A stretch of DNA of 64,000 nt from a virus, in the IMG/VR virus record IMGVR_UViG_3300042147_000020, positions 174,800 through 238,799 of that record. The stretch is one strand, 5' to 3'. The notes under the pieces were generated by a model that saw nothing but the letters and a program-made list of their open reading frames with translations, did not search any database and was not told the origin of the DNA. Shown here in pieces: positions 1-64,000 of this stretch; the stretch's first letter is position 1; each line of letters begins with the position of its first letter. The translations under genes were made by a program, and so were the position numbers.

Positions 1-942
1 GTGAACGGTGGTGACCCTTTGATGATGCCTCCGAGTTACTACTGGTCGCTGATTGACATCTTGGACCGTCATAACTGTCCTGCCACGATTGCGTTTACCA
101 CTAACCTGTGGGCGTTCTATAAAAAGCCTGAGCTGTGGGTAGACTTGTTTCGTCATCCGCGTGTGGGCGTTGCTACTTCGTTTCAATACGGTGACAAACG
201 ACTCAAGGGTGACTTGAAACCGTTCACCGAAGCTGAATTCTGGGCCTGCTCTGATCTGATGTTGGAGCTGGTGGGTTATCGACCGACGTTCATTGCGGTC
301 ATTGACAAAGACAATGAAGACTCTGTACTCGACACGGTGTTACTGGCTGCTCGTATGGGAGTAGAGGTCAAGCTGAATCACGCACTGGCTTCAGGTCCAG
401 AGGTGGACTATAAAGGTGTGGTGATGGGGAACCAAAACAAGTTCTTCACTCAAGCTGACATCTACCGACACTACTTGGCCATTTATGACGCTGGGTTAGA
501 GGAACACGAGTACAACACTAAACAGATGACCCGTCGTCTGCGTAATGGTGCAACCACCTGTCCGTTGGCTCGTAACTGCGACCAACACATCCGTGCATTA
601 CAACCGGGTGGTGGTAACTACTTCTCGTGTGGAGCTTTCGGGGATGACAATGAATACCCTATCGACTTTCAGCGTGAGATGTCTGGCGAGTTCTTTACTC
701 CGTTAGAGAGTCAACCTGAACTGTTCAGTATGAAAGACGCCTGTGCTGCGTGTCCGATGTTTGCGATCTGCAACGGGTGCAAGAAGACCATTGCCGACAC
801 CAAACGTTTGGGCCTAACTGAACACCACTGTCGCACAATGAAATCGTTGGCTCCTCGGATCATCGAGGCTAACGGTCTAACGGGTCAGTTAGAACCCACT
901 CCGTATGAAGATGAAACTCCCGTTTTGATTGCCCGAGGTTAA
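1..942 (+). CDS. Radical SAM/SPASM-like protein, 5' truncated by window edge
   Basis: The reading frame is open from base 1 and has no ribosome site, so the visible GTG is not taken as the start. The protein begins at a GGDP motif, which corresponds to the GGE motif that follows the second beta strand of radical-SAM barrels; the CxxxCxxC cluster-binding loop must lie before the window. The C-terminal third carries a cysteine-rich region: C-P-L-A-R-N-C near residues 188-194 and a Cx2Cx5Cx2C block near 249-261, with a further Cys about 16 residues later, as in SPASM/twitch auxiliary-cluster domains. It is followed 1 base later by a second radical-SAM gene. Inference: an S-adenosylmethionine radical enzyme acting on a peptide or protein. 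Substrate unknown. Confidence 0.75.
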   Translation: MNGGDPLMMPPSYYWSLIDILDRHNCPATIAFTTNLWAFYKKPELWVDLFRHPRVGVATSFQYGDKRLKGDLKPFTEAEFWACSDLMLELVGYRPTFIAVIDKDNEDSVLDTVLLAARMGVEVKLNHALASGPEVDYKGVVMGNQNKFFTQADIYRHYLAIYDAGLEEHEYNTKQMTRRLRNGATTCPLARNCDQHIRALQPGGGNYFSCGAFGDDNEYPIDFQREMSGEFFTPLESQPELFSMKDACAACPMFAICNGCKKTIADTKRLGLTEHHCRTMKSLAPRIIEANGLTGQLEPTPYEDETPVLIARG

Positions 943-943
943 A

Positions 944-1915
944 ATGAAGCCTGTTGTCCTCTCCGTGAATCCATGGTACTTCTGTAACTTTCGCTGCTCG
1001 TTCTGTTATCTGACCGAACAACAACTCAGTGACCGTAAACTATTACCGCTAGAACGGTTGGCGGAGATGGTAGACGAAGTACAAGCCGCAGGTTACACCG
1101 TTGAACACATCGACATCTATGGGGGTGAAGTGCTGTTACTGCCCGCTGATTACCTCAACGGGATGAAGCAAGTCTTCCACGACCGAGGGATTGACGATCT
1201 GTGTCTGATCACCAACCTGTCTCTGGTGAATGACGTAGCACTCGATGATGACTACGAGTTGTCGGTGTCGTACGATTTCGAAGCCCGTGAGAAACATGAG
1301 AAAGTCTTTGACAACATGCTTGCCTTACCTCGACAGTTTAACGTGTTGAGTTTGGTGGGTCGTAAGTTCTTGGACGTCGTTACTCCAGACGAATACGTAC
1401 ACACCCTGAACCTGCTCTCCCAGCTCTGGTGTGTGGAACTTAAGCCGTACAGCGAGAACCAAGCCAACGCTGACGCAGTGTCGTTCAAAGAGTTCGAGGA
1501 CTTCGTGTGGGCAGTGATCAAACACCCTGACCGTGAGTTCTATCTGGAGAACGAATCCCTGATTCGCAAAGCGGCTGAAACCAAGACTCGTAATGCGTTC
1601 AGTGACAATCACATCTACATCACCCCTGCGGGTCGTTACGCGGTACTGGAGTTTGATGCCAACGACCGTGAGTTCTTCTTGGAGCTGGATGACTTAGCTG
1701 GTTATCAAGCCTGGTGTGCACTTGAAAAAGAGCGGGTTACCGCCAATGAGTTTTGCAGTAAGTGTCAATTCAAAGGCGGGTGTTTATCCGAACACCTAAG
1801 AGACGTTAGGTCGTTAGAGAACTCCTGTAACGGGTTCCACGACCTGTTAGTGAGGTGGGTAGATGAAGGTAGTCCAACACAGACAGAGACTCGAGATCAC
1901 GCTCGATCTGTTTAA
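944..1915 (+). CDS. Radical SAM protein with SPASM-like C-terminus
   Basis: The radical-SAM signature CNFRCSFC (CxxxCxxC) lies near residues 14-21 of the 323-residue product, followed by a YGGE motif near residue 64 that is known to bind the SAM amino group. Near the C-terminus a Cx2Cx5C group and a later Cys (CSKCQFKGGC, then ENSC) resemble half of a SPASM/twitch domain that holds an extra 4Fe-4S cluster. An upstream in-frame TTG at 929 is possible, but the ATG at 944 sits 6 bases after a GAGG ribosome site and just after the stop of the preceding gene, so it is preferred. The 3' end overlaps the next gene by 53 bases, which suggests coupled translation. SPASM proteins usually modify ribosomal peptides or enzymes; the target here is unknown. 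Confidence 0.85.
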   Translation: MKPVVLSVNPWYFCNFRCSFCYLTEQQLSDRKLLPLERLAEMVDEVQAAGYTVEHIDIYGGEVLLLPADYLNGMKQVFHDRGIDDLCLITNLSLVNDVALDDDYELSVSYDFEAREKHEKVFDNMLALPRQFNVLSLVGRKFLDVVTPDEYVHTLNLLSQLWCVELKPYSENQANADAVSFKEFEDFVWAVIKHPDREFYLENESLIRKAAETKTRNAFSDNHIYITPAGRYAVLEFDANDREFFLELDDLAGYQAWCALEKERVTANEFCSKCQFKGGCLSEHLRDVRSLENSCNGFHDLLVRWVDEGSPTQTETRDHARSV

Positions 1916-2879
1916 AGGTTGTGGTCATTCCTGCGGTGGCTGCATGATTGATAAAAGTTTGGGTGGAGACGTGAAAGATCTCCCCGAACTCTTAGCCCTG
2001 ATTCAAGAAATGGTCGGGGTGGGTTACGTAGCGTTTGACCTCGGTGTAGGACCGACGGACTACATGACTGCTGATAACCGTCTCGAAGTGATGCAGAACC
2101 GAACCTTCCAAGAGATGGCTCAACAGTTTCATCAGGTAACATTCAACGCAGCCTTCCTCGACACTAACCTGCTCAACTACGGGGTGATGTGTTACGAGAT
2201 TGATTGTGCAGTACCAGACAAGCCGATTCGCTTTCTGATCCCAGCCGTACCGGCTCATTTCAAGAATGAGAAGTTCGGCTTGATGATTAAAGAAAAGTTG
2301 GAGTACATCAAAAAGAACCTGATCGTAGCTCGACTGAACGAAGCAGGTTTTGTGGTGAACTGTACACAGGAAACTGTGGACGAGAAGTTTGAGGAGCACC
2401 TACGTAATGGGTTTGATATTGAATTCGTGGTGGACAAAGACGACATCCTCACCATCCCTTACGGACGAGCCCCAAACAAAGACTTGCTGGTGGCGCAGAA
2501 TGTTCGTCGAGTGTCTCACCGAATCAGTTCTTTCTATGCGGGGCTGAATGGGGAAGACGAACGTCGACGTAACCCTGATCTCCACTACGACACTGGGACA
2601 ATGGTTAACCTGTTGTACACCGGGGGTAAACTGTACTGGGTTCCTTTCCTCAAAGACGACTGTCCGTTCATAGACGACGACTTTGTGATCCCTCGACCTT
2701 GGACTATGGCTAACCTGTTAGAAGCCCGTAATCGCGCTCGTGATAGCTCCTTGGACTATCTGGAAGGCAGTGAGTGTATGGAGTGTCCTCACCTCGGGAG
2801 CTGTGCCGAGAAAGGCATCACCAGCATCATGCAGAAGTTGTCGATTCGGGATTGCTTAGTGGGGTTGGCCGATGTTTAA
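1863..2879 (+). CDS. Divergent radical SAM protein (GPTD variant)
   Basis: This 338-residue protein has CGHSCGGC (CxxxCxxC) near residues 20-27 and a C-terminal Cx2Cx5C group (CMECPHLGSC) with a further Cys 16 residues later. Where a GGE motif is expected after the second strand it has VGPTD, shared with the next gene but not with the two genes before it, so genes three and four form a subfamily. The start ATG lies inside the preceding gene and has a GAGGTG ribosome site about 5 bases upstream, supporting a true 53-base overlap. An iron-sulfur radical enzyme is well supported by the cysteine pattern; the reaction is not known. Confidence 0.8.
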   Translation: MKVVQHRQRLEITLDLFKGCGHSCGGCMIDKSLGGDVKDLPELLALIQEMVGVGYVAFDLGVGPTDYMTADNRLEVMQNRTFQEMAQQFHQVTFNAAFLDTNLLNYGVMCYEIDCAVPDKPIRFLIPAVPAHFKNEKFGLMIKEKLEYIKKNLIVARLNEAGFVVNCTQETVDEKFEEHLRNGFDIEFVVDKDDILTIPYGRAPNKDLLVAQNVRRVSHRISSFYAGLNGEDERRRNPDLHYDTGTMVNLLYTGGKLYWVPFLKDDCPFIDDDFVIPRPWTMANLLEARNRARDSSLDYLEGSECMECPHLGSCAEKGITSIMQKLSIRDCLVGLADV

Positions 2880-3918
2880 CGAATATGGCGTGATCTCTGT
2901 CAACCTCACGATGGAGATCCTAAAAGGCTGTGGGTTCAGTTGTAGTGACTGTGCCGTACAGAAAGACTTCACTACCTCAGACATTCCTCCAGAGGACTCA
3001 CAGGACCTCCTAGGGCTACTGGATGACCTGCGTGTCAATGAAGTTCGTCTGTTTGAGTTCACTGTAGGTCCAACTGACTTTATCAGTGCCCAGAATGGCT
3101 TCGAGACCTTTAAGCATCCGTTAGTCTTGGGATTAGCTGAACGGTTTGAATCCATGACGTTGTCGTTGGCAATGTTGAGTGACAACCGCTTGGTGGAATT
3201 GGGTGGGGTGATTGACCGTATGATCCCCGAGAAGAAGTTCCGGTTGGTGATCCCTGCCACCCTAAAGAACTTACAGAAACCCAAGTACGTGGAAGCCTTA
3301 CGTCGCCGAGTACACTTGTTGCGCGACAGCCTCCATTCTGCGAAGTTCTACCAGATCTACTTGAACTCCAACATGGTACAGGAGAACCTGAACGAACTGT
3401 CGTACGAGACGGTGTCGAACTCAGGGGCGGCTGACTTAGGGGTTCGTACCACGTTGGAGCACGGCTTCGGTCATGCCCGAGCAGGCTTTCAAAACTTGTT
3501 TAACCGTGATCGGTTCATCTACGACCTGAAGCTCTACGTGGAGCGCAGTAAGGTGCTGAAGGACACCCGGTACCAACGTAAGCTGATTCCGATAACGACC
3601 GATGCGTTAGAGCTGACGTACCGTGCAGGCAAGCTTTATTACACACCGGTGGTGATTGAGAAGTTCCACATCTTTGATCCGGTGTTTGAGATCCCTAAAC
3701 CGTGGACAGCACAAGCGGTACTCGATTTCAAAGAGCAGTTGTACTACCGCATGTTAGAAAAATACGTGGTACACCCATTATGTAGAGATTGTTGCTTTGT
3801 CAACACCTGTGCTTTGGGGGATCATCATGTGGTCATGGATTACCTGAAACACGATGAGTGTTTGACCGACATGAAGAACCGCCACGATATGGATCGAAAG
3901 GATACCCACGGTGAGTGA
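2872..3918 (+). CDS. Divergent radical SAM protein (GPTD variant), paralogue of the preceding gene
   Basis: The 348-residue product has CGFSCSDC near residues 22-29, the VGPTD motif near residue 65 and a C-terminal CRDCCFVNTC (Cx2Cx5C) with another Cys about 18 residues later. The order and spacing match the preceding gene, and both share features such as PKPWT/PRPWT before the last third. The start overlaps the preceding stop by 8 bases. Four radical-SAM genes in a row with the same C-terminal cysteine plan suggest successive duplication and division of labour on related substrates. Function beyond radical SAM chemistry is inference. Confidence 0.8.
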   Translation: MFNEYGVISVNLTMEILKGCGFSCSDCAVQKDFTTSDIPPEDSQDLLGLLDDLRVNEVRLFEFTVGPTDFISAQNGFETFKHPLVLGLAERFESMTLSLAMLSDNRLVELGGVIDRMIPEKKFRLVIPATLKNLQKPKYVEALRRRVHLLRDSLHSAKFYQIYLNSNMVQENLNELSYETVSNSGAADLGVRTTLEHGFGHARAGFQNLFNRDRFIYDLKLYVERSKVLKDTRYQRKLIPITTDALELTYRAGKLYYTPVVIEKFHIFDPVFEIPKPWTAQAVLDFKEQLYYRMLEKYVVHPLCRDCCFVNTCALGDHHVVMDYLKHDECLTDMKNRHDMDRKDTHGE

Positions 3919-4339
3919 ACATAAAGAGTATCAACGCCTGTACGCCCAACTGGTCACAGATCACCCCGATGACTTTGCCAAGATGGAGATCGTCGAGTCT
4001 GAGGAGCTGGTGGAGAACGCTAAGCACTACTTCCGCGAAGCCACCTTCCCGCTGATCTATCCAGCGAAGTCAATGGCTGTCGCTGTAATCTACGCCCTGT
4101 TACTGGAAGAGACTTACGGGTTACATCCGTTTGACTCCCTTAAAGACCCAGACCTATTCTTAGGTCAAGACCCATACTTCCGTCCGTATGACCAACATCC
4201 CCGTGAATACGATCAATTGATCTGGTGGGTGGCGGAACAACCGAACTGGAAAGAAATGGGCTGGGCACCAAAGACAGTTGAATACTTCTACCTTGAGTGC
4301 ACTGAAGCTGGTATCAGTAAAATCAACGAAGGGGTTTGA
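3911..4339 (+). CDS. Unknown protein between radical-SAM and oxygenase genes
   Basis: A 142-residue acidic, aromatic-rich protein that I do not recognise. It starts at a GTG overlapping the preceding gene by 8 bases, with AAAGGA about 8 bases upstream. No cysteine motif, signal peptide or membrane segment is visible. Its fixed place between the radical-SAM genes and the 2OG-oxygenase genes makes it a candidate partner, for example a peptide-recognition or adaptor subunit, or less likely a substrate. That role is inferred from position only. Confidence 0.7.
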   Translation: MSEHKEYQRLYAQLVTDHPDDFAKMEIVESEELVENAKHYFREATFPLIYPAKSMAVAVIYALLLEETYGLHPFDSLKDPDLFLGQDPYFRPYDQHPREYDQLIWWVAEQPNWKEMGWAPKTVEYFYLECTEAGISKINEGV

Positions 4340-4340
4340 A

Positions 4341-4898
4341 ATGAAATATGTTGAACCGTGGAGCACTCAATTAGCCCACTTCAATGTCGCAGACTTAGTC
4401 GACTTGGGTGCCTTGCGTGACGAGATCTTCAATCTACACTGTTTGACCGAAGGGGACGACCCAGGACAGAAGTGGATCACCTCTGAGTTCGTACCTGAAA
4501 TTATCCGCATGCGTGATGAACTGATTACCCCACGGGTGATTCAGTACGCCAAAGAGTTGTGGGACTACGACATCCCCAAGATTGAAGTAGAGACCTCGGG
4601 TAAGTGGATTCCTGAAGGTGAAGGACTGTTCCCCCACGTTCATGGTGGTTCGTGTATCAGTACGATCTTTTACCCCTCACCAACTAACTTCGGGTTGAGT
4701 TTTTTCGACCCTCGTTCCAATGCTGGCCGGGGTTATCCGAAAGAGATCCGTGATCGGTTCTTTAAAGCCTTCCCGATTGTTCCTGCGGCGGGGGACATTT
4801 GGATCTTCCCAAGTTACTTACAGCACAGTGTGTCGCACGTCCAAGAGAACGTCCGGTTGAGCATGCTGTGTGAATACTACTTGCGGGAGAACGTTTGA
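4341..4898 (+). CDS. 2OG-Fe(II) oxygenase-like protein, copy 1
   Basis: A 185-residue protein matching the plan of the small putative 2-oxoglutarate/iron oxygenases (TIGR02466 / 2OG-FeII_Oxy_5 type): an HVHGG motif near residue 98 preceding an IFYPS strand, then a GDIWIFPSYLQHSV segment whose His would be the third iron ligand, and an R-L-S strand whose Arg would bind 2-oxoglutarate. The first metal motif is HxH rather than the more usual HxD. The ATG at 4341 follows AAGGGG and is preferred to an upstream ATG at 4278 inside the previous gene. It is the first of three tandem paralogues. Likely role: hydroxylation or another oxidation of a peptide or protein; the substrate is unknown. Confidence 0.75.
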   Translation: MKYVEPWSTQLAHFNVADLVDLGALRDEIFNLHCLTEGDDPGQKWITSEFVPEIIRMRDELITPRVIQYAKELWDYDIPKIEVETSGKWIPEGEGLFPHVHGGSCISTIFYPSPTNFGLSFFDPRSNAGRGYPKEIRDRFFKAFPIVPAAGDIWIFPSYLQHSVSHVQENVRLSMLCEYYLRENV

Positions 4899-5464
4899 TG
4901 GAACTGTTCCGTCCTTGGCAAACCAGTATTGCCAGAATCAACGTGGCTGAGTTGTGTGACTTGGATCAGCTTACTCAAGAGATCCTAATTGTCTCTGCCG
5001 GCGGCACTGTAGCCGTCCCACAAGACGCTACACGCGACGATCCGTTCGTAGGTGGCATCGTTACTCTACGTGACGACGTAATCACCCCCAGAGTCATGGA
5101 GTACATTCGCACAGAGTACGGTCTCAACTGTGATCCTGAAACGGTTGCTATGGAAACGTGGGGGATGAACATCGCTCCCGGTAGTGACTTGGAAACACAC
5201 ATCCACGGTTTGTCCAACTTCACGACGGTGTTCTACCCCTGTGAGTCAGACGCTCGCTTAGTACTGGTTGATCCTCGTTTGAATGCAGCACGAGGGTTCT
5301 CTAAGTCTTTGCGTGACCGTAACTTCGGTAACCTACGAGTTGACCCTAAACCCGGAGACTTGTGGATCTTCCCAAGCTTCGTCCCCCATTCTGTGACGTC
5401 AGTAGGTAACGAGTTCCGCCTGTCTTTGGTGAACGATTACTTCCTAGACCCCACCCTCGATTAA
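4898..5464 (+). CDS. 2OG-Fe(II) oxygenase-like protein, copy 2
   Basis: Second of three tandem paralogues (188 residues). The conserved N-terminus (PW-x-T-S then an AELCDL helix) is followed by HIHG near residue 106 before a VFYPC strand, and by GDLWIFPSFVPHSV with the distal His and a downstream R-L-S-L. The ATG at 4898 shares its A with the TGA of the preceding gene (TGATG), which is a translational coupling arrangement. Divergence between the copies is high outside the metal-site motifs, so they probably act on different sites rather than simply boosting dose. That is inference. Confidence 0.75.
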   Translation: MELFRPWQTSIARINVAELCDLDQLTQEILIVSAGGTVAVPQDATRDDPFVGGIVTLRDDVITPRVMEYIRTEYGLNCDPETVAMETWGMNIAPGSDLETHIHGLSNFTTVFYPCESDARLVLVDPRLNAARGFSKSLRDRNFGNLRVDPKPGDLWIFPSFVPHSVTSVGNEFRLSLVNDYFLDPTLD

Positions 5465-5475
5465 GAGACCTGAAC

Positions 5476-6030
5476 ATGGAACTGATTCAACCTTGGAACA
5501 CGTCGATCCTTAAAGCGAACGTGTCCCACATGTGTAACGTGGAAGCGATTGCCGATGAGATCCTGTCACTACACAGTCTCTCCCCACAACAGTCCACCAC
5601 GCAGTACAAAATCACCCCAGAAGAGTTCCCAGCTCTGTGTGACTTCCGTGACCGGGTGGTAACTAACCTGGTGAAAGAATTCGTCAAACAAACGATGCGT
5701 TTCGACCTGACACAGTTCACCGTCGATACGTTCGGTAAGTGGTTCGAGAAAGGCATGGATCTTTCTCCGCACACTCACGGTAGCACTGGGATCACCTCTG
5801 TGTTCTACCCGGCTGACTACAAGTCGGGAATGACCGTGTACGATCCGCGTGGTAATGCTTGCCGTGGCTACCCGCGTCAAATCCGGGACGACTACTTCGC
5901 TCCCTTTTACGTCTACCCCAAGGCTGGTGATTTGATCATCATGCCGTCGTTCTTGCAACACTACGTCCCCACCGTAGAAGACGACCTGCGTCTGTCGTTG
6001 ATCAACGATTACATGTTCCCAAGCGTATAA
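5476..6030 (+). CDS. 2OG-Fe(II) oxygenase-like protein, copy 3
   Basis: Third tandem paralogue (184 residues): PWNTS at the N-terminus, HTHGST near residue 98, SVFYP strand, a DPRGNACRGYPRQIRDDYF stretch also present in the other two copies, then GDLIIMPSFLQHYV and R-L-S-L. It is the last gene of the operon and is followed at once by a UUCG-loop terminator. The consistent HxH...H...R pattern supports a metal-binding cupin-like fold in all three copies. The radical SAM genes upstream suggest a shared modification pathway. Confidence 0.75.
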   Translation: MELIQPWNTSILKANVSHMCNVEAIADEILSLHSLSPQQSTTQYKITPEEFPALCDFRDRVVTNLVKEFVKQTMRFDLTQFTVDTFGKWFEKGMDLSPHTHGSTGITSVFYPADYKSGMTVYDPRGNACRGYPRQIRDDYFAPFYVYPKAGDLIIMPSFLQHYVPTVEDDLRLSLINDYMFPSV

Positions 6031-6033
6031 ACA

Positions 6034-6064
6034 GAGGAGGGGTTCGTCCCCTCCTTTTATGCCG
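6034..6064 (+). terminator. Hairpin terminator after the radical-SAM/oxygenase operon
   Basis: Stem GGAGGGG / CCCCTCC around a TTCGT loop, followed by TTTTATGCCG. It has the TATGCC tail shared by most terminators in this window. Confidence 0.85.
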
Positions 6065-6109
6065 TCATCTTATGTAAGCTTTTAGCAAATCACGGAAGGG
6101 TGAAGCATT

Positions 6110-6787
6110 ATGTTTGAAGTCGTGGATAAGGGCGCTATTAAAGAGAAACAGCGCAAGTTGAAAGAGCTGGGCCTGTATGAAGGGAATGTGGACGGTATCT
6201 GGGGACCTCTGAGTCAAGCGGCTTGGGATAAGACTCAAGGTGACAAAGTTGTGTCTGCTCCGTTTGATACCACTCGGATCATCTGGGCCACCAAGGTCTC
6301 CAAAGAGTTCATCCTCAAAGTACGGGACATCGCCAAACGTCTTGAGATGCCCACAGAGGGCTCTAACTGGTTGATGGCGTGTATGGCCTTCGAGACCGGT
6401 GAAACCTTCTCACCGACGATCAAGAACGGTGCTGGCGCTCCTTACTACGGACTGATCCAGTTCGGTGAAGCAGCAGCCAAAGATTGTGGCACTACGGTGG
6501 CCGCTCTGGTAAAGATGACTGCTGAGCAACAGCTCGACTACGTATACAAGTTCTTCAAGCCGTACACCGGTAAGCTGAAGACCCTCAGCGACGTTTACTC
6601 TCGCATCATCTGGCCAGTGGCCGTGGGTAAGTCAGAAGACTACGTGATCTTTGACACGAAGGTACGTCCTACTGCGTACGTTCAGAACAAGGGTCTGGAC
6701 ATCAACAAGGACGGCCTCGTCACCAAAGCTGAATGTGCGGCGAAGGTCCAAGAAAAATACGTGCGTGGACTGAAGTTCGTCGCCTAA
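6110..6787 (+). CDS. Endolysin: peptidoglycan-binding plus lytic glycosidase-like domain
   Basis: A 225-residue protein with an N-terminal peptidoglycan_binding_1 module (about residues 8-45, with the typical GLYEGNVDGIWGPLSQAAW arrangement) followed by a lysozyme/transglycosylase-like domain. Features of the second domain are FETGETFSP near residues 93-101, GLIQF near 116, and an MTAEQQLDYVYKFF helix. An EF-hand-like calcium loop, DINKDGLVTKAE, lies near residue 198. Known members of this class cut the glycan strands of the cell wall at lysis, or locally at entry if carried in the virion. No signal peptide is visible, so export would need a holin or entry with the particle. It is the first gene after a terminator and precedes a likely head protein. 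Confidence 0.85.
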   Translation: MFEVVDKGAIKEKQRKLKELGLYEGNVDGIWGPLSQAAWDKTQGDKVVSAPFDTTRIIWATKVSKEFILKVRDIAKRLEMPTEGSNWLMACMAFETGETFSPTIKNGAGAPYYGLIQFGEAAAKDCGTTVAALVKMTAEQQLDYVYKFFKPYTGKLKTLSDVYSRIIWPVAVGKSEDYVIFDTKVRPTAYVQNKGLDINKDGLVTKAECAAKVQEKYVRGLKFVA

Positions 6788-6799
6788 TGGAATCTATAC

Positions 6800-8365
6800 A
6801 TGAGTAAGCTAGCCGCCTACCTCCCCTCGATGGAGGAAGAACAATACGAACCAGAAATCCGTGACGATCACACTGAGTTCTCTCAGTTCGACGTGACTAC
6901 CACTGGTGCTGAAGTTGACCAAGCACTCGCCGACCACAGTACCACTGGTGAGATCATCGCCACGTTGGAAAGTATCCTCGACGACATCGAAGCTACTGAC
7001 AGTCTGACTCCGCAGTCGCGTGTGTTTATCGGCCATTCGATTCAGTCGGTACAACACCGCATCGGCTTGGTTGTTCGCACGCCTTCGATGGAAGCGAATG
7101 ATGAAGACGGTCGCCAGATCTCCATGGAAGGGATCGCCCAAGGGTTGGCTAAACTCTGGGAAGGCACTGTTGAACTGATCCGTAAGATCCTTCGCAGCAT
7201 CCGTGACTTCTTCGCCACGATCCTCGGCTTCGGTAAACGTAAAGAGAAGCGCATCAAGTATCAACTGGAGAAGGCCAAGGAAGGTGGCAACGATGCGTCG
7301 ATCTCCAAGCTGGCTGAGAAGAACCTGCTCAAGCACTTGAAAGACGTGTCTTCGGTACAGAAGGTTCTCGACAATCTGGTAGCTACGCCACTGGGGAAGG
7401 AACGTCCAGAGCAACTGGTTCTACTGTCTCCAGCGTCAGCCCAGATCGTGGTGCGTGAAAGCGATGGTCAGGTGGACAGTTCTCGTCCAATGACGGTCAA
7501 CGGTCAAGACATCGTGGCCATGCGTAAGAAAGACGTGCAGGCCGTGAGTCATATGTCCTTGGGTCAGGTCAAACACGCTCTGATTACTGCCATGGTGGTT
7601 AACGGTGGTCGTACGTTCCTTACTAAGGAGAAGGACTTCGTCTTGATGTCTCACGAAGACGTCAACGAGATGGTGTGGGACACTGCGTTCCGGGGTAAGG
7701 AAGCCCGTCAGAAAGGTAAGGAGCTGTCAGCACTGCTGATGAAGATTGCTAATAAAGCTGAGAAAGCTTTTACTAGCGTCGATGCTTTTAACCGACACAA
7801 TGTCAACATCTCAGACGAGTTGTTAAACGCCACTCGCATTGAGCGCGCCGCTGTCTTCAAGCTCTTCCGTGAGTTCGTTGGTAAGGGCGACATGGTACCG
7901 TTGGGTTCAGCAATGTTGCGCGTAGTGGATCATCATCCTGAACACTTGCAGATTGCCAAGTTCGATCACATTCCTGTGGTCAGCGAGAACATCGGTAAAG
8001 TCGTGAAGATCAAGTTCCCACAATACGGGGAAGTGAAGAAAGCGGCTGACGGTATCGTGACGGTTACACTGTTGAGTAACTTCAACGGTTCAATCGACGC
8101 TGCACTCAAAGGCTTCGAGGACGTACTGAAAGTCTACGAGCGGTTACAAGCGTGGGCGATTAGTAATGCGAAGGGTGATAACATCATCCAACGTCAGGTC
8201 AGTAGCTGCATCCGTGAAATGTACGACGAGCCAGTGAAGTACTTCAGTTCGTACATCCGTGCGGTTGGCGTAATGGAAACAGTCGTGATTGGTTGGGGTG
8301 ATTCTATCACTCACCCGTTGAGCAAGCTGACAGATTCCAAGAACCTGATGGCTGAACTCGCCTAA
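6800..8365 (+). CDS. Probable internal head/virion protein with propeptide
   Basis: A 521-residue protein with no enzyme motif. Its N-terminal 110 residues are acidic and contain three S-M-E tripeptides (about residues 10-12, 96-98 and 108-110), followed by an amphipathic segment EGIAQGLAKLWEGTVELIRK and a basic region. Inner-body and internal head proteins of jumbo phages have this plan, and the phiKZ prohead protease is known to cut after S-x-E; the tripeptides are therefore candidate processing sites. It follows the endolysin by 12 bases and ends at a terminator. The virion role is inferred from the organisation and should be regarded as likely, not shown. Confidence 0.6.
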   Translation: MSKLAAYLPSMEEEQYEPEIRDDHTEFSQFDVTTTGAEVDQALADHSTTGEIIATLESILDDIEATDSLTPQSRVFIGHSIQSVQHRIGLVVRTPSMEANDEDGRQISMEGIAQGLAKLWEGTVELIRKILRSIRDFFATILGFGKRKEKRIKYQLEKAKEGGNDASISKLAEKNLLKHLKDVSSVQKVLDNLVATPLGKERPEQLVLLSPASAQIVVRESDGQVDSSRPMTVNGQDIVAMRKKDVQAVSHMSLGQVKHALITAMVVNGGRTFLTKEKDFVLMSHEDVNEMVWDTAFRGKEARQKGKELSALLMKIANKAEKAFTSVDAFNRHNVNISDELLNATRIERAAVFKLFREFVGKGDMVPLGSAMLRVVDHHPEHLQIAKFDHIPVVSENIGKVVKIKFPQYGEVKKAADGIVTVTLLSNFNGSIDAALKGFEDVLKVYERLQAWAISNAKGDNIIQRQVSSCIREMYDEPVKYFSSYIRAVGVMETVVIGWGDSITHPLSKLTDSKNLMAELA

Positions 8366-8370
8366 CACGC

Positions 8371-8408
8371 GGCATAGAGGGAGGGCTCACGCCCTCCCTC
8401 GTTATGCC
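8371..8408. terminator. Bidirectional terminator between convergent genes
   Basis: A near-perfect palindrome: GGCATAGAGGGAGGGC, TCAC loop, GCCCTCCCTCGTTATGCC. It overlaps the last bases of the minus-strand gene and can fold in both transcripts. Confidence 0.85.
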
Positions 8409-8818
8409 CCTTGTGCTCCAAGTAACAACTTCACCAGCTCCATGCCGGTACTGAAGATAGTGTTCAGGGTTTCTACGTCCATCCCACCTTCTTCACTAGA
8501 GTACATAAAGGTGGACATCGCTCCAATCACCACCATGGCCAACGCAATGATCACCGCACCGGCTTTCATAATGTTCACCCCACGGGATGAGCTTGAACCG
8601 AAGCCCTCCAGGTTACCGATGTCCATGGTCAGAATAGCGACTTGGGTTTTATCCTCCATCACTACAATCTTTTCCATAACTTGGTCACCAGTATCGGCCA
8701 AAGTAACCAGCTTGTCGTCTGGCAGATGGAAGTTGCAGATCTTCACGATCATTCCTCCCCATGACTTAGTGCCGATTGCCTCTGAACCGAGAACCCCTAG
8801 CGCGCCTCCGATGTTCAT
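8402..8818 (-). CDS. Small membrane protein of unknown function
   Basis: 138 residues. Residues about 86-106 (AGAVIIALAMVVIGAMSTFMY) form one clear transmembrane helix, preceded by a soluble domain with a short Ser/Arg linker and followed by an amphipathic tail. The ribosome site GGGGAG lies 4-5 bases before the ATG. It is the last gene of a minus-strand group with a second membrane protein next to it, and may act in lysis or virion assembly, but no family is recognised. Confidence 0.7.
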   Translation of the reverse strand: MNIGGALGVLGSEAIGTKSWGGMIVKICNFHLPDDKLVTLADTGDQVMEKIVVMEDKTQVAILTMDIGNLEGFGSSSSRGVNIMKAGAVIIALAMVVIGAMSTFMYSSEEGGMDVETLNTIFSTGMELVKLLLGAQGA

Positions 8819-8849
8819 ATTGCTCCCCTCGCTCGCAATGCGTGCTATA

Positions 8850-9092
8850 TCAGCTATCCATCTGGTACCTCGAGGTAATCTGGACTCTGGTCTGAGTCTT
8901 CAACCCCTTTGCCTCTATTTCCAACTGCTGGTTGGTTCCTTCCAAGCTCTCTGCCTTTTGAGCAGCTTCGGCTAAAGCTTTAGCAGTGTCATCGTAGTAC
9001 CAATACAGTCCATAGAACAGACCGGTAACTAGAAGTAGTCGGAGACTATGTTTACCAGTCCCCCTGAAAATTAACACCATCCGTGATTTCAT
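8850..9092 (-). CDS. Small membrane protein with one TM helix and a coiled coil
   Basis: 80 residues: a basic N-terminus, a transmembrane helix around residues 17-33 (SLRLLLVTGLFYGLYWYY), then a helical heptad-like region rich in Ala, Glu and Leu. This is the topology of inner-membrane spanins (Rz type), but the protein is short and no outer-membrane partner is visible nearby, so the spanin idea is only a possibility. The start overlaps the stop of the upstream resolvase gene as ATGA. Confidence 0.65.
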   Translation of the reverse strand: MKSRMVLIFRGTGKHSLRLLLVTGLFYGLYWYYDDTAKALAEAAQKAESLEGTNQQLEIEAKGLKTQTRVQITSRYQMDS

Positions 9093-9679
9093 ATCCCCGC
9101 ACCCTTAACGAAATTGATTAACGCTAAGCATTTGAAGTAACCTACGGCGATGCTGTCAGTGGAGTGCTCGTCGAGATCCTCAATGCGCTTACCAGACATG
9201 TTCCGAAAGTTAGGCAACTTCAGAATAGCCCACTTGACATCATCTTTGTTCTTGCTCTTACCAGACACGCCCACTGCCATCTTTGCCGAAGGAGGATCAA
9301 CTGTCTCCAAAGGCATGCAGAGATCGTATTCGTAGAGCGCGCGACGGATGGCAGTCTTGCATTCAACCAGTGCTTCGAAGGCCTGCGGAAATCGCCCCAA
9401 GAAGGGCGACTCACAGATCAAAGAATGAATACCAAAGTAGCGCATCCAGTTCAACAGCTCCACGCCGTGAGAATGGAGTTTAGCCCATCGACCACCGTGT
9501 ACTTCTTCTACGCCGGGATACCGACGCATGTTACGGCTCCCGTGTAGGGTGTTGACGTCCCGAAGGATAATCTCCCCAGTAAAGAGATCCACGTCGAGGA
9601 TACAAGTCCCCAAGGTGTCTGTACCAGGGTCGATAGCGCCTACACGAAAGTAACGACTGTGTTCAGGGATAAACAACAT
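9089..9679 (-). CDS. RuvC-like Holliday junction resolvase
   Basis: 196 residues of RNase H fold. GAIDPGT (Asp17) begins strand 1, ICESPFLGRFPQ holds Glu90, a DPPSAKMAVGVSGKSKNKDDVK segment matches the RuvC region with its essential basic and acidic residues, and the end has a DSIAVG motif like DALAVA of RuvC. These acidic residues would bind the two metal ions that cleave four-way junctions. Phages use such enzymes to resolve recombination and replication branches before packaging. It lies within a block of structural genes, which suits a late role in clearing branched DNA. Confidence 0.8.
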   Translation of the reverse strand: MLFIPEHSRYFRVGAIDPGTDTLGTCILDVDLFTGEIILRDVNTLHGSRNMRRYPGVEEVHGGRWAKLHSHGVELLNWMRYFGIHSLICESPFLGRFPQAFEALVECKTAIRRALYEYDLCMPLETVDPPSAKMAVGVSGKSKNKDDVKWAILKLPNFRNMSGKRIEDLDEHSTDSIAVGYFKCLALINFVKGAGI

Positions 9680-9685
9680 AAGCGA

Positions 9686-10552
9686 TTAACCGTTGTTAGC
9701 ACTCACGTAGTCGGCGTCAGACAGCAACGGCTCGGTAGCACCCAGTTCGATGTCCTGAGTGAAGCCTTTGTTAGTGAAGGCTACGGAGTGGTGAGTAGTG
9801 ATGAAGGAGTTCACCTGACAGGCGATAACTTCTTTCATGTTGAACTGCGTGTTACCTGGACCTTGAACAGTCAGGGTACGGTCAACACCGGAACACAGAC
9901 CGATCTCGGAGATCACGGCGTAGGCTTCGTTGTCGAACAGAATGCGGCAAGCGTCGATCAGCTCTTTCACGTCTTCGGCACTGAAGATCAGTGTCAAGAT
10001 ACTCGAGGTCGACAGGTAGTCGCCAGACGAACTGATCACACCGGTGTTCGACATCACTGGTGGAGTCGGGTTCAGGTTAGCCAGGTTCGGTACGTACGGT
10101 TCGGTAACTTTCTGGTCACCGTCGACGATCGTGTGGTTGATGGCCGGAGCAGTGTTCGCCAAGCTGATGCGCTTGAGGTAGTACGCCCAGTAGTTGGTAC
10201 CAGCGATGTTCAACAGTACCCGCAGTGCGTAACGACTACGTTCGATGACGGTCAGGTCATTGTCGACGCGGCGCAGTACAAAAGGCAGGTGACGGTACAG
10301 AGCAGCATCGGAAGCTCGGTGTGGCAAAGGAGATGTGTAAGGAACACCATCGGCGCCCACCATGTTCTTGTGACCGCCGTTACCGATACAGTAGTACTGC
10401 ATTGCGGGGCGTTCGAGTTCACTGAGTTCTTCATCAACAAAGACGTTGAACTTCTCGTTGAGAGTGGTGTGGTCCAGAATCGTTGGGCGTTGACCCAGAA
10501 GCAATGAGGTCTGAAGGGATGAGCCCCAGACACTACGGGTAATTGTTTTCAT
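9686..10552 (-). CDS. Probable virion structural protein
   Basis: 288 residues, no enzymatic motif. Placed with other likely structural genes. The ATG at 10552 is chosen because the upstream extension has no good ribosome site and lies in a regulatory gap; AAAGG precedes the ATG. The protein is of mixed alpha/beta composition without low complexity or membrane segments. I do not recognise a specific family; similar proteins occur in the structural clusters of phiKZ-like and other jumbo phages, which is the only basis for the call. Confidence 0.55.
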   Translation of the reverse strand: MKTITRSVWGSSLQTSLLLGQRPTILDHTTLNEKFNVFVDEELSELERPAMQYYCIGNGGHKNMVGADGVPYTSPLPHRASDAALYRHLPFVLRRVDNDLTVIERSRYALRVLLNIAGTNYWAYYLKRISLANTAPAINHTIVDGDQKVTEPYVPNLANLNPTPPVMSNTGVISSSGDYLSTSSILTLIFSAEDVKELIDACRILFDNEAYAVISEIGLCSGVDRTLTVQGPGNTQFNMKEVIACQVNSFITTHHSVAFTNKGFTQDIELGATEPLLSDADYVSANNG

Positions 10553-10617
10553 TTGAAAAACCTTTATCAACAAGAGGTGACAGAGTCGACACAGGGCCAA
10601 CTAAATTAATCTGGTTC

Positions 10618-10630
10618 ACAGTATAACTGT
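10618..10630. promoter_or_regulatory. Inverted repeat ACAGT-ATA-ACTGT in the gap upstream of the 9686-10552 gene
   Basis: A perfect 5-base inverted repeat with 3-base spacer in an AT-rich gap between two minus-strand genes. On the minus strand it includes TTATACT, a possible -10 element. Operator or promoter is only a suggestion. Confidence 0.3.
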
Positions 10631-10634
10631 ACAG

Positions 10635-10667
10635 ACGGCATAGAAGGAGGCCGAAGCCTCCTCGTAT
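10635..10667 (-). terminator. UUCG-loop terminator upstream of the 9686-10552 gene
   Basis: Stem AGGAGGC / GCCTCCT with CGAA loop on the plus strand (UUCG on the minus-strand RNA). It carries the conserved GACGGCATA at its foot, between the structural gene at 10670-11242 and the next one. Confidence 0.75.
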
Positions 10668-10669
10668 GT

Positions 10670-11242
10670 TTAAGCATCCATCGTGGTAACAGAACCCAGC
10701 GTAGTAGTACCCGCCAAGTAATCCAATTGACCACCACTCGGATCAACCACCTTAATGTAGAAACTGCCACCACCAGCGCTCTTCGGAATGAACCGAGGAG
10801 ACTTGTCAGCGACCTTCAACTCGAACACACCCGCCACAGCCATCGCAGCCGTGATCTGAGTATCGTCAGTCATCAACGTGGTCGTGTTTGGAATCAAGAC
10901 GTCTTGTGCCTCGATCACCAAACCGTACTGTACTTTGAGACTGGCTTTCAGTGTAGAGAAGCTGAAAGGGAAGTTGGCAGGGAATGGTAGTTGCACCACG
11001 CCGTTCATCAGGGTCGTGACGTTACCGCGTTTGTACTTCAGAGTCATCGCCCCTTTGTACTTACCCGGAGTCCCGTCGGTGGCTACGATCCGAGCGGTAC
11101 CCACCACTGTGATCATGTCAGCAGCGTGGGTGTAGATCAGATCCAGATGAGGAATCTCCAGATACACATCGTTCGAATCTTGGAACAATGCGATCAGCGT
11201 TTCGTCACCCGTGCTCTTTAAAACTGTTGCTAATTCCAACAC
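10670..11242 (-). CDS. Probable virion structural protein
   Basis: 190 residues, beta-rich, ending in a Gly/Thr-rich segment. Start at GTG with AAGGAG 8 bases upstream. It has no recognised motif. Its place directly after a DUF7941-like protein and before another structural-type gene suggests a tail or baseplate part. Function not established. Confidence 0.55.
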   Translation of the reverse strand: MLELATVLKSTGDETLIALFQDSNDVYLEIPHLDLIYTHAADMITVVGTARIVATDGTPGKYKGAMTLKYKRGNVTTLMNGVVQLPFPANFPFSFSTLKASLKVQYGLVIEAQDVLIPNTTTLMTDDTQITAAMAVAGVFELKVADKSPRFIPKSAGGGSFYIKVVDPSGGQLDYLAGTTTLGSVTTMDA

Positions 11243-11254
11243 GGCGATTACTCC

Positions 11255-12505
11255 TTACAATTTACTCAGGTTATAGTGGATCAACAGTTTGCCCCGCGCG
11301 TTAGTACAGAACTCCTCATTCAACTTCACAACGAAGATGTAACCAAAGTACACGTTGTATGCTTCAGGGTACCGTCTGTTGTAACCGTTGAACTCCACCG
11401 TGGCCCCGTAGAGGTTGTTGGGTGATGGGCGATTCACACATTTAAAGCGTGCTTCGCCCACAGCGTCTGCTTGACGATAGATGTCATTCAGGAACGCTAC
11501 ATCCAAGTTGTGAGTGAGGAACTGGTAGTCGGTTGGGAACTGGACAATCTGTGCAGGGTAGTTGTGTCCGTGGACTTGACCCAGACCTAACAACTCAGCC
11601 GGTTGCTTGAACACAATCGGGAACTCTGGAATGATGACCGGAATCCGTGAGTTGTAATAGACGACCAACGTACCCGAGACATCGGTACAGTGGGCTGGTG
11701 ACAATTGAATCACCAACACCTTAGTCGAAGCACGGTTATACGGTACCGCACCAATGTCTTCCACTCGACCGTTAAACGTCACACGAGCACCGAAGAGGTT
11801 CTTAGGTCCAGGTGTAGCAGCGTACGTCCAAGTCTGACCTACACCGACTCCAAGGTTGGCGTAGAGGGTATCCATGATGGTAGCGAGATACGCACCGTCT
11901 TGAACCGCCCCACGTTTGATCACCTTCAGATAACTACCGTAGTAGATACCGTCGGTGAAAGGTTTGTCGTAGGTGACGAAAGGACGGCCTTGGTTCTGTA
12001 CTGGATTCAACGAACCCAAGTCAGTTACCAGAGCAATGTCCGCCAAGTCTTCCCGAGGCATCAGGTTGACTACGAGTTCCCCAATCCACCGGAGAGAACG
12101 AGGAGTAGCACGCAGCCGATAACCGTGAGCATTGGCCACAGTAATGATTTCTTCATAGAAGTCGTCCGAGTCGAACTGGTAACCATAAGCATCCCGCAAG
12201 ATGTCTAGGAACGCTGAGGTGGTGGTGGGTAAGTCCATCGTGACGTTGATCTTAACGCCATCGAAGAACGTGGCTGCATCCAGCCGGTTGTATGTGAAGT
12301 CTGCCTCACCCACAAACGGGACTGGGGCAAACGGATCAAAGCTTTTACGTACCTTGAGCAGTACTTTGGTTTCACGACCAGAAACGACTGTTGGGTTCAA
12401 GATGGCAATAGTGTCGTCTTGCAACTGTATAGTGTTTCGTGAGTTGATCAGTTCAAGCAAAGCCGCTCTAGGAGATAAGTTGAGCAAACCAATCGTGTCT
12501 AGCAC
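11255..12505 (-). CDS. Virion structural protein with two repeated NLYGA-type modules
   Basis: The reading frame extends to 12544, but that extension runs through a terminator hairpin; the GTG at 12505 sits 8 bases after AAAGGAG and is taken as the start (416 residues). The N-terminal region (PRAALLELINSRN..., then TFNRLD-like YNRLDAATFF) resembles the phage structural domain annotated DUF7941. The rest contains two related modules with KNLFGARVTFNG and NNLYGATVEFNG, each followed by a strand and an HCTD or FCTN motif, showing internal duplication. Baseplate or tail is the likely location by context. Confidence 0.6.
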   Translation of the reverse strand: MLDTIGLLNLSPRAALLELINSRNTIQLQDDTIAILNPTVVSGRETKVLLKVRKSFDPFAPVPFVGEADFTYNRLDAATFFDGVKINVTMDLPTTTSAFLDILRDAYGYQFDSDDFYEEIITVANAHGYRLRATPRSLRWIGELVVNLMPREDLADIALVTDLGSLNPVQNQGRPFVTYDKPFTDGIYYGSYLKVIKRGAVQDGAYLATIMDTLYANLGVGVGQTWTYAATPGPKNLFGARVTFNGRVEDIGAVPYNRASTKVLVIQLSPAHCTDVSGTLVVYYNSRIPVIIPEFPIVFKQPAELLGLGQVHGHNYPAQIVQFPTDYQFLTHNLDVAFLNDIYRQADAVGEARFKCVNRPSPNNLYGATVEFNGYNRRYPEAYNVYFGYIFVVKLNEEFCTNARGKLLIHYNLSKL

Positions 12506-12523
12506 TATCCTCACTCCTTTACA

Positions 12524-12576
12524 CAAAAAAGAAAAGGCCCCCACACACCCTGTGTTAAAGGATGTGTGGAGACCCT
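12524..12576 (-). terminator. Terminator after the GFDY-repeat protein gene
   Basis: On the minus strand, GGTCTCCACACATC pairs with GTGTGTGGGGGCC and is followed by TTTTCTTTTTT. It lies between two minus-strand structural genes and has no GGCATA foot. Confidence 0.75.
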
Positions 12577-12585
12577 CCGATGGGG

Positions 12586-15420
12586 TTAATCAGGTGGGTT
12601 CAATGACAAACCTAGCAGTAGAGATGCCTCAACTCCTAGCAATCGTTGTAGCACCAACCCAGGCTGTCGCGTAGTGAGGATCACGTCAGCCAGAGGGGTG
12701 GCGTACGTGAATCCAACGAGCTGAGGATTCAGTACGAGCTGGTCAGGCGACGGTGGATAGTCTAAACCACCCATGTCAGGGATCAGGTTCAGTCGGCGTT
12801 CAGTGTTCTTATAATCGAACCCTAAGCCAACATCATTGATCGCCAGTGCAGGTGGCGGTTCTGGATAATCCAACCCATCCGACTCAGCAGCTATCAACAG
12901 CGGCTGTTGTACAGGCTCATACTCAAACCCAGACAGTGTAGGACTTACGGTCAACTCGCCCTCTGGTGGCGTGTAGTCAAACCCGTCTTGAACCGCTGTC
13001 AACTCTAAGTGAGGTGGAACGATCTCGTACGTAAAGCCGTCCAATGTATCAGCCAGTACCATTGTTGGAACAGGGCTTGGGCTGTAGTCAAAACCGTTAG
13101 GCTGAACCAAGGCCAAAGCTGTTTCATCAAAGACTGGGTAATCAAACCCATTGACAGTAATCTCTTCCCACGGAATGTCCGTAGTCGGAGCGTAGTCAAA
13201 GCCGTCCAGTTGAGGAATCACCAGCGCAGTGCGGATGTGCTTGTACTCACCAATGTTAACTGGTGGCATTGCAAGGTACAGGTATTCAGGGATCGCTTGC
13301 TGATTGATGATGTCATCCAATTCCAAAGGCACAGCCTCAGGCATTGAGAAGTACACCGTCGGGATCGTCAAGCGCATGGAGAACTTGGAATAGCCGTCAG
13401 CAGCGAAGTTAACCGTATGGTCCCACTTACCACTGTCACCATGTTCACCAGCATTGTTGGTCATCTCGAAGGTAGCGTTGTCGAGAGTTTCCTCAATCTT
13501 ATCCTGTCCCACACCGTCCATGTTTTGAACGTAGACGTTAGTCTGGTGCAAATGCATGTCGCCGCTACCGTCACCGACTTGATCACCCAAACGAATGGCC
13601 GACCAATTCAACGACAGCATGTTAGTACCGCGCAGCTCACTCAAGAACTGTACAGAGTAACTGCTCAACTGAGTCAACAAGCGAATCATTGCAGCCTGAA
13701 GCTCTGCAAGGCTCACAGTGACGTGTAAGCTTGTACCGGTGGTCAGTGCCAAGAGATTGGTGTAGAGCAGCTCAAACTCCGCCTTAGAGAAGTTTGTCAC
13801 GTCCAGTTGATGTTCCTGCAACCATTGGTCGTAGGTAATCTGTGTACCGTTGTCGAGCTGACAGTTCTTGTTCTGATACAGGTGTAATGCAGCCGCTTCG
13901 GCTTGACCACGAGACTCGTAATGTTCCTGACTGGTGTAGATCCAGTTATGCTCTTTCCAAGCAAGGTGGATCTCTTTACACTTGTCGTAGAACGCTTCAA
14001 CCGATACCAAGTCATTCAAGACAGGTTGGTCTTTCAGCAAAGCATCCAGTACGTCATCAGGAACACGTTCAACCTCAGTGATCTTACGTAGGTCTTCACG
14101 TGTGGGTAGGAACTGTTTACGAACCATCACAGCGTCAGGATTAGGAACGTACACCAAGTTCTGACCCAAGGCTCTGTTCATCGCGTAGATAAACAAAATG
14201 AACGCGTCTTTGGCGTTGTACCACAACTGGTCGCCGGTCAAAGGGTTGTCAAACGAGATAATCGTTTTGTACCAACCTTCCTGAGCGAAGTACAACCAAT
14301 GGTTCAACAGTACATCAGAGAACGTCAGGGCGTAATCGTTACTGCGGTCAACGACTGAGGACTCGAGCATTTTCGTCTTGAGACGGTTACTCGAACTGTT
14401 CGTCATCTTCTCTGTGACTTCAGCAACAGTCGCAGGAATCTGATCATAGTTACCCGGTGCAATCTTAGCCGCACGGTTAACGATCTCAGTAACGGAGAAC
14501 GTGTCAATTGGGTTACCACTGGCGAAGCGCGTGAGGTCAACTCGCTTAACTTCTACAGTCGGGTACAAGTTGCCCGGCTGCTCACTTACGTTATGATGTA
14601 AATTGAACTCAGCCACCGGTAACATGCGGTGCGACATGATTTTGTCGATCAACCACTCGAAGGTATCCTGCTTACCAGCGTTGCGCTGGATGTACAGAAT
14701 GTTCCTATAAAGGAAGAGCATTTGCTCTTTGTCGAGGTGGGAGATATAAGCGTCCAGTCTCCCGTGACTGGCCAAGTACTGCCGGATGTGGAAACTGTGA
14801 ACCTGTTCCGTGTGACAGTTGGTTAACCGCGCGTCCTCAATGAACAGGGGAATGTTTAGGAACAGTATCGCTAGGTGAGCTGCTGGATAAAGATCGTCCA
14901 CCATCACGAACTCAGCCACGTTGTACCGAAGCATGAATGCGTCGATGCGATCTTGGATCTGGCTAACCAGTGAGGTTTCATTCTCTTCGATCAAGAACTG
15001 GTCGATGTAGAGGATCTTACCGTCTGGTGCGGCAATCGCTGCGTTAATGTCCACAGGATTTAAGATACCGTGAATCAGATCTCTCTGAGCAGGGTATCGT
15101 GCAACCAATTGATCATAGAAACGTGTACCGAAAGCGTAGTCCCGCAGAGTTCTGCGATGTACTGAAAGCGTTTGGACATCGAAGGAGATCTCTTCACGAG
15201 TATCCAACGACGTCACTGTCATCGGTGTGTCAGTCGAATGATAGCGTCCCGATAGGTTGAGGTAGTACTTCCAAGTGGCCGGTGCGTCCTCATCGACGTC
15301 CAGTCCCCGTTCGTTCAACCCAACGTTCATCGCGCTAGCAGTCGCTTCACTCTTGATGACAATCGTTTTCGCCATGAGAATCATGGAGTCAACGTAGAGT
15401 CTATAGTAAGCGTTGGACAC
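12586..15420 (-). CDS. Large structural protein with about ten C-terminal GFDY repeats
   Basis: Start taken at GTG 15420, 8 bases after GGAGG; the upstream TTG at 15435 would place the ribosome site inside the coding frame. The 944-residue product has a mixed alpha/beta N-terminal region of about 700 residues with no enzyme motif. The last quarter is built of about ten repeats of roughly 20 residues, each centred on G-(F/L)-(D/T/E)-Y and mostly followed by Pro. Repeats of this kind suggest a beta-solenoid or a string of small binding modules on the particle surface. The position beside other structural genes suggests a tail or baseplate component. No specific homologue is claimed. Confidence 0.6.
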   Translation of the reverse strand: MSNAYYRLYVDSMILMAKTIVIKSEATASAMNVGLNERGLDVDEDAPATWKYYLNLSGRYHSTDTPMTVTSLDTREEISFDVQTLSVHRRTLRDYAFGTRFYDQLVARYPAQRDLIHGILNPVDINAAIAAPDGKILYIDQFLIEENETSLVSQIQDRIDAFMLRYNVAEFVMVDDLYPAAHLAILFLNIPLFIEDARLTNCHTEQVHSFHIRQYLASHGRLDAYISHLDKEQMLFLYRNILYIQRNAGKQDTFEWLIDKIMSHRMLPVAEFNLHHNVSEQPGNLYPTVEVKRVDLTRFASGNPIDTFSVTEIVNRAAKIAPGNYDQIPATVAEVTEKMTNSSSNRLKTKMLESSVVDRSNDYALTFSDVLLNHWLYFAQEGWYKTIISFDNPLTGDQLWYNAKDAFILFIYAMNRALGQNLVYVPNPDAVMVRKQFLPTREDLRKITEVERVPDDVLDALLKDQPVLNDLVSVEAFYDKCKEIHLAWKEHNWIYTSQEHYESRGQAEAAALHLYQNKNCQLDNGTQITYDQWLQEHQLDVTNFSKAEFELLYTNLLALTTGTSLHVTVSLAELQAAMIRLLTQLSSYSVQFLSELRGTNMLSLNWSAIRLGDQVGDGSGDMHLHQTNVYVQNMDGVGQDKIEETLDNATFEMTNNAGEHGDSGKWDHTVNFAADGYSKFSMRLTIPTVYFSMPEAVPLELDDIINQQAIPEYLYLAMPPVNIGEYKHIRTALVIPQLDGFDYAPTTDIPWEEITVNGFDYPVFDETALALVQPNGFDYSPSPVPTMVLADTLDGFTYEIVPPHLELTAVQDGFDYTPPEGELTVSPTLSGFEYEPVQQPLLIAAESDGLDYPEPPPALAINDVGLGFDYKNTERRLNLIPDMGGLDYPPSPDQLVLNPQLVGFTYATPLADVILTTRQPGLVLQRLLGVEASLLLGLSLNPPD
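12697..13210 (-). repeat. Array of ~10 coding repeats, G-F-D-Y motif, period ~20 codons
   Basis: Read on the minus strand, the repeats are DGFDY, NGFDY, NGFDY, DGFTY, DGFDY, SGFEY, DGLDY, LGFDY, GGLDY and VGFTY. Spacing is 16-22 residues. The nucleotide sequence between cores has diverged, so the array is old at DNA level but kept at protein level. Confidence 0.8.
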
Positions 15421-15466
15421 GTCTAGGTCCTCCAATCAACTTTTAAAGCGTCACTGGGAGTAATAA

Positions 15467-18391
15467 ATGTCTGGTGCAGATTACGACAATAACCAGCTTC
15501 AGATGTTGGGGCTGGATAGTCAAAAGCGGCGTTTCGAGAAACTCGGGCTGCTCAAGAAGAAACCCCTGGCTACTGCTGTCGTCAGCAAGCTCGTTAGAAA
15601 CAACGAACATCTTGGCAACAGCAACAACGTCAACCCCACCCGTGGCGTCGACATCCCCACAACAGGTTATCTGAATAAAGTCTCGGACATTACCGCTGGT
15701 AACGTAACCGATGCAGAAAACCTTTACCAGATGCTCCCAGATACCGAACTGGCAGAACAGATTCTGGTCAGTAGTATCCTCTCACCGAAAGACATGGTTA
15801 CGACGGAGTTGAACTACGTCTGTAATGAGTCTTCCTTGAAGGGGGAGATCACTGGTGTACTCCTCAGTGTCATCGAAGAATTTTTCACCAAAGTCTATAA
15901 AATAGATCCCCAACTGCCGGGTATTTTGTCAGACGTCCTTTTCAAGAAGGGTAGTTACCCTGTTATGATCATTCCAGAGTCATCTGTGGATGAAATCATC
16001 AACGGTGAACGCAACAACGTAGGTATGGAAGGCCGGGTTGATACCCAGAGCTTGTTCACGCATTCCATCGGTGTTTTGGGTGACTCTACCTTTGAAGACG
16101 GCAAGCCCGTACCGAAAAACCGGGTCAAAGTGTCCATGGAAGACATGAACCAGTACTACACCCAGAACTTCCGCATGTTGCGTCCACGTCTGGCGAAGAA
16201 AGGGTTTGACACCAAGATCTCCGTCTCTGACAACCCGGATCTGTTGAAGGCACCGTTTGTTCATGAGCTACAACGCCGTAAACATCTGGCTGCAACCTTC
16301 AAGCGTCAAGGCTTTGGTATGGAGTCCAACAATGAGGTGTCGCGTGATGACATCGAAATGTCGTTCTACCGGCCTCGTCTACAAGCGGCCCGTCCTGTTG
16401 TTGGTGTAAAGACTGCTGGTCAAGTCAAGCGTGCAACCGTAGGACACCCTCTGGTCATGCGTCTGCCTGCTGAGTCAATCATCCCTGTACACGTTCCGGG
16501 TTCTCCAGACGAACACATCGGTTACTTCGTGATCCTCGACCCTCAGGGCAACCCTGTGGTGAAGGCTAACCGGTCTGAGTACTACAACGACCTGAACATG
16601 AACATGTCTATTAACAAGGACATGGCCAGTCAGTTGATCTCCCAAGGTCAACGTACGGTTGAAGGTTACCAGCAACGTTCGGACATCGACACCGAAGAAG
16701 CCACACGGATCTACGCACAGCTCGTAGAGGAAGACCTGATCGCTCGTCTGCGAAACGGTATCTACGCCGACAACATCGAGATCTCTCGTCCGTTGGAAGT
16801 GTACCGCATCATGTTGGCACGCACCTTTGCAAACATGACCACTCAGTTGTTGTTCGTACCGGCTGAACTGGTGACGTACTTCGCCTTTGACTACAACCGC
16901 TACGGCGTGGGTAAGTCACTACTCGAAGACAACAAGATCCTCGCTTCGCTGCGTGTAATGATGATGCTGTCCAACACCATGGCGGCTATCAAGAACTCTA
17001 CCCCTCACACGGGCCTGAACATTACACTCGACCCTACTGACCCTGATCCATCGGGGACTGTAGAGAAGTTGGTCCACAACTACACTCAGACACGTCAGGC
17101 GTCGTACCCACTGGGTGCGTCTAGTCCGGTGGACATTGTTAACTTCCTGCAAAACGCCGGTGTTGACTTGAACGTCCAAGGTTCTCCTGCGTACCCTGAG
17201 ACTCGGATGGAAGTTGAAGACCGTCAACGTTCAGTAGCTGCACCGAACACTGACCTCGAAGACAACCTGAAGAAGCAGTTCCTGATGTCGCTGGGGTTGT
17301 CCCCAGAGACGGTGGACAACGGTTACAACGTTGAGTTCGCTACTTCGATTGTGACCAGTAACTTGTTGCTGACCAAACGAGTGATGCTGTACCAAGATCT
17401 GTTCACTGCTCTGCTGGGTGAATTCATCCGTAAGTACGTGCTGAACTCCGGTAACTTGATGGACAAGCTCCGCAAGACCGTGGAAGCCAACAAGAACATG
17501 TTACAAGACGTTGACCCTACTAAGCAGAAAGCGCAATTGGCAGAAGGTGGGCAGAAGCCTACTGAAGTTGAAAGCACTGAAGCTGAAGCCATAGACGTTG
17601 ACGTTGACGCGATCGTGGCTGAGTTCATCAACTCCTTGACCGTAACCCTCCCACGTCCAGACAGCATTACTCTGGAACGTCAGATGGAAGCCTACGACAA
17701 GTACATCGAAGGTCTGGAGAAGTGCCTTGAGGCTTACTTCAACAGTGACTTCCTCGACGGTACTTCGTTGGGTGACCAGTCTGATTCTGTGGACGTTGTA
17801 AAAGCGGCTATCTTGGCGCACTTCAAACGCAAGTGGCTGCGTGATAACAACGTCATGCCTGAGCTGGCTGATCTGGTGACCTTTACGGAAGAGAAGCACC
17901 CAATGATCGACTTGCTCACTACTCACACCGAACACGTTGACGCTATCGGCGCCAGCATCCAAGGTTACATGGTTAAAGTTGCCGAGGCTCAGAAAGCTCG
18001 CAATGCACTGACCGAAGCCGTGGAAGCTGACAAAGACATCGAAGTGGGTGGTGGTGGCAGTGGCGACGACTACAGCGACGACACATCCGGTGATGATGAT
18101 CTCGGCGGTGACGACGACGGTCTAGGTGGCGATGATGACGAGTTAGGGGGTATGGACGACATGGGTGACGGAGATGATGAAGGGGGAGACCTCGACACTC
18201 CAGACGACACCGAAGGGGAAGAGGAAGAAGCTGCTACCGATGAGGAAGCGGAAGAAGAACCTGAACCGGATGCTGAGGAAGAAGAGGAGGAAGTGAGTGA
18301 AGAAGCTGACCTAGGCCAATCCAATGGCGGTGGCGGTGCACTGGCTGAGTTCTTGGAACGCAGTAAACGTGAGCGTAGAGACAACCATTAA
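15467..18391 (+). CDS. Portal protein
   Basis: A 974-residue protein, large for the portal family but in the range of jumbo phages. The central part (about residues 80-650) has the features of T4 gp20 and phiKZ-type portals: LYQMLPDTELAEQILVSSILSPKDM early on, a long helical region, ADNIEISRPLEVYRIMLARTF, a YNRYGVGKSLLEDN segment, and RMEVEDRQ near residue 585. The last 110 residues are extremely acidic (runs of Asp, Glu and Gly) and end in a basic tail. It is the only plus-strand gene between two minus-strand structural blocks, with GGGAG before the ATG. Portals form the ring through which DNA is packaged and ejected. Confidence 0.8.
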   Translation: MSGADYDNNQLQMLGLDSQKRRFEKLGLLKKKPLATAVVSKLVRNNEHLGNSNNVNPTRGVDIPTTGYLNKVSDITAGNVTDAENLYQMLPDTELAEQILVSSILSPKDMVTTELNYVCNESSLKGEITGVLLSVIEEFFTKVYKIDPQLPGILSDVLFKKGSYPVMIIPESSVDEIINGERNNVGMEGRVDTQSLFTHSIGVLGDSTFEDGKPVPKNRVKVSMEDMNQYYTQNFRMLRPRLAKKGFDTKISVSDNPDLLKAPFVHELQRRKHLAATFKRQGFGMESNNEVSRDDIEMSFYRPRLQAARPVVGVKTAGQVKRATVGHPLVMRLPAESIIPVHVPGSPDEHIGYFVILDPQGNPVVKANRSEYYNDLNMNMSINKDMASQLISQGQRTVEGYQQRSDIDTEEATRIYAQLVEEDLIARLRNGIYADNIEISRPLEVYRIMLARTFANMTTQLLFVPAELVTYFAFDYNRYGVGKSLLEDNKILASLRVMMMLSNTMAAIKNSTPHTGLNITLDPTDPDPSGTVEKLVHNYTQTRQASYPLGASSPVDIVNFLQNAGVDLNVQGSPAYPETRMEVEDRQRSVAAPNTDLEDNLKKQFLMSLGLSPETVDNGYNVEFATSIVTSNLLLTKRVMLYQDLFTALLGEFIRKYVLNSGNLMDKLRKTVEANKNMLQDVDPTKQKAQLAEGGQKPTEVESTEAEAIDVDVDAIVAEFINSLTVTLPRPDSITLERQMEAYDKYIEGLEKCLEAYFNSDFLDGTSLGDQSDSVDVVKAAILAHFKRKWLRDNNVMPELADLVTFTEEKHPMIDLLTTHTEHVDAIGASIQGYMVKVAEAQKARNALTEAVEADKDIEVGGGGSGDDYSDDTSGDDDLGGDDDGLGGDDDELGGMDDMGDGDDEGGDLDTPDDTEGEEEEAATDEEAEEEPEPDAEEEEEEVSEEADLGQSNGGGGALAEFLERSKRERRDNH

Positions 18392-18445
18392 GACGGCATA
18401 AAAGCCAAAAAAAAAGGGGTGTCAAAGCCCCTTCTTTTTATGCCG
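18392..18445. terminator. Bidirectional terminator between portal and convergent gene
   Basis: GGCATAAAA ... TTTTTATGCC at the outside, with a GGGG/CCCC stem inside, and an A9 run to the left and T-rich run to the right, so each strand has its own U tract. Confidence 0.85.
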
Positions 18446-18449
18446 CTAT

Positions 18450-18890
18450 TCAACCAACTGCGCTCATCATGTATTTACGATGGTCGCTCAAGATACGTTT
18501 GCGAATGATTGGGGCAGCGCCTTTGAAGACAATAGCCACATCACCATTAGAACAATAGTCCACGTCAGAGAACTTGATCTCGACCGCACCCTCCAACAAC
18601 CTAACGCATTGTGTTATCTCGTGGTTGTAGCATTCGCCGAATTCGTTCTGGAAAAAGAAACTACCTCCGGGTAAAGCAAACAGCACGTACAGGTCATCCG
18701 AGTGATGGGTTGCATCGTTGATAAACACTGTCATGCACGCCGTTGGGAACCCAAGGACGTGGGTGTAACGGGAGTCTCCTGCAAAGGTCTTGCCTCGGCA
18801 GAAAGGAATGTGGTGGAGTACGTCCATGCCGAACGACTCGTCTATCTGTGTCAGTGGTTCAGGGGTGAAGTACATCACAGTGACAGACAT
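18450..18890 (-). CDS. Unknown protein, possible paralogue of the gene at 47291-47758
   Basis: 146 residues, no motif recognised. A segment DLYVLFALPGG and a later VFKG strand line up with NLYVLFVLNPDS and FILKG in the protein at 47291-47758, with similar spacing and overall size, so the two may be diverged copies. Start ATG at 18890 follows a weak ribosome site. Not predicted to be secreted. Confidence 0.6.
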   Translation of the reverse strand: MSVTVMYFTPEPLTQIDESFGMDVLHHIPFCRGKTFAGDSRYTHVLGFPTACMTVFINDATHHSDDLYVLFALPGGSFFFQNEFGECYNHEITQCVRLLEGAVEIKFSDVDYCSNGDVAIVFKGAAPIIRKRILSDHRKYMMSAVG

Positions 18891-18928
18891 AACAACCTTC
18901 TTAGGCTAATTGGTTATAAGAACGGGTC

Positions 18929-19216
18929 TTAGTATTCGATCGGATTGGGAACAGCAACGGGACCAACACCATTCATGCGTCGGAAGGTTACTTCAAAGAA
19001 CTTGCGGTCGTGGGTGTTCAAACACAGGTCGTTGTGACCTAGGTGTCCGTGTACTGTCCAACCAGCTTCTTCAAAGCGCATGTAGTCTTCCGCACGCGGA
19101 TAGAAGTTGAAAGCCACCGTGATGAAGTCACCAGCACTACCCATCACCGGATGTCCAAGCAACATCCTTTTACATTTCAAGGCCGCGACGAACTGACCGC
19201 GTCGTTGGTTATCCAT
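18929..19216 (-). CDS. Unknown small protein
   Basis: 95 residues from an ATG with AAGGAAA just upstream; a longer frame to 19267 crosses a terminator and is rejected. Contains HGHLGHNDLCLNTHD, a His-rich stretch that might bind metal, but no family is recognised. Confidence 0.6.
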   Translation of the reverse strand: MDNQRRGQFVAALKCKRMLLGHPVMGSAGDFITVAFNFYPRAEDYMRFEEAGWTVHGHLGHNDLCLNTHDRKFFEVTFRRMNGVGPVAVPNPIEY

Positions 19217-19235
19217 AGGTTTCCTTATTAAAGTT

Positions 19236-19264
19236 GGGCATAGCAGGGGACCGAAGTCCCCCAC
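19236..19264 (-). terminator. UUCG-loop terminator
   Basis: GGGGAC-CGAA-GTCCCC with GGGCATA at its left foot; it follows the 19273-21498 gene on the minus strand. Confidence 0.7.
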
Positions 19265-19272
19265 CATTTGGT

Positions 19273-21498
19273 TTACACCGATGCAGCACGCACCAGTACG
19301 GAATTCGAACCTAGGTAACCAGGTAGGATTTCCAGCACACGACCGTTGATGTCAACAACGTAGTGGTGAGAGAACTTGGTAGGTTTCTTCCCAGTACGAG
19401 TCAACAGACCGATCATTGCTTTGTGCACCGCAGGGTTTTCGCTAGCCTTCAGGACTTCTGCTGTTTTACCAGCGTACAGTTCCAGAGACCACGGTAGGTG
19501 AGTGACAGAGTTCAGCTCATAACGAGCCAGCACTTGCATCACGTCTGCTTTGTGTTCCTTGTTGAGGTTCTTGCCCAGTTTATCCAGGTAGTCCCAGTAT
19601 TCCTCACCTTTGAGGATATTGGTTACAGAGTTGATGATGTCCGTTGCGCGCTCTGTGTTCAACAGAGACCACAGCAGGCCCATTGCGTCGTTGTGCAGCT
19701 CATTGCCCAGATCGTCGATGTCCAGCACGAAGTCTTCGATCAGGCAGCGGTTGCCGTAGCCCAGGTTCACGCTCAGTGCTTGGTTGACCCGAGCAGTCAG
19801 CTCCTTAACGATGATGTTGTACAGACGAGGGGTGATCTCGTCGTTCTCGTGGTGTTCCCGCAGGAACTTGGCAGCAGCGCTCAGCGTTTGTTTCTTGCTC
19901 AGCTCTACCATCACACCGATCATGTTGCCATCAACGTTGACTGGTTTCATGTCACGGTAGTAGTACTCACGCACTTTGCCGTCGAAGTTCTCAGATCCAA
20001 CCGCAATCACTTCATTGAGGTACTTGATCTCAGCTTCGTCGAAGGAGTGTGCCCCCAACTCAGTCGGAATGATCTTCACTTCTGGGTTCTCCACAGGGAT
20101 ACTAGCCCCGTCTTCCGCCAAAACTACCTGAGGAGCATCCAGTGCAGCCACTTCATCCCAGTCTACTGGCATGACTTTCTTGGATGGGTCCAGGACGTAC
20201 GGGGTACGCGATTTGATTTCGTGTTGCAGGTATTCCATTTTCTCAGCTTCCCCAGGCGCGATTGCCTTAACAACTTCTTTAACCACACCGTCCGGGGTAC
20301 GAACGTGGAACTTCATGTGGGTGTTAGGATCGAAGGCCATATCCCATGGCTGTTCAAGAGTCCAGGTGCGAGTCCACGGGCTGTTGTGTGCAGGGCGGAT
20401 TTCTACGCCGCTGTCCAGTTGTACCAGATCGTAAGGACGGTCTTCGTCGATCGTGTCATGGTTGGTCACGCCACCGGGGCTTTGTGTTGCTACAGGCTCC
20501 ACGTAAGGTTCAGGAACAGGTTTCTGCTGTTGGCTTTCTACGCGTTCAGCAAAAGCACGTTGTTGAGCGTTCTCGTGTTGTTGCATAGCTGGTGTCCCCA
20601 TGTCCTGGAACATTTCTTCAACGATTGCGCTTGGCTGTGCAGCCGCAGGAGCGGGAGCACGCTTCGGCCAATCAGAACTGCTACGACCACCCCACTGATT
20701 CCCGAAAGCATCAGCAGCCGGTGCTGGCGCTGCCTGTGGAGCTGGTGTAGGCGCTGGCAGGGCTGGAGCGGCACTCAGACCACCCCGGCCTTGGTAACCA
20801 CCCGCATTTGGATTGAAAGTGCTTGCAGCAGGAGTACTGGTAGCACCACCAGCGAAGCGACCCCAGTTGATGTTAGGGTTTGCTGCTGGAGCAGGTGAAC
20901 GACCCTGGGCCCACTGCGGCTGTCCTTGCTGAGGCCAGGTCCCTTGTTGTGGCTGGGAGAACTGGTTCTGTTGGAAACCAGGGAACCCTTGTTGCGGTTG
21001 TGGAGCAAAGTTCTGCTGCGACTGCTGCTGAACCTGAGCGATCAACTGACCGATCTGTTGGTGACGCTGCATCAGACGGTTGATCTCAACATCAATACCC
21101 TGACCCATCATGTTCTTCAGAGCGGGATATTGATTGGCCATCATTGCGGTGGCACAAGAAACGACTTCGTTTGCTGCGTTGAGTACGAGTTGCTCCTGAG
21201 AGTTCCCCTGAGTCGTTACTGCGAAAGCTTCTGCCAGCGAAGTAGCCGAAGCCACCAACATCTGGTACAGCTCGTTCTGATAGCCATTTGCAGAGGCCAT
21301 GTTGAACAGGAAGATACGCAGTGGGTTCTTGAAAGCATTGTCCTGCAACATCTTGATCACGTAACCGTTGACGATGTCAGGGAACGCATTCTTGAAAGGA
21401 ACCTGATACGGAGCACCGGCACAGTAGAACTGCTGGTTAACATCGGTTGCCGAAACTGGCAGTTGGTTTACGTTGGGCTGGTTAAAGGTGGAAAACAT
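19273..21498 (-). CDS. Large unknown protein with a Q/P/A-rich disordered linker
   Basis: 741 residues in three parts. Residues 1 to about 145 are helical and fold-like. Residues about 145-330 are of very low complexity, rich in Gln, Pro, Ala, Gly, Phe and Trp (for example QQNFAPQPQQGFPGFQQ). From about 340 to the end is a second folded part with acidic strands and helices. No enzymatic motif is visible. A prion-like Gln/aromatic linker is uncommon in phage proteins and suggests a scaffold or a condensate-forming factor, but a virion or matrix protein is equally possible. It sits between small unknown genes and the structural cluster. Confidence 0.6.
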   Translation of the reverse strand: MFSTFNQPNVNQLPVSATDVNQQFYCAGAPYQVPFKNAFPDIVNGYVIKMLQDNAFKNPLRIFLFNMASANGYQNELYQMLVASATSLAEAFAVTTQGNSQEQLVLNAANEVVSCATAMMANQYPALKNMMGQGIDVEINRLMQRHQQIGQLIAQVQQQSQQNFAPQPQQGFPGFQQNQFSQPQQGTWPQQGQPQWAQGRSPAPAANPNINWGRFAGGATSTPAASTFNPNAGGYQGRGGLSAAPALPAPTPAPQAAPAPAADAFGNQWGGRSSSDWPKRAPAPAAAQPSAIVEEMFQDMGTPAMQQHENAQQRAFAERVESQQQKPVPEPYVEPVATQSPGGVTNHDTIDEDRPYDLVQLDSGVEIRPAHNSPWTRTWTLEQPWDMAFDPNTHMKFHVRTPDGVVKEVVKAIAPGEAEKMEYLQHEIKSRTPYVLDPSKKVMPVDWDEVAALDAPQVVLAEDGASIPVENPEVKIIPTELGAHSFDEAEIKYLNEVIAVGSENFDGKVREYYYRDMKPVNVDGNMIGVMVELSKKQTLSAAAKFLREHHENDEITPRLYNIIVKELTARVNQALSVNLGYGNRCLIEDFVLDIDDLGNELHNDAMGLLWSLLNTERATDIINSVTNILKGEEYWDYLDKLGKNLNKEHKADVMQVLARYELNSVTHLPWSLELYAGKTAEVLKASENPAVHKAMIGLLTRTGKKPTKFSHHYVVDINGRVLEILPGYLGSNSVLVRAASV

Positions 21499-21514
21499 CT
21501 TGCTGCTCCGTTAC

Positions 21515-21610
21515 TTAGACTGACCGAGGGGATTTGATGTGACCATGCTCTGCCACTGCTGATTTGGGCTTTACAGTGCAGCTCTCTACTTCCTTAAGTG
21601 CGAGACCCAT
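21515..21610 (-). CDS. 31-residue small protein
   Basis: An ATG-started frame of 31 codons with AAGTAAGGAG 8 bases upstream fills most of the gap between two larger minus-strand genes. One Cys, no membrane segment; unknown. The ribosome site and tight fit are the evidence that it is translated. Confidence 0.45.
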   Translation of the reverse strand: MGLALKEVESCTVKPKSAVAEHGHIKSPRSV

Positions 21611-21621
21611 GGTCACACTCC

Positions 21622-23274
21622 TTACTTGGTATATTGGATTCGACGTTGTACATCATCAATCAACGGTCGGAACTTCTCGCTACGCACAACCCGGTAGTTC
21701 GAGTCATACTGGACACAAGTGCCAATACGAGTACGACCATCAGGACTGGCTTTCGGCAGGTTGTTATACGAACCAATCTCCACGATAGACGAGTGTAGCA
21801 GTTTCGACGCATCTGTTGCAGCCGACTTACCGCTATTACGCCCTGTGCCTGTAGCGCTGGTTTGCGGGACAAGGTTAGACGTGATCTTGAAGTACATGTT
21901 ATCCCCAGGACTGGAGATACCTGCCACCTCACCGTGTTGACGGTTGATCTTGGTGATAGCGTCCAAAGTGAGGTTCCGGCGCAGTGCCAGATTGATTTCC
22001 TCTTTGATCTTTGGTTTGCGTGCTGCTTTCTGCAATGCAAACTTGAAGTGGGAGATAGCCTTGTTGATGTCGAACAGCGCATAGCGCAAGACCATCAACT
22101 CTTTATCGTACATCGTGGATTCCACGTTGTCCGACTGGATCACCATCTCAGACAGTGCTCCAATGATAAACGCAAACAGCTCGTACACGTCGTTTACCAG
22201 GATATTCTCACTTCGTAGGTCCAGCCGCGATCGTTCATCCAAGGACTCGTCCAAGGATTCGATGTGGTTCTCGACCTCTTCTGCCAGCTTGCCTTCACTT
22301 TGATTGGACCCAAAGATCAGGTGGCCAAGCAGAATACGCCAAAGACGCGTGCTGTTGATGAACTCTGGTTCTACGCGCTGTGGGAAATGATCCACTACGT
22401 AGAAGAAGCCAGCAACCAACCCAACGTTCTTGGTATTCCACGAAGCACGGGGAATGGCGATTCGCAAGTTGCTCGCGACGTAACCAATCCGACGCATTCC
22501 CCGTAGGGTTCGTGGGCACATCTGTTTCGAGCCACAGATAACCCATTCAGACTTCGGATAGAGGTCATAGTTGACTTCATCCGGATAGCCTACATGGACG
22601 TCCGTATTAGACACCATCTTGAATGTCTGCGTGACACCATACTTGCTGAACAGGTAGTGTGCCATTGTGTGTTTTGCGGTAATGCGGTTTTTCGAGTTTG
22701 CTCCCTTCTCAGGGCTACGATTGTAAACGGTGGCCCACGCCACGTTCGCAGTTTCATTCCATGCCGTCTCTACGCCGTTGTCAGCCACGTCGTACATGCG
22801 GAACGTATGGTCAAGTCGTTCAAAGGTAAGCTTCGTCACCTGCAACGGAATGAATATCGTGTTAACCCCATAGCTAATAGCCCGATCAGCCAAAACTGGA
22901 CTGATACTAAATGTACTGCCTCGAATCGTAATCAACCCCGCCTGGCGGACAAAGGGAAGATACATGTAGCGCTTCAGCAATGGTTCGTTAAAATAGCTGA
23001 AGTTGTACTCCACCAGAAACAAATCGGATCGCGCAATGTCAAACACTGGCTTGCCGGTACGCTTTGGTGTGATCTCGTTGAACTCTTCCTGGGGAGTGCA
23101 ACGACGACAGCCTTCGTATTTCAAGCCCTCTGGGAAGCTCTTTGAAATACTCCTGAACAAACCGTCCACGTAGCGTTCTACGCCACGCATCTGTTCTACC
23201 GCAAGACCAGACATGATCTTATCGTTAAAACGCGGGATAGCTCGTTCGACCAAGTTGAAGAAGTGGTTATCCAT
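21622..23274 (-). CDS. Unknown 550-residue protein
   Basis: No motif recognised with confidence. It has a CRRC pair near residue 56, a strand-rich middle and an acidic LDESLDERSRLDLRSE stretch. A segment with RGSTFSISPVLADR near residue 120 loosely recalls nucleic-acid-binding beta modules of multisubunit RNA polymerases, which phiKZ-like phages encode in pieces, but the resemblance is too slight to call. It lies two genes downstream of the major capsid gene on the same strand, so a virion component is possible. Confidence 0.55.
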   Translation of the reverse strand: MDNHFFNLVERAIPRFNDKIMSGLAVEQMRGVERYVDGLFRSISKSFPEGLKYEGCRRCTPQEEFNEITPKRTGKPVFDIARSDLFLVEYNFSYFNEPLLKRYMYLPFVRQAGLITIRGSTFSISPVLADRAISYGVNTIFIPLQVTKLTFERLDHTFRMYDVADNGVETAWNETANVAWATVYNRSPEKGANSKNRITAKHTMAHYLFSKYGVTQTFKMVSNTDVHVGYPDEVNYDLYPKSEWVICGSKQMCPRTLRGMRRIGYVASNLRIAIPRASWNTKNVGLVAGFFYVVDHFPQRVEPEFINSTRLWRILLGHLIFGSNQSEGKLAEEVENHIESLDESLDERSRLDLRSENILVNDVYELFAFIIGALSEMVIQSDNVESTMYDKELMVLRYALFDINKAISHFKFALQKAARKPKIKEEINLALRRNLTLDAITKINRQHGEVAGISSPGDNMYFKITSNLVPQTSATGTGRNSGKSAATDASKLLHSSIVEIGSYNNLPKASPDGRTRIGTCVQYDSNYRVVRSEKFRPLIDDVQRRIQYTK

Positions 23275-23299
23275 CTCTGATCCGACCCTTACCTAACGA

Positions 23300-24472
23300 C
23301 TACTTGAAAGCTAGAAAGAGAGCCGCAATGCCTGTGGCAATGGCTGGAACCCATTTAAGAAACTCCGAAGCATCCTTCCGCACGTGGCTCCGTTCTTCAT
23401 AGTGGTCTTTACGCTCTAGTGCTGCAATGCTCCGCAGGTGCTCCACTCGCGTTTGTTCCTCCTTGAGTCTTGCTCCGGCCTCGTTGATACGTGCCTCCTC
23501 AAGTTTCCACCGATGCTCTTGTGCCTTGCGATCGCTTTCCTCCGCTAAACGTCTCTGCTCGAGATCTCTTCTCCATGTCTCAAACTCCTCCTCGCTTTTC
23601 AGTCGTTCCAGCTTATTCCGATGCTCCTGGGTTTTAAGCTCTAGCGACAGCGCTTCGAGTTCTCGTTTCTTCTCTGCGGCTATATCACCCAACACAGTTG
23701 CTTCTTCGTATGACTTAAACATACCAAGTAAAGCTTCAGCTTCTGGAAAGGCAAAGTATTCAGCCCGAGGTTTCCCAACACCACCACTCTCACTCACCGG
23801 TGCGGTCGAAGCGCGATACACGCCACTGAGCCTGCCCGGATCTTTGATAGGTTGGACTAGGTAGATCTCCTTATTGATGTTGATGTAGCGTGGCCCAAAG
23901 ATGTCTTCGTTGTCAACGATTTGTAGACTGTAACCCACCACTCCTGCTGTATTGATAGTTTCATTGTCGGCCACTAGGCGGTTACGGACGCCGTCCTGAC
24001 TGAATGGATGATGCGGGACATAGCCCCCGACCATCGTGGAAACCACGACGTCTAGGTTGACTAAGTAAAGGGAGCCTCCATTACGTTGTACATCGTCCTC
24101 ATCTATTCCATAATCCACTTGGGCGAAACACTGGCCCATGCGCTGCCTGACACTACCGCTGAGTACTGCGTCGCGTAATGCTCTCATGCCTTCAGACGTT
24201 GCATTGGATAGTCGTTCTACGTCAATATTTACACCGGACCGATACTTGATTGTGTAGCGTACTATGAACTTGCTCAGGCCTCGTACGTTCATTGGCTGAA
24301 TGACGAGGGGCATACCAGAGCGATCAACCATGGTAACGGCCTTGCGAAAGCCGTTAAAGAACTCCTTCTCGATAGAAAGCTGGGAACCGGGTCCAAGATC
24401 CAGAATACCTGGAACTTCAACTAGCGGCGCTTCACGGTTAATGAGTTGGTTGTTGGGAATGTACTGGCTCAT
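23300..24472 (-). CDS. Unknown protein with long coiled coil and C-terminal membrane anchor
   Basis: 390 residues from the ATG at 24472 (GGA 7 bases upstream; a GTG at 24484 is the alternative). The first 230 residues look folded and beta-rich. Residues about 255-365 are a continuous charged helix (Lys/Glu/Arg/Leu-rich coiled coil). The last 20 residues, LKWVPAIATGIAALFLAFK, form one hydrophobic helix ending in Lys, so the protein is likely tail-anchored. A membrane-tethered rod could organise an assembly site at the membrane; this is inference. A promoter-like element lies immediately upstream. Confidence 0.6.
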   Translation of the reverse strand: MSQYIPNNQLINREAPLVEVPGILDLGPGSQLSIEKEFFNGFRKAVTMVDRSGMPLVIQPMNVRGLSKFIVRYTIKYRSGVNIDVERLSNATSEGMRALRDAVLSGSVRQRMGQCFAQVDYGIDEDDVQRNGGSLYLVNLDVVVSTMVGGYVPHHPFSQDGVRNRLVADNETINTAGVVGYSLQIVDNEDIFGPRYININKEIYLVQPIKDPGRLSGVYRASTAPVSESGGVGKPRAEYFAFPEAEALLGMFKSYEEATVLGDIAAEKKRELEALSLELKTQEHRNKLERLKSEEEFETWRRDLEQRRLAEESDRKAQEHRWKLEEARINEAGARLKEEQTRVEHLRSIAALERKDHYEERSHVRKDASEFLKWVPAIATGIAALFLAFK

Positions 24473-24526
24473 CGGTATTTCCACTCAATCAGGTATTATC
24501 CCTTGATAATCCTCTTCTTAGTACAC

Positions 24527-24548
24527 CTTGATAATATACACTTGAAAT
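24527..24548 (-). promoter_or_regulatory. Early-type promoter motif (TATATTATC variant)
   Basis: Minus strand reads ATTTCAAGTGTATATTATCAAGG, close to the motif at 40268-40290. It lies about 55 bases before the ATG at 24472. Confidence 0.5.
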
Positions 24549-24562
24549 AGCTTTGAATGCAG

Positions 24563-24608
24563 ACGGCATAAAAGGAATCCCCCTGAGCCCGTAGGCCCAG
24601 GGAGTTCC
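24563..24608 (-). terminator. Terminator of the major capsid gene
   Basis: On the minus strand GGAACTCCCTGGGCC-TACG-GGCTCAGGGGGATTCC then TTTTATGCCGTC. The stem has two mismatches or wobbles. It lies about 110 bases past the capsid stop. Confidence 0.75.
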
Positions 24609-24716
24609 AGTGTCCCCACTTAAAGGACTCACCCTATCAACCTAAGTCAATAAGGTGTTGCAACAAACACTAAGCCCGGAAGCCTAGTGGTTACCACCAG
24701 TTCAGGAAGTGCCCGC

Positions 24717-26927
24717 TTAGGGTTGAACTTCTTGAGTAGATACTGGGATCTTGTTGGTGAGGACTTTGTCCAAGCCTTTCACTTTGATGATCGCCATCAT
24801 CGGCAGGTGGTTGATCTGGAGGTTACGTGGCTGAACCATGGCCTCTGGATAGGTACCACCGTCGCGCTGAACCATCATGCTCGAAGCCAGCTCAGGAATC
24901 CAGGCGTGAACGCCGAAGGTGAGCGGGTCGATGCCTTCAACCTGACCGGTACGGGTCAGAGCGATGACGATGGTGTCCTTCATACGGCTGTCGAAAGAAC
25001 TTTCGATTTGGTATTCAGGGAACGCGATACCGAAGGTACGGCTGTCGCCGACTACCATCAGGTGACGTTGCAGAACTACGTCGGTACCGATCAGCAGTTT
25101 CGGCTGCTGAGAACCACCAACGGCAGCGTTCAGAGCTGGCTGGTAGCCCGAGTCACGGTACATGCGGTACGACACGTCACGAATGGCGTTAACCAGGATC
25201 GCGTTGATGTCTTCGGCACGGTCCATGTCACGGATCGAGGATACCTGAGCTTCCAGGTCGATTTCCTTCTCTTCGAAGAAAGGACGAACCAGGAAACGAC
25301 CGACGCCTTCCACTTCTGGAATGGTGTCGTTACGCTTGACGCTGACAGCGTAAGCACGCAGGGTTTCTGCGTAGTTCAGCAGGCGGGTCACAGCGTTGTT
25401 GGTGTTACGAACGCGAGCAGCGCTGATCAGTGCTTCCAGGTCACGTGCATCACGGTTGCTACCGGCTGGCGAAGGAGCCGAGATCGGAGCGCCCAGTGGG
25501 ATGTGGAAACGGAAGGTGCGATCGTTGGTGTCCAGCAGCAGGCCGCGAGTACGACGGTTGCTGTTGGTACGAGAAGCTTTCAGCTCGTAGGCGAGAACCT
25601 TCGAACCAGCCAGAGCAGCAACGATAGCGGCACCAGCACCAGCGGTCAGGGAGATGTCAACACCGTCTTTGTTCACGATGCTGTCAACGACTACAGGCGA
25701 GCTGTAAACGCGACCGTTACCCAGTTGGGTATCGAACTCACCGTTCAGGTTCACGGCCAGGCGAACAGTCAGTTCACCCGATACGACGCCAGCCAGTACG
25801 TCCGGAGTAACGCCGGCAACGTTCTTGGTGTTGGCATCCAGAACCAGATCCGAAGTACGGAAGTTCAGGTTCATCTCACGGTTTGCACCTTCAACCGACT
25901 TGACGAAGTGGCTGCGAGCCAGACGACGAGTGGTGAAAGCGATTACGTCAGCGCCGTCAGCGTCAGGACCAGCAGCGTCGATCTGGATGTAGATCTTATC
26001 CAGGCCAATGCTGTTGTCGATTGCGTCGGTGTGGTCAATAACGCCAGCGCCGATCAGACCAGGGTGCTGGGACAGACCCAACAGGTTCAGTTCCTGGTTG
26101 ATGGCCAGAGGAGCAGTGGTCACGTCAACGTTGGAGATGCGACGGACTTCACGAGCCAGCAGGGTTTCGTCGATGAACATGTCGGCGTTGGTGCCGTTGG
26201 CCAGAACCACTGGAACCAGAGCAGTGCTCTCGTCAGCCAGGATGGTGTGGTCCATTGCCGCGTCAACCAGGTTCTTACGATTCCAGTTGGTGGCTTTACC
26301 GGTGTTGCTGTGTTGGATGGCGTTGTGCACCAGAGTGCGACGAACGGTGATGTCCAGGCCGCCTTGTTCTGGCGGAACAACAGTGGTAGGGTAGAACATT
26401 TCGGAGAAGCTGTCCTGAACCGACGCCTTCACGTTGAACGCGATGGAGTAAGGCAGGAACTTGGCCAGTTCACGTTCGTCGAACGATTCCAGGGAAGGAG
26501 TGTCGCGAGTATCGACCGAACCGGCAGCGCCGCTCGAACCGATGTCAACAACGCCGTCAATGCCAGCGCCTTGTTCAGCCTGGGAGCGCATAGCTACGTC
26601 GGCGTAAGCAGCAGGGTCGCCTGCGGCCATGGCTGCGATCGCACCGGCTTCCAGTTGTACTTCGGTCAGCTCTTCGCCGCCTTCTTCGCCGTCTTCCATC
26701 GAAGGGCGCAGGGCTTTGAACGCATCACGGATTTCCGACGACAGGTCTTTACAGACGCGCGACAGTTCACTGTGGCCGCCTTCGTCCAGGGATTCCATGG
26801 AGATCAGGTTGGCAGTAGTGCCTTTGGAGGCGAACTCGCTACCTTGGGTAGCAACGGTTGTTTTCAGCGCAGATACCACGTTAGCCAGCGCCGAGCCAGC
26901 GGAACCTTTGTATTTCAGAAGTGACAT
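24717..26927 (-). CDS. Major capsid protein, phiKZ type, with processed N-terminal region
   Basis: 737 residues from the ATG with AAGGAC upstream; a frame extension to 27002 has no ribosome site. The first ~147 residues are Ser/Ala/Glu-rich and include S-M-E at 43-45 and 76-78 and S-L-E at 145-147, candidate cleavage points for a phiKZ-like prohead protease. After them comes a long folded domain with strings such as FNVKASVQDSFSEMFYPTTVV and, later, QPKLLIGTDVVLQRHLMV and SRMKDTIVIALTRTG, the layout of phiKZ major capsid proteins. The base composition is visibly GC-richer and more regular in codon choice than its neighbours, as expected for a very highly expressed gene. It forms the hexamers of the icosahedral shell. 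Confidence 0.8.
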   Translation of the reverse strand: MSLLKYKGSAGSALANVVSALKTTVATQGSEFASKGTTANLISMESLDEGGHSELSRVCKDLSSEIRDAFKALRPSMEDGEEGGEELTEVQLEAGAIAAMAAGDPAAYADVAMRSQAEQGAGIDGVVDIGSSGAAGSVDTRDTPSLESFDERELAKFLPYSIAFNVKASVQDSFSEMFYPTTVVPPEQGGLDITVRRTLVHNAIQHSNTGKATNWNRKNLVDAAMDHTILADESTALVPVVLANGTNADMFIDETLLAREVRRISNVDVTTAPLAINQELNLLGLSQHPGLIGAGVIDHTDAIDNSIGLDKIYIQIDAAGPDADGADVIAFTTRRLARSHFVKSVEGANREMNLNFRTSDLVLDANTKNVAGVTPDVLAGVVSGELTVRLAVNLNGEFDTQLGNGRVYSSPVVVDSIVNKDGVDISLTAGAGAAIVAALAGSKVLAYELKASRTNSNRRTRGLLLDTNDRTFRFHIPLGAPISAPSPAGSNRDARDLEALISAARVRNTNNAVTRLLNYAETLRAYAVSVKRNDTIPEVEGVGRFLVRPFFEEKEIDLEAQVSSIRDMDRAEDINAILVNAIRDVSYRMYRDSGYQPALNAAVGGSQQPKLLIGTDVVLQRHLMVVGDSRTFGIAFPEYQIESSFDSRMKDTIVIALTRTGQVEGIDPLTFGVHAWIPELASSMMVQRDGGTYPEAMVQPRNLQINHLPMMAIIKVKGLDKVLTNKIPVSTQEVQP

Positions 26928-26937
26928 GTTTGAGTCC

Positions 26938-26952
26938 TTACTTATCGGATAA
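26938..26952. promoter_or_regulatory. Inverted repeat ACTTATC-G-GATAAGT in the capsid gene leader
   Basis: A perfect 7-base inverted repeat with a single spacer base, directly before the ribosome site of the capsid gene. It could be a protein-binding site or a leader hairpin that affects translation. The upstream 75 bases are AT-rich (TATATAATTAAAC) and likely hold the promoter. Confidence 0.4.
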
Positions 26953-27080
26953 GTATAAGTGGGGTGGAATCGGCATTCTGCCTTTACCAATTGCGACCAC
27001 AACGTATTTTGTTATAGCTGCTATATAATTAAACAGATTTCACAAAACTATTGAAAAGGTCATTGAAACATAGAATATAT

Positions 27081-27611
27081 TTAAACACTCTTAACGAGGC
27101 TCAAATACTCCTTGAAAATCGGAGAGGGTGCAACCTTCTCGAGTGACGACACTGATACCCACAGGCCAATCAACTGGTCCATGAACTTCATGGCATCAGC
27201 TTTTGCGTCAGCGGCAGCTTGTCCTAAGATAGGTGTAATAATTAACGTATCGTTATTCACCAGTTGTGCTGAGAGGCTGTAGCCAGACGCTTCGGCGACA
27301 TCACGACCGATCCAAGCCTCCTCCAAACTAGGCTTGTCCTTGATTCTCAGGTACTGTAACTGATTGGAGATTTTGTCTAACTTATCTGATGCAACGCCAC
27401 TATCAGAACCGTACAGACTGACACCATCGAACGACTGGGCAACCCCCTTAGTCAGGTACGTTGCACGATCCTCATTGAGCATGAGGTATTTCGCTACGTC
27501 CTCTGTCGATAGTATAGTCGTCAACGTCTTGAGATCCATGACCGTTGCCAAATTCAGATTAGCGTATTCCAGTGAACGTTTCAGCCACTGGGGTACTAAG
27601 ATTACTTTCAT
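27081..27611 (-). CDS. Unknown 176-residue protein
   Basis: No recognised motif; mostly helical with an acidic central part. The ATG follows GGAG. It starts divergently from the helicase gene, whose ATG is 30 bases away, and lies upstream of the capsid gene, so it may be read with either late or middle transcripts. Confidence 0.6.
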   Translation of the reverse strand: MKVILVPQWLKRSLEYANLNLATVMDLKTLTTILSTEDVAKYLMLNEDRATYLTKGVAQSFDGVSLYGSDSGVASDKLDKISNQLQYLRIKDKPSLEEAWIGRDVAEASGYSLSAQLVNNDTLIITPILGQAAADAKADAMKFMDQLIGLWVSVSSLEKVAPSPIFKEYLSLVKSV

Positions 27612-27640
27612 TTAAAAACTCCGGGCTGGATAACAGAGAA

Positions 27641-29194
27641 ATGGATCATAAACTACTATTGGTACAGGTGATCACTCTCCTGTATCGGGAAAGTCAACTC
27701 GATAACCGGACAGCAAACTCTGCCGAGCTAGTCGGTCAGATTGTAGCCAGCATTCGTATCCCAGAAACCTCTATGGAGACAGACCGTGGTCGTGAGACCT
27801 TGGTGGGTTTGCGAGCTACCGCGATGTGGATGGCTGGTAACCCGGTTAACCAGGATTACGATAGGACTATCCTACTTCAAAGAATACGTGTAAACGTAGC
27901 GGATGAGGACGGTCTGTACCAAGCGTTTGAAGGCGCCACTGAACCTTGTGAGGACATGAACCTCATCAAGCGCATGGTGCTTGAGTATCGTTCTGAGCTT
28001 CAAGCGTACCTCAACCAGAACCAGATCACTGAGATCTTCAAGCAAGCGTCTCAGAAGGCTCTGTTCAATCCGCACACGATTGACTGGAAGAACTTCGTTA
28101 AAGATGTCATTGGTACCTTAGAACCTTTGGCTACTGTTCAGACTATTGAATCTAACCCAGCTATCGTGGGTTCGGTAGACATCAATGACGACGATGCCGT
28201 CCAAGCCTTGATGGAACAGGCCCAAGACGAACTGTCGGCTGATGGTGTATTGCGTACGGGCTGGCAAGGTATTAACAGAATGTGTGGTGATCAGGGAGGC
28301 TTCCGTCGTGGGGAGTTTATTCTGCTCGGTGCATTACAACACCAATTCAAAACAGGCTTTACTCTGAACCTGTTTAAACACATGTGCATCTATAACAAAC
28401 CGTACATGCGTGATCCACTCAAGAAACCTTTGGGTCTACACATCTCCGCAGAGAACAACCTACTCGACAACGTCATGCAGCTCTACGTGTCGCTTAAGGA
28501 GAACGAAACGGGTGAACCAGTATCAATCCGTGGGGTAGACACTGCCGAGGCTTCTGCGTACGTTAAACGTCGTCTGCGTGAAACTGGTTATGAAGTTCGT
28601 ATGTTGCGGGTTGACCCGTCGCTGTTCGGCTACCGTGACCTGTTCGACTTGGTTCAGAAATACGAATCCGAAGGTTACGAGGTTCACTTCTGTATCCTCG
28701 ACTACCTCAACATGCTATCTAAGCGTGGTTGTCAGCAAGGCCCACACGGTTTCGAGACTCGTGACTTGTTCCGTCGTGTGCGTAACTTCACTGCTCCACG
28801 TGGCATTACGTTCCTTACCCCCCATCAGCTTTCGACTCAGGCTAAAGAACTGGTTCGTTCGCAGATTGAAAACTTCGTGCAAGAGATTGCTAACAAAGGC
28901 TACTACGACTCGTGCCGTACAGTAGACCAAGAAGTTGACATGGAGATTTCGATTCACATTGAGAAAATGAATGGTGAGTCGTGGTTGACCTGTCAGCGTG
29001 GCAAACACCGTAAGATCTCCATCACCCCGGAGAAAGATCTCTACTGCGTCCTACCGTTCTCTAAGGTGGGTAACATTCGAGACGACATTCATGGAGCAGA
29101 CCGCTCTGTGCGTAAAGTGGGTGGCCGTCCTGAGAACGAGGGTGGTAGCAGTAACGTGTGGTGGGAGACTCAGGAATTTAAACAGGCGGCTTAA
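27641..29194 (+). CDS. DnaB-like replicative helicase with altered Walker A
   Basis: 517 residues from the ATG at 27641; a longer frame overlaps the divergent gene. Residues 1-150 would be the N-terminal domain. The RecA-like domain begins near GGFRRGEFILLGALQHQFKTGFTLNL. The Walker A loop is GALQHQFKTG (residues 230-239): the Lys-Thr is kept but the Gly before Lys is replaced by Phe, as in some phage helicases. HFCILDYLNML is the Walker B strand and GITFLTPHQLSTQAKEL the following sensor-like motif with Gln/His. It would unwind DNA at the fork using nucleotide hydrolysis. A lone plus-strand gene between minus-strand groups. Confidence 0.8.
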   Translation: MDHKLLLVQVITLLYRESQLDNRTANSAELVGQIVASIRIPETSMETDRGRETLVGLRATAMWMAGNPVNQDYDRTILLQRIRVNVADEDGLYQAFEGATEPCEDMNLIKRMVLEYRSELQAYLNQNQITEIFKQASQKALFNPHTIDWKNFVKDVIGTLEPLATVQTIESNPAIVGSVDINDDDAVQALMEQAQDELSADGVLRTGWQGINRMCGDQGGFRRGEFILLGALQHQFKTGFTLNLFKHMCIYNKPYMRDPLKKPLGLHISAENNLLDNVMQLYVSLKENETGEPVSIRGVDTAEASAYVKRRLRETGYEVRMLRVDPSLFGYRDLFDLVQKYESEGYEVHFCILDYLNMLSKRGCQQGPHGFETRDLFRRVRNFTAPRGITFLTPHQLSTQAKELVRSQIENFVQEIANKGYYDSCRTVDQEVDMEISIHIEKMNGESWLTCQRGKHRKISITPEKDLYCVLPFSKVGNIRDDIHGADRSVRKVGGRPENEGGSSNVWWETQEFKQAA

Positions 29195-29198
29195 CAGC

Positions 29199-29270
29199 CA
29201 AAAAAAAAAAAAGAGTCCACGCCCGGACTTGTGAGGAGAGAGCCAAGACGGCTCTCTCCTCTTTATGCCG
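29199..29270. terminator. Bidirectional terminator after the helicase gene
   Basis: Plus strand: GAGGAGAGAGCC-AAGAC-GGCTCTCTCCTC then TTTATGCCG. Minus strand: AGTCC/GGACT stem then a run of 13 U. Both strands are covered by separate hairpins. Confidence 0.85.
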
Positions 29271-29468
29271 TTATGAGGCCGATGAAGGCTTGGTCAGTTC
29301 TTGAGCTTCCTGTACTTCTTTCAGGATTGTGTCAGCTTCGACCTGGGTGATGGCACCTTTGGCTACGTAGAAGTCAACTGCTTCCTGTTGCGTCTTGCCC
29401 GCGAAGAGCTGTGCGCCGCTAAGGATCGACTGCTTGATTTCTGCGATTGTCTCTGCTTTGCTTTTCAT
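29271..29468 (-). CDS. Unknown small helical protein
   Basis: 65 residues, charged and helical, ending in Ser/Ala. Overlaps the previous stop as ATGA. Last gene of a five-gene early-type cluster (29271-30696). Possible helix-helix partner; unknown. Confidence 0.55.
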   Translation of the reverse strand: MKSKAETIAEIKQSILSGAQLFAGKTQQEAVDFYVAKGAITQVEADTILKEVQEAQELTKPSSAS

Positions 29469-29773
29469 TCTTCTGCCTTCAGATAGAAATACATTGAACC
29501 GACAGCATCTTCCAATGTTGGCCCGATGATGTCGATGGTTTGGTCCTCGGTCTCACCATTGGCTGTCAGTTGGACGATCGTACCTGAGGCCATGTACTGG
29601 TCTGCTTGATCATCGTCAATCAACCCAGAGGCTACCAGACGGTCTACGGCTTCTTCAATGGTCTGTCCATCGTCGAGGTGTTCGTTGATCGTAATGGTGA
29701 GACTGCGCTGAGCCATCTTCTGGATCTCAGCGAGCATTACTGGTGTAGTCAGTTCGTCATCCAAGTCAGCCAT
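29465..29773 (-). CDS. Unknown acidic small protein
   Basis: 102 residues, strongly acidic, no motif recognised. In a tight minus-strand cluster, with the next gene starting in its stop. Acidic early phage proteins sometimes mimic DNA or bind host enzymes, but nothing shows that here. Confidence 0.6.
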   Translation of the reverse strand: MADLDDELTTPVMLAEIQKMAQRSLTITINEHLDDGQTIEEAVDRLVASGLIDDDQADQYMASGTIVQLTANGETEDQTIDIIGPTLEDAVGSMYFYLKAEE

Positions 29774-29776
29774 GGT

Positions 29777-30121
29777 TTATTCCTCAGTGTCGTAACCGAG
29801 TAATGTGTTGATGTAGTCGGTACCGTCTACCAACTCAGCCAAGGTATCGGCTTGCGAGAGGTAGGTTTCGACATCGAACGACACCTTGAAGTTTTCACCA
29901 CCAGGTTTACCTTTGACCACGTAACCCATATCGCGCAGGTCATTGATCATCTTGCTGATGCTGACGTCCTTGATGCGATCACCTTGGGTCAGCCCGCGCA
30001 GTTCAGTGCGGGTAAACTCTACCACGATGTCCTTGGTGAATTCGAGTTTGAGATTGATGGCTAGACGTTTCATCATTGCAGCGTTGATGTGTTTAGCCAG
30101 GTTAGAAGTGCTGAGTGCCAT
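29777..30121 (-). CDS. Unknown small protein, possibly winged-helix
   Basis: 114 residues. An order of helices and a strand pair around DVSISKMINDLRDMGYVVKGKPG suggests a winged-helix DNA-binding fold with the wing at VVKGKPGGENFKV. This is a weak pattern reading. The ribosome site AAGTAAGGAA precedes the ATG. It may regulate transcription. Confidence 0.5.
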   Translation of the reverse strand: MALSTSNLAKHINAAMMKRLAINLKLEFTKDIVVEFTRTELRGLTQGDRIKDVSISKMINDLRDMGYVVKGKPGGENFKVSFDVETYLSQADTLAELVDGTDYINTLLGYDTEE

Positions 30122-30153
30122 GTGTTACGTTCCTTACTTAGGAGGGGAGGTTA

Positions 30154-30456
30154 TTACTTCTTGGGTTCAAGTACTACGATGTCGCGGTTGTTGCCTTTTA
30201 CTTTCAGGGTGTAGTTACCCGGAATGAAACACAGTGCCTCGCTAGTGCTGACGGTGCGTGCTCTACGAGGCGTGAACTGTTTCGCAGCCGGAGACACTGG
30301 GTCGATTACTTCGATGACGCGCGTAACGGTACGCATCATTGCCCCAGTGGGCAACAGCATGTAGTAAGTCTCGTCGATAGTGTAGCCGTCTCGTGAGGAC
30401 TTGTTGGTTGCCTTTACCCATTCGTTACGTGGAAAGCCTTCAGCTTCTTCGGACAT
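30154..30456 (-). CDS. Unknown small beta-rich protein
   Basis: 100 residues, strand-rich with basic segments (TPRRARTVSTSEAL) and no recognised motif. Second gene of the cluster that starts at the promoter-like motif at 30743. Confidence 0.55.
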   Translation of the reverse strand: MSEEAEGFPRNEWVKATNKSSRDGYTIDETYYMLLPTGAMMRTVTRVIEVIDPVSPAAKQFTPRRARTVSTSEALCFIPGNYTLKVKGNNRDIVVLEPKK

Positions 30457-30462
30457 GGTTGC

Positions 30463-30696
30463 TTACTTCGGGAAGTGTGGGGTCAGTACCCAGCCGTTAT
30501 CGTTTTGTTCCAACATCACGTTCGGAACGTAGACCATGCTTTCACCGACCTGAACGGTGATGTTCATGCCGTCCATGTGTTTGCGCTCGAAGCTTTGACT
30601 TTTAACCAGCGCCCCGTAGCCAGCAGCGCAGGCCGAAGTGGTGTTGTGGTCGTTCTCGGTAAGAGTTACCCATTCTGCTGCTTTTGTTTGTGCCAT
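30463..30696 (-). CDS. Unknown small protein
   Basis: 77 residues, no motif recognised; GCAGGAG precedes the ATG. First gene of a cluster read from the early-type promoter motif about 50 bases upstream. Confidence 0.55.
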   Translation of the reverse strand: MAQTKAAEWVTLTENDHNTTSACAAGYGALVKSQSFERKHMDGMNITVQVGESMVYVPNVMLEQNDNGWVLTPHFPK

Positions 30697-30742
30697 AAAT
30701 GCTCCTGCATTAGTAGATTGATTGAAGAGGTTATCCTATTCA

Positions 30743-30765
30743 CCTAGGTAATATAGGTCTGTAAT
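30743..30765 (-). promoter_or_regulatory. Early-type promoter motif (TATATTACCTAGG)
   Basis: Minus strand reads CAGACCTATATTACCTAGG. It matches the core found at 40268, 49625 and 53887 and lies about 45-65 bases before the ATG at 30696. Confidence 0.6.
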
Positions 30766-30894
30766 ATGTTTAATTCTACATACACCGGTATGCTCTCGGT
30801 AGAAGTAAAGTCTTACAGAACTCACTTAAGTAATGAACGAGCAATGATGCACGTTCTTAGAAAGCAACAATAATCTTAAAAAGGGAAGTACCAC

Positions 30895-31266
30895 ATGGAA
30901 AGCAGTCGCACGAGAACCAACGTGCCAAAACCCACGGAAGGGGGTATTGGTGTGGTGTCTCGTAATGGTACTAGGCGTTACCCTCCTTCAATCCACCTAC
31001 TCACCCAACCGGGTGTATCTGTTTGTCCCTCTCCCGAAGTCTCTACGGTTACAAACGCGATAGCCTTGCATCGGTTTAGTCATCTGTGGAACGTTCAGTT
31101 AGTGCGACAGTGGTGTTGTGAGCTAACCCCTAAGTTGTTAAGCTTTGTAGATAGAGTCGTAGACCTTCACAGAGTAGCACTTAAGGTAATTCTTTTCGGG
31201 TTCGAGTCGTCTGTTGCCAAGCCTGCAAATTCACTCCCATACCTGAACATTGATAGTATGAGATAA
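30895..31266 (+). CDS. Possible plus-strand protein of unknown function
   Basis: 123 residues after a good AAGGGAAG site 8 bases before the ATG. Codon choice is less biased than in flanking genes (AGA, AGG, ATA occur) and no motif is found. It is the only plus-strand frame in the gap 30697-31367 and ends 38 bases before a strong hairpin. It could be a real recently acquired gene or a chance frame in a regulatory or RNA-coding gap. Confidence 0.4.
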   Translation: MESSRTRTNVPKPTEGGIGVVSRNGTRRYPPSIHLLTQPGVSVCPSPEVSTVTNAIALHRFSHLWNVQLVRQWCCELTPKLLSFVDRVVDLHRVALKVILFGFESSVAKPANSLPYLNIDSMR

Positions 31267-31303
31267 TCACACATGTCTCCACAACCGCTGTTCCTGTGGC
31301 CAA

Positions 31304-31374
31304 GGGGCATAAAAGCCCTAATGCTCTAGTAGCCTTCTTCGGAAGGCTACTAGAGCAGTCACAGTATCTATGCC
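31304..31374. terminator. Exceptionally long UUCG hairpin, bidirectional terminator
   Basis: Perfect 16-base-pair stem 31322-31337 / 31342-31357 with TTCG loop, framed by GGGGCATAAAA on the left and ATCTATGCCG on the right. It is the longest hairpin seen in the window. Confidence 0.8.
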
Positions 31375-31754
31375 GCTTGCTTTTTAATGCCTGCGTGTGG
31401 GAACAGCCGTAGGGTGGTGAAGTACCCGTAAGTGTTACCACTGTAACCGTGAGACTTAGGGAGGTTAACTTCGAAGACTTGGACACCGCATTCTTTGAAC
31501 TTACGCTCAAGGTACGCGCCGAACGAGGCGATGAAATCAATTTCCTTGTGTTGACACGAGGAGTGTGGGTCCCCGCTGACTTCCATGTAGAAACGTTGCT
31601 TCTGGGTTGTGAACCCAGCTTTCGTACCATAGGTAAAATACCCAATGTGCGACTGAGGCAAGTTATCCGTCACATCCGTGATCAGGTAGATTTTGGTGTC
31701 TGGTAAGAAATTCAATGCTTCCCTACACTCCACCGCAGCTTTAATTGTAGCCAT
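31368..31754 (-). CDS. Unknown 128-residue protein
   Basis: Start at the ATG with AAAGGAG 9 bases upstream, rather than a longer frame. It has YLITDVTDNLPQSHIGYF and a YFTTLRLFPH end, without a recognised family. It closes a minus-strand operon that stops at the long hairpin. Confidence 0.55.
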   Translation of the reverse strand: MATIKAAVECREALNFLPDTKIYLITDVTDNLPQSHIGYFTYGTKAGFTTQKQRFYMEVSGDPHSSCQHKEIDFIASFGAYLERKFKECGVQVFEVNLPKSHGYSGNTYGYFTTLRLFPHAGIKKQAA

Positions 31755-31829
31755 CGTGAGTACTCCTTTAGGTGATGACACAAAAACTTGTGGAGATCTG
31801 TTGCTGTGTTAAGTGTTGTCGTGGGCTAG

Positions 31830-31835
31830 ATTATA
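31830..31835 (-). promoter_or_regulatory. Possible -10 element (TATAAT) upstream of the 31368-31754 gene
   Basis: Minus strand TTTAATTATAATCTAG in a 136-base gap that otherwise holds no gene. No convincing -35 box at 16-18 bases, so weak. The same gap holds a small TGCC-AAAA-GGCA hairpin. Confidence 0.3.
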
Positions 31836-31890
31836 ATTAAAGCTCCACCGGGCAATGTGCCTTTTGGCAACCCGTCATCTAATACGGGGA

Positions 31891-32385
31891 TTATGTCGTC
31901 ATTTCTCCTTGTGCCCACTCAGATTCCAGTTTCCGCTTAACTGGGTTATTGGTGGGTTCCGCAGTGCGGCTTACAACGCGGTAGAAGTCCACAGCAGCCT
32001 CGATCGCGTGTGCGGTGAACTCAGGTACCTCTAATACGTGCATCGCCTCCACGAGGATGTCATCGGCTTCTGACCGAGTGATCCTTACAGGCAGACCATC
32101 GACAATGACTGTCAGGTATTCACACAAGAAGTCGTGGACTACCGCTGCTTGACCATAAATCCCCCACTGTGGAATCAACGACCAGAAGATCTGTGGGACC
32201 GAAGCCCCGTCGGTCAGGTAGCCCGCAGGGATATGTACCCAACGGTTAGACCCTTTAGTGCCGATGTAGTAGCGAAAGCCTTTCAGCACCCGCCAGTAGT
32301 CTTTACCCAGAATCTTACTCGCCTTGACGTCGTACGTCATGAACAGTTCAGCGTCAAACTTTCTGAAACTAACAATGTCCGCCAT
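31891..32385 (-). CDS. DUF1353 family protein
   Basis: 164 residues from the ATG with AAGGAG 8 bases upstream. The DUF1353 signature is clear: VHIPAGYLTDGASVPQIFWSLIP near residue 60, then AAVVHDFLCEYL and, after an acidic/basic helix, ADDILVEAMHVL. This domain is common in phage and prophage genomes and often sits near lysis or tail genes, but its biochemical role is unknown. The His-Asp pair and Thr-Asp-Gly-Ala motif suggest an enzyme or metal site; that is conjecture. Confidence 0.8.
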   Translation of the reverse strand: MADIVSFRKFDAELFMTYDVKASKILGKDYWRVLKGFRYYIGTKGSNRWVHIPAGYLTDGASVPQIFWSLIPQWGIYGQAAVVHDFLCEYLTVIVDGLPVRITRSEADDILVEAMHVLEVPEFTAHAIEAAVDFYRVVSRTAEPTNNPVKRKLESEWAQGEMTT

Positions 32386-32424
32386 CACGGTACTCCTTCG
32401 GTAGAGGGACATCCCTCATATCGT

Positions 32425-32455
32425 GACGGCATAAAAGGGAACCGAAGTTCCCTCT
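32425..32455 (-). terminator. UUCG-loop terminator
   Basis: AGGGAAC-CGAA-GTTCCCT with GACGGCATAAA at the left foot, after the small membrane protein gene. Confidence 0.75.
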
Positions 32456-32460
32456 CAGCT

Positions 32461-32688
32461 TTAACTATGGTACTTACCGACGATGTAGGGCCAGAATGTC
32501 AAGGCCACGACGTACCAGAACAACATGATCAGCACAACCAACATGTAGTTCTGTCTGTAGGCCTTCATATACAGCCTGCGGTCTTCTCGGAGCTGCTCCG
32601 GGAACTCGGTACAGAGTGTCAATAGAAAGCCGCCCAGAATCGCGTACAGGAGCAATCCGTACAACATAGCAATCACAGCAATGTTCAT
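32461..32688 (-). CDS. Small two-helix membrane protein
   Basis: 75 residues with hydrophobic helices at about 2-25 and 49-70, joined by a charged loop. Topology fits a small inner-membrane protein, such as a holin or a host-membrane modulator, but neither sequence nor context decides. Confidence 0.6.
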   Translation of the reverse strand: MNIAVIAMLYGLLLYAILGGFLLTLCTEFPEQLREDRRLYMKAYRQNYMLVVLIMLFWYVVALTFWPYIVGKYHS

Positions 32689-32738
32689 TCCCTTTTCCCC
32701 ACCCTAAGCAAAAGATCATAATGTCATAGAGTAGGGAC

Positions 32739-32776
32739 AAAAAAAAAAAGAAGGGGACCGAAGCCCCCATTCTTTC
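32739..32776 (-). terminator. Terminator after 32784-33182
   Basis: Minus strand GGGGGCTTCGGTCCCC stem with UUCG in the loop, extended by AAGAA/TTCTT pairing and followed by a U10 run. Confidence 0.8.
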
Positions 32777-32783
32777 CCTTCCT

Positions 32784-33182
32784 TTAATGTACCGTGGCTG
32801 GCGTGGTAGGTGCGTAGAACACCTGATCGCCGATGTGGTACTCTTGCAGGTAGAGACGTTTCCATGGGATCACGTTGCCAGGCTTGGATTCATCCAGCAA
32901 GCCTTCGCGTTTCTTGTGGATCGCCATTGGATTGCCGTAAGGTTGCAACGCTTTAACCAATGTTGGATCGTTCAGTACGTCCAACGAGACTTTCTTCCGG
33001 TCTTTGACTTCACGCGAGGTGAAGACTTGGTCAAGTAGACCCAGGGTCTTGAACAGGATGTTGAAGTAGACGAACCCGCCAGAAGCCTTCTTAACGGCTA
33101 CGTGGGGTTTCTCAGGATTAAATGCCTCGGTGTCAATGCCCACCGGGACAGCAACTTCACGACGAGTAGAGAGCAGGCTCAT
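32784..33182 (-). CDS. Unknown 132-residue protein
   Basis: No motif recognised. It overlaps the DHFR gene by 26 bases, with AAGGAAAG before its ATG, so the two are in one operon. No membrane segment. Confidence 0.55.
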   Translation of the reverse strand: MSLLSTRREVAVPVGIDTEAFNPEKPHVAVKKASGGFVYFNILFKTLGLLDQVFTSREVKDRKKVSLDVLNDPTLVKALQPYGNPMAIHKKREGLLDESKPGNVIPWKRLYLQEYHIGDQVFYAPTTPATVH

Positions 33183-33741
33183 TTAGATCTTTCCTTTTTG
33201 TATACAGTTCAACGGTAAAAGTGGGGGTCGCAAGTAATTCTTCGTTACCCCATTCAGATGGATCGAAGCTTGGGAAGAAGGTATCGCACTCGACTTTGTG
33301 GGTCACATGCGAAATCAACATTACGTCGATCAAGTCCTTCTCTAATGCTTCTTTATATAACTGTCCGCCGCCAGCGAGGTAGATCGGTGTCCCCTCGTCG
33401 TTTAGCTCCCATGCTTTGGCGATGGCATCCTCCAAACTACGTTCGACATACAATCCCAATCGCACGTAATTGCGAACATGTTCCTTACGGGACACTACGA
33501 TGATCGTGCGTCCCGGTAAGACCTTTTGTTCCTGCGGGGTGTAAACCTTTTCTACTCTTTCACTGAGTTTGATCAGGGAATCGACTGTACGACTCCCCAT
33601 AATCAATACTCGCCCCAGTGTAGCTAAGCGGAAGTGTCGCAGTTCTGCTGGGTCTCTCCAAGGCATCCCGCCATTCAACCCGATCCCACGCATTGGTGAC
33701 ATTGCAGTGATCAAACCGATCTTTTTATCTTCAGCACTCAT
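33157..33741 (-). CDS. folA: Dihydrofolate reductase
   Basis: 194 residues with DHFR motifs in order: IGLITAMSPMRGIGLNGGMPW (substrate and Met20-like loop), DPAELRHFR with the Asp27-like acidic residue, VLIMGSRTVDSL (cofactor Arg-containing strand), LPGRTIIVVSR, and IYLAGGGQLYKEAL (the GG phosphate-binding loop), ending in a DTFFP motif. It regenerates tetrahydrofolate consumed by thymidylate synthase. The start overlaps the stop of the next upstream gene as ATGA. It is the first nucleotide-metabolism gene of this operon. Confidence 0.9.
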   Translation of the reverse strand: MSAEDKKIGLITAMSPMRGIGLNGGMPWRDPAELRHFRLATLGRVLIMGSRTVDSLIKLSERVEKVYTPQEQKVLPGRTIIVVSRKEHVRNYVRLGLYVERSLEDAIAKAWELNDEGTPIYLAGGGQLYKEALEKDLIDVMLISHVTHKVECDTFFPSFDPSEWGNEELLATPTFTVELYTKRKDLNEPALYSS

Positions 33742-34373
33742 TGCTGACCCCCATTAATTGTTTTAGGCCCGATGCGATGTACGGTTGCGTTACGATCTTC
33801 AGCCACCAACCCATTCAGGTAGAAAGGCAGATCGTCGTTCATCTCAACGCCCCAATGTTTAATCAAGCCATTGTACCCACGGTTCTGGAACAGCAACACG
33901 TCAGCAGTGGCACGGCGTGGTGCACCCTCTTCACGAGGAGCGTCACGGAATGTGTAGAGCAGGTCACGACAGACACCAGTCCAGATTTCAGATTGGTTCA
34001 TACGAGCCCAGTGGTAGTCTTCTGGGGTTTCGTACCAGATCTCTACCGGGTACACCACCTTCTCGTGGATAGCGTAACCGTCGAAGCCTTGGGCACCCAA
34101 TTGAGTAGCGGGTACCGAGTAGTACAGGTAGTCCGAGATAAACCAGTTCAACGTCCGGTCTAGTTCATCGGTCTTCATGTACATCATCCCTTTCAGGACG
34201 CCTTGCTGCACGATCGGTTGGGTACGATCCCACAACTCCTTAACCATTTCCTTTACGGCACGCTTGTTAGTTTTGCTATGGAACTTGCGCACTAGCGCTA
34301 AACGCAGCAGTACGTCCAGATCGTGGAACAGTACTTCTTTCTCTTGTGCGATCTCTACTTGAATCTCGTCCAC
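33738..34373 (-). CDS. Unknown protein upstream of DHFR
   Basis: 211 residues from GTG 34373, which has GGAGAG 8 bases upstream; a TTG at 34388 is possible. No motif recognised, though the sequence is rich in Trp, Tyr and Arg in its second half (WYETPEDYHWARMN). It is translationally coupled to DHFR by ATGA. Confidence 0.6.
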   Translation of the reverse strand: MDEIQVEIAQEKEVLFHDLDVLLRLALVRKFHSKTNKRAVKEMVKELWDRTQPIVQQGVLKGMMYMKTDELDRTLNWFISDYLYYSVPATQLGAQGFDGYAIHEKVVYPVEIWYETPEDYHWARMNQSEIWTGVCRDLLYTFRDAPREEGAPRRATADVLLFQNRGYNGLIKHWGVEMNDDLPFYLNGLVAEDRNATVHRIGPKTINGGQQ

Positions 34374-34441
34374 GGTAAAACTCTCCAACTCTGCTCAGAG
34401 TACATTGATTAGTTAAGGGGCTCTAGTGAACCCCCGTTATA

Positions 34442-34903
34442 TCAGCTTACTTTCTTGCTCGGTTCACGACAAACTCGATCCAACTCGAAGTCTGTCGGTT
34501 TGTTGCTCAGACCACTGATCTCGTGATCTGCATTCAGGTACAGGATGCACAACTTGGTGTCACTTGGGTGTTCGTGGCCAAACAACAACCACGGGCTACG
34601 CTCAGACATCATATCCAACGTAGTCATACGCTGTATACGAGCAAAGCGTTGGACTTCAACCATTACCACCCGTTCACAAGGAGCGGTGCGATCAAAGCCT
34701 TTACCCGGTACCCCATCCACCAACATTTGGTCTTTAGAAAGTCCTTGAGTGTAATCACCGCAGTCGGCGAAAAGCACAGCACGGTGTAGACTATCCACAA
34801 AACCAAAATGAACGTTCTCGATTGCAAGAGCCCCAGCCAGTGTATCCAGAGCTGCTTCACGAGTTTCATGGGGTTCACCAGTTTGGCGTACGTACGACAG
34901 CAT
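34442..34903 (-). CDS. Unknown protein
   Basis: 154 residues if the ATG at 34903, which has GTGGAG 7 bases upstream, is used; a longer frame to 34936 lies deeper in the previous gene. It overlaps the upstream gene by 29 bases. No family recognised. Position between a RecA-fold remnant and the DHFR operon suggests a role in DNA metabolism. Confidence 0.55.
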   Translation of the reverse strand: MLSYVRQTGEPHETREAALDTLAGALAIENVHFGFVDSLHRAVLFADCGDYTQGLSKDQMLVDGVPGKGFDRTAPCERVVMVEVQRFARIQRMTTLDMMSERSPWLLFGHEHPSDTKLCILYLNADHEISGLSNKPTDFELDRVCREPSKKVS

Positions 34904-35390
34904 CGGGTGTCTCCACGAGGATTTTGTCAAACTCATGATAAGGTCTGTGATGATGAGTTACGTAGGAATCATCTAGCAGTCCCTTAGGGAACTCTGGCCA
35001 GATGTGTGCTTGTGCTCGGAGTCTTGCAGTCCGCATTTCATCAGACTCCTCCAAGCAGAACATTAGCTTTCCCTGTAAACCGTTATCGAACATTCGCTGG
35101 AGACGATGAGTCAACATCATCTGTGGGTTGGGGTTGTAGCCAGCGGTAGTGAAGAACTCCCCACGACGCAACCCACCACTCAGCCCTGACTGCTGGATCT
35201 TATTCCAGCCTCCAAGGAATTGCTCTTTATGAGCATCGAACTCCTGAGACTGGATTTGTTGATACATCTTGTCCAACCAGTCCCCTCCAAACGTAAGGAC
35301 CTTTAGGTTAGCTGAGTGTTGTTGAAGTTGGGCGTACGGACTATCAGGCCACCGGCGACGAGTACCGAAGTAACGTTTATTCTTTCTCAC
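34875..35390 (-). CDS. RecA/DnaB-fold-like protein lacking the P-loop lysine
   Basis: 171 residues beginning at GTG with GGGGGA upstream. Residues 61-95 (GWNKIQQSGLSGGLRRGEF, then FTTAGYNPNPQ) match the region around the Walker A motif of the helicase at 27641-29194, where the same GW, GG-x-RRGEF and G(A/Y) positions are seen. Here the loop reads AGYNPNPQM, so no Lys or Thr is available to hold nucleotide phosphate. It ends soon after a LMFCLEESDE strand. Likely a diverged or inactive partner of the helicase or a truncated family member. A C-terminal truncation by mutation cannot be excluded. Confidence 0.6.
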   Translation of the reverse strand: MRKNKRYFGTRRRWPDSPYAQLQQHSANLKVLTFGGDWLDKMYQQIQSQEFDAHKEQFLGGWNKIQQSGLSGGLRRGEFFTTAGYNPNPQMMLTHRLQRMFDNGLQGKLMFCLEESDEMRTARLRAQAHIWPEFPKGLLDDSYVTHHHRPYHEFDKILVETPDAVVRTPNW

Positions 35391-37458
35391 TTGACGTATC
35401 CCCCATCTTCTTAATAGCCTCGGCTACAGCATCGGTAGTTTGGTGATAACGAACTTCAGCAGCCTTCTCGTGGATCTCTGCTACGAACTTGTCGAAGTCG
35501 ACAGGATTCATAACGCGAACATCCAACTTCTCAGCCTTAGTGAGTTTAGCCCCACCACCAACACCTGCTAACAATACATCGGTTTTCTTTGTTACGTCAC
35601 TCGACACGTTAGCCCCAAACCCAGCCAGCAGGTCTTTCAACTGATCACGTGAGTAATGATCGAAGGAACCTGTGATCGCCCAGTTCTGACCCGCCAAGTC
35701 TTGGTTGGCCGCATTGAACAGGGGGTTGTGGATCTCCAGTATTTCCAGCAGCGACGTGTACATCTCTTGGTTCTTTGGATCTTTGAACCAGTTGACGAGA
35801 CTCGTAGCTGTTTCATCACCGATGTCTTTGATGCTTTCGAAGTCATCGTAAGACGCATGGGCAATTTCACTGGCTGTAGCAAACCGACGCGACAACCGCT
35901 TGGAGGTACCTTCCCCCACTTCAGGGATACCCAAGCCAAACAGGAAATTGTGAAGGTTCTGCTTACGCGACGTCTGGATCGCTACGTAGTTGTCCCGAGC
36001 CGAAGTGGCAGCAAACCCTGGGAGTTCCAAGAAATCCGCTGGAGTCAGCTTGTACAGGTCTTGTGGGCGATGGATCTTCTCAGCCTCAATCAGTGAGTCC
36101 AAGGTAGCTGGACCAACACCGTCGATGTTCAGGGCGCCACGGGAAACGAAGTGTTCGAAACGACGCTGAGTCTGCGCAGAGCATTCCCAACCGTTCTGAC
36201 ACATCAGGTCTGCACCCACCTTCACCAGCTTGGAATCACACACCGGACAGTGAGTAGGAGGCTCTATCTGAGCATGTGGAGTGTTCTTCAGCACTACCCG
36301 CAGGATCTTGGGAATCACGTCACCAGCACGGCAAACACGAATCTCATCCAGCAACCCCAGACCCAGTCGAGTGACTTCGTCGTAGTTGTGCAGTGTCACT
36401 GAGGAAACTGTAACGCCTGCCAGATGCACTGGGAGGATCTTGGCCACAGGAGTAACCTGTCCGGTGCGTCCCACTTGGTTCACCACGTTCTGGAGTACAG
36501 ACGTAGCTTCCTGTGCTTGGAACTTGAGAGCCACAGCCCAACGAGGTTCACGGCTACGGAAGCCCAACTTACGCTGGAGTGCCAGTTCGTTAACCTTAAA
36601 CACCAACCCGTCAATCTCGTAAGCGAGGTTTGGGCGGGCCAACTCCATCAACTCCATGAAGTACGCAAAGTCTTTGGCGTTGTCGATTGGGAATGTCGGG
36701 TTGACATTGAAGCCCCACTCAGCAGCCTTCTCCAGTTGCTTCTCATGGGTAGGTTTGATCTCTTGGATCATTCCGTACATGTAGAAGGTCAAACCGCGAT
36801 CCTTCACCACACCGGAGTCAGACTGGCGCAAGGTACCTGCCGCAGCATTACGCGGGTTAGCCTTGGGTTCTTGTCCCTGAGCTATCAGACGTTCGTTCAA
36901 AGCGAGGAACTGTGCTTTATGCATGGTCACTTCACCACGCACTTCCAGCACAGCAGGCCAGTCCTCACCTTTCAGATCCAGAGGGATGCCTTCAACCATA
37001 CGTAGGTTGTCGGTTACGTCTTCCCCAACTTCCCCATCACCCCGAGTTACACCTTGAGCAAACACGCCGTCAATGTAACGCAACCCCACTGCCAAACCGT
37101 CGAGTTTCACCTCACCAGTGGCTTTTGGGTCTACATGACGCTCGCCTTCAGTTTCAGTCAGCCCTGTGAGGTTGTACCACTTCATCAGGTTGTCAAAGTC
37201 AAACACGTTACCCAAGCTGAGCATCGGGATTACGTGACGGACCTTTTGGAAGCCCCGTTCTTTGGGAGTGTGACCAACCCTCTGTGTCGGAGAATCTGGT
37301 GTGACCAAATCAGGACGTTGAAGTTCGAGGGAGACCAGTTCGCGGTAATGGCGATCATAGTCAGTATCAGCAATGGTCGGAGCATCGTTGTCATGATACT
37401 CCTCGTTCCATTTATTGATCAGTCCTCGAAGTTCGAGGATTCTTTCAGGAATATCCAC
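35377..37458 (-). CDS. ligA: NAD-dependent DNA ligase
   Basis: About 693 residues if the GTG at 37458 is used (GGAG 10 bases upstream); a TTG at 37488 touches the terminator poly-T and is less likely. All LigA parts are present: adenylation domain with KLDG (Lys near 118), an OB fold, zinc-finger cysteines (CPVCDSK and later CQNGWEC), helix-hairpin-helix repeats (GVGPATLDSL, ELPGFAATSA, GIPEVGEGT) and a C-terminal BRCT domain (LAGQNWAITGSF). It seals nicks using NAD+, which fits the NAMPT gene at the other end of the window. It overlaps the RecA-like gene by 14 bases. Confidence 0.9.
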   Translation of the reverse strand: MDIPERILELRGLINKWNEEYHDNDAPTIADTDYDRHYRELVSLELQRPDLVTPDSPTQRVGHTPKERGFQKVRHVIPMLSLGNVFDFDNLMKWYNLTGLTETEGERHVDPKATGEVKLDGLAVGLRYIDGVFAQGVTRGDGEVGEDVTDNLRMVEGIPLDLKGEDWPAVLEVRGEVTMHKAQFLALNERLIAQGQEPKANPRNAAAGTLRQSDSGVVKDRGLTFYMYGMIQEIKPTHEKQLEKAAEWGFNVNPTFPIDNAKDFAYFMELMELARPNLAYEIDGLVFKVNELALQRKLGFRSREPRWAVALKFQAQEATSVLQNVVNQVGRTGQVTPVAKILPVHLAGVTVSSVTLHNYDEVTRLGLGLLDEIRVCRAGDVIPKILRVVLKNTPHAQIEPPTHCPVCDSKLVKVGADLMCQNGWECSAQTQRRFEHFVSRGALNIDGVGPATLDSLIEAEKIHRPQDLYKLTPADFLELPGFAATSARDNYVAIQTSRKQNLHNFLFGLGIPEVGEGTSKRLSRRFATASEIAHASYDDFESIKDIGDETATSLVNWFKDPKNQEMYTSLLEILEIHNPLFNAANQDLAGQNWAITGSFDHYSRDQLKDLLAGFGANVSSDVTKKTDVLLAGVGGGAKLTKAEKLDVRVMNPVDFDKFVAEIHEKAAEVRYHQTTDAVAEAIKKMGDTSSEKE

Positions 37459-37485
37459 GGCTTCTAAGCTCCGTATTAGATTAAG

Positions 37486-37522
37486 CAAAAAAAGAGTGAG
37501 GGGTTGGCCCTCCTCACTCTTA
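37486..37522 (-). terminator. Terminator upstream of ligA
   Basis: Minus strand AAGAGTGAGG...CCTCACTCTT hairpin with a TTTTTTTGC tail, following the 37531-38427 gene. Confidence 0.8.
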
Positions 37523-37530
37523 CCACGGGT

Positions 37531-38427
37531 TTAGTCGGCCAGCATATACAAGCCGGAGTAAACCTTTTGCGGTTCGTTAATCAGCGTGGCGCTGGATTCG
37601 CCGGTAGCTGAATTGTAGGTCGCCGCCAGTTCCACGATGACCATGTCCAGATCCGGCTGGTCTTCACGACGGCTGTTGTAGCCGTGTGCGCGAGGGTAGC
37701 CCGGACCACGTGGGTCTTTCGGCTGAGGAGCTTCGACGACCAGGTAACGCGAAGTCTTGTTGACCATGTGACGAACCATGTCGCCAGCTTTGAACACCGG
37801 GCGTTCCTGTTGCAGGAGCACCGCCAGTTCGTCTTCAGCCAACGCCTTGGTAGTTTTGTCACTGAGGGCAATGATCTTCTCGACTTCTACACGATCAACC
37901 GGAGACAGGCTCACACCGGTGTATTCGGACAGGTCGAAGTAGACTTCACTTTCCACAACGAAGCAGAAGACGTGTTGCTTGTCGCCCACGATGAAGTGGA
38001 GCACACGTTCGCTGTCGATGGCGAAGTCTTGGGTAGACGCCAGCACTTCACCATTCAGGTACAGAGTGGCCGTTTGGCGCAGGCCTTTCTTGGAAGCGAT
38101 GTGGGAGAACCACGCATCACGATGGTTTGTACCGCCACCGAAACCGAACGGGTTGAAGTCATGGTAAGGACGGACAGGTTTGGCCTTGAAGGACTCTTCG
38201 ATTTTGGCGATAGCTTCAGCAACTACGGAGGAGACTGGGGACATTACTGTGGTACCTTTAATAGGGGATTGAACTTGGCCAACGGTGGCTTCGGGTTTGG
38301 TGGAGGGTAGTAGTTGGATAGCGGGCCTTACAACAGCCTGTTTCGCAGCAGCAGCTTTAGCGCCTGGCTTTGGACCTGGCTTCTTGGCTGGGTTTTCGGT
38401 TTTGTCTTTCGGGATTCCGCGTGGCAT
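37531..38427 (-). CDS. Unknown protein with basic, proline-rich N-terminus
   Basis: 298 residues. The first ~45 carry KKPGPKPGAKAAAAK, an AT-hook-like basic stretch that may bind DNA. The rest is a beta-rich folded region with a Gly-rich FNPFGFGGGTNHR segment near residue 95, no enzymatic motif. It precedes the ligase gene on the same strand and is separated from it by a terminator. DNA binding is a guess from composition. Confidence 0.55.
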   Translation of the reverse strand: MPRGIPKDKTENPAKKPGPKPGAKAAAAKQAVVRPAIQLLPSTKPEATVGQVQSPIKGTTVMSPVSSVVAEAIAKIEESFKAKPVRPYHDFNPFGFGGGTNHRDAWFSHIASKKGLRQTATLYLNGEVLASTQDFAIDSERVLHFIVGDKQHVFCFVVESEVYFDLSEYTGVSLSPVDRVEVEKIIALSDKTTKALAEDELAVLLQQERPVFKAGDMVRHMVNKTSRYLVVEAPQPKDPRGPGYPRAHGYNSRREDQPDLDMVIVELAATYNSATGESSATLINEPQKVYSGLYMLAD

Positions 38428-38449
38428 ACTTCAGTCCTTTCTTTAGGAT

Positions 38450-38701
38450 TTAGGCTTGGTTGTGGTACTTGTTACGGATTTGCTCTACACGGAGTTTGAC
38501 TTCCATAGAGAGGTACTCTTGATGCACACTCTGATCAGCACGACCAACCAGAGTGAGTGCTTCGGAGCCGTCTTTGGACATACCCGGTGGGAATTCGATA
38601 TAATGACGACCATTCTTACTGGTGAACCTTACGCGTGAGCGAATGGTCTCCAAGAAGTTGATGGCTTGTTGCAGTTCTGCTTCGTCAATCTTCACGATCA
38701 T
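38450..38701 (-). CDS. Unknown small protein
   Basis: 83 residues, helical ends around a central strand; contains an S-M-E tripeptide near residue 66 of unclear meaning. Family unknown. Confidence 0.5.
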   Translation of the reverse strand: MIVKIDEAELQQAINFLETIRSRVRFTSKNGRHYIEFPPGMSKDGSEALTLVGRADQSVHQEYLSMEVKLRVEQIRNKYHNQA

Positions 38702-38729
38702 GTACAGCTCTCCTCAGAGCAGTCGGATA

Positions 38730-38768
38730 GAGATAGGGAATAAAGAACCCCTATCTCTATTCTTTTTA
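38730..38768. promoter_or_regulatory. 10-bp hairpin in the leader of the 38450-38701 gene
   Basis: AGAGATAGGG ... CCCTATCTCT with a 10-base loop. The U-rich tail lies on the plus strand, where no gene ends, so on the minus strand it would sit in the leader of the 38450-38701 mRNA and may be a regulatory or protective stem. A TATAAT element occurs at 38788-38793 (minus strand). Confidence 0.4.
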
Positions 38769-38806
38769 AGAACAGGTTTGTTTGGTCATTATATCAGCCG
38801 GAGCTG

Positions 38807-38911
38807 TTAAGAATTACGGGTGTAGCTTTCAGCCTTGTAACGCTCGATGTTCAGATCAGAACGATTGGACTCAGGACTTTCCACCAACTTATCCAAGCCT
38901 TCCAGATTCAT
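38807..38911 (-). CDS. 34-residue small protein
   Basis: An ATG overlapping the stop of the upstream gene as ATGA begins a 34-codon frame, MNLEGLDKLVESPES onwards, ending in TAA. Charged and helical. The ATGA coupling is the evidence for translation. Confidence 0.5.
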   Translation of the reverse strand: MNLEGLDKLVESPESNRSDLNIERYKAESYTRNS

Positions 38912-39711
38912 TTGCGATTCTTCGGGTCCCATTGGGTTCCCTCCAGTAGATAGTCGAGTTTGCCTTCAGAGGCTTCCTGAATTGCTTGCTCACGATCCAG
39001 TAGGTCTTCAGGGGTCAGGACTTCAGGTTCACCCGCACACACTGGGTCTAGATACACCGCCATGGTCTCATTCCGCACAGACTGAGAGGTTTCCTTAGTC
39101 AGGTCTACGAACTGAGCGATGTGGGAGAACCGACCACCTGTAGACGGATACGGGATGTCGTAGTCGTGTCCCAAGTCTACCGGAATAGGTATCAGGTCTT
39201 CCGCTGTAGGGATATACAGTTCAACCACCCCAGTGATCCCAGGGATACTCCAGTCGGTGCGAGTGATCTTCCAGAGGTGACCAGCGTGTTGGAACAGATA
39301 CGCATTGGTTATCGTCACCTCAGGACACAGGTTAGTGTGGAAGATCGCTTCATCAGAGTCTGGAGCGACCATCCGAACCAAGTGATCCCCGAATGGGTAC
39401 AACACACCGTCTTTATAGACAGTCACCAGATCAGTAGCGTTGTTGAACTCTTCGACCTGCTCAGGGGTAGGTTTGAAAGCACGTTTGTGCGCCCCAGCAC
39501 GAACACCGATGCGATCCAGCTCCAACTGCTCACGAGCAGACAACACTTGCTCACGCTTACCGGAGTCTCTAAGGGAAACCCCTTTGATCTCGGTCAGTTC
39601 CGTAATCCCTTCATTACCCAACCGTTGGGCTACACGTTCGAGGTAATCCTTGGACGCTGATAGCCCTGGGTTATAAACCCCATTGTTCCAACCACGTTTA
39701 TCAGACATCAT
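38908..39711 (-). CDS. Unknown 267-residue protein
   Basis: No motif recognised. Two ATG codons in a row follow AAGGGAG; either may be used. It is coupled to its neighbours by 4-base overlaps on both sides. Acidic C-terminal half. Confidence 0.6.
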   Translation of the reverse strand: MMSDKRGWNNGVYNPGLSASKDYLERVAQRLGNEGITELTEIKGVSLRDSGKREQVLSAREQLELDRIGVRAGAHKRAFKPTPEQVEEFNNATDLVTVYKDGVLYPFGDHLVRMVAPDSDEAIFHTNLCPEVTITNAYLFQHAGHLWKITRTDWSIPGITGVVELYIPTAEDLIPIPVDLGHDYDIPYPSTGGRFSHIAQFVDLTKETSQSVRNETMAVYLDPVCAGEPEVLTPEDLLDREQAIQEASEGKLDYLLEGTQWDPKNRK

Positions 39712-40232
39712 TGGTCTCCCTTGAGAACATTCTTGATTTTGTCACGGAGAGCTTGGGACTCAGGTGACTTGGCGACCTCATCCAGAATTGCATCGGCGCC
39801 CGGAGGAACAGGACGATAGTCTTGATCCCCGTACTTCTCCCAGTGTTCACGGATTGGGTTCTTCCGTGGAACAGGTTTGTGGGATTCACGGTCGATAATG
39901 TTCAGAAGCTCTGTATCAGACAGACCGCGTACCGAGTCGCGCATGTACTCTTCGTGACCCCGTTCGTCTTCACGGGTACGGATCGGTGCTGCGCGAGAGA
40001 TTGCTTGGCGGTTCTGAGCATCGTGTTGCCGAAACATCTCTTGGCGTTGGGGAGAGACAGGGAGCGAGTCACTACCCGCCCAGGCTGTACCGAAGTGCGG
40101 CTGAAACAATTTCTCAGCCACATGGTGAGGGATCGTCAGTACGTCACGTGGACTAGCTCGCTTCGAGGCTTTCTTGATAACCTTTTTCTTTGGAGCTTTC
40201 TGCTTAACGTGACGCTTGTTAGACTTTTTCAT
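39708..40232 (-). CDS. Unknown protein with highly basic N-terminus
   Basis: 174 residues. The first 30 are almost all Lys/Arg with few acidic residues (KSNKRHVKQKAPKKK), then an acidic-basic mixed region. The head would bind nucleic acid or a negative surface. First gene of a minus-strand operon read from the promoter-like motif at 40268. Family unknown. Confidence 0.6.
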   Translation of the reverse strand: MKKSNKRHVKQKAPKKKVIKKASKRASPRDVLTIPHHVAEKLFQPHFGTAWAGSDSLPVSPQRQEMFRQHDAQNRQAISRAAPIRTREDERGHEEYMRDSVRGLSDTELLNIIDRESHKPVPRKNPIREHWEKYGDQDYRPVPPGADAILDEVAKSPESQALRDKIKNVLKGDQ

Positions 40233-40267
40233 TCTGATCTCCTCAGATCGTTTAGGTTAGTTATGCC

Positions 40268-40290
40268 CTTAGGTAATATATACTTGAAAT
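40268..40290 (-). promoter_or_regulatory. Early-type promoter motif (TATATTACCTAAG)
   Basis: Minus strand ATTTCAAGTATATATTACCTAAG, about 35-60 bases before the ATG at 40232. The TATATTAC core resembles early promoters of phiKZ-like phages. Confidence 0.65.
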
Positions 40291-40357
40291 TTGGTTGGTT
40301 AGAGGGAGTGTTTAGTTACATACGCAGTGTACCCTATGTTGGTTTTGGGGATTGTTT

Positions 40358-40390
40358 TTGACAGGCAATTTTGGAACCTAATGTTATAGT
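40358..40390 (+). promoter_or_regulatory. Possible sigma70-like promoter of nrdA
   Basis: TTGACA at 40358-40363 and TGTTAT (40382) 18 bases later, or TATAGT (40385) at a poor 21-base spacing. About 55 bases before the nrdA ATG. Confidence 0.4.
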
Positions 40391-40440
40391 CACGGACTAA
40401 TTACTGTCCCCTGTTAGTAGCCAAATTTAAGGTTTGAGTC

Positions 40441-42948
40441 ATGATTAGAGAGATGATCAAGTTTGACGGTTCCAGCGAACCCTTCATTGCCGAGAAGGCC
40501 AAGAAGTGGAGCCAGTGGGCAGGTCGTAAACTCGGCAACCGTGTGGATTGGGCTAGCATCCTCCTCGATGCGGTCAATGAGTGTCCTCCGGTCCTGAGCA
40601 CTCAAGAGTTCCAGGAAAAGCTGGTTGACGTCACTTTGCGTGGCGAGAGTTGGGCACACTACCTGATGGCAGGTAAGCTGTATGCCCCACTGATCATGAA
40701 AAAGACCTTCGGACAGACTGTACCGACTGTACGTGAACTCCACTTGTCGCTGGCCGAGAAAGGCTATATGTACAAGCTGGACTACTCGGAAGCTGAATAC
40801 GCCGAAGTAGAAAAGCTGATCCAGCACAAGAAAGACCAGACTTACCCGCATTTCCGCAGCGAATACATCTACAAGAAGTACGCTCTGCAAAACCGTATCG
40901 GCTCTGAGCGCAATGTCTACGAGACACCACAGTTCGTGTACATGCGTATGGCCATGGCTCTCTCTGAAGAGCAGCCGCGTGAACGTCGTATGACTGACGT
41001 TGCCAAGTTCTACGAGCACTTGTCGGACGCTCGTATCAATGCCCCGACTCCAAACTACGTGAACCTGGGTACTCCTCTGCGTGGTTTCGCCTCTTGCTGC
41101 ATTTACAGCAACGAAGACACCGCTGCCTCGATCGGTATCGGTCTACACATTGCTTACACCATGACCTACATGTCTGCTGGTTGCGGTACTCACCTGAACA
41201 CTCGCTCGCTGGGTGACGCCGTTCGTGGTGGCATGATCAAACACCAAGGTAAACTCCCATACGTCCGTGCTACCAAGGCGATGGTTGAGGCCAACCTGCA
41301 AAACGGGCGTGGTGGTGCTGACACGCTGACCTACAGCATGTTCGATCCTGAAAACGAAACCATGCTGCAACTCCAGAACCCGATGTCGGTGGAAGAGAAG
41401 CAGATCCGTGGTATCGACTACTCGGTCACTGTGAGCAAGTTCATCGCTCGCTTCGCTGGTGCCAAGGGCAAGCTGTTCAAGTTCAACTGCTTCACGGCTC
41501 CTGACCTGTACGAAGCCTTCTACTCGGCAGACTTCGCCAAGTTCGAAGAGCTGTACGCCAAGTATGAAGCTGATCCACTTTTCGTCAAGGAGTACTTCAA
41601 CGCTCGTGAGCTGGTACTGGTAGCTCTGACTGAAGCTCTGGAAACCGGTCGTTACTACGTGACCTGGGCTGACGAGATGAATCGTCACACCCCGTTCTAC
41701 GATTCGATCTTCGCTTCCAACCTGTGCCAAGAGATCATGCTACCTCAGCGTGGTTATCGCCACATGATGGACCTGTACTCCAGCTCGGCTGTGGGTTACA
41801 TCAAGCTGACCACTACTGACGGCAACCGCATCAAGCTGGATGCACCGCAGAAGGTCTGGGTAGATCGTGCTCCGGCGGCAAACGCTGGGCCTGGACGTAT
41901 CGGTCGTCAAGCCATTGCTGCGATCGAGTTGGGTCCTGATGAATCGTTCCGCACCGTCAAGAACGGCCTGACCTACAAAGTCGCCACTATTGACGAGATC
42001 AAGCACGAGCCAGAAGTGGCTATGTGTAACATCGGTGGTGTGGTTCCAGCCAACATCGAAAGCGACGAGCAGTGGGCAGAAGTTGCTTACTACACCTTGC
42101 TGATGATCGACATCTGTATCCACAAGGCCGAATACGAACTACCACACATCGGGTTCACCTCGAAGGCACGTATGAACGCCGGTGTTGGTCTGATGGGTGT
42201 TGCTACCTGGATGGCCAAGAACAATTACAAGTATAGCAGTCAAGAAGGTAAGAACGCTCTGTTCCACCTCGACGAAACGCACATGTACCACCTGATCACT
42301 CAGTCGATCAAGTTGGGCAAAGAGCGTGGCAATGCTGAATGGATGCACCGTACCGCTTGGCCAGAAGGTTACCTACCGCAAGACAGTGCTAACCAGAACG
42401 TACTCGAACTGGTAACGGTGGGTCCTGCTCGTGATTGGGCTCCGGTTCGTCAAGACCTGATCGACAACGAAGGCATGCGCTTCTCTTGCGTCAACTCCCA
42501 CATGCCGGGTGAGTCCAGCTCGAAAGCTGCTGGTCAACCAAACGGTCGTTACCCAGTGCGTGACGTTGTGATGACCAAGACCGACAACGGCATTGTGTCG
42601 CGTTGGGCTGCTCCTGAGGGCGACCTGTGGGGTGATCGTTACGAGATCGCATGGGACGTTCCACCAGATGACCAGATCGACAGCTACGCCGTCGGCCAGT
42701 ACTGGTGTGACCAAGGGATGTCGGCAGACCAATGGCGGCGTTTGCCACAAGGTGAGACTGTAGGTTCGGCTGAACTGCTGAAAGGCTTCTTCCGCATGAC
42801 CAAATACGGGTTCAAGTCTCGTTACTACTACAACACTCTGACCACCGAAGCCAAAGTTCTGAGCAACGGTGAGATCGTGATGGTTGAAGTGCGTAACACC
42901 GACAAGGCTCCTGAAGCTGACTGCGGCGCTGGTGGCTGCAAAATGTAA
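40441..42948 (+). CDS. nrdA: Ribonucleotide reductase class Ia, large subunit
   Basis: 835 residues. The N-terminal ATP-cone (MIREMIKFDGSSEPF) is the allosteric activity site. In the barrel, FASCC near residues 217-221 holds one of the redox Cys, SNLCQE near 426-431 holds the catalytic Asn-Cys-Glu, and the C-terminal ADCGAGGCKM supplies the shuttle cysteine pair. It reduces ribonucleoside diphosphates to deoxy forms with the radical delivered by NrdB, whose gene follows. Length is slightly above E. coli NrdA (761). Its start is preceded by a weak site, AAGGTTTGAGTC. Confidence 0.92.
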   Translation: MIREMIKFDGSSEPFIAEKAKKWSQWAGRKLGNRVDWASILLDAVNECPPVLSTQEFQEKLVDVTLRGESWAHYLMAGKLYAPLIMKKTFGQTVPTVRELHLSLAEKGYMYKLDYSEAEYAEVEKLIQHKKDQTYPHFRSEYIYKKYALQNRIGSERNVYETPQFVYMRMAMALSEEQPRERRMTDVAKFYEHLSDARINAPTPNYVNLGTPLRGFASCCIYSNEDTAASIGIGLHIAYTMTYMSAGCGTHLNTRSLGDAVRGGMIKHQGKLPYVRATKAMVEANLQNGRGGADTLTYSMFDPENETMLQLQNPMSVEEKQIRGIDYSVTVSKFIARFAGAKGKLFKFNCFTAPDLYEAFYSADFAKFEELYAKYEADPLFVKEYFNARELVLVALTEALETGRYYVTWADEMNRHTPFYDSIFASNLCQEIMLPQRGYRHMMDLYSSSAVGYIKLTTTDGNRIKLDAPQKVWVDRAPAANAGPGRIGRQAIAAIELGPDESFRTVKNGLTYKVATIDEIKHEPEVAMCNIGGVVPANIESDEQWAEVAYYTLLMIDICIHKAEYELPHIGFTSKARMNAGVGLMGVATWMAKNNYKYSSQEGKNALFHLDETHMYHLITQSIKLGKERGNAEWMHRTAWPEGYLPQDSANQNVLELVTVGPARDWAPVRQDLIDNEGMRFSCVNSHMPGESSSKAAGQPNGRYPVRDVVMTKTDNGIVSRWAAPEGDLWGDRYEIAWDVPPDDQIDSYAVGQYWCDQGMSADQWRRLPQGETVGSAELLKGFFRMTKYGFKSRYYYNTLTTEAKVLSNGEIVMVEVRNTDKAPEADCGAGGCKM

Positions 42949-42954
42949 TACTGG

Positions 42955-42985
42955 TTGGGCGTTCTGGGGAGCGCCCTTTCCTTTA
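42955..42985 (+). terminator. Weak hairpin between nrdA and nrdB
   Basis: GGGCGTT...AGCGCCC followed by TTTCCTTT. It may partly end transcription or stabilise the nrdA message; the stem has wobbles. Confidence 0.45.
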
Positions 42986-43007
42986 ATAGTCTTTAGAGAG
43001 TGTTCTC

Positions 43008-44174
43008 GTGACAGTACCAGTAATGATTCAAACGGGGTTTTCTAAAACTCCACCGCAGATTGATCCAGCCATCTTCAACACTAACAAAACGGATTACCAG
43101 AACACCAGCCTGTTGCTAGGGCAACCTGGGGGTTTGTTCGACACGGTGAATAAGCAGTTTCCACAAGTCTGGAAGTTGTACAAGACTGTGAAGTCACTCG
43201 ATTGGGATGAACTAGAGATCCCGATGTCTTCTTGTAAGGCTGAGTTCAAGTCTCTGCCTCGCACCAAATCCCAAAAGATGATCAAGTCTCTGGCTTGGCA
43301 ATGGGAAGCTGACTCTGTTGCATCTCGCAGCATCAGTCACATCGTCAGCCTGTTCAACCCGGCTCCAGAACTATGGGCCGCTTGGCAGCGTATCTCTGAC
43401 CAAGAAGTGATCCACGCGGCGACCTACTCCGAGATCGTTCGGGCTAGCTTCGACAACCCTCGTGAAGTCCTCGACAAGATCCTGGAAGTTACCGAGGCCA
43501 TGCAACGCTTGGAAACGGTTGCAATAGAGATGCGATGGATTCGTGAGCGTGGCTTGCGTTTCCAACTGGGTGAATTCCCGGCTGACCAAGAAACCTACAA
43601 CGCAGCGTTCATGTTTGCGTTCGTGATGTTTGTACTGGAACGTTTGCAGTTCATGGCATCGTTCGGTGTAACCTTCGCATTGGCCGCTGAAGACCTCTTC
43701 ATCCCGATCTGCAAGATGGTACAGAAGATCGCACAAGACGAGTACGAGACTCACTGTGCGTTGGACTTCGCTGTCCTGCAACACGAGATGACAACTGAGC
43801 GTGGGCAGATTGCTTACCAACAGTTGCGTCCTCGCATGAACCGTGTGTTGAACGAAGTCATCGCCTGTGAACTGAACTGGTCGGACTTCGTGTACTGGGA
43901 CGAGGAAACTGAAACCTACGTCGAAGACCTGAAGTACTGTTCCCGTGCTCAGCTCAAAGACTCCGTCCTGTTCCATGCAACCTACGTGTCTCGTTCGATG
44001 CGTTTGGACATGGAGTACCCGCAAGTCGAGAACCTGCCGCTCCACTACATGAAGACCTGGATGAACATGGGTGACACCCAACCTTCACCACAGGAACAAG
44101 CTAACGCTCAGTACAAGGTAAACGTCGTTGTTCGCGATGACGAAGACGTGGACTTCGATGTCTCTGGTTTCTAA
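43008..44174 (+). CDS. nrdB: Ribonucleotide reductase class Ia, small subunit
   Basis: 388 residues, start GTG with AGAGAG upstream. The di-iron and radical sites are visible: E133-V-I-H136-A-A-T-Y140 (Glu, His and the radical Tyr), a WQWEAD motif near residue 98 as the first ligand region, FVLERLQF and QDEYETHCAL (Glu-x2-His) for the remaining ligands. It generates the tyrosyl radical for NrdA. Genes are in the order nrdA-nrdB, as in most phages. Confidence 0.9.
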   Translation: MTVPVMIQTGFSKTPPQIDPAIFNTNKTDYQNTSLLLGQPGGLFDTVNKQFPQVWKLYKTVKSLDWDELEIPMSSCKAEFKSLPRTKSQKMIKSLAWQWEADSVASRSISHIVSLFNPAPELWAAWQRISDQEVIHAATYSEIVRASFDNPREVLDKILEVTEAMQRLETVAIEMRWIRERGLRFQLGEFPADQETYNAAFMFAFVMFVLERLQFMASFGVTFALAAEDLFIPICKMVQKIAQDEYETHCALDFAVLQHEMTTERGQIAYQQLRPRMNRVLNEVIACELNWSDFVYWDEETETYVEDLKYCSRAQLKDSVLFHATYVSRSMRLDMEYPQVENLPLHYMKTWMNMGDTQPSPQEQANAQYKVNVVVRDDEDVDFDVSGF

Positions 44175-44185
44175 AGGGGTGCCTC

Positions 44186-44293
44186 ATGGAAGAATCGTTA
44201 AAGCTGTGCTTGTTGATTGCTGGCGTCGTTTTATCCATTGGTCTGTCGGGTTACTGGTTGTGGGTGTGTGGTTGTCGTAAGGGGCATTGTTGA
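44186..44293 (+). CDS. 35-residue Cys-rich single-TM protein
   Basis: AAGGGG precedes an ATG for 35 residues: one transmembrane helix (CLLIAGVVLSIGLSGYWLW) then a Cys-rich basic tail, VCGCRKGHC. The next gene's ATG overlaps its TGA (TGATG). It is too short for a reductase but the C-x-C...C tail might bind metal or dithiols. Confidence 0.55.
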   Translation: MEESLKLCLLIAGVVLSIGLSGYWLWVCGCRKGHC

Positions 44294-44562
44294 TGGAACC
44301 GCTGTCGTTTGATATTATGGATCGTCTACGGGTTTGCTTTGAATCCAGAGAGTACAAGATCCGTCATGAACACTGTTCAGGTTACGTCCTGCTCAGTGAT
44401 GGTAAGGAACGGTACTTCAAGATCGTCAACGGTCTGTGTAAGCCCGAAGAAGTAGAACATCTGTTCAACTGTACGGGTATCGCTCAAGTCATCGTCCGTA
44501 ACGTTCCAGGGGCCTTGACCTGCGAGTACGTCAACACCGCTGAACATGGTTTCACGTACTAA
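44293..44562 (+). CDS. Unknown small protein after nrdB
   Basis: 89 residues from ATG 44293 (two TTG codons just upstream are not used). Four Cys are present without a redox pattern. The gene is coupled to the preceding small gene, so it is read with nrdAB. Confidence 0.55.
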   Translation: MEPLSFDIMDRLRVCFESREYKIRHEHCSGYVLLSDGKERYFKIVNGLCKPEEVEHLFNCTGIAQVIVRNVPGALTCEYVNTAEHGFTY

Positions 44563-44564
44563 CA

Positions 44565-44609
44565 GAAAAAAAAAAAAGAAGGGGTGAGAGCCCCTTCTTT
44601 TATGCCGTC
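44565..44609. terminator. Bidirectional terminator after the nrd operon
   Basis: GAAGGGG-TGAGAG-CCCCTTC then TTTTATGCCG on the plus strand; U12 on the minus strand. Confidence 0.85.
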
Positions 44610-44613
44610 TTAC

Positions 44614-45228
44614 TTAGCCCGGCATTGGGTTGCACTTGTGGACGAGGAACAACAGGACATCTTCGCGCTGGTTGACCAAGTTGCCACGAGCCTCGACTTC
44701 TTCGAACTGACTACCAATCACTTCAACGCTACTGTAGAGATTGCGCTTGGCTTCCTGAAGAGTCAGGATCAAGTTAAAGCAATCCGAACGATCGGTCTCT
44801 AGGCGAGAGAACCCGCCTTGACAGTCTAGGTACTTCGCGAGGTTGTCACCGGCCCAGTGACGGATAGTCGAATCGTACGCCTGACCAGTCACGTCGAAGG
44901 CAGTGTTACGCAGGTAATCGTACCCGTGGTTCACCGCATCCCAGGTAACCCGTTGTGGTAGAATCACAATGTGACGATTCAGTTGATCCGTCTGGTGGGT
45001 CATCGCGCAACGGACGTGGATCGGACGACAGCCGAAATACGTTGGTTGGCGACGCACGTGAGCCTCCAGCGCAGCGTGTGCCTGATCCTTCAAGCTGTCA
45101 AACGAGTAAGCACCACTCGGTGGTAAAGAAGTGCTGTAATGATTCCACAGTTCCTTCAGACGACGCAGGTCAAGTTCATTGAGGATGTCTCCACCGTCAA
45201 CCGACATCGTAATATCAATAATAGCCAT
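44614..45228 (-). CDS. Unknown protein
   Basis: 204 residues from the ATG with TTTGGAG upstream. It has a DRSDCFNLILTLQEAKRNLY helical segment near its end and no recognised family. It ends at the terminator facing the nrd operon. Confidence 0.55.
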   Translation of the reverse strand: MAIIDITMSVDGGDILNELDLRRLKELWNHYSTSLPPSGAYSFDSLKDQAHAALEAHVRRQPTYFGCRPIHVRCAMTHQTDQLNRHIVILPQRVTWDAVNHGYDYLRNTAFDVTGQAYDSTIRHWAGDNLAKYLDCQGGFSRLETDRSDCFNLILTLQEAKRNLYSSVEVIGSQFEEVEARGNLVNQREDVLLFLVHKCNPMPG

Positions 45229-45249
45229 GTGAACTCCAAAGTTCAAAGA

Positions 45250-45777
45250 TTAGTGGTTGTAGCCAGTTGGTTTGTTTGTTGCTACAGCGACTGCCAGCGG
45301 TAACTTCTTTGCGTCGAGGTTCACTGGCGCCTTTACAACGTACAACATTTTGTGGTGGCGGAAGATCACGATGCGATCACCAAGAGTCACGTTCAACACC
45401 ACCAGTTCAGACTTGGGCAAACGGTACTCAGCGGCTGAGTCCACTTGGAGCCAGCAATAAGCCGGATCGTTACAATCCCGGATGAAAGTCAGGGAGCCAC
45501 CGCTCACGATGTCAGCTTGACACAGTTCAACCATCCGAGAATCACAACGCTCTAGGATCATCTTGATCAGTTGACCACGGATTTGGTTACTGTGCTGAAG
45601 CTTAACGTCGAACTCGCCTTCTGGATAGGGTACAGAAGGGATGGCCCCCAGTTTCTTATCCAGCACGCCTTGTAGCAACTTGATATGTTCTCGCAACCGA
45701 ACAATAGACCAAGCGTCGTACTCGTGACCGCAAACACACGGTGTTTCCCAGCACTTGATACAATCAGACATTGCCAT
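45250..45777 (-). CDS. Unknown protein with N-terminal Cys cluster
   Basis: 175 residues from the ATG with GGAG 8 bases upstream. The first 20 have C-x2-C-x4-C-x-C (CIKCWETPCVC), a likely zinc-binding knuckle. The remainder is beta-rich, with a second Cys-rich section further on. DNA or RNA binding is possible. It overlaps the upstream gene by 14 bases. Confidence 0.55.
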   Translation of the reverse strand: MAMSDCIKCWETPCVCGHEYDAWSIVRLREHIKLLQGVLDKKLGAIPSVPYPEGEFDVKLQHSNQIRGQLIKMILERCDSRMVELCQADIVSGGSLTFIRDCNDPAYCWLQVDSAAEYRLPKSELVVLNVTLGDRIVIFRHHKMLYVVKAPVNLDAKKLPLAVAVATNKPTGYNH

Positions 45778-46507
45778 GAACAATCTCCTCTTCTAGTACA
45801 ATGGATTCTTTACGGAAACGAACGAGGAACAACGCTTGACCTTTTTGATTCGGGTCTTTGACGTCTAAGTAGATGTGGTTTGTCCTCATGTGACGGAGGT
45901 ACTCGAGTTCCAGATCGCCGTAGACGATTGGTTCAGGGTGGCCCTTAGCACACGACGGCATTTTGAGCTTACCCCAGTCCCATATCCCCTCAGTTACTTT
46001 ACGTTCAATACCAACTAGGTGGACAGCCTCAACCGTCCACCCTGCCATCTGTCGCGGCATACGAGAGTCACGTCCCAGTTCCACTCGGACGATGCGTGAC
46101 TTGACTACAGGTCTACGATCACGACAGATGTAGTCCCGCTTACGAGGCGTTTGCTGAGGGATAGTCCCCAACGCTCGACCCAATTGCACGGGATGTAACT
46201 CCACAGTCTTGATGATCTTGGGAAACGGGGTCTTGTTGAAAGGCCCTAGCGTCTTGAGTTGTTCTTCCACAGGACGTACTGTACCGCCCCATGCGTGGAG
46301 AACCACCGGGTTAGAACGCTTACGACGGAAGCTGACGAGTTGATGGTAGCAGTACGTAACCGGCTGGTCTTTTTCTTCTTCACGTACCCGACAGCTTCTA
46401 ACGTAAGCTATCACCCCCTCTTCAGTTAGGAAGGCATCCACCCCAACTACTTTGGTTATCCAAGTGGAAGGAATCCACGGGGCCGTCCTTCTTAGGTAAT
46501 TAGACAT
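45764..46507 (-). CDS. Unknown basic protein
   Basis: 247 residues from the ATG at 46507, which overlaps the preceding stop by 8 bases; a longer frame to 46723 runs through that gene and is rejected. Rich in Arg and Lys, with CAKGHPEPIVYGDLELEYL near the end. No family recognised. Confidence 0.55.
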   Translation of the reverse strand: MSNYLRRTAPWIPSTWITKVVGVDAFLTEEGVIAYVRSCRVREEEKDQPVTYCYHQLVSFRRKRSNPVVLHAWGGTVRPVEEQLKTLGPFNKTPFPKIIKTVELHPVQLGRALGTIPQQTPRKRDYICRDRRPVVKSRIVRVELGRDSRMPRQMAGWTVEAVHLVGIERKVTEGIWDWGKLKMPSCAKGHPEPIVYGDLELEYLRHMRTNHIYLDVKDPNQKGQALFLVRFRKESIVLEEEIVHGNV

Positions 46508-46802
46508 CTTTCTTACCGTCCTTATTCTTCGTCGCAGAGAGGTAATACTTACCCTGATACTCGTAGACCTTACACTTGTCGCCCACACTGTACCCAAAGG
46601 CTTTCGCCATCTGCTTCTCGACATAGTAAATCTGCCGGTGGTTAACCATGAAGATCGTCCGGCTTTCAACTTTACTTGCCCGAACACCAGTAATTTCACC
46701 GGTAGCGACCACCATCGCCCCAACAGTCTTGGCGAGGTTCATTGGGATGTTCAGTGTTGCTTCGCGTGGGTTAGGTCGTGAGCTGCGCTCTTGAAAACAC
46801 AT
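46500..46802 (-). CDS. Unknown small protein, SH3/KOW-like strand pattern
   Basis: 100 residues; the middle consists of short beta strands (YSVGDKCKVYEYQGKYYLSA) as in small beta-barrel folds. Function unknown. Confidence 0.5.
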   Translation of the reverse strand: MCFQERSSRPNPREATLNIPMNLAKTVGAMVVATGEITGVRASKVESRTIFMVNHRQIYYVEKQMAKAFGYSVGDKCKVYEYQGKYYLSATKNKDGKKDV

Positions 46803-46818
46803 TGTTAAAGCATCCTTG

Positions 46819-46950
46819 TTATTTGGGCCAAACTATTGCAAGCAGATATTGAAAAGGAGCTGGGTCGTAAATGACCAAGCCGATTAGTGCTGCGTATACC
46901 ACACCCAACGTCCACCAAGACGCTGGGGGTACTTTACCTGAGTCAGACAT
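46819..46950 (-). CDS. 43-residue membrane protein
   Basis: ATG overlaps the preceding stop by 8 bases and opens a 43-codon frame with one or two hydrophobic helices (WWTLGVVYAALIGLVIY and FQYLLAIVW). Small membrane proteins of this kind are frequent in phage early regions; role unknown. Confidence 0.5.
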   Translation of the reverse strand: MSDSGKVPPASWWTLGVVYAALIGLVIYDPAPFQYLLAIVWPK

Positions 46951-47287
46951 TCACAACCCTCACCATGCTAGACGCATCAATCATATCGGTGAAGGTGACC
47001 AACCTTTCCTTGCCGTCGTACTCGCAGATGTAGTAGTGTGGAGATCCAATCTCCTGCACTTCCCAATCCCCGGCTATGCCTTCAACCACCATCTGTTCGA
47101 TGACAGTCACTAAATCAGGATGATGGCGAGGTACGGTTTTAAAGTCAACTTTACCGTTACCATCCAATTGCGCATGTGCTATCAGCGCAGGTACTTGTTT
47201 CATCCGCTTGCACATCGCAGCGTCGAAACCCGGATTACCGTAACACCCGTGAATCACAACCTTCCAGCTCTGCTTTACGCCATCCAT
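46943..47287 (-). CDS. Unknown protein
   Basis: 114 residues; contains CYGNPGFDAAMCKRMKQV and an HYYICEYDGKERLVTF strand. No family recognised. Confidence 0.55.
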   Translation of the reverse strand: MDGVKQSWKVVIHGCYGNPGFDAAMCKRMKQVPALIAHAQLDGNGKVDFKTVPRHHPDLVTVIEQMVVEGIAGDWEVQEIGSPHYYICEYDGKERLVTFTDMIDASSMVRVVNV

Positions 47288-47290
47288 AAT

Positions 47291-47758
47291 TCAATCCTCT
47301 TCCACTCGGCACTCTTCGGCTATATGGATGTGTTTTCGCCTAGCATGGATAAACATCGAATTGACTGTTCCACCTAGACCCTTGAGTATAAACAGGAAGT
47401 TCCCATTACTCGTACCGTAGTGTCGCATCTCAGTCCCGTTGATCAACATCATCCAGTCGGCAATCTCACTGGTGACCATGTCTTCACGGGCCGGAGGGAG
47501 GTAAACTTGCTCCTCCCCAAAGACCACCGGCTCACTGTCTGGGTTCAGGACAAACAACACGTACAGGTTATTGTCCTCCAGCAGTTCATCCTCGATCCTC
47601 AGGACATTGTAGTACGGGTAATGATCGAGAGAAGGACTCTCGTATACGTTCCCCACAATTGGTACGTCAGCAAACGCCGGGATGTGTCCCAAGTAAAACA
47701 GCGTGTCATCCACCTTGGGTGTTTCATCGAAGCGATAGACCACTAATGTGACCGCCAT
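47291..47758 (-). CDS. Unknown protein, possible paralogue of 18450-18890
   Basis: 155 residues from ATG with AAAAGGGA upstream. Shares LYVLFVLNP and FILKG spacing with the 18450-18890 protein, and both have an early VTVMYF/VTLVVY strand. Family unknown. Confidence 0.55.
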   Translation of the reverse strand: MAVTLVVYRFDETPKVDDTLFYLGHIPAFADVPIVGNVYESPSLDHYPYYNVLRIEDELLEDNNLYVLFVLNPDSEPVVFGEEQVYLPPAREDMVTSEIADWMMLINGTEMRHYGTSNGNFLFILKGLGGTVNSMFIHARRKHIHIAEECRVEED

Positions 47759-47774
47759 GATTCGTCCCTTTTCA

Positions 47775-48077
47775 TTAAGCTCTGCAACGAGCGTGTGGAT
47801 TCTTGACACGTGCTACTTGGGCTGCTGTCAGATGAACCTCTTCTGGTTCTCCTTCAGCTAAGAGTTTGAGATCGACATGAAGGGTGCCGTCCCAAGCCCC
47901 ACCAGAAATGTACAACACCTCTAGGTTGGAGCAGTCGCGTTTGAAAGTACCGGTCAGCAACTTTGCTGCCTGTATCTGTCCCGTGCGTAAACGGTTCCAG
48001 CGTTTGGTGATTTCAAGGGCTGCAAACACAACAGTCAACCCATCACGACCCTTGTACGCCTTAATCTTAAAATCCAT
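47775..48077 (-). CDS. Unknown small protein
   Basis: 100 residues, mixed composition, no motif. In an operon with genes on both sides. Confidence 0.5.
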   Translation of the reverse strand: MDFKIKAYKGRDGLTVVFAALEITKRWNRLRTGQIQAAKLLTGTFKRDCSNLEVLYISGGAWDGTLHVDLKLLAEGEPEEVHLTAAQVARVKNPHARCRA

Positions 48078-48095
48078 CCTGTATTACCTCTTGTT

Positions 48096-48635
48096 TTAGC
48101 TTTCGCGTTTTGTCCCCCGCATAGCACGACGCTTGTCCTTCCGAGGGAACCGTTCGTTAAGTTCCTTAATAATGTCGGGGATCTGAAGCTTGACGATCCT
48201 TGCCGAACTGCTCCGAGTGGTTTGCTGTACTAATGCTAGCGCAGCATCTAGGTCATCGTCTGCCGCATCGAGAGCCGCAGTCCAGATCTCTTCCAGATCC
48301 ATCGTGTTGCTACGACAGTGTACGACTTCAGGGCCCCATGGTAGAACACGGCGAATCATACCGACTATACCGTTTGGACGACTGCTCCATTCTTCCAGCG
48401 CTCCCTCATGGGTGATTAGGTAGGCTTTGATAGTGCCTTCACTCATCACCTCAAGATCACGATCGCCGTTAAGGTACTCCAGCACGTTCAGCCCGTTGAA
48501 TTCCATTGGGATGATAAAGCCCCAGTCAGAATAGTAGTAGCTCACCGGGACTTTAGCAATCAACCCGTTTGGCTTGATCAGGTCCTGGAAGAACATGACT
48601 TCGTTACCAACTACAGCGGCGAAATTGAAAGACAT
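48096..48635 (-). CDS. Unknown protein with basic C-terminal tail
   Basis: 179 residues ending in a RKDKRRAMRGTKRES tail. An acidic ALDAADDDLDAALAL run precedes it. Shares its ATG base with the stop of the proteasome-like gene upstream (TAATG). No recognised family. Confidence 0.55.
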   Translation of the reverse strand: MSFNFAAVVGNEVMFFQDLIKPNGLIAKVPVSYYYSDWGFIIPMEFNGLNVLEYLNGDRDLEVMSEGTIKAYLITHEGALEEWSSRPNGIVGMIRRVLPWGPEVVHCRSNTMDLEEIWTAALDAADDDLDAALALVQQTTRSSSARIVKLQIPDIIKELNERFPRKDKRRAMRGTKRES

Positions 48636-49243
48636 TACTTAGCTCTCCTTGGAGCACGAGGTTTCTTTGGCTCTTGAGCCTGCGTGGCTTCACGAGGGAA
48701 AGCATCCAGCGTAGACATCTCCAGTGCTTGTACCTCACCCCCACAGGTGTTAGCCAGCAGGCTGATACGACGGATGATCTCCGGTGCATCAAAGCCAGCC
48801 TTGTAGAACACGTTAGCGAAGTTCCCCTCAGAACCTTCAGACCAGTACTGGGTCGGATCAATAGACTGGATCACCGCCCCTTCGTCTATATCACGTTCGA
48901 TCAGCCATGCGTGTTCCTGAGTCACCAGAAACATCCGGCGGATTACTTTCACGCCCTTAGCAGACATCCCGCACAACAACCCACGTTCGACCTCGGAGAA
49001 CTCCAGCGGATTGGCGGCGTCATACGACAAATAAAAAGCGGCCAGACGAGGGACGATGAAACCCCAGACGAGGGCCATCTCCGTGGAGTTGAATTCGCCA
49101 CCCACGATGCCAAGCGCAGCACGCTTGCAGGGACTGACGAACAACTTCTGTCCGAAACCGATGTACTCATCACGACCATTGATGTTCATCAACATCTGAC
49201 TGTCAGTAGCCAGGATACCATTTAACAGAACTGCCTGTGACAT
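48635..49243 (-). CDS. Possible proteasome/HslV-like Ntn-hydrolase fold protein
   Basis: 202 residues. Its first 60 follow the strand order of HslV and proteasome beta subunits: NGILATDSQMLMN, a KLFVSPCKRAALGIVGGEF segment that matches KxxR...VIAGFAGG of HslV, and an entry helix after it. The catalytic Thr of HslV would be at mature residue 1; here the protein starts M-S-Q-A, so no nucleophile is obvious. The C-terminus is basic (KKPRAPRRAK). Low-confidence call from pattern only. Confidence 0.4.
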   Translation of the reverse strand: MSQAVLLNGILATDSQMLMNINGRDEYIGFGQKLFVSPCKRAALGIVGGEFNSTEMALVWGFIVPRLAAFYLSYDAANPLEFSEVERGLLCGMSAKGVKVIRRMFLVTQEHAWLIERDIDEGAVIQSIDPTQYWSEGSEGNFANVFYKAGFDAPEIIRRISLLANTCGGEVQALEMSTLDAFPREATQAQEPKKPRAPRRAK

Positions 49244-49263
49244 TTTACATGCTCCCTTGAGCT

Positions 49264-49310
49264 GACGGCATAAAGAGTGTGGGGTTGGCCCTCCACACTC
49301 CTTGTGTTTT
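49264..49310 (-). terminator. Terminator after 49318-49578
   Basis: Minus strand GAGTGTGGAG...CCCCACACTC then TTTATGCCGTC. One G:U pair in the stem. Confidence 0.75.
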
Positions 49311-49317
49311 CTACAGC

Positions 49318-49578
49318 TTAGCCTTGGACGCGAGCTTCCAGGCAGCCAGTACGACCGGTCTTGGCCGCAGGTTTGAAGTTCGGGTGATCCGAGCCGGTCA
49401 GGGCGCCAGTGGCGTCGAAGGTCAGCTTGGTACCAACGATGGTTTCTTTCGGCAGAACACCATCGGCGATCTCGAAGGTAACCAGTTCGTTTTTGTCATT
49501 GATGACGGTCAGGGAGCAACCAGCAACTTTCACGAAAGAAACGGTGGTAGCTTTTTCCAGAGCGGTGGACAATTTCAT
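49318..49578 (-). CDS. Unknown small protein
   Basis: 86 residues from the ATG with AAGGAAAG upstream; the longer frame to 49656 includes the promoter. Strand-rich. It has its own early-type promoter and its own terminator, so it is a one-gene transcript and probably highly made. Its GC-rich, regular codon use resembles that of the capsid gene. Confidence 0.6.
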   Translation of the reverse strand: MKLSTALEKATTVSFVKVAGCSLTVINDKNELVTFEIADGVLPKETIVGTKLTFDATGALTGSDHPNFKPAAKTGRTGCLEARVQG

Positions 49579-49624
49579 GAACAGCTTTCCTTGTACAAGG
49601 TTTGTTTTGGTTTGGGTTATTGCA

Positions 49625-49646
49625 CTTAAGTAATATATACCTAAGT
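49625..49646 (-). promoter_or_regulatory. Early-type promoter motif (TATATTACTTAAG)
   Basis: Minus strand CTTAGGTATATATTACTTAAG, about 50-70 bases before the ATG at 49578. Also a near palindrome. Confidence 0.65.
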
Positions 49647-49652
49647 TTCGTT

Positions 49653-50531
49653 TCAATCGACGAGTACGGTACCCACGTGTTCCTGCACCCCAGTGGCCTT
49701 AACAGGCTGGTTCTCGGACACCTTGAAAGTCATGAGGGTGGTGATCCCTTCAATGACATTCCCCGGATGCACACGCATGGCTGATCGGGTTGCGTCTATG
49801 TAACCGATGAAGATCACACTACCGAAGTGCGGAGACTCGATCATCTGACCTTCTTCGAACGGGGGACTAGCCATGTAGGTGTCGTACTCAACACGTAGAC
49901 GGTCACGGTTCTTTTGTTCGTAGTCAACAAAGCGAGGACTGGCTTCCCACTCACCGATGTCGACCCTTAACCCGTAGGTGCCATAACCAGCGTAATACGA
50001 GAACGCTTCGTAGTTCGGACCACCACGATCAGCCGACAGAGCAGCCACTTCGAAGATTGCTACGTTACCCCAACGGTCATGAACCTCGGTCTTACCTACG
50101 TGGACGTGTAACCCACGTTCGATGTAGATGGGGTGGTCGTCCCAATCGTAAGCAAGTCGACGGCGTTGTTGACCACGCTTGTAGGGTGTGTCGTCTTTGT
50201 AGATCTGCCAGATCAGTGTATTGAGAAGGCGATTGGGGTTTAAGTCGAGAGTCGGTGCTCCATCAGTCGACAACGACTTGAAGTCTCCGATGTCGATCAA
50301 CATATTGGCGTGGGAGTACGGGTTGAAGTACGCCAACCGATTGGCCTTACGGTCTACCGCTGTGACCAAATAAAAAGTGCCTTCGAACGGTTCGTCGTGT
50401 AGCGCCCCACGAACCATGACGTAAGGTCTGGTTCTAAGGCGAGTTTCGATCTCACGTAACGTGACTGTCATCGGAGTGGGCACCACGGTACGGCAGCCTT
50501 TCCACAGGCTATCGAAAATCTTGTTCAGCAT
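49653..50531 (-). CDS. Unknown 292-residue protein
   Basis: No motif recognised. Aromatic and beta-rich; AAGGAAG before the ATG. It ends just before the promoter motif at 49625. Confidence 0.6.
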   Translation of the reverse strand: MLNKIFDSLWKGCRTVVPTPMTVTLREIETRLRTRPYVMVRGALHDEPFEGTFYLVTAVDRKANRLAYFNPYSHANMLIDIGDFKSLSTDGAPTLDLNPNRLLNTLIWQIYKDDTPYKRGQQRRRLAYDWDDHPIYIERGLHVHVGKTEVHDRWGNVAIFEVAALSADRGGPNYEAFSYYAGYGTYGLRVDIGEWEASPRFVDYEQKNRDRLRVEYDTYMASPPFEEGQMIESPHFGSVIFIGYIDATRSAMRVHPGNVIEGITTLMTFKVSENQPVKATGVQEHVGTVLVD

Positions 50532-50540
50532 ACGTCTTCC

Positions 50541-50594
50541 TTAAAAAAAAGAATCCCCGGCGAAGAAGGGGAAGGGAACATCCGCCGGGGATTG
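50541..50594 (-). terminator. Strong terminator upstream of 49653-50531
   Basis: Minus strand AATCCCCGGCG ... CGCCGGGGATT (11 bp) then CTTTTTTTT, with a 20-base loop. Confidence 0.85.
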
Positions 50595-50602
50595 CTTAAA
50601 AC

Positions 50603-51211
50603 CTAAAACAGGTTTCGCTGTAACCCTTTGTAATTACAGTTGACAGCTTCCACAAGTTCTTCAATGAGTCCTCTGGCTTTGTGTAGCGCTTCCAGCTTCT
50701 CTGACTGGATAACCACAGGGACGTAAGCCATCTTGATCATGTTTCTTAGACGACCAGTTACGTAGTGCTCACAAATCCACTTGGGTGCGTAAGTCCGAGC
50801 CAACTCCTCTACCGCCATCTCAGCCCACCAGTCTGTCCGGTCAAACAACTTGGGGTCGTCTACCGGGATCAGAACTTCAATCTTTGGGATCGTAGAGTCA
50901 GTTACAAGCTCGGCTCTAGTCACCCGTTCGACTGACAACAAGGTCGGAACTTCACCATCATAATCTTTAGCAGGTCTGTAGAAGTAAACACCTTCCCTGA
51001 ATTGCCCGAAGTTACGGCCATAGGGATTGTTCTCCGACCACAGACTTACTTTCTCGTCCTCTACGTCAAACTCAAACTTGTAGATCGCGTAGTTGATGTC
51101 AGGTTTGACCTCGTTGTGGTAACGGTACAAGGTGATCTGTGCAATACGGCGAATCCATTCGGGATCGTTAAGATCCGTGACCATGTTTAGTGATCCGAAT
51201 AGCGTCAACAT
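50603..51211 (-). CDS. Unknown protein, tandem paralogue of the next upstream gene
   Basis: 202 residues from the ATG with AGGAGGTG upstream. Aligns by pattern with the protein at 51222-51830: (A/K)PKW...YV-x-G...I-x-(M/L)-x-YVP near the C-terminal third and an early VKPD. Unknown family. A local duplication produced the pair. Confidence 0.6.
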   Translation of the reverse strand: MLTLFGSLNMVTDLNDPEWIRRIAQITLYRYHNEVKPDINYAIYKFEFDVEDEKVSLWSENNPYGRNFGQFREGVYFYRPAKDYDGEVPTLLSVERVTRAELVTDSTIPKIEVLIPVDDPKLFDRTDWWAEMAVEELARTYAPKWICEHYVTGRLRNMIKMAYVPVVIQSEKLEALHKARGLIEELVEAVNCNYKGLQRNLF

Positions 51212-51221
51212 CGCACACCTC

Positions 51222-51830
51222 CTAGATACCGTCGAGGAACTCCTGCTGGGAGCCATGGTCAGACACGCAGGTTGGCAACTGCTCCATGATCGTTTCACCA
51301 AAGCCCATCAGGTTTGTGATCAGGGTAGCCACAGCCGTTGGGTTGACAGTCAGGGGTACGTAATCCAAACGGATCTTGTCATTCCCGACTTTACCGAACA
51401 CGTAGCCCTTAGCGCCCCACTTAGGCTTGTAGCGTTCGATCACCGCCAACACGTCAGCGTGATGATACCAGTGAGTGGAGTTCAGTACATCTTTATCCAC
51501 CACCGCCACAATGCTGACACGAGGGATGTCCTCGATGATCGGCAACCGTGCTTTCTTGACCACCTTGGTGTTGGTGATCTTGACTGGGTCACCCTTATAC
51601 GTCCAAGTGTATCCCTTGTCGTACAGGCCTAGAGCCATCTCCTTCGGATCGAGGTAATCCTTCTGGTTGATGATTTCCGATTCAGGAACGTCGATGGTCA
51701 TTTCCACCACGTTCTGATCCAGATCAGGTTTAACAGACTTTGCATCACGCCACAGGTTTAACGTGATCTCTTCACGAGCGAACAACTCGGGGAGAGGGTA
51801 GTGCATGTTCAACGCCATGAACAACTTCAT
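51222..51830 (-). CDS. Unknown protein, tandem paralogue of 50603-51211
   Basis: 202 residues. Shares the KPKW...YVFGKV...RLDYVP arrangement with its neighbour. No recognised fold. It lies 10 bases upstream of the other copy on the same strand. Confidence 0.6.
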   Translation of the reverse strand: MKLFMALNMHYPLPELFAREEITLNLWRDAKSVKPDLDQNVVEMTIDVPESEIINQKDYLDPKEMALGLYDKGYTWTYKGDPVKITNTKVVKKARLPIIEDIPRVSIVAVVDKDVLNSTHWYHHADVLAVIERYKPKWGAKGYVFGKVGNDKIRLDYVPLTVNPTAVATLITNLMGFGETIMEQLPTCVSDHGSQQEFLDGI

Positions 51831-51837
51831 GATTACC

Positions 51838-52398
51838 TCACTTACAGAACTTGTTGCTGTCGATAACAGCAGTACGACCTTTCACGTAGAACGCGTAGGT
51901 CTGTGCTGGCTTGGTTTTCATTTTACCGTATTCGCCTTCAGAGGTCTTCATCGACCACCAACCTTCAGAACCACCGATACCGAACACAACGGCGTCATTA
52001 CCTTTGTACTCGATCGTGGTGGATACTTCGATCTTGGACGTATCAATGATACGGATACCAAAGATGTCAAAGTAGTTGTACTGGTACTCACGAACGCCTG
52101 TAACTTTTTCTCCACCGACATCTACCGCACAAGGACGCATGTCAGTTACAACTTGCGTTACACGGTTTTTGTAAGCATCGTAAACAAAGTACCCCAGCAC
52201 GGAAGCTGCGATGATTACCACCACAGCGATCTGCACTTTAGTCCAGAACCAGATACGACGCAGAGCGCTTTGTTTGGTCTGGAGTTTCTCACGGGCTATG
52301 GAACCAGCATCTGGTCCATCGCTAGTTGGGTTCAAGGTGTCGACTGGAGTCACCACTGCTTCTGCTGCGGCCACCATTGGGAGGGACATGTCGTTCAT
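51838..52398 (-). CDS. Single-pass membrane protein
   Basis: 186 residues: about 45 hydrophilic residues, one transmembrane helix (VQIAVVVIIAASVLGYFVY, near 52-70), and a folded C-terminal part with CAVDVGG and a final Cys. The orientation is probably N-in. The preceding AAGTAAGGAA site supports the ATG. Role unknown. Confidence 0.6.
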   Translation of the reverse strand: MNDMSLPMVAAAEAVVTPVDTLNPTSDGPDAGSIAREKLQTKQSALRRIWFWTKVQIAVVVIIAASVLGYFVYDAYKNRVTQVVTDMRPCAVDVGGEKVTGVREYQYNYFDIFGIRIIDTSKIEVSTTIEYKGNDAVVFGIGGSEGWWSMKTSEGEYGKMKTKPAQTYAFYVKGRTAVIDSNKFCK

Positions 52399-52431
52399 GA
52401 GTGTTTTCCTTACTTAAGGTTGGGATTGCGA

Positions 52432-52956
52432 TTAGGTACGACGTTTGTACTGGTGTGCTGGAGGAATGTTCTCTGCGATCAAATTCCTCCAGACGTCTGA
52501 GTTAGCCAAGCGGATTTCCCAGAACGTGTCCGAGTTAGCGAACACGCAGTTGGTCATTACGAAGGTGAGTATCGTTGGTAGATGTTGCACTTGCATCCAA
52601 CGACTCAACCAGTTCTGGTCGGCGGAGCGGGCTTTGAACGTCTGGGCCAACGGAGACTTAGGCTTGGTGAGATCATGTTTCATCTCAGCCCAATCTTTAG
52701 CCGACAGTACAGTGTAGTACGTGGTAGGCTCAGTGATGTGTTGGGGAAGCTCCATCGCTATCTGTTTACGCTGACTGGCCAGTGTCAACAAACCGTCAGA
52801 GGCGATTTGTTGATCAGTGACCGGGGACAGTAGGTCAGTCAACGGTACTAACTTACCGAGCTTGAATGTGTCCACGTAAGCCGACAGGGATTCCACATCG
52901 TCAGTGATTACCCAGTTGTAATCTGGGCGTTTACCTGAGGGCTTGGCATCAAACAT
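52432..52956 (-). CDS. Unknown protein
   Basis: 174 residues, helical, with a Trp-rich central section (WLSRWMQVQHLPTI). The ATG overlaps the end of the upstream gene by 8 bases. No family recognised. Confidence 0.55.
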   Translation of the reverse strand: MFDAKPSGKRPDYNWVITDDVESLSAYVDTFKLGKLVPLTDLLSPVTDQQIASDGLLTLASQRKQIAMELPQHITEPTTYYTVLSAKDWAEMKHDLTKPKSPLAQTFKARSADQNWLSRWMQVQHLPTILTFVMTNCVFANSDTFWEIRLANSDVWRNLIAENIPPAHQYKRRT

Positions 52957-53512
52957 TCTTCACCACCTCTTGCGGCATCAGGATAGCTTTAGGGATCAGC
53001 AACCACGCCCCTTGGAACTTCGCGGTCATTTTGTAACCGAGGTACTCCGTGGTTTTGAGGACTTCACCGAGACGAGCGTCTTTGATGGTGAACTGCTTGG
53101 TTTCTACGGGTCCAGCATCACCGTACTCGATCGGTGCGTGGTGGATACCAAAGAACTCGAAGCCCAGACGATCCAGCTTACGCATCAGGATCGCACTCAT
53201 GGTCGGCGTGTAGTTAGACAGGGTAACGTTGTTGTAGAAACCCAGGCGTTCCAACAGCATGGTGGCCGAGAGCGGCATAGCGAAGTAGTGACTAGCACCT
53301 TCTTCTTTGAAGACCGCGAATTCGGATTTGCCACCATTCGTAATAGAAGGCAGTAGTACCGGATCGAAGCCACGGAAGAACAGATCGCCCTTCGCCCATT
53401 GTTCGATTGCAGCGTTCACGAACTGTTCGGGTGTCAGTCCTTCTGGATGGGCATCACGAATCTGACCAATCATCTTCGACAGCAGCGAGGTATTCTTTCG
53501 GTTAACAGCCAT
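52949..53512 (-). CDS. Unknown protein
   Basis: 187 residues from the ATG that overlaps the preceding stop by one base (TAATG). N-terminal helices could form a small DNA-binding domain (LTPEQFVNAAIEQWA), which is a guess. No family recognised. Confidence 0.55.
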   Translation of the reverse strand: MAVNRKNTSLLSKMIGQIRDAHPEGLTPEQFVNAAIEQWAKGDLFFRGFDPVLLPSITNGGKSEFAVFKEEGASHYFAMPLSATMLLERLGFYNNVTLSNYTPTMSAILMRKLDRLGFEFFGIHHAPIEYGDAGPVETKQFTIKDARLGEVLKTTEYLGYKMTAKFQGAWLLIPKAILMPQEVVKNV

Positions 53513-53862
53513 TACTTTTGCTCCATAGCAGGATGAGGTTGTTGTAACATGTATCGCTTGATACCGACGATAACGTTTACTACGATGTCGCGTGCAACCG
53601 TGGATTCGCTCAAGGCGTTCTCTACCACGTCGAGGGTTTGGAAGTCCCACCACTCGTTCTTACGGGCTTCATCAACAAAGCCAACCCAGTCAATCTTCAT
53701 CTCGTGCTGGTTGATCAGGATGTCCAGAGCATTCTCCAGAGGCATCCCGTGGGTAGCTTTGAGTTGGAACAGTTTGTCCCCAGGAAAAGGTTTCTTCAAC
53801 ATACTCTTGTGGATCTCGATTTGACGTTGACGACGGACAGGCAAGCCTATTGCGAAGTGCAT
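53512..53862 (-). CDS. Unknown small protein
   Basis: 116 residues, mostly helical. First gene of a three-gene group downstream of an early-type promoter motif. The ribosome site is poor. Confidence 0.55.
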   Translation of the reverse strand: MHFAIGLPVRRQRQIEIHKSMLKKPFPGDKLFQLKATHGMPLENALDILINQHEMKIDWVGFVDEARKNEWWDFQTLDVVENALSESTVARDIVVNVIVGIKRYMLQQPHPAMEQK

Positions 53863-53886
53863 AACTGAATTCCGATTCGGTGTACG

Positions 53887-53908
53887 CTTAGGTAATATAG
53901 GTTTGGGA
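53887..53908 (-). promoter_or_regulatory. Early-type promoter motif (TATATTACCTAAG)
   Basis: Minus strand ATCCCAAACCTATATTACCTAAG, about 25-45 bases before the ATG at 53862. Confidence 0.65.
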
Positions 53909-53922
53909 TTATTTTCAATCGA

Positions 53923-53962
53923 ACAAAAAGAAAAGGGCGTGAACCCTTTTCTTTTATGCCGT
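53923..53962 (-). terminator. Terminator after 53962-54546
   Basis: GAAAAGGG-CGTGAA-CCCTTTTC with TTTTATGCCG on the right and CTTTTTGTT on the minus-strand 3' side. Confidence 0.8.
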
Positions 53963-54546
53963 TATCCTGCTGGTGTAAGTACGCAATCTTCGAAGCACCC
54001 ACCGAGGTAGATCTCGAGATAGCGGTTAGTACCAGGCTTTTCGTGGATCAACAGGTGGATACCTTTGTCCACACGGAACTCAACCAGATAACGCCCTTGT
54101 TCGAAGAGCGTCATGATGGTGTCGTCCATGACGACGAAGAATCCACCAACCTGAGGTGTCCGAGGTTTGATGGTCGCCTGTACCGTTTTAATGAACTCTT
54201 CGGTCAGGGCTACTGATTTCTCAGCAGTAACTGGAACGACTTCACGGAACACTCGACGCACTCGAAAGAACGTACCATGGTAGTCGGACGAGCGACTCTT
54301 CACAGTGAACTCAGACATCCCAACCGCTTCATCACCAGTACCTACTTCCCAGTGGGGGTAGGAGTAACCAATGACTTGGCTGTTGTATGGAGCACCAACG
54401 AGTGCACGCTTAACGTAGTCGCGCATGTACATCGAGACACCACAACCAGTGTCAGCCAACCGAGTAACTATTGGTTGGAGTTGGTTCAGGGTGGAAGTGA
54501 TTTCACGGCGGTGTTTCATGTCCACTAAACGCTGTGGTTTTTTCAC
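53962..54546 (-). CDS. Unknown protein
   Basis: 194 residues from GTG with AAAAGGAAAG upstream. No recognised motif. The stop codon lies in the terminator region. Confidence 0.55.
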   Translation of the reverse strand: MKKPQRLVDMKHRREITSTLNQLQPIVTRLADTGCGVSMYMRDYVKRALVGAPYNSQVIGYSYPHWEVGTGDEAVGMSEFTVKSRSSDYHGTFFRVRRVFREVVPVTAEKSVALTEEFIKTVQATIKPRTPQVGGFFVVMDDTIMTLFEQGRYLVEFRVDKGIHLLIHEKPGTNRYLEIYLGGCFEDCVLTPAG

Positions 54547-54577
54547 AGGAACTTTCCTTTTCAGATTAGATTAAGTA

Positions 54578-55111
54578 TTACTTACGAAGCCAGCTCAGGA
54601 ATCGAGTCCACAGAGTCAGTTCAGGCATCGCTTGGATCTCTTCAGGTGGGGTCGTGGTTTCTACAGCCACCAACTCGTCAGTAGGAATACCCCAAGGGTT
54701 TTCCCCATCACGAGACTTCATCATGATTGGCTTCCAGAACTTACACGCCAGATCCGGGATGTTGTCGAAGTTGGTGAAGCCTAGGTGAATGACCGAAGCG
54801 TCACGACGAGCAGAGCCATCGCAGACCATCATCACCCGCTCACCGTTCTCACCACACCAACCCATGGCCCGAGAGGCACTACCGTTGTCTGTGTTCCAAC
54901 TCCCAGCGATCAGTCCTTCACGCTGTTCGAACTCGTTTACAAAGCTTTGGAACAGCTCAGTGAAGCGACCCTTGGACAGACGGTACACAACCACGAACTG
55001 GAAGCGCCCAGTCATCTGACGCAGGGTTAGAGGATGTTTGATCATTACTGCTCTTCGCAACTCATCCTCCAAAATCACTTCCCCGATTATATCTCTTTGC
55101 ATTGTGTTCAT
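54578..55111 (-). CDS. Unknown protein
   Basis: 177 residues; includes MVCDGSARRDASVIHLGF, with no family recognised. Coupled to the upstream gene by ATGA. C-terminal LTLWTRFLSWLRK is amphipathic and could associate with a membrane. Confidence 0.55.
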   Translation of the reverse strand: MNTMQRDIIGEVILEDELRRAVMIKHPLTLRQMTGRFQFVVVYRLSKGRFTELFQSFVNEFEQREGLIAGSWNTDNGSASRAMGWCGENGERVMMVCDGSARRDASVIHLGFTNFDNIPDLACKFWKPIMMKSRDGENPWGIPTDELVAVETTTPPEEIQAMPELTLWTRFLSWLRK

Positions 55112-55515
55112 AGTGGGGTATCCGGGTCCTTAATTGCCTTAGCCACCGCTTCATTATAAAGCGCTTCCATTTCCGGGGTGCGTTCTAACTCGTAGTCACA
55201 GTAACGGATTGTCCCTACCTGCTCAGGCGTAGCAGCACGCTCAGCAGGGAACTTGAGGATCTTCTCGAGAATGGCGTTGTCCCCATTACGATCAGCCGAC
55301 CATAAAGCAATGCTGTGCTCAGCATTGGGAACATTAACATTCGCCTCGATGTCGATCATTTGGATGCCACAGCGATCACAGAAGGCTTGGTACTCACGCA
55401 TGAAGTAGCCACGCAGGACAGTCGGTACCACCCATAGAGAGCCAGCTTTATTGAGGTTCAGTCCCCAAGTATGTTCGACCTTACGTTTACCGAGATAGAA
55501 CTTAGTCTTACGCAT
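55108..55515 (-). CDS. Unknown protein
   Basis: 135 residues with an FCDRCGIQMIDIE segment (a possible single zinc knuckle). Ends coupled to the downstream gene; overlaps its own upstream gene by 8 bases. Confidence 0.55.
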   Translation of the reverse strand: MRKTKFYLGKRKVEHTWGLNLNKAGSLWVVPTVLRGYFMREYQAFCDRCGIQMIDIEANVNVPNAEHSIALWSADRNGDNAILEKILKFPAERAATPEQVGTIRYCDYELERTPEMEALYNEAVAKAIKDPDTPL

Positions 55516-55948
55516 AACGACACCCCACGACCTCTACGCTTGGATAAAGAATCCCCGCCTTGCGGACTTCATCGGTTTTGATACTCCGACCAAACACCAT
55601 CGCTGGTGCAGTGAAGGCTGCACCCTCAGGTATCGGTGACAGACCCAGTTCTGTCTTGTCGAAGAGCTTGAACTCAGGATACTTCTCCAACAACCAGCGC
55701 CAGCCGTTGGTGTAGAGTTGCTGCTTGATAGCCAGAGTCTCTAAACCTTTGGGTGTAACCAACAATACCTCACGATCACTGTACTGCACGTACCGGTAGT
55801 CGCAATAGTCGTCAATCGCAATGTTGTCAGCGACGAAGTACTGGACAGACTTCAGGTTTGCCCGCAACCACTTCGGTACACACGGATACAACCGAGCAGC
55901 TTTGAACTGTTTTCCCGGAGTAGGGAGCATTCTAAGATTAGCAGCCAT
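55508..55948 (-). CDS. Unknown protein
   Basis: 146 residues without recognised motif. Belongs to the operon that runs from 56351 to 53962. Confidence 0.55.
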   Translation of the reverse strand: MAANLRMLPTPGKQFKAARLYPCVPKWLRANLKSVQYFVADNIAIDDYCDYRYVQYSDREVLLVTPKGLETLAIKQQLYTNGWRWLLEKYPEFKLFDKTELGLSPIPEGAAFTAPAMVFGRSIKTDEVRKAGILYPSVEVVGCRYA

Positions 55949-55975
55949 TACTACATTCCTTCTAAGGGGATGGGA

Positions 55976-56107
55976 TTAGTGGAACAGTTGGTACAACAGA
56001 TTGGCCAAGCAAATAACAATAAACACGCCAAGGCCAATCCTTAGCTTTATTTCGTTACGATATTCGTCCCGGCGAGCACGGGATTGATTGAGGAGGGGAT
56101 TATTCAT
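55976..56107 (-). CDS. 43-residue membrane protein
   Basis: From the ATG that overlaps the preceding gene by 8 bases: a charged N-terminus (RARRDEYRNEIKLR) then one helix (IGLGVFIVICLANLLYQLF). A single-pass protein with basic N-terminal side, likely N-in. Longer frame to 56173 is the wrong frame for the preceding gene's region and is not used. Confidence 0.5.
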   Translation of the reverse strand: MNNPLLNQSRARRDEYRNEIKLRIGLGVFIVICLANLLYQLFH

Positions 56108-56351
56108 CGGTCTTCTCACCACTCTGGCGAGGGAAGCACACCACAGTCTTATGGATCGTACCTTGACCTCCACGACGGTCTTTGACGACTACCCACTCGA
56201 CACCTTCTTTACGAGCATCGGCGCCCAGAACAGCGTGGGCGGTCCTGGTACAGCCCGGTTCGTCGGTGGTTTCAAAGGACGTGGAGGTTGTTGCGATCGT
56301 GCCGTTGAAGGTCACGGTGGCGGTCAGAATTACGTTCATTAGTAGTGGCAT
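56100..56351 (-). CDS. Unknown small protein
   Basis: 83 residues, beta-rich N-terminal half and an acidic end. AAAGGAT precedes the ATG. Function unknown. Confidence 0.5.
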   Translation of the reverse strand: MPLLMNVILTATVTFNGTIATTSTSFETTDEPGCTRTAHAVLGADARKEGVEWVVVKDRRGGQGTIHKTVVCFPRQSGEKTDE

Positions 56352-56370
56352 TGTTTCTATCCTTTCTTAA

Positions 56371-56406
56371 GGGGCATAGTTGGGAGCCCGAAGGCTCCCA
56401 ACTGGA
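56371..56406 (-). terminator. UUCG-loop terminator after the GSP-synthetase-like gene
   Basis: AGTTGGGAGCC-CGAA-GGCTCCCAACT (perfect 11 bp; UUCG on the minus strand) with GGGGCATA at its foot. Confidence 0.8.
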
Positions 56407-56407
56407 T

Positions 56408-57727
56408 TTACACGATAACGTGCGGGATGAAGCGTTCGTTCTTCCACGACAGAGTCGGGGATTCGAATTCACGGATACACAAGGTAGCCGCTGTGGAGTC
56501 CATCATGTCGTCACGGTCTTCGACAGCGTCGGGAACCATGAACATACCGATGATGAAGTTGTGACGACCTTCGACCTGACCCGGAGGACAGTACGCTTGG
56601 TAAACACAGTCATCGGTGTACGGACCTTCCGACTCGTGCACTAATTCGTTGTGATCACCGAAGATCTTGACGTTAGACGACATGCGACCAACTAGAGGCT
56701 TCTGGACGTACGAAAGACCGGACTTGATGAACGGTTCAGGTGACATGTAGGTAGCTAGGGTAGGAACGTCATCCCACGCGCAACCATAACCCGCTGGGTC
56801 AGATTCACGCAGGTAGGTGATGTAAGCCCAGATACCTTTGTTCGAAGCAAACCAACGCCACGCAGGCTCCAGGAAGGTTACGTTACCTGCCCAGTTAGCC
56901 CACTCTTTGTAACCTTGAGGGAAGTTCTCAACCATCTCTTCCCACGGAGACAAAGCAAAGACCACGTCCAGACGACGCTCACCGATGACCCACGGCTTAT
57001 CACGACAAGCGTGATCGTAGTCGATGTCTTCGAAGGTTGCGAACAGGGTGGTGTTGTTCTGACCCAAGATCTGAGCCAGCGTTTCAGCAGTCACCATGTC
57101 TTCAAAGCTGCGCTGTTCGAACAGTACACCGACAAAGCCTGGGACTTGACCCAGCTCTTCGAGTTCGTGGATCAGCGTAGGCCAGAACATGTTGAGTTGG
57201 TCTTCCTCGTCACCAGTGAACTGTTTGCACAGGTTGGTTTGAAGGTTGACCGATTCGAACAACATGGTCGGGGTATCGCCGTTGAACTCGTAGATCCCGG
57301 TCACCTTTTCAGTGACTGGATCAAACGCAGCATCGAAGCGACCGTACAACGACTGGCGAGCAGAACCGTGGTTACGGAATGTCCACTTGGCGTAGTCAAT
57401 GAAGTACGGGTGTTTACGCAGGAAGTCACAGCCCATGAAATCCATGATGGTCGCATGGTTCTCGTTGAACAGACGACCTACTGCGTCAACCAGTTGGGCG
57501 TAGGCGCGTTCGAACATCAGTTCCATCGGAGCACACGAGGCTTGACGGATGGTGTAGAACGGCATCGCATCTTGGTTCTTGATGAAGTAATCGAAGTAAT
57601 CGGTTACATCCGCTTTGAACTTGGCGTCTGCAATCGCGCCTTCACGATAAAAGCCTTGCGACCAAGGTAGCTCTTCAACCATGATTTGGTTAAGGTCGAA
57701 GCGGATCTTCTTTTTCAAACATTGCAT
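56408..57727 (-). CDS. Glutathionylspermidine synthase-like ATP-grasp ligase (YgiC type)
   Basis: 439 residues. Motifs of the GSP_synth family: LYGRFDAAFD near residues 128-136, then IYEFNGDTPTMLFES near 145-159, and later FIKSGLSYVQKPLVGRMSSNVKIFG, where Lys and the Gly-rich loop would bind ATP. The family joins amine or peptide substrates using ATP. There is no N-terminal amidase domain, as in the short YgiC and YjfC proteins (E. coli YgiC is 386 residues). The lipoprotein gene just upstream is of the YgiB kind, so the pair looks like the ygiB-ygiC unit of enterobacteria. Biochemical product in the phage is unknown. Confidence 0.8.
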   Translation of the reverse strand: MQCLKKKIRFDLNQIMVEELPWSQGFYREGAIADAKFKADVTDYFDYFIKNQDAMPFYTIRQASCAPMELMFERAYAQLVDAVGRLFNENHATIMDFMGCDFLRKHPYFIDYAKWTFRNHGSARQSLYGRFDAAFDPVTEKVTGIYEFNGDTPTMLFESVNLQTNLCKQFTGDEEDQLNMFWPTLIHELEELGQVPGFVGVLFEQRSFEDMVTAETLAQILGQNNTTLFATFEDIDYDHACRDKPWVIGERRLDVVFALSPWEEMVENFPQGYKEWANWAGNVTFLEPAWRWFASNKGIWAYITYLRESDPAGYGCAWDDVPTLATYMSPEPFIKSGLSYVQKPLVGRMSSNVKIFGDHNELVHESEGPYTDDCVYQAYCPPGQVEGRHNFIIGMFMVPDAVEDRDDMMDSTAATLCIREFESPTLSWKNERFIPHVIV

Positions 57728-57729
57728 AC

Positions 57730-58335
57730 TTAACTACTCGCTGAACCGTGGGATGCTGCGCGTGCACTGCTACCGGACATCACGCCAGTAGAGCGGGAGG
57801 AAATGACGCTGCTGGTCATGCTGCTGCGGAAGCTGGGCGAGGAGCGCACAGAAGTCCGGGCTTGGTTCATCATCATCGTGGTGTTGGCAGAACTGGCAGA
57901 GTTCACGCGACGACGACGTTCCTCTTCAGCGTACGAGCTACTACTCGACGGCCTGTAACGCTGGGAGTAGTTGTTCATACCACCCATGCTGTTCATGGCT
58001 TGGGCTAGTAAGAAGCCGGTAGCCATACCGCCCACCAGAGGCCAGACCGAATCGCTGTTCTGACCAGACGCAGTTTCCTTCACGACGTGGATCTCTTTCT
58101 CACCCTTTTCGTTATAGGTGTAGTAGACGTCTTTGACCGACGGGTCTTTGGACTGGAGTTCGGCGAGGGTTTTCTTGCGATCTTCCTCATCGGACGCCAA
58201 GGTCTGACGTACTTGCTTCTGCGCTTCGTCGTCGACGTAAGCATCTGCTTCTGCGGCAGAAGGTTGGTCCGGTTCACAACCGGCAAGGAGGACGGTACTG
58301 GCCACCATGGCCAGAGCTAGTTTGGTTTTATCCAT
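57730..58335 (-). CDS. YgiB-like (DUF1190) lipoprotein
   Basis: 201 residues. The first 20 are a bacterial lipoprotein signal: a basic start, a hydrophobic core and a lipobox LLAGC with Cys20. The mature part has a charged helical segment, a Gly/Met-rich core (VGGMATGFLLAQAMNSMGG) and a long Ser/Arg-rich tail ending in many small residues. That plan is the one I associate with DUF1190/YgiB, including the MAGYMMGR-like core. It ends 2 bases before the synthetase start. It would be anchored in the envelope. Assignment by pattern and neighbour, not alignment. Confidence 0.6.
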   Translation of the reverse strand: MDKTKLALAMVASTVLLAGCEPDQPSAAEADAYVDDEAQKQVRQTLASDEEDRKKTLAELQSKDPSVKDVYYTYNEKGEKEIHVVKETASGQNSDSVWPLVGGMATGFLLAQAMNSMGGMNNYSQRYRPSSSSSYAEEERRRRVNSASSANTTMMMNQARTSVRSSPSFRSSMTSSVISSRSTGVMSGSSARAASHGSASS

Positions 58336-58399
58336 GGATCGAAAAAGCCTTCTACTTTATTGTGGGAGTGGAGCGAGCCTAACCCCGCCCACCGGTTTA

Positions 58400-58678
58400 T
58401 TATGCGATTGGGGTACACGAGTCGATGGTGAAGAGGACCTTTTGGGGATCACCCTCAGCAAACTCACGAAGCTTCCCTATCACCACCGTGAGATCCAACT
58501 GACCTTGTGGTGTAGGGAACCAGCTCAACAACTGATCAACCTGACGTTGCGTTTCCTCAGGGTGATAGTCGATGTAGTGTTCCGGGGCCAGGTCCACCTT
58601 TGGCAATGGCTTACCGAAATCAAACACCGTCCCTGACGGAATATCGAACAACGCCCCGACGTTAAACGGCACCTTCAT
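58400..58678 (-). CDS. Unknown small protein after thymidylate synthase
   Basis: 92 residues, beta-rich; coupled to the thymidylate synthase stop by a 4-base overlap. No motif recognised. Confidence 0.55.
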   Translation of the reverse strand: MKVPFNVGALFDIPSGTVFDFGKPLPKVDLAPEHYIDYHPEETQRQVDQLLSWFPTPQGQLDLTVVIGKLREFAEGDPQKVLFTIDSCTPIA

Positions 58679-60240
58679 ACCGCAGCCTTCGGGAACTTGA
58701 CCTTAGCAGTGGCTTTGTAGCCCACAACCTTGATGTCGTCGAGCGTGAAGTCAAACAGGTTCTTGACGTGCGGGTTGAGTTGGATGGTTGGGTGAGAATC
58801 GGGATGACCCTCGTGTTCCAACCACTCCAGCACACCAGGCCACTGATCTTCGTAGACGTGACAGTTACCGCCAACGTAAGTGAAGGTGTCAGTCGCCATA
58901 CCCACACACTGTGCGATCATGTGGGTCAGGATCTGGTACTGAACGATGTTGAACGGGTGACCCAGTGGGATGTCGTTACTGCGCATGTAGAGCAACGAAG
59001 ACAGCTTGCGAGTAGGAACACCAGCTTCGTCTAGGAACGCCAAGGTTTCTGGATGGTGCTTCATTTGGGTTTCGTGACGACGGTCGTCATGAGTAGCGGC
59101 CAACTGGATCGCTTCTAGAGACAGGTGCTCAAACCCAGCAGGCTTGAACGTACCTAGCCACTCCAGACGCTCACGGATCGACATCGGTACCGAGAAGAAC
59201 TGACACAGCGTGTGACAAGGACGCAAAGCCATTTCATCCAGCTCACCCACATTCCAAGCAGACAGGATAATGCCTCGATCGTCTGGTTTGGTACGGAGCA
59301 TGTCGATAACGTTTTGCAGTTGGTCAATCTTGCGACTAACAACCGCCACGCTACCGTTACACGCACCACTGGACAGGTCGTCTGGGGTCAGCAACATACC
59401 ACGGAATTCGTAGCCTTGTTGCTCCAGCTTGTCGGCGTCTTCACGACACACCACGCGAGTCTGTTCCCAACCACGCCACTGATGTTGGTAGATCCGTGGG
59501 AGTTCCCCGGCTATCAGTTCCTGACGAGGGATGTCCATTGCATCCATAGCCAGATGTGCATTGGTGAAACCGCCCTGGGGATCTTCCCCGATGAGGATAC
59601 CCTTTTCCTTCGCCATTGCTTTACGCACTTCGAAGCTGAGGTCGCGGTATTCTTCGGTACCCTTCTTGACCCACGAGTCCCAGATATTGACCTTGTGTTC
59701 TTTCAGGAAACGGATGTTGGTATCACCCGAGATCATCCAGACCAGTTCGACCTTGACGCCCTCGACCCAGGTATACTTCGAGGAGACCGCATGGACCTGA
59801 CCCATGGAGATGTCGTACGTGTGAGAAGCACCCACCACAGCACGGGAGTTGACGCCGGTACGAGTGGTATCCTCGACACCTTCTTCCATGATCCGCAGAA
59901 TCAGCTCGCGAACGTTGTCATCTACAGTAGGCTGACGGGCGACTAATCCAACGATCGCTTTGTGGATGCTGCTCGGGTTGAAGTCACGCAACAATGACTT
60001 GTTGCGGATCAGCTTAGCCGATACTTCAGGACGGAACTCGAACGGGATACGTTGGTTGTCCAATTCACACAACATGTCACCGACTTGCATCGGATCGGAC
60101 TTGTTACAAAGACCGGCCATGTAGTTACCGCTCAGGGAGAGTAACTGTACACGTTGGTCGAAGGTGTAGAAGTTCGACGAGTCGTGATCGGCGATCATGC
60201 GCTTTGCCGATTCGCGTTGTTGTTCATTTGGGAAAGTCAT
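58675..60240 (-). CDS. thyA: Thymidylate synthase family protein, enlarged
   Basis: 521 residues from the ATG with AAGGAGAGG upstream, nearly twice the usual 264. Residues 1-115 are an N-terminal extension. The catalytic core shows RTG near 127-129 (phosphate grip), YQHQWRGW near 251-258, LRPCHTLCQFF with nucleophile Cys342, an inserted block of about 60 residues (352-412), RSNDIPLGHPFNI near 420-432 with the Asn that selects dUMP, and HVYEDQ. It methylates dUMP using methylene-tetrahydrofolate; a dUMP hydroxymethylase, used by phages with hypermodified DNA, belongs to the same family and cannot be excluded. DHFR is supplied by the gene at 33157. Confidence 0.85.
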   Translation of the reverse strand: MTFPNEQQRESAKRMIADHDSSNFYTFDQRVQLLSLSGNYMAGLCNKSDPMQVGDMLCELDNQRIPFEFRPEVSAKLIRNKSLLRDFNPSSIHKAIVGLVARQPTVDDNVRELILRIMEEGVEDTTRTGVNSRAVVGASHTYDISMGQVHAVSSKYTWVEGVKVELVWMISGDTNIRFLKEHKVNIWDSWVKKGTEEYRDLSFEVRKAMAKEKGILIGEDPQGGFTNAHLAMDAMDIPRQELIAGELPRIYQHQWRGWEQTRVVCREDADKLEQQGYEFRGMLLTPDDLSSGACNGSVAVVSRKIDQLQNVIDMLRTKPDDRGIILSAWNVGELDEMALRPCHTLCQFFSVPMSIRERLEWLGTFKPAGFEHLSLEAIQLAATHDDRRHETQMKHHPETLAFLDEAGVPTRKLSSLLYMRSNDIPLGHPFNIVQYQILTHMIAQCVGMATDTFTYVGGNCHVYEDQWPGVLEWLEHEGHPDSHPTIQLNPHVKNLFDFTLDDIKVVGYKATAKVKFPKAAV

Positions 60241-60251
60241 TATTCCTCTCC

Positions 60252-60668
60252 TTAGAGGTAGATGTAAGCGCATTCGTTGTTGAGAATGTGGTCGAGCATC
60301 GACCGGCGATGTATGGCGATCTCGTCCTCGTTGTTATAGATGAAGCAGTCTTGCAGGATTTCAAGGAACGCTTCAATCCGACCCGGTTGTTCAGTTGGGT
60401 GATTAAAGAAGCTGACATGTACGGACGACTCGTGATCGGGTGGAATGTCCATGTCACGGTGATGCGGTGGGATCACATTGGAGATCACAATGATAGTCCC
60501 AGTGTTCTTTGCACGAGCAAAGCAGCAGAGCAGATGTTGAGGTGCCCCGGTTTCAGGATCAGTCAACTTCACGAAGTCACCCAAAGGAGCAACTTGACGG
60601 AATCCTTCAACGTTCAAAAACAACTGACGAACCCGGTTTGGAATCAACGTAGCTTCAGCTTTCAACAT
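60252..60668 (-). CDS. Unknown protein upstream of thymidylate synthase
   Basis: 138 residues from the ATG at 60668, with AAGG 8 bases upstream; a longer frame to 60782 crosses a terminator and promoter. No family recognised, although VIPPHHRDMDIPPDHES is His/Asp-rich. Confidence 0.55.
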   Translation of the reverse strand: MLKAEATLIPNRVRQLFLNVEGFRQVAPLGDFVKLTDPETGAPQHLLCCFARAKNTGTIIVISNVIPPHHRDMDIPPDHESSVHVSFFNHPTEQPGRIEAFLEILQDCFIYNNEDEIAIHRRSMLDHILNNECAYIYL

Positions 60669-60713
60669 TACACTAACCTTCTGAGGTAAAAAACTTAGGG
60701 ACATTGTTGCAAC

Positions 60714-60736
60714 TAGATGATATACGTTTGAAATAT
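60714..60736 (-). promoter_or_regulatory. Early-type promoter motif, variant
   Basis: Minus strand ATTTCAAACGTATATCATCTAG, about 45-65 bases before the ATG at 60668. It keeps ATTTCAA and GTATAT but has TATATCATC in the core. Confidence 0.45.
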
Positions 60737-60746
60737 CTTTACATGA

Positions 60747-60783
60747 GGGCATAGAGCCGTGGGGGATTGACCCACGACTCAAA
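60747..60783 (-). terminator. Terminator after the Nudix-like gene
   Basis: GAGCCGTGGG ... CCCACGACTC with GGGCATA at its foot. Two internal mismatches. Confidence 0.6.
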
Positions 60784-60791
60784 CCTTTTAC

Positions 60792-62147
60792 TTACGAAGC
60801 CAGGTCGCTCAAACGTACAGCTTCTTCTTCAGCCGTAGGTTGTACTGAATCGCTGATGCGAACCAGTTCTTCAACTGCAACTTTCATCTGGTCGTCAGTA
60901 GTGCCGACTTCGCGGTGCAGTTCAGTCAACACCTTGGTTTCAGCCGAAGGATCGACTGGAAGCTGTGTTGGGATGCTGTCGATCTGGTCAATGATCGCCT
61001 GAGCGAATGCGTCAACCGATGGAGCAGGCTTGATGGTTTCTTTATAGATCTCGGTCAGGCGGTCGATCGTACCTTGTGGATCTGGATCTTCCGCGTCGAC
61101 GGTGAAGTACAACACACCGTCGGTACCACGAGACATGCCTTCCACGTCTTCAGGAACAGTGAATTGCATCACAGGTTCAGTCAGACCGCGACCGATGTCG
61201 CCTTCAGCCAAGAACGGGGCTTCGTCGATGTGGATCAGTTCTGGACATTCGCCACGCATACGCACTGGCTCTTCAGCACTACCCTCGGCCTCTGGTGCAG
61301 CTTCGTCGTGACCGTGTTCACCAACGAACATGGCATCTACCGCAGCAGCCGCTTTGGCAGCGTCGATGATTTCGATCTGAGCGCGGATGCACAGCTTCGA
61401 CCAGTTTTCGAAGTCGTACAGGGCGTTCTCTTCTGGCAGCTCGAGATCAGCGTCCAGTTCTTCCAGGGTACGGAAGCCGACGGTGATCAGCTCTTCTTCT
61501 TTGCAGAGAACTTCAACGCCTTCTGGCAGACCGATGGACATCACGACGCCGATGTGTTGCAGACCTACTGCGTCAGTGTCGTCGCGGATGAACGCTTCGT
61601 GACCGTAAGTGTACAGGTTGCCGGATTCAGCGTACTCGGTGAAGGACATACCGTTGAAGGTAGCTTCTTCGTCCAGTTCGGTGACCATGCAAGCCAACAG
61701 GCTTTCAGTGGTGTTGAACGACCAGTCGCTGTGGAAGCGTACCGACTCGGCTTCTGGATGACCACCCAGAGCTACGGAGAACTTCTGACCCAGTAGGTCT
61801 TCGCCGATCAGCTTGGTACGCTGGTAGACGAACAACTCGAGCGAGCCATCAGGACGCTGACGGTGGATCAGGATGTACGGGATAGGGTGACGGAAGTGAG
61901 GGTCTGCTTCCAGACGAGCACGTTGAGCCAGCAGAGTACCAGGCTTCAGGGCCTCCATACGCTCACGCAGGACGTCGCGGGTTGGGTCGGACATGGCTTC
62001 ATAGCCTTGAACCGGGAACGCAGCGTCAGCGGCATCACGGAAGAAGCCGAGGATGTTGGCCTTTTTGGCTTGGTCTTTCTTCGACACCACAGGGACGTCG
62101 GTTTCCAGACCAGCTTCGTCTGGGTGCACGTTGTTTGCTTCGGACAT
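60792..62147 (-). CDS. Nudix-like hydrolase with long acidic C-terminal extension
   Basis: 451 residues. A Nudix-type core lies at about 88-250: YILIHRQ, FVYQRTKLIGEDLLGQKFSVALGGH (GG at 128-129) and an ACMVTELDEEATFNG helix carrying Glu157/160/161, matching the REUxEExGU half of the Nudix box. The N-terminal 50 residues and the last 190 (acidic, Glu/Asp/Ala-rich) are extra. It is separated from NAMPT by one small gene. Some phages pair NAMPT with NMN adenylyltransferase-Nudix proteins for NAD recovery, but I see no adenylyltransferase HxGH motif here. Substrate unknown. Confidence 0.6.
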   Translation of the reverse strand: MSEANNVHPDEAGLETDVPVVSKKDQAKKANILGFFRDAADAAFPVQGYEAMSDPTRDVLRERMEALKPGTLLAQRARLEADPHFRHPIPYILIHRQRPDGSLELFVYQRTKLIGEDLLGQKFSVALGGHPEAESVRFHSDWSFNTTESLLACMVTELDEEATFNGMSFTEYAESGNLYTYGHEAFIRDDTDAVGLQHIGVVMSIGLPEGVEVLCKEEELITVGFRTLEELDADLELPEENALYDFENWSKLCIRAQIEIIDAAKAAAAVDAMFVGEHGHDEAAPEAEGSAEEPVRMRGECPELIHIDEAPFLAEGDIGRGLTEPVMQFTVPEDVEGMSRGTDGVLYFTVDAEDPDPQGTIDRLTEIYKETIKPAPSVDAFAQAIIDQIDSIPTQLPVDPSAETKVLTELHREVGTTDDQMKVAVEELVRISDSVQPTAEEEAVRLSDLAS

Positions 62148-62205
62148 TACGGTTCCTTAACAGTATCAGGGTTAATCACACAAGATTCGGATTCAGTGTG
62201 AGAAA

Positions 62206-62703
62206 TTACTGGCGGTTCTTACGAGCGACCGCAACCTTGGCGGCGATACCGTCAAAGAATCTACTGACCTCGTCATCGGAGATCTCTGGCTGGTATCCGA
62301 GAGTCGATTTAGCGTAGTCGAACACAGTCTCGACGATCTCACGCATTGCCGCCTCAACGTCTTTGGGGAAGCCATCACGCCATTCAGAAGGGGTGTCCAA
62401 CGACCACTCCACCGGGAAGCCCAGTTCGTCCCGATCGTGAATGATGATGTACCAACGGTACGGGTAACCATCACCGACGCGGAAGAAGAACGCGGTGTTA
62501 GTACCGTCCCGGTCACCGTAGAAGTTGTACTGACACAATTCGTCGAAGTGTTTGACCTCTTGGAACGTGATGACTTGTAGGTTCAACGTCCCACACGAAG
62601 TAGGTTTAGACCACATCATCTCACGAGGGAACTTACACTTGCGCAGCCGTTCGAGTTGTGTAGCGTAGAAGTGTAAGGTTGCACTGGATTCAGAGAAAGC
62701 CAT
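62206..62703 (-). CDS. Unknown protein between Nudix-like and NAMPT genes
   Basis: 165 residues from the ATG preceded by GGGAGG. No family recognised. It has an amphipathic C-terminal half and a Lys/Arg-rich end. Its operon place suggests a link to NAD metabolism, which is inference only. Confidence 0.55.
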   Translation of the reverse strand: MAFSESSATLHFYATQLERLRKCKFPREMMWSKPTSCGTLNLQVITFQEVKHFDELCQYNFYGDRDGTNTAFFFRVGDGYPYRWYIIIHDRDELGFPVEWSLDTPSEWRDGFPKDVEAAMREIVETVFDYAKSTLGYQPEISDDEVSRFFDGIAAKVAVARKNRQ

Positions 62704-62717
62704 TTTCAAAACCTCCC

Positions 62718-62753
62718 AACATAAAGGAGGGCCGAAGCCCTCCAGTATGCCGT
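62718..62753 (-). terminator. UUCG-loop terminator after NAMPT
   Basis: GGAGGGC-CGAA-GCCCTCC with TATGCCG on its right side. Confidence 0.8.
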
Positions 62754-62756
62754 TAC

Positions 62757-64000
62757 TTAAGCAGCACGCAGACGCGCACGGATTGTTTCCAGGTCGACAC
62801 GGTTGGTGAACTCACCGTTCTTGAAGACCGAACGCAATTCACCAGAACCTTCTTCCAGATCAGCGAAGGTCATTTCCTGCTCTTGTGCGAGGATGAAATC
62901 ACCAGCCTCGTCTTTCACAACACGCAGGAAGCCCTTAGCCGACTTCTTGGCGGTTTCGCCTTCGGTCGCTGGCGCTTTGTACAGGTCGATCAGAGTACCG
63001 CCCACGTCTACAGCAGTAGCCTTGATGGCCATGCCGAAGGTATCGCGGGTGTTGTACTGGTAAGTGTAGCTACCAATACCCAGGACCACGTTGCAGGAAG
63101 CGAAGTTCTTGCGAGCCAGCCGGCGCATGATTTCTTCGGTACGCTGAACGGTGATGCTGTCGCCGTAGATCAGACCGATGTGCTCATCGAGTACACGATA
63201 GTCGTTGTCGTTGACAGTACCGCCGAAGATCTCCCACAGGACTTCGATGGCACCCTTCTCTTCCGCCGACAGGGTGTGTGGAGTGATCAGGTAACCACCA
63301 ACCCAGTGACCTTCTTCGATGGACGCCAGTTCGCCAGCCTTACGACCAGAGAGCTTGTCTTCTGCAAGATAGATCTCACCACCGACCGCACGGAAGTAGA
63401 TCTTCTTCCGACGCTCGGTCAGGATGCCTTCGTGGTAGACCGAGTTGGTCATCAACACGATGGCTTCTGCTTCCGAGAAGACCTCCACACCACAGATGAT
63501 TTCAACAGGATCACCCGAGTCAGGACGCACGACCACTTTATTCAGGCCGGTGCTGTCTTTGGTACGTGCCATGATCTCTGGTTTGAGAGCAGGCAGTACG
63601 TCAGTCAGAACGCCCCAGAAGTTGAAGGAGTCACACACCAGCGAGCAACCGCCGTCTGGGTAGACTTCGGTGATCAGGCGGCGGATGAACTGCTTCTCGC
63701 CTTCCAAACGCAGCTCTTTGAACTCAGCTTCAGTCAGGTCAGGCAGGCCGTCGGCACGACGCTGGTGGATCATCGTGTGCAGGTTCGACAGGATGTTCGC
63801 AGTAGCCACGGCGTGTTCAGTAGCCGGGATAGTGCAAGCCACGAACTGGGTTTCTACGTTGGCACCGTAGTAGTCTTCGACATAGTCGATCGCTGTGATG
63901 GTGTCAGTACCGCAGAAGCTGGTCAAGTGAGCACTGTTCGAACGGCAGCCGTCTTCAGGTCCGCCAACGCCACGGTAGGCGAAGTCGTGACCTTGTACAG
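62757..64000 (-). CDS. nampt: Nicotinamide phosphoribosyltransferase, N-terminus outside window
   Basis: The frame is open to base 64000 with no stop, so the start lies beyond; the part seen is 414 residues. Diagnostic pieces: GHDFAYRG at the edge, SAHLTSFCGTDTI, TIPATEHAV with the catalytic His, VVRPDSGDP with the Asp that fixes the ribose phosphate, and YGDSIT and GIGSYTYQYNTRDTFG in the last half. The enzyme joins nicotinamide to PRPP to make NMN, the first step of NAD salvage. Phage NAMPT genes are known and help restore NAD+ in cells that deplete it as a defence, and would also feed the NAD-dependent ligase. Confidence 0.85.
   Translation of the reverse strand, partial: VQGHDFAYRGVGGPEDGCRSNSAHLTSFCGTDTITAIDYVEDYYGANVETQFVACTIPATEHAVATANILSNLHTMIHQRRADGLPDLTEAEFKELRLEGEKQFIRRLITEVYPDGGCSLVCDSFNFWGVLTDVLPALKPEIMARTKDSTGLNKVVVRPDSGDPVEIICGVEVFSEAEAIVLMTNSVYHEGILTERRKKIYFRAVGGEIYLAEDKLSGRKAGELASIEEGHWVGGYLITPHTLSAEEKGAIEVLWEIFGGTVNDNDYRVLDEHIGLIYGDSITVQRTEEIMRRLARKNFASCNVVLGIGSYTYQYNTRDTFGMAIKATAVDVGGTLIDLYKAPATEGETAKKSAKGFLRVVKDEAGDFILAQEQEMTFADLEEGSGELRSVFKNGEFTNRVDLETIRARLRAA

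Follow-up and report, generated by a model that had tools for sequence, protein, structure and literature searches.

Several radical-SAM (rSAM) genes stand side by side at the start of the window, the 64,000-nucleotide stretch of viral DNA analysed here, and the locus raises the question of what such a set of enzymes acts on in a phage. Genes for rSAM enzymes have been reported in the jumbo phages pPa_SNUABM_DT01 (PMC8541153), 332-Vera (PMC12390700) and S13 (PMC11898562) and in the Campylobacter phage IBB_35 (PMC3322345). In 332-Vera, eight of them lie within the structural cluster, an arrangement termed highly unusual (PMC12390700). In the accessible portions of these four papers the enzymes are given as unexplained or assigned to repair or metabolism, and the substrate candidate, core motif and cassette described below are not named. 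DT01 and S13 (SURPRISE13) carry this cassette. The reading favoured here, with confidence somewhat above even, is that the window holds the 3' half of a conserved cassette whose enzymes alter the chemistry of the C-terminal tail of P, a protein encoded further upstream. The enzyme families, P and its motif, their linkage, the orthologous gene set and the fibre neighbourhood were computed; the modification, its chemistry and a role in attachment are inferred.

The window opens in the middle of an operon on a phiKZ-like jumbo-phage contig (record G000, 238,799 bp). Its edge truncates R3, whose true start at G000:174626 lies 174 bases ahead of the window. Upstream and window parts combined comprise six rSAM enzymes, one JmjC/cupin oxygenase, three PF13759 oxygenases and P, the likely substrate, and all six rSAM genes of the record belong to the cassette. 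Its features are the following, with G000 coordinates outside the window and window coordinates within it.

G000:169671-170195, upstream of the window: C, cupin/JmjC protein (Pfam JmjC_2)
G000:170196-171233, upstream of the window: R1, rSAM enzyme
G000:171238-171789, upstream of the window: P, substrate candidate
G000:171801-172538, upstream of the window: B, partner protein
G000:172522-173586, upstream of the window: U
G000:173580-174593, upstream of the window: R2, rSAM enzyme
About G000:174597-174622, upstream of the window, in the gap between R2 and R3: terminator-like hairpin
1-942, + strand (whole gene G000:174626-175741): R3, SPASM-type rSAM enzyme (Pfam Radical_SAM 2.9e-12; clade R3 in the tree)
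944-1915, + strand: R4, rSAM enzyme of the CNFRCxFCYLT class with C-terminal CX2CX5C...C (Pfam Radical_SAM 4.6e-10; clade R4)
1863-2879, + strand: r-type divergent rSAM enzyme of the GCxxxCxGC class (CX3CX2C and CX2CX5C; HHalign to the R family 98.2%)
2872-3918, + strand: second r-type divergent rSAM enzyme (HHalign of the r family, cysteine motifs; phrog_31457 1.6e-6)
3911-4339, + strand: u, conserved 142-aa protein of unknown function with a YPAKSYxVAxxYA motif (phrog_20737 1.1e-37)
4341-4898, + strand: O1, 2OG-Fe(II) oxygenase-like (PF13759 2.7e-9; HxH...H...R invariant)
4898-5464, + strand: O2, 2OG-Fe(II) oxygenase-like (PF13759 1.2e-8; HxH...H...R invariant)
5476-6030, + strand: O3, 2OG-Fe(II) oxygenase-like (PF13759 2e-7; HxH...H...R invariant)
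6033-6057, + strand: intrinsic-terminator-like hairpin at the 3' end of the cassette (-17.7 kcal/mol, z -4.3, then a T run)

A sequence-only reading had described four adjacent rSAM genes, three tandem oxygenase-like proteins and one unknown protein at this locus, and all are present, the oxygenases belonging to 2OG-FeII_Oxy_5 (PF13759). It had also placed them in a single operon with a single terminator. The closing hairpin is real, but because a second terminator-like hairpin lies between R2 and R3, the cassette probably forms two transcription units. The composition of the cassette does not differ notably from that of the rest of the window (GC 0.502 vs 0.513). The u gene is also present in cassettes of other phages and of predatory bacteria.

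All six rSAM enzymes of this phage contain the N-terminal CX3CX2C motif, and a C-terminal CX2CX5C followed by one more cysteine is invariant in the alignment of the four encoded in the window, in agreement with what had been claimed for their C-termini. CX3CX2C was found in 218 of 221 relatives of the R enzymes and in all 114 relatives of the r-type enzymes, and CX2CX4-6C in 219/221 and 110/114, respectively. In R1 the full pattern C-X10-G-X4-C ... CX2CX5CX3C...C is invariant. R4 and the r-type enzymes are without the first two cysteines of the full SPASM pattern and are therefore twitch-like. A tree resolved R1 to R4 as four orthologous clades spanning unrelated phages and predatory bacteria. 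The two r-type enzymes had no match among Pfam or NCBIfam models; profile-profile comparison placed their family as rSAM (98.2%, E 3.6e-14), and the one at 1863-2879 is 66% identical to a pPa_SNUABM_DT01 protein. The failure of family placement that would have refuted the initial proposal did not occur, Pfam having placed two rSAM enzymes, PF13759 the oxygenases and profile comparison the r-type enzymes. The NCBIfam models nearest to R1 are those of cyclophane, ranthipeptide and sulfatase maturases, every maturase match being far under its cut-off; the sulfatase-maturase model ranks near the top for both R1 and R3, again under the cut-off.

In the O proteins, H99, H101, H162 and R172 are invariant in 12 relatives. 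C matches JmjC_2 (PF08007) above the cut-off, and its profile aligns with that of the histidyl hydroxylase MINA. It thereby resembles the JmjC ribosomal oxygenases (MINA, NO66, YcfD), a class that hydroxylates histidine and arginine, both invariant in the core of P. C differs from them in being shorter and also small-cupin-like, and there are no test data on its 2OG dependence.

That a precursor might lie upstream had already been supposed, and extension in the 5' direction yielded P, a protein of 183 aa encoded 3 kb upstream of the window, with linkage to rSAM genes holding in both directions. Its C-terminus reads CHTSCHGACHGSRGRR. The final sixteen residues of the family form the motif CHxSCHxSCHxSRGRR, near-invariant over divergent bodies, with an identity in the P alignment of 81% over the last 16 columns vs 34% elsewhere. 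The predicted model is confident except for the tail, which is disordered. P has no Pfam match and no PDB fold match (best E 2.1), and in BFVD it matches only uncharacterised viral proteins, P of Atu_ph07 among them. A known adhesin or tail-fibre fold for P was rejected for want of a PDB match, only the neighbouring genes being fibres. B was likewise rejected as an RRE protein, its predicted model matching no PDB fold, RRE-like or otherwise. Because neither B nor P has a fold match, recognition and adhesion are both without structural backing. P is nevertheless very likely the substrate of the enzymes, an inference made without any modification having been observed.

The tail could instead be a metal or cofactor site. 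Its three Cys-His pairs, which offer up to six ligands and formally make two CX3CH motifs, would then coordinate Zn, Fe, Cu or a heme-like group, and the task of the rSAM and 2OG enzymes would be to make or attach that cofactor, in the manner of HydE and HydG for hydrogenase, and not to crosslink the peptide. The strict invariance of the tail cysteines and histidines in 135 unique sequences fits this idea, and metal cofactors made by assembly lines of several rSAM enzymes are known. However, the alternate serines and the RxRR end, which simple metal binding does not need, are almost as conserved, the C-terminal cysteines of the rSAM enzymes are of the SPASM type found in peptide modifiers, and no cofactor-carrier gene was recognised. 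This explanation is considered unlikely.

The tie between P and the enzymes extends well beyond this phage. A search with the tail motif returned at least 120 viral stretches, with P in frame in 119, and a control pattern with swapped residues gave no match. Where 4 kb of downstream sequence was available, an rSAM gene followed in 55 of 55 stretches and B, usually directly after P, in 54 of 55. In the reverse direction, P was directly behind R1 in 70 of 80 loci found via R1, most exceptions being contig ends or inserted genes; R1 has 346 relatives in the same viral collection. Six isolated phages, namely pPa_SNUABM_DT01, Atu_ph07, Phosso, FLC6, FLC8 and SURPRISE13, contain R1, R3 or B, the set being identical for each of the three genes, and every one carries P (6/6); in 50,697 records R1 and R3 were found only in P-carrying phages. 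The cassette is conserved in related phages as a linked set, the outcome that the first proposal had staked itself on. Searches of phage records by tblastn, with P of the short tandem-P group and with P of a marine phage, gave no match, so that at this sensitivity neither group has an isolate among those records. Among cellular genomes, the motif was found in only 9 of 369 from Bdellovibrionota; universality in predators was rejected, and the cassette is therefore not essential to predation.

Tail-fibre or virion genes lie immediately 5' of the cassette in nine of the ten phages scanned. In Atu_ph07, the virion-protein cluster is published as CDS 170-215, and P is gp170, its first gene (numbering checked at gp215); in the part of the paper available this assignment is at cluster level only, without per-protein mass spectrometry for gp170 (PMC6102473). 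In four predator genomes, the cassette occurs in chromosomal surroundings near prepilin fibres that carry an endosialidase chaperone domain (Peptidase_S74). These neighbours recall the Bdellovibrio MAT fibres (PMC10769870), and the phage neighbours, with tail-fibre domains and chaperone-like ends, recall phage S74/G2-chaperone fibres. P itself, in contrast, does not belong to the MAT proteins and is of no known fold, and the MAT fibre paper does not mention rSAM enzymes (PMC10769870). P is inferred to be a virion or fibre component, which appears likely. The original suggestion of a virion protein or a host defence factor as target thus gains indirect support for its first half, from the tail-fibre neighbours and the Atu_ph07 cluster, and none for its second.

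The closest known systems are the rSAM/SPASM RiPP maturases (ranthipeptide PapB; cyclophane YhhB, FxsB and GrrM; sactipeptide and SCIFF enzymes), which share with the cassette the CX3CX2C core, the C-terminal auxiliary-cluster cysteines, the position beside a short conserved Cys-rich core and the best model scores of R1. The differences are that the cassette enzymes all score under the family cut-offs, that one substrate is served by four or more distinct rSAM enzymes, and that the core is joined to a folded domain of about 170 aa. Of the criteria for a RiPP cluster, P meets that of a gene-encoded precursor with a conserved core beside modifying enzymes; an RRE-recognised leader and genes for leader removal and export were not found in the cassette. 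No PqqD/RRE Pfam domain occurs among its proteins, and family searches recognised no protease or transporter among the window-cassette genes. P might still serve as a carrier that is cleaved to release a small modified peptide, a true RiPP directed at the host cell or at competing phages. The conserved, core-like C-terminus and the adjacent rSAM and oxygenase tailoring enzymes are as expected of RiPP clusters, but the lack of a recognised protease, exporter or RRE, a conserved segment reaching the extreme C-terminus of a folded domain, and a position behind tail-fibre genes and bordering a virion-protein cluster make release improbable. QhpD and the anaerobic sulfatase maturase offer a different parallel, as SPASM rSAM enzymes whose target is and remains a functional protein; there, one enzyme makes one type of change on a cellular enzyme, whereas several rSAM enzymes and oxygenases lie here near phage tail genes. 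Least probable of all is that the substrates are nucleotides, cofactors or host metabolites and that P merely lies beside the enzymes without relation to them, a reading for which the annotated dihydrofolate reductases of Burkholderia cassettes speak, against the near one-to-one linkage of R1 and P in both directions, the SPASM-type auxiliary cysteines, the confinement of R1 and R3 to P-carrying phages and the recurrence of the gene set near fibre proteins in predator chromosomes.

If the tail of P is remodelled in place, P would be made as a folded domain of some 170 residues ending in a 16-residue disordered tail, a RiPP-like core fixed to a large protein. The R1-R4 core and the extra r-type enzymes could then equip the repeated Cys/His units with carbon-centred modifications, thioether or carbon-carbon crosslinks being the likeliest products, and C and the PF13759 oxygenases may hydroxylate histidine, arginine or serine of the tail, with B as a likely carrier or recognition factor. 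Finished P would belong to the virion in association with its fibres, and the tip of P, rigid, cationic and derived from Cys/His, would touch the Gram-negative envelope at attachment; whether P has such a role is an inference that could fall either way. The same cassette is present near tail-fibre-like prepilins in some predatory bacteria, which suggests a shared attack tool. Only tentatively can a new category of attachment structure be proposed, in which a fibre-associated protein bears a genetically encoded Cys/His/Arg tip, crosslinked by radical chemistry and hydroxylated, that a conserved four-rSAM pathway produces and that is common to unrelated large phages and predatory bacteria for contact with the Gram-negative envelope.

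No earlier description of this kind of system, the cassette together with the P tail, was found, and the literature searched held nothing relevant on the core string or on phage RiPP/rSAM systems (bioRxiv and most subscription papers were outside its scope). The proposal offers a candidate substrate both for phage rSAM genes that earlier papers left unexplained or termed highly unusual and for the phage 2OG oxygenases encoded beside them. If it is true, phages remodel their own virion proteins via multi-step radical chemistry, for which no precedent was found either, and the four rSAM enzymes and their partner B would be new peptide-modifying catalysts. The mass of a 16-residue target is measurable in purified virions.

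A few other occurrences were set apart. The Ralstonia phages RP12 and RP31 have rSAM genes, yet are absent from the R1 and R3 matches and were excluded from the counts. IBB_35 is absent from these matches as well, and Campylobacter phages with six rSAM genes, also absent from them, may be a separate case. Cellular matches in Frankia, Pseudoalteromonas and Bordetella were put down to chance and rejected. The cassettes of Burkholderia contain two additional genes, both annotated as dihydrofolate reductases.

The source virus record comprises 238,799 bp and the window takes in its bases 174800-238799, and therefore the left edge of the window cuts the operon. The remaining cassette genes were found upstream of the window, directly 3' of two tail-type genes. 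The genes listed in the sequence-only reading are present on the + strand, packed tightly or overlapping, so that its account of an rSAM (radical SAM) and oxygenase cassette is confirmed and extended by an upstream half. The peptide precursor that it supposed might lie upstream has a counterpart there in protein P, as far as sequence can show.

Cassette genes and neighbours, in order
upstream of the window, first in the cassette: C, cupin/JmjC protein, 174 aa
upstream of the window, after C: R1, rSAM enzyme 1
upstream of the window, after R1: P, putative substrate protein, 183 aa
upstream of the window, after P: B, its partner, 245 aa
upstream of the window, after B: U, further cassette protein, 354 aa
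upstream of the window, after U: R2, rSAM enzyme 2
record 174597-174622 (sampled stretch L003:9598-9623), between R2 and R3: terminator-like hairpin, -18.6 kcal/mol
after the hairpin, where the window starts: R3
window 6110-6787, first gene downstream of the cassette: 225-aa protein, weak peptidoglycan-binding domain PF01471, below cut-off
window 6800-8365: phiKZ-type internal head protein, PF12699, 2.5e-14

The hairpin suggests that the cassette comprises two transcription units. The record holds exactly six rSAM genes, every one inside the cassette, and a single copy of the P motif. The 225-aa protein is possibly an endolysin, and the internal head protein just downstream of the cassette fits a phiKZ-like jumbo phage.

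P ends in NTICHTSCHGACHGSRGRR. In homologues from Pseudomonas, Burkholderia, Agrobacterium and Sinorhizobium phages, this C-terminus is nearly fixed and the bodies are divergent. A DNA pattern encoding CHxxCHxxCHxxRxRR-stop matched at least 120 stretches in IMG/VR; among the matches listed, 119 lie in frame at the end of a protein. These proteins measure 102-364 aa, and contig ends truncate the shortest. A control pattern with C and H swapped gave zero matches. Bacterial and archaeal genomes totalling 257 Gb gave 19 matches (16 of them in-frame P). Invariance of C, H and R in 135 unique P proteins is built into the search pattern, but Ser at -13, -9 and -5 and Gly at -3, which the search left unconstrained, are also nearly fixed. 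Alignment identity is 81% in the final 16 columns and 34% in the rest. The AlphaFold model of one P has a confident body and a disordered C-terminal tail. The P fold also occurs in two or three proteins of 504-660 aa from gut Myoviridae sp. ctijX18 (BFVD A0A8S5USJ8, A0A8S5USJ7; E ~1e-4).

Among loci picked by the motif and counted only where flank sufficed, an rSAM gene lies within 4 kb downstream of P in 55 of 55 and B is present in 54 of 55; an rSAM gene directly upstream of P was found in 59 of 67, and C in 52 of 67. In the reverse direction, IMG/VR yielded 346 R1 relatives, and P lies directly behind R1 in 70 of the best 80. Among the loci without P, the sequence stops within 250 bp in L179, L195, L212 and L240 and together with the match in L237; L181 clearly breaks the pattern. 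In L202, L203, L204 and L206, P's usual place directly behind R1 (just after 7038) is taken by a glycine-rich protein of 308 aa that recalls the gp38 adhesins of T2 type. Across 50,697 phage records, R1, R3 or B occur in only six phages, all six with P. A tree of 76 rSAM proteins resolves four clades, R1-R4, and a separate expanded clade of the divergent r type. Each R1-R4 clade spans gamma-, beta- and alphaproteobacterial jumbo phages, environmental phages and predatory bacteria; that the four enzymes stay together across this range suggests, by inference, four distinct steps on one substrate. In a variant group (loci L010, L033, L041, L083, L093 and similar), two tandem short P genes (~126 aa each) are followed by r B r r or r B r r r; R1-R4 are mostly absent from the flanking sequence covered.

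R1-R4 match rSAM models of Pfam/NCBIfam. No Pfam or NCBIfam model matched the two divergent r proteins (window 1863-2879 and 2872-3918), both of which retain CX3CX2C and a C-terminal CX2CX5C...C. Their relatives keep CX3CX2C in 114 of 114 and the auxiliary-Cys pattern in 110 of 114, and an alignment of the r profile to the R family scores 98.2%. R1 has a complete SPASM pattern with all seven Cys; the models closest to it, among them those for ranthipeptide (PapB), cyclophane (YhhB, FxsB) and sulfatase maturases, all score far below cut-off. The three window oxygenases belong to PF13759 with HxH...H...R invariant. C is assigned to JmjC_2 by Pfam (5e-9, above cut-off) with HxD...H conserved, and its profile search returned quercetin-dioxygenase cupins and, more weakly, the MINA histidyl hydroxylase. 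Two genes annotated as dihydrofolate reductases lie between rSAM genes of Burkholderia phage cassettes (L006:14858-16035, L009:14771-15984) and may provide a reductase step. Among the products of predator cassettes is an rSAM protein that also has a B12-binding domain (L157:17172-18911 by Pfam; L160:3569-5281 by a similar sequence start only), possibly a further methyl-type tailoring step.

In the proposed mechanism, B, and perhaps U, would present the tail of P, R1-R4 and the r enzymes would join its CH units to one another through thioether or C-C bonds, and C and the oxygenases would add hydroxyl groups to residues of the tail; the arginine-rich tip remodelled in this way might then bind the Gram-negative envelope. 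What is established is limited to the gene level; no modification has been demonstrated and the chemistry is open. As the cassette genes revealed neither an RRE nor a function in leader cleavage or export, P is termed RiPP-like rather than a RiPP. The cassette is read as a proposed case of rSAM-dependent peptide or protein maturation, which is known in kind. In the portions of the sources available, the six rSAM genes of pPa_SNUABM_DT01 were interpreted as repair or metabolism (PMC8541153), eight inside the structural cluster of 332-Vera were termed highly unusual (PMC12390700), and those of SURPRISE13 were given as accessory or of unknown function (PMC11898562). In pelagimyophages, a variable region with the abbreviation HRC was seen to contain rSAM cassettes (PMC7029224). 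Searches of the open-access literature for the core string and phage RiPP/rSAM, bioRxiv not covered, returned no earlier account of either P or the cassette. The enzyme families are already known; the multi-rSAM pathway on a fibre-associated phage protein, the core motif and the P and B folds appear new.

A virion protein had been proposed as one target, and the neighbourhood supports this indirectly, within what genomic context can tell. Ten diverse phages were scanned; in nine of them the cassette is preceded by a gene that matches a tail-fibre, baseplate or virion family, and several of these genes encode Peptidase_G2-like or phrog_22593 C-termini. In Atu_ph07, virion proteins supported by MS are concentrated in CDS 31-76, 170-215 and 284-329 (PMC6102473). 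This phage encodes P as gp170, and the numbers used in the paper and in RefSeq coincide at gp215 (major head protein); the CDS 170-215 cluster therefore begins at P and leaves out B and the rSAM genes that come next, from gp169 down. This position is suggestive of P in the virion but indirect, as it rests on the cluster and not on data for P itself.

Bdellovibrionota genomes gave nine motif matches. Two sampled predator loci lie amid chromosomal genes, L160 adjoining cbb3-type oxidase and ABC genes and L157 a 3-hydroxyacyl-CoA dehydrogenase. Prepilin-like proteins that carry a Peptidase_S74 endosialidase chaperone at the C-terminus occur near the cassette in four of five predator genomes examined, at loci L157 (contig G004:C7), L158 (G002:C14), L245/L160 (G007:C66) and L159/L247 (G003:C38; ~13 kb from the cassette in L247). 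The S74 chaperone is shared with one subfamily of Bdellovibrio MAT adhesive fibres (PMC10769870). As fibre neighbours accompany the cassette in phages and predators alike, a fibre-tip role for P is preferred. The N-methylation motif of the prepilin-like proteins was scored in 3 of the 4 genomes, and the union of prepilin and Peptidase_S74 in one protein is an unusual pilin/tail-fibre hybrid.
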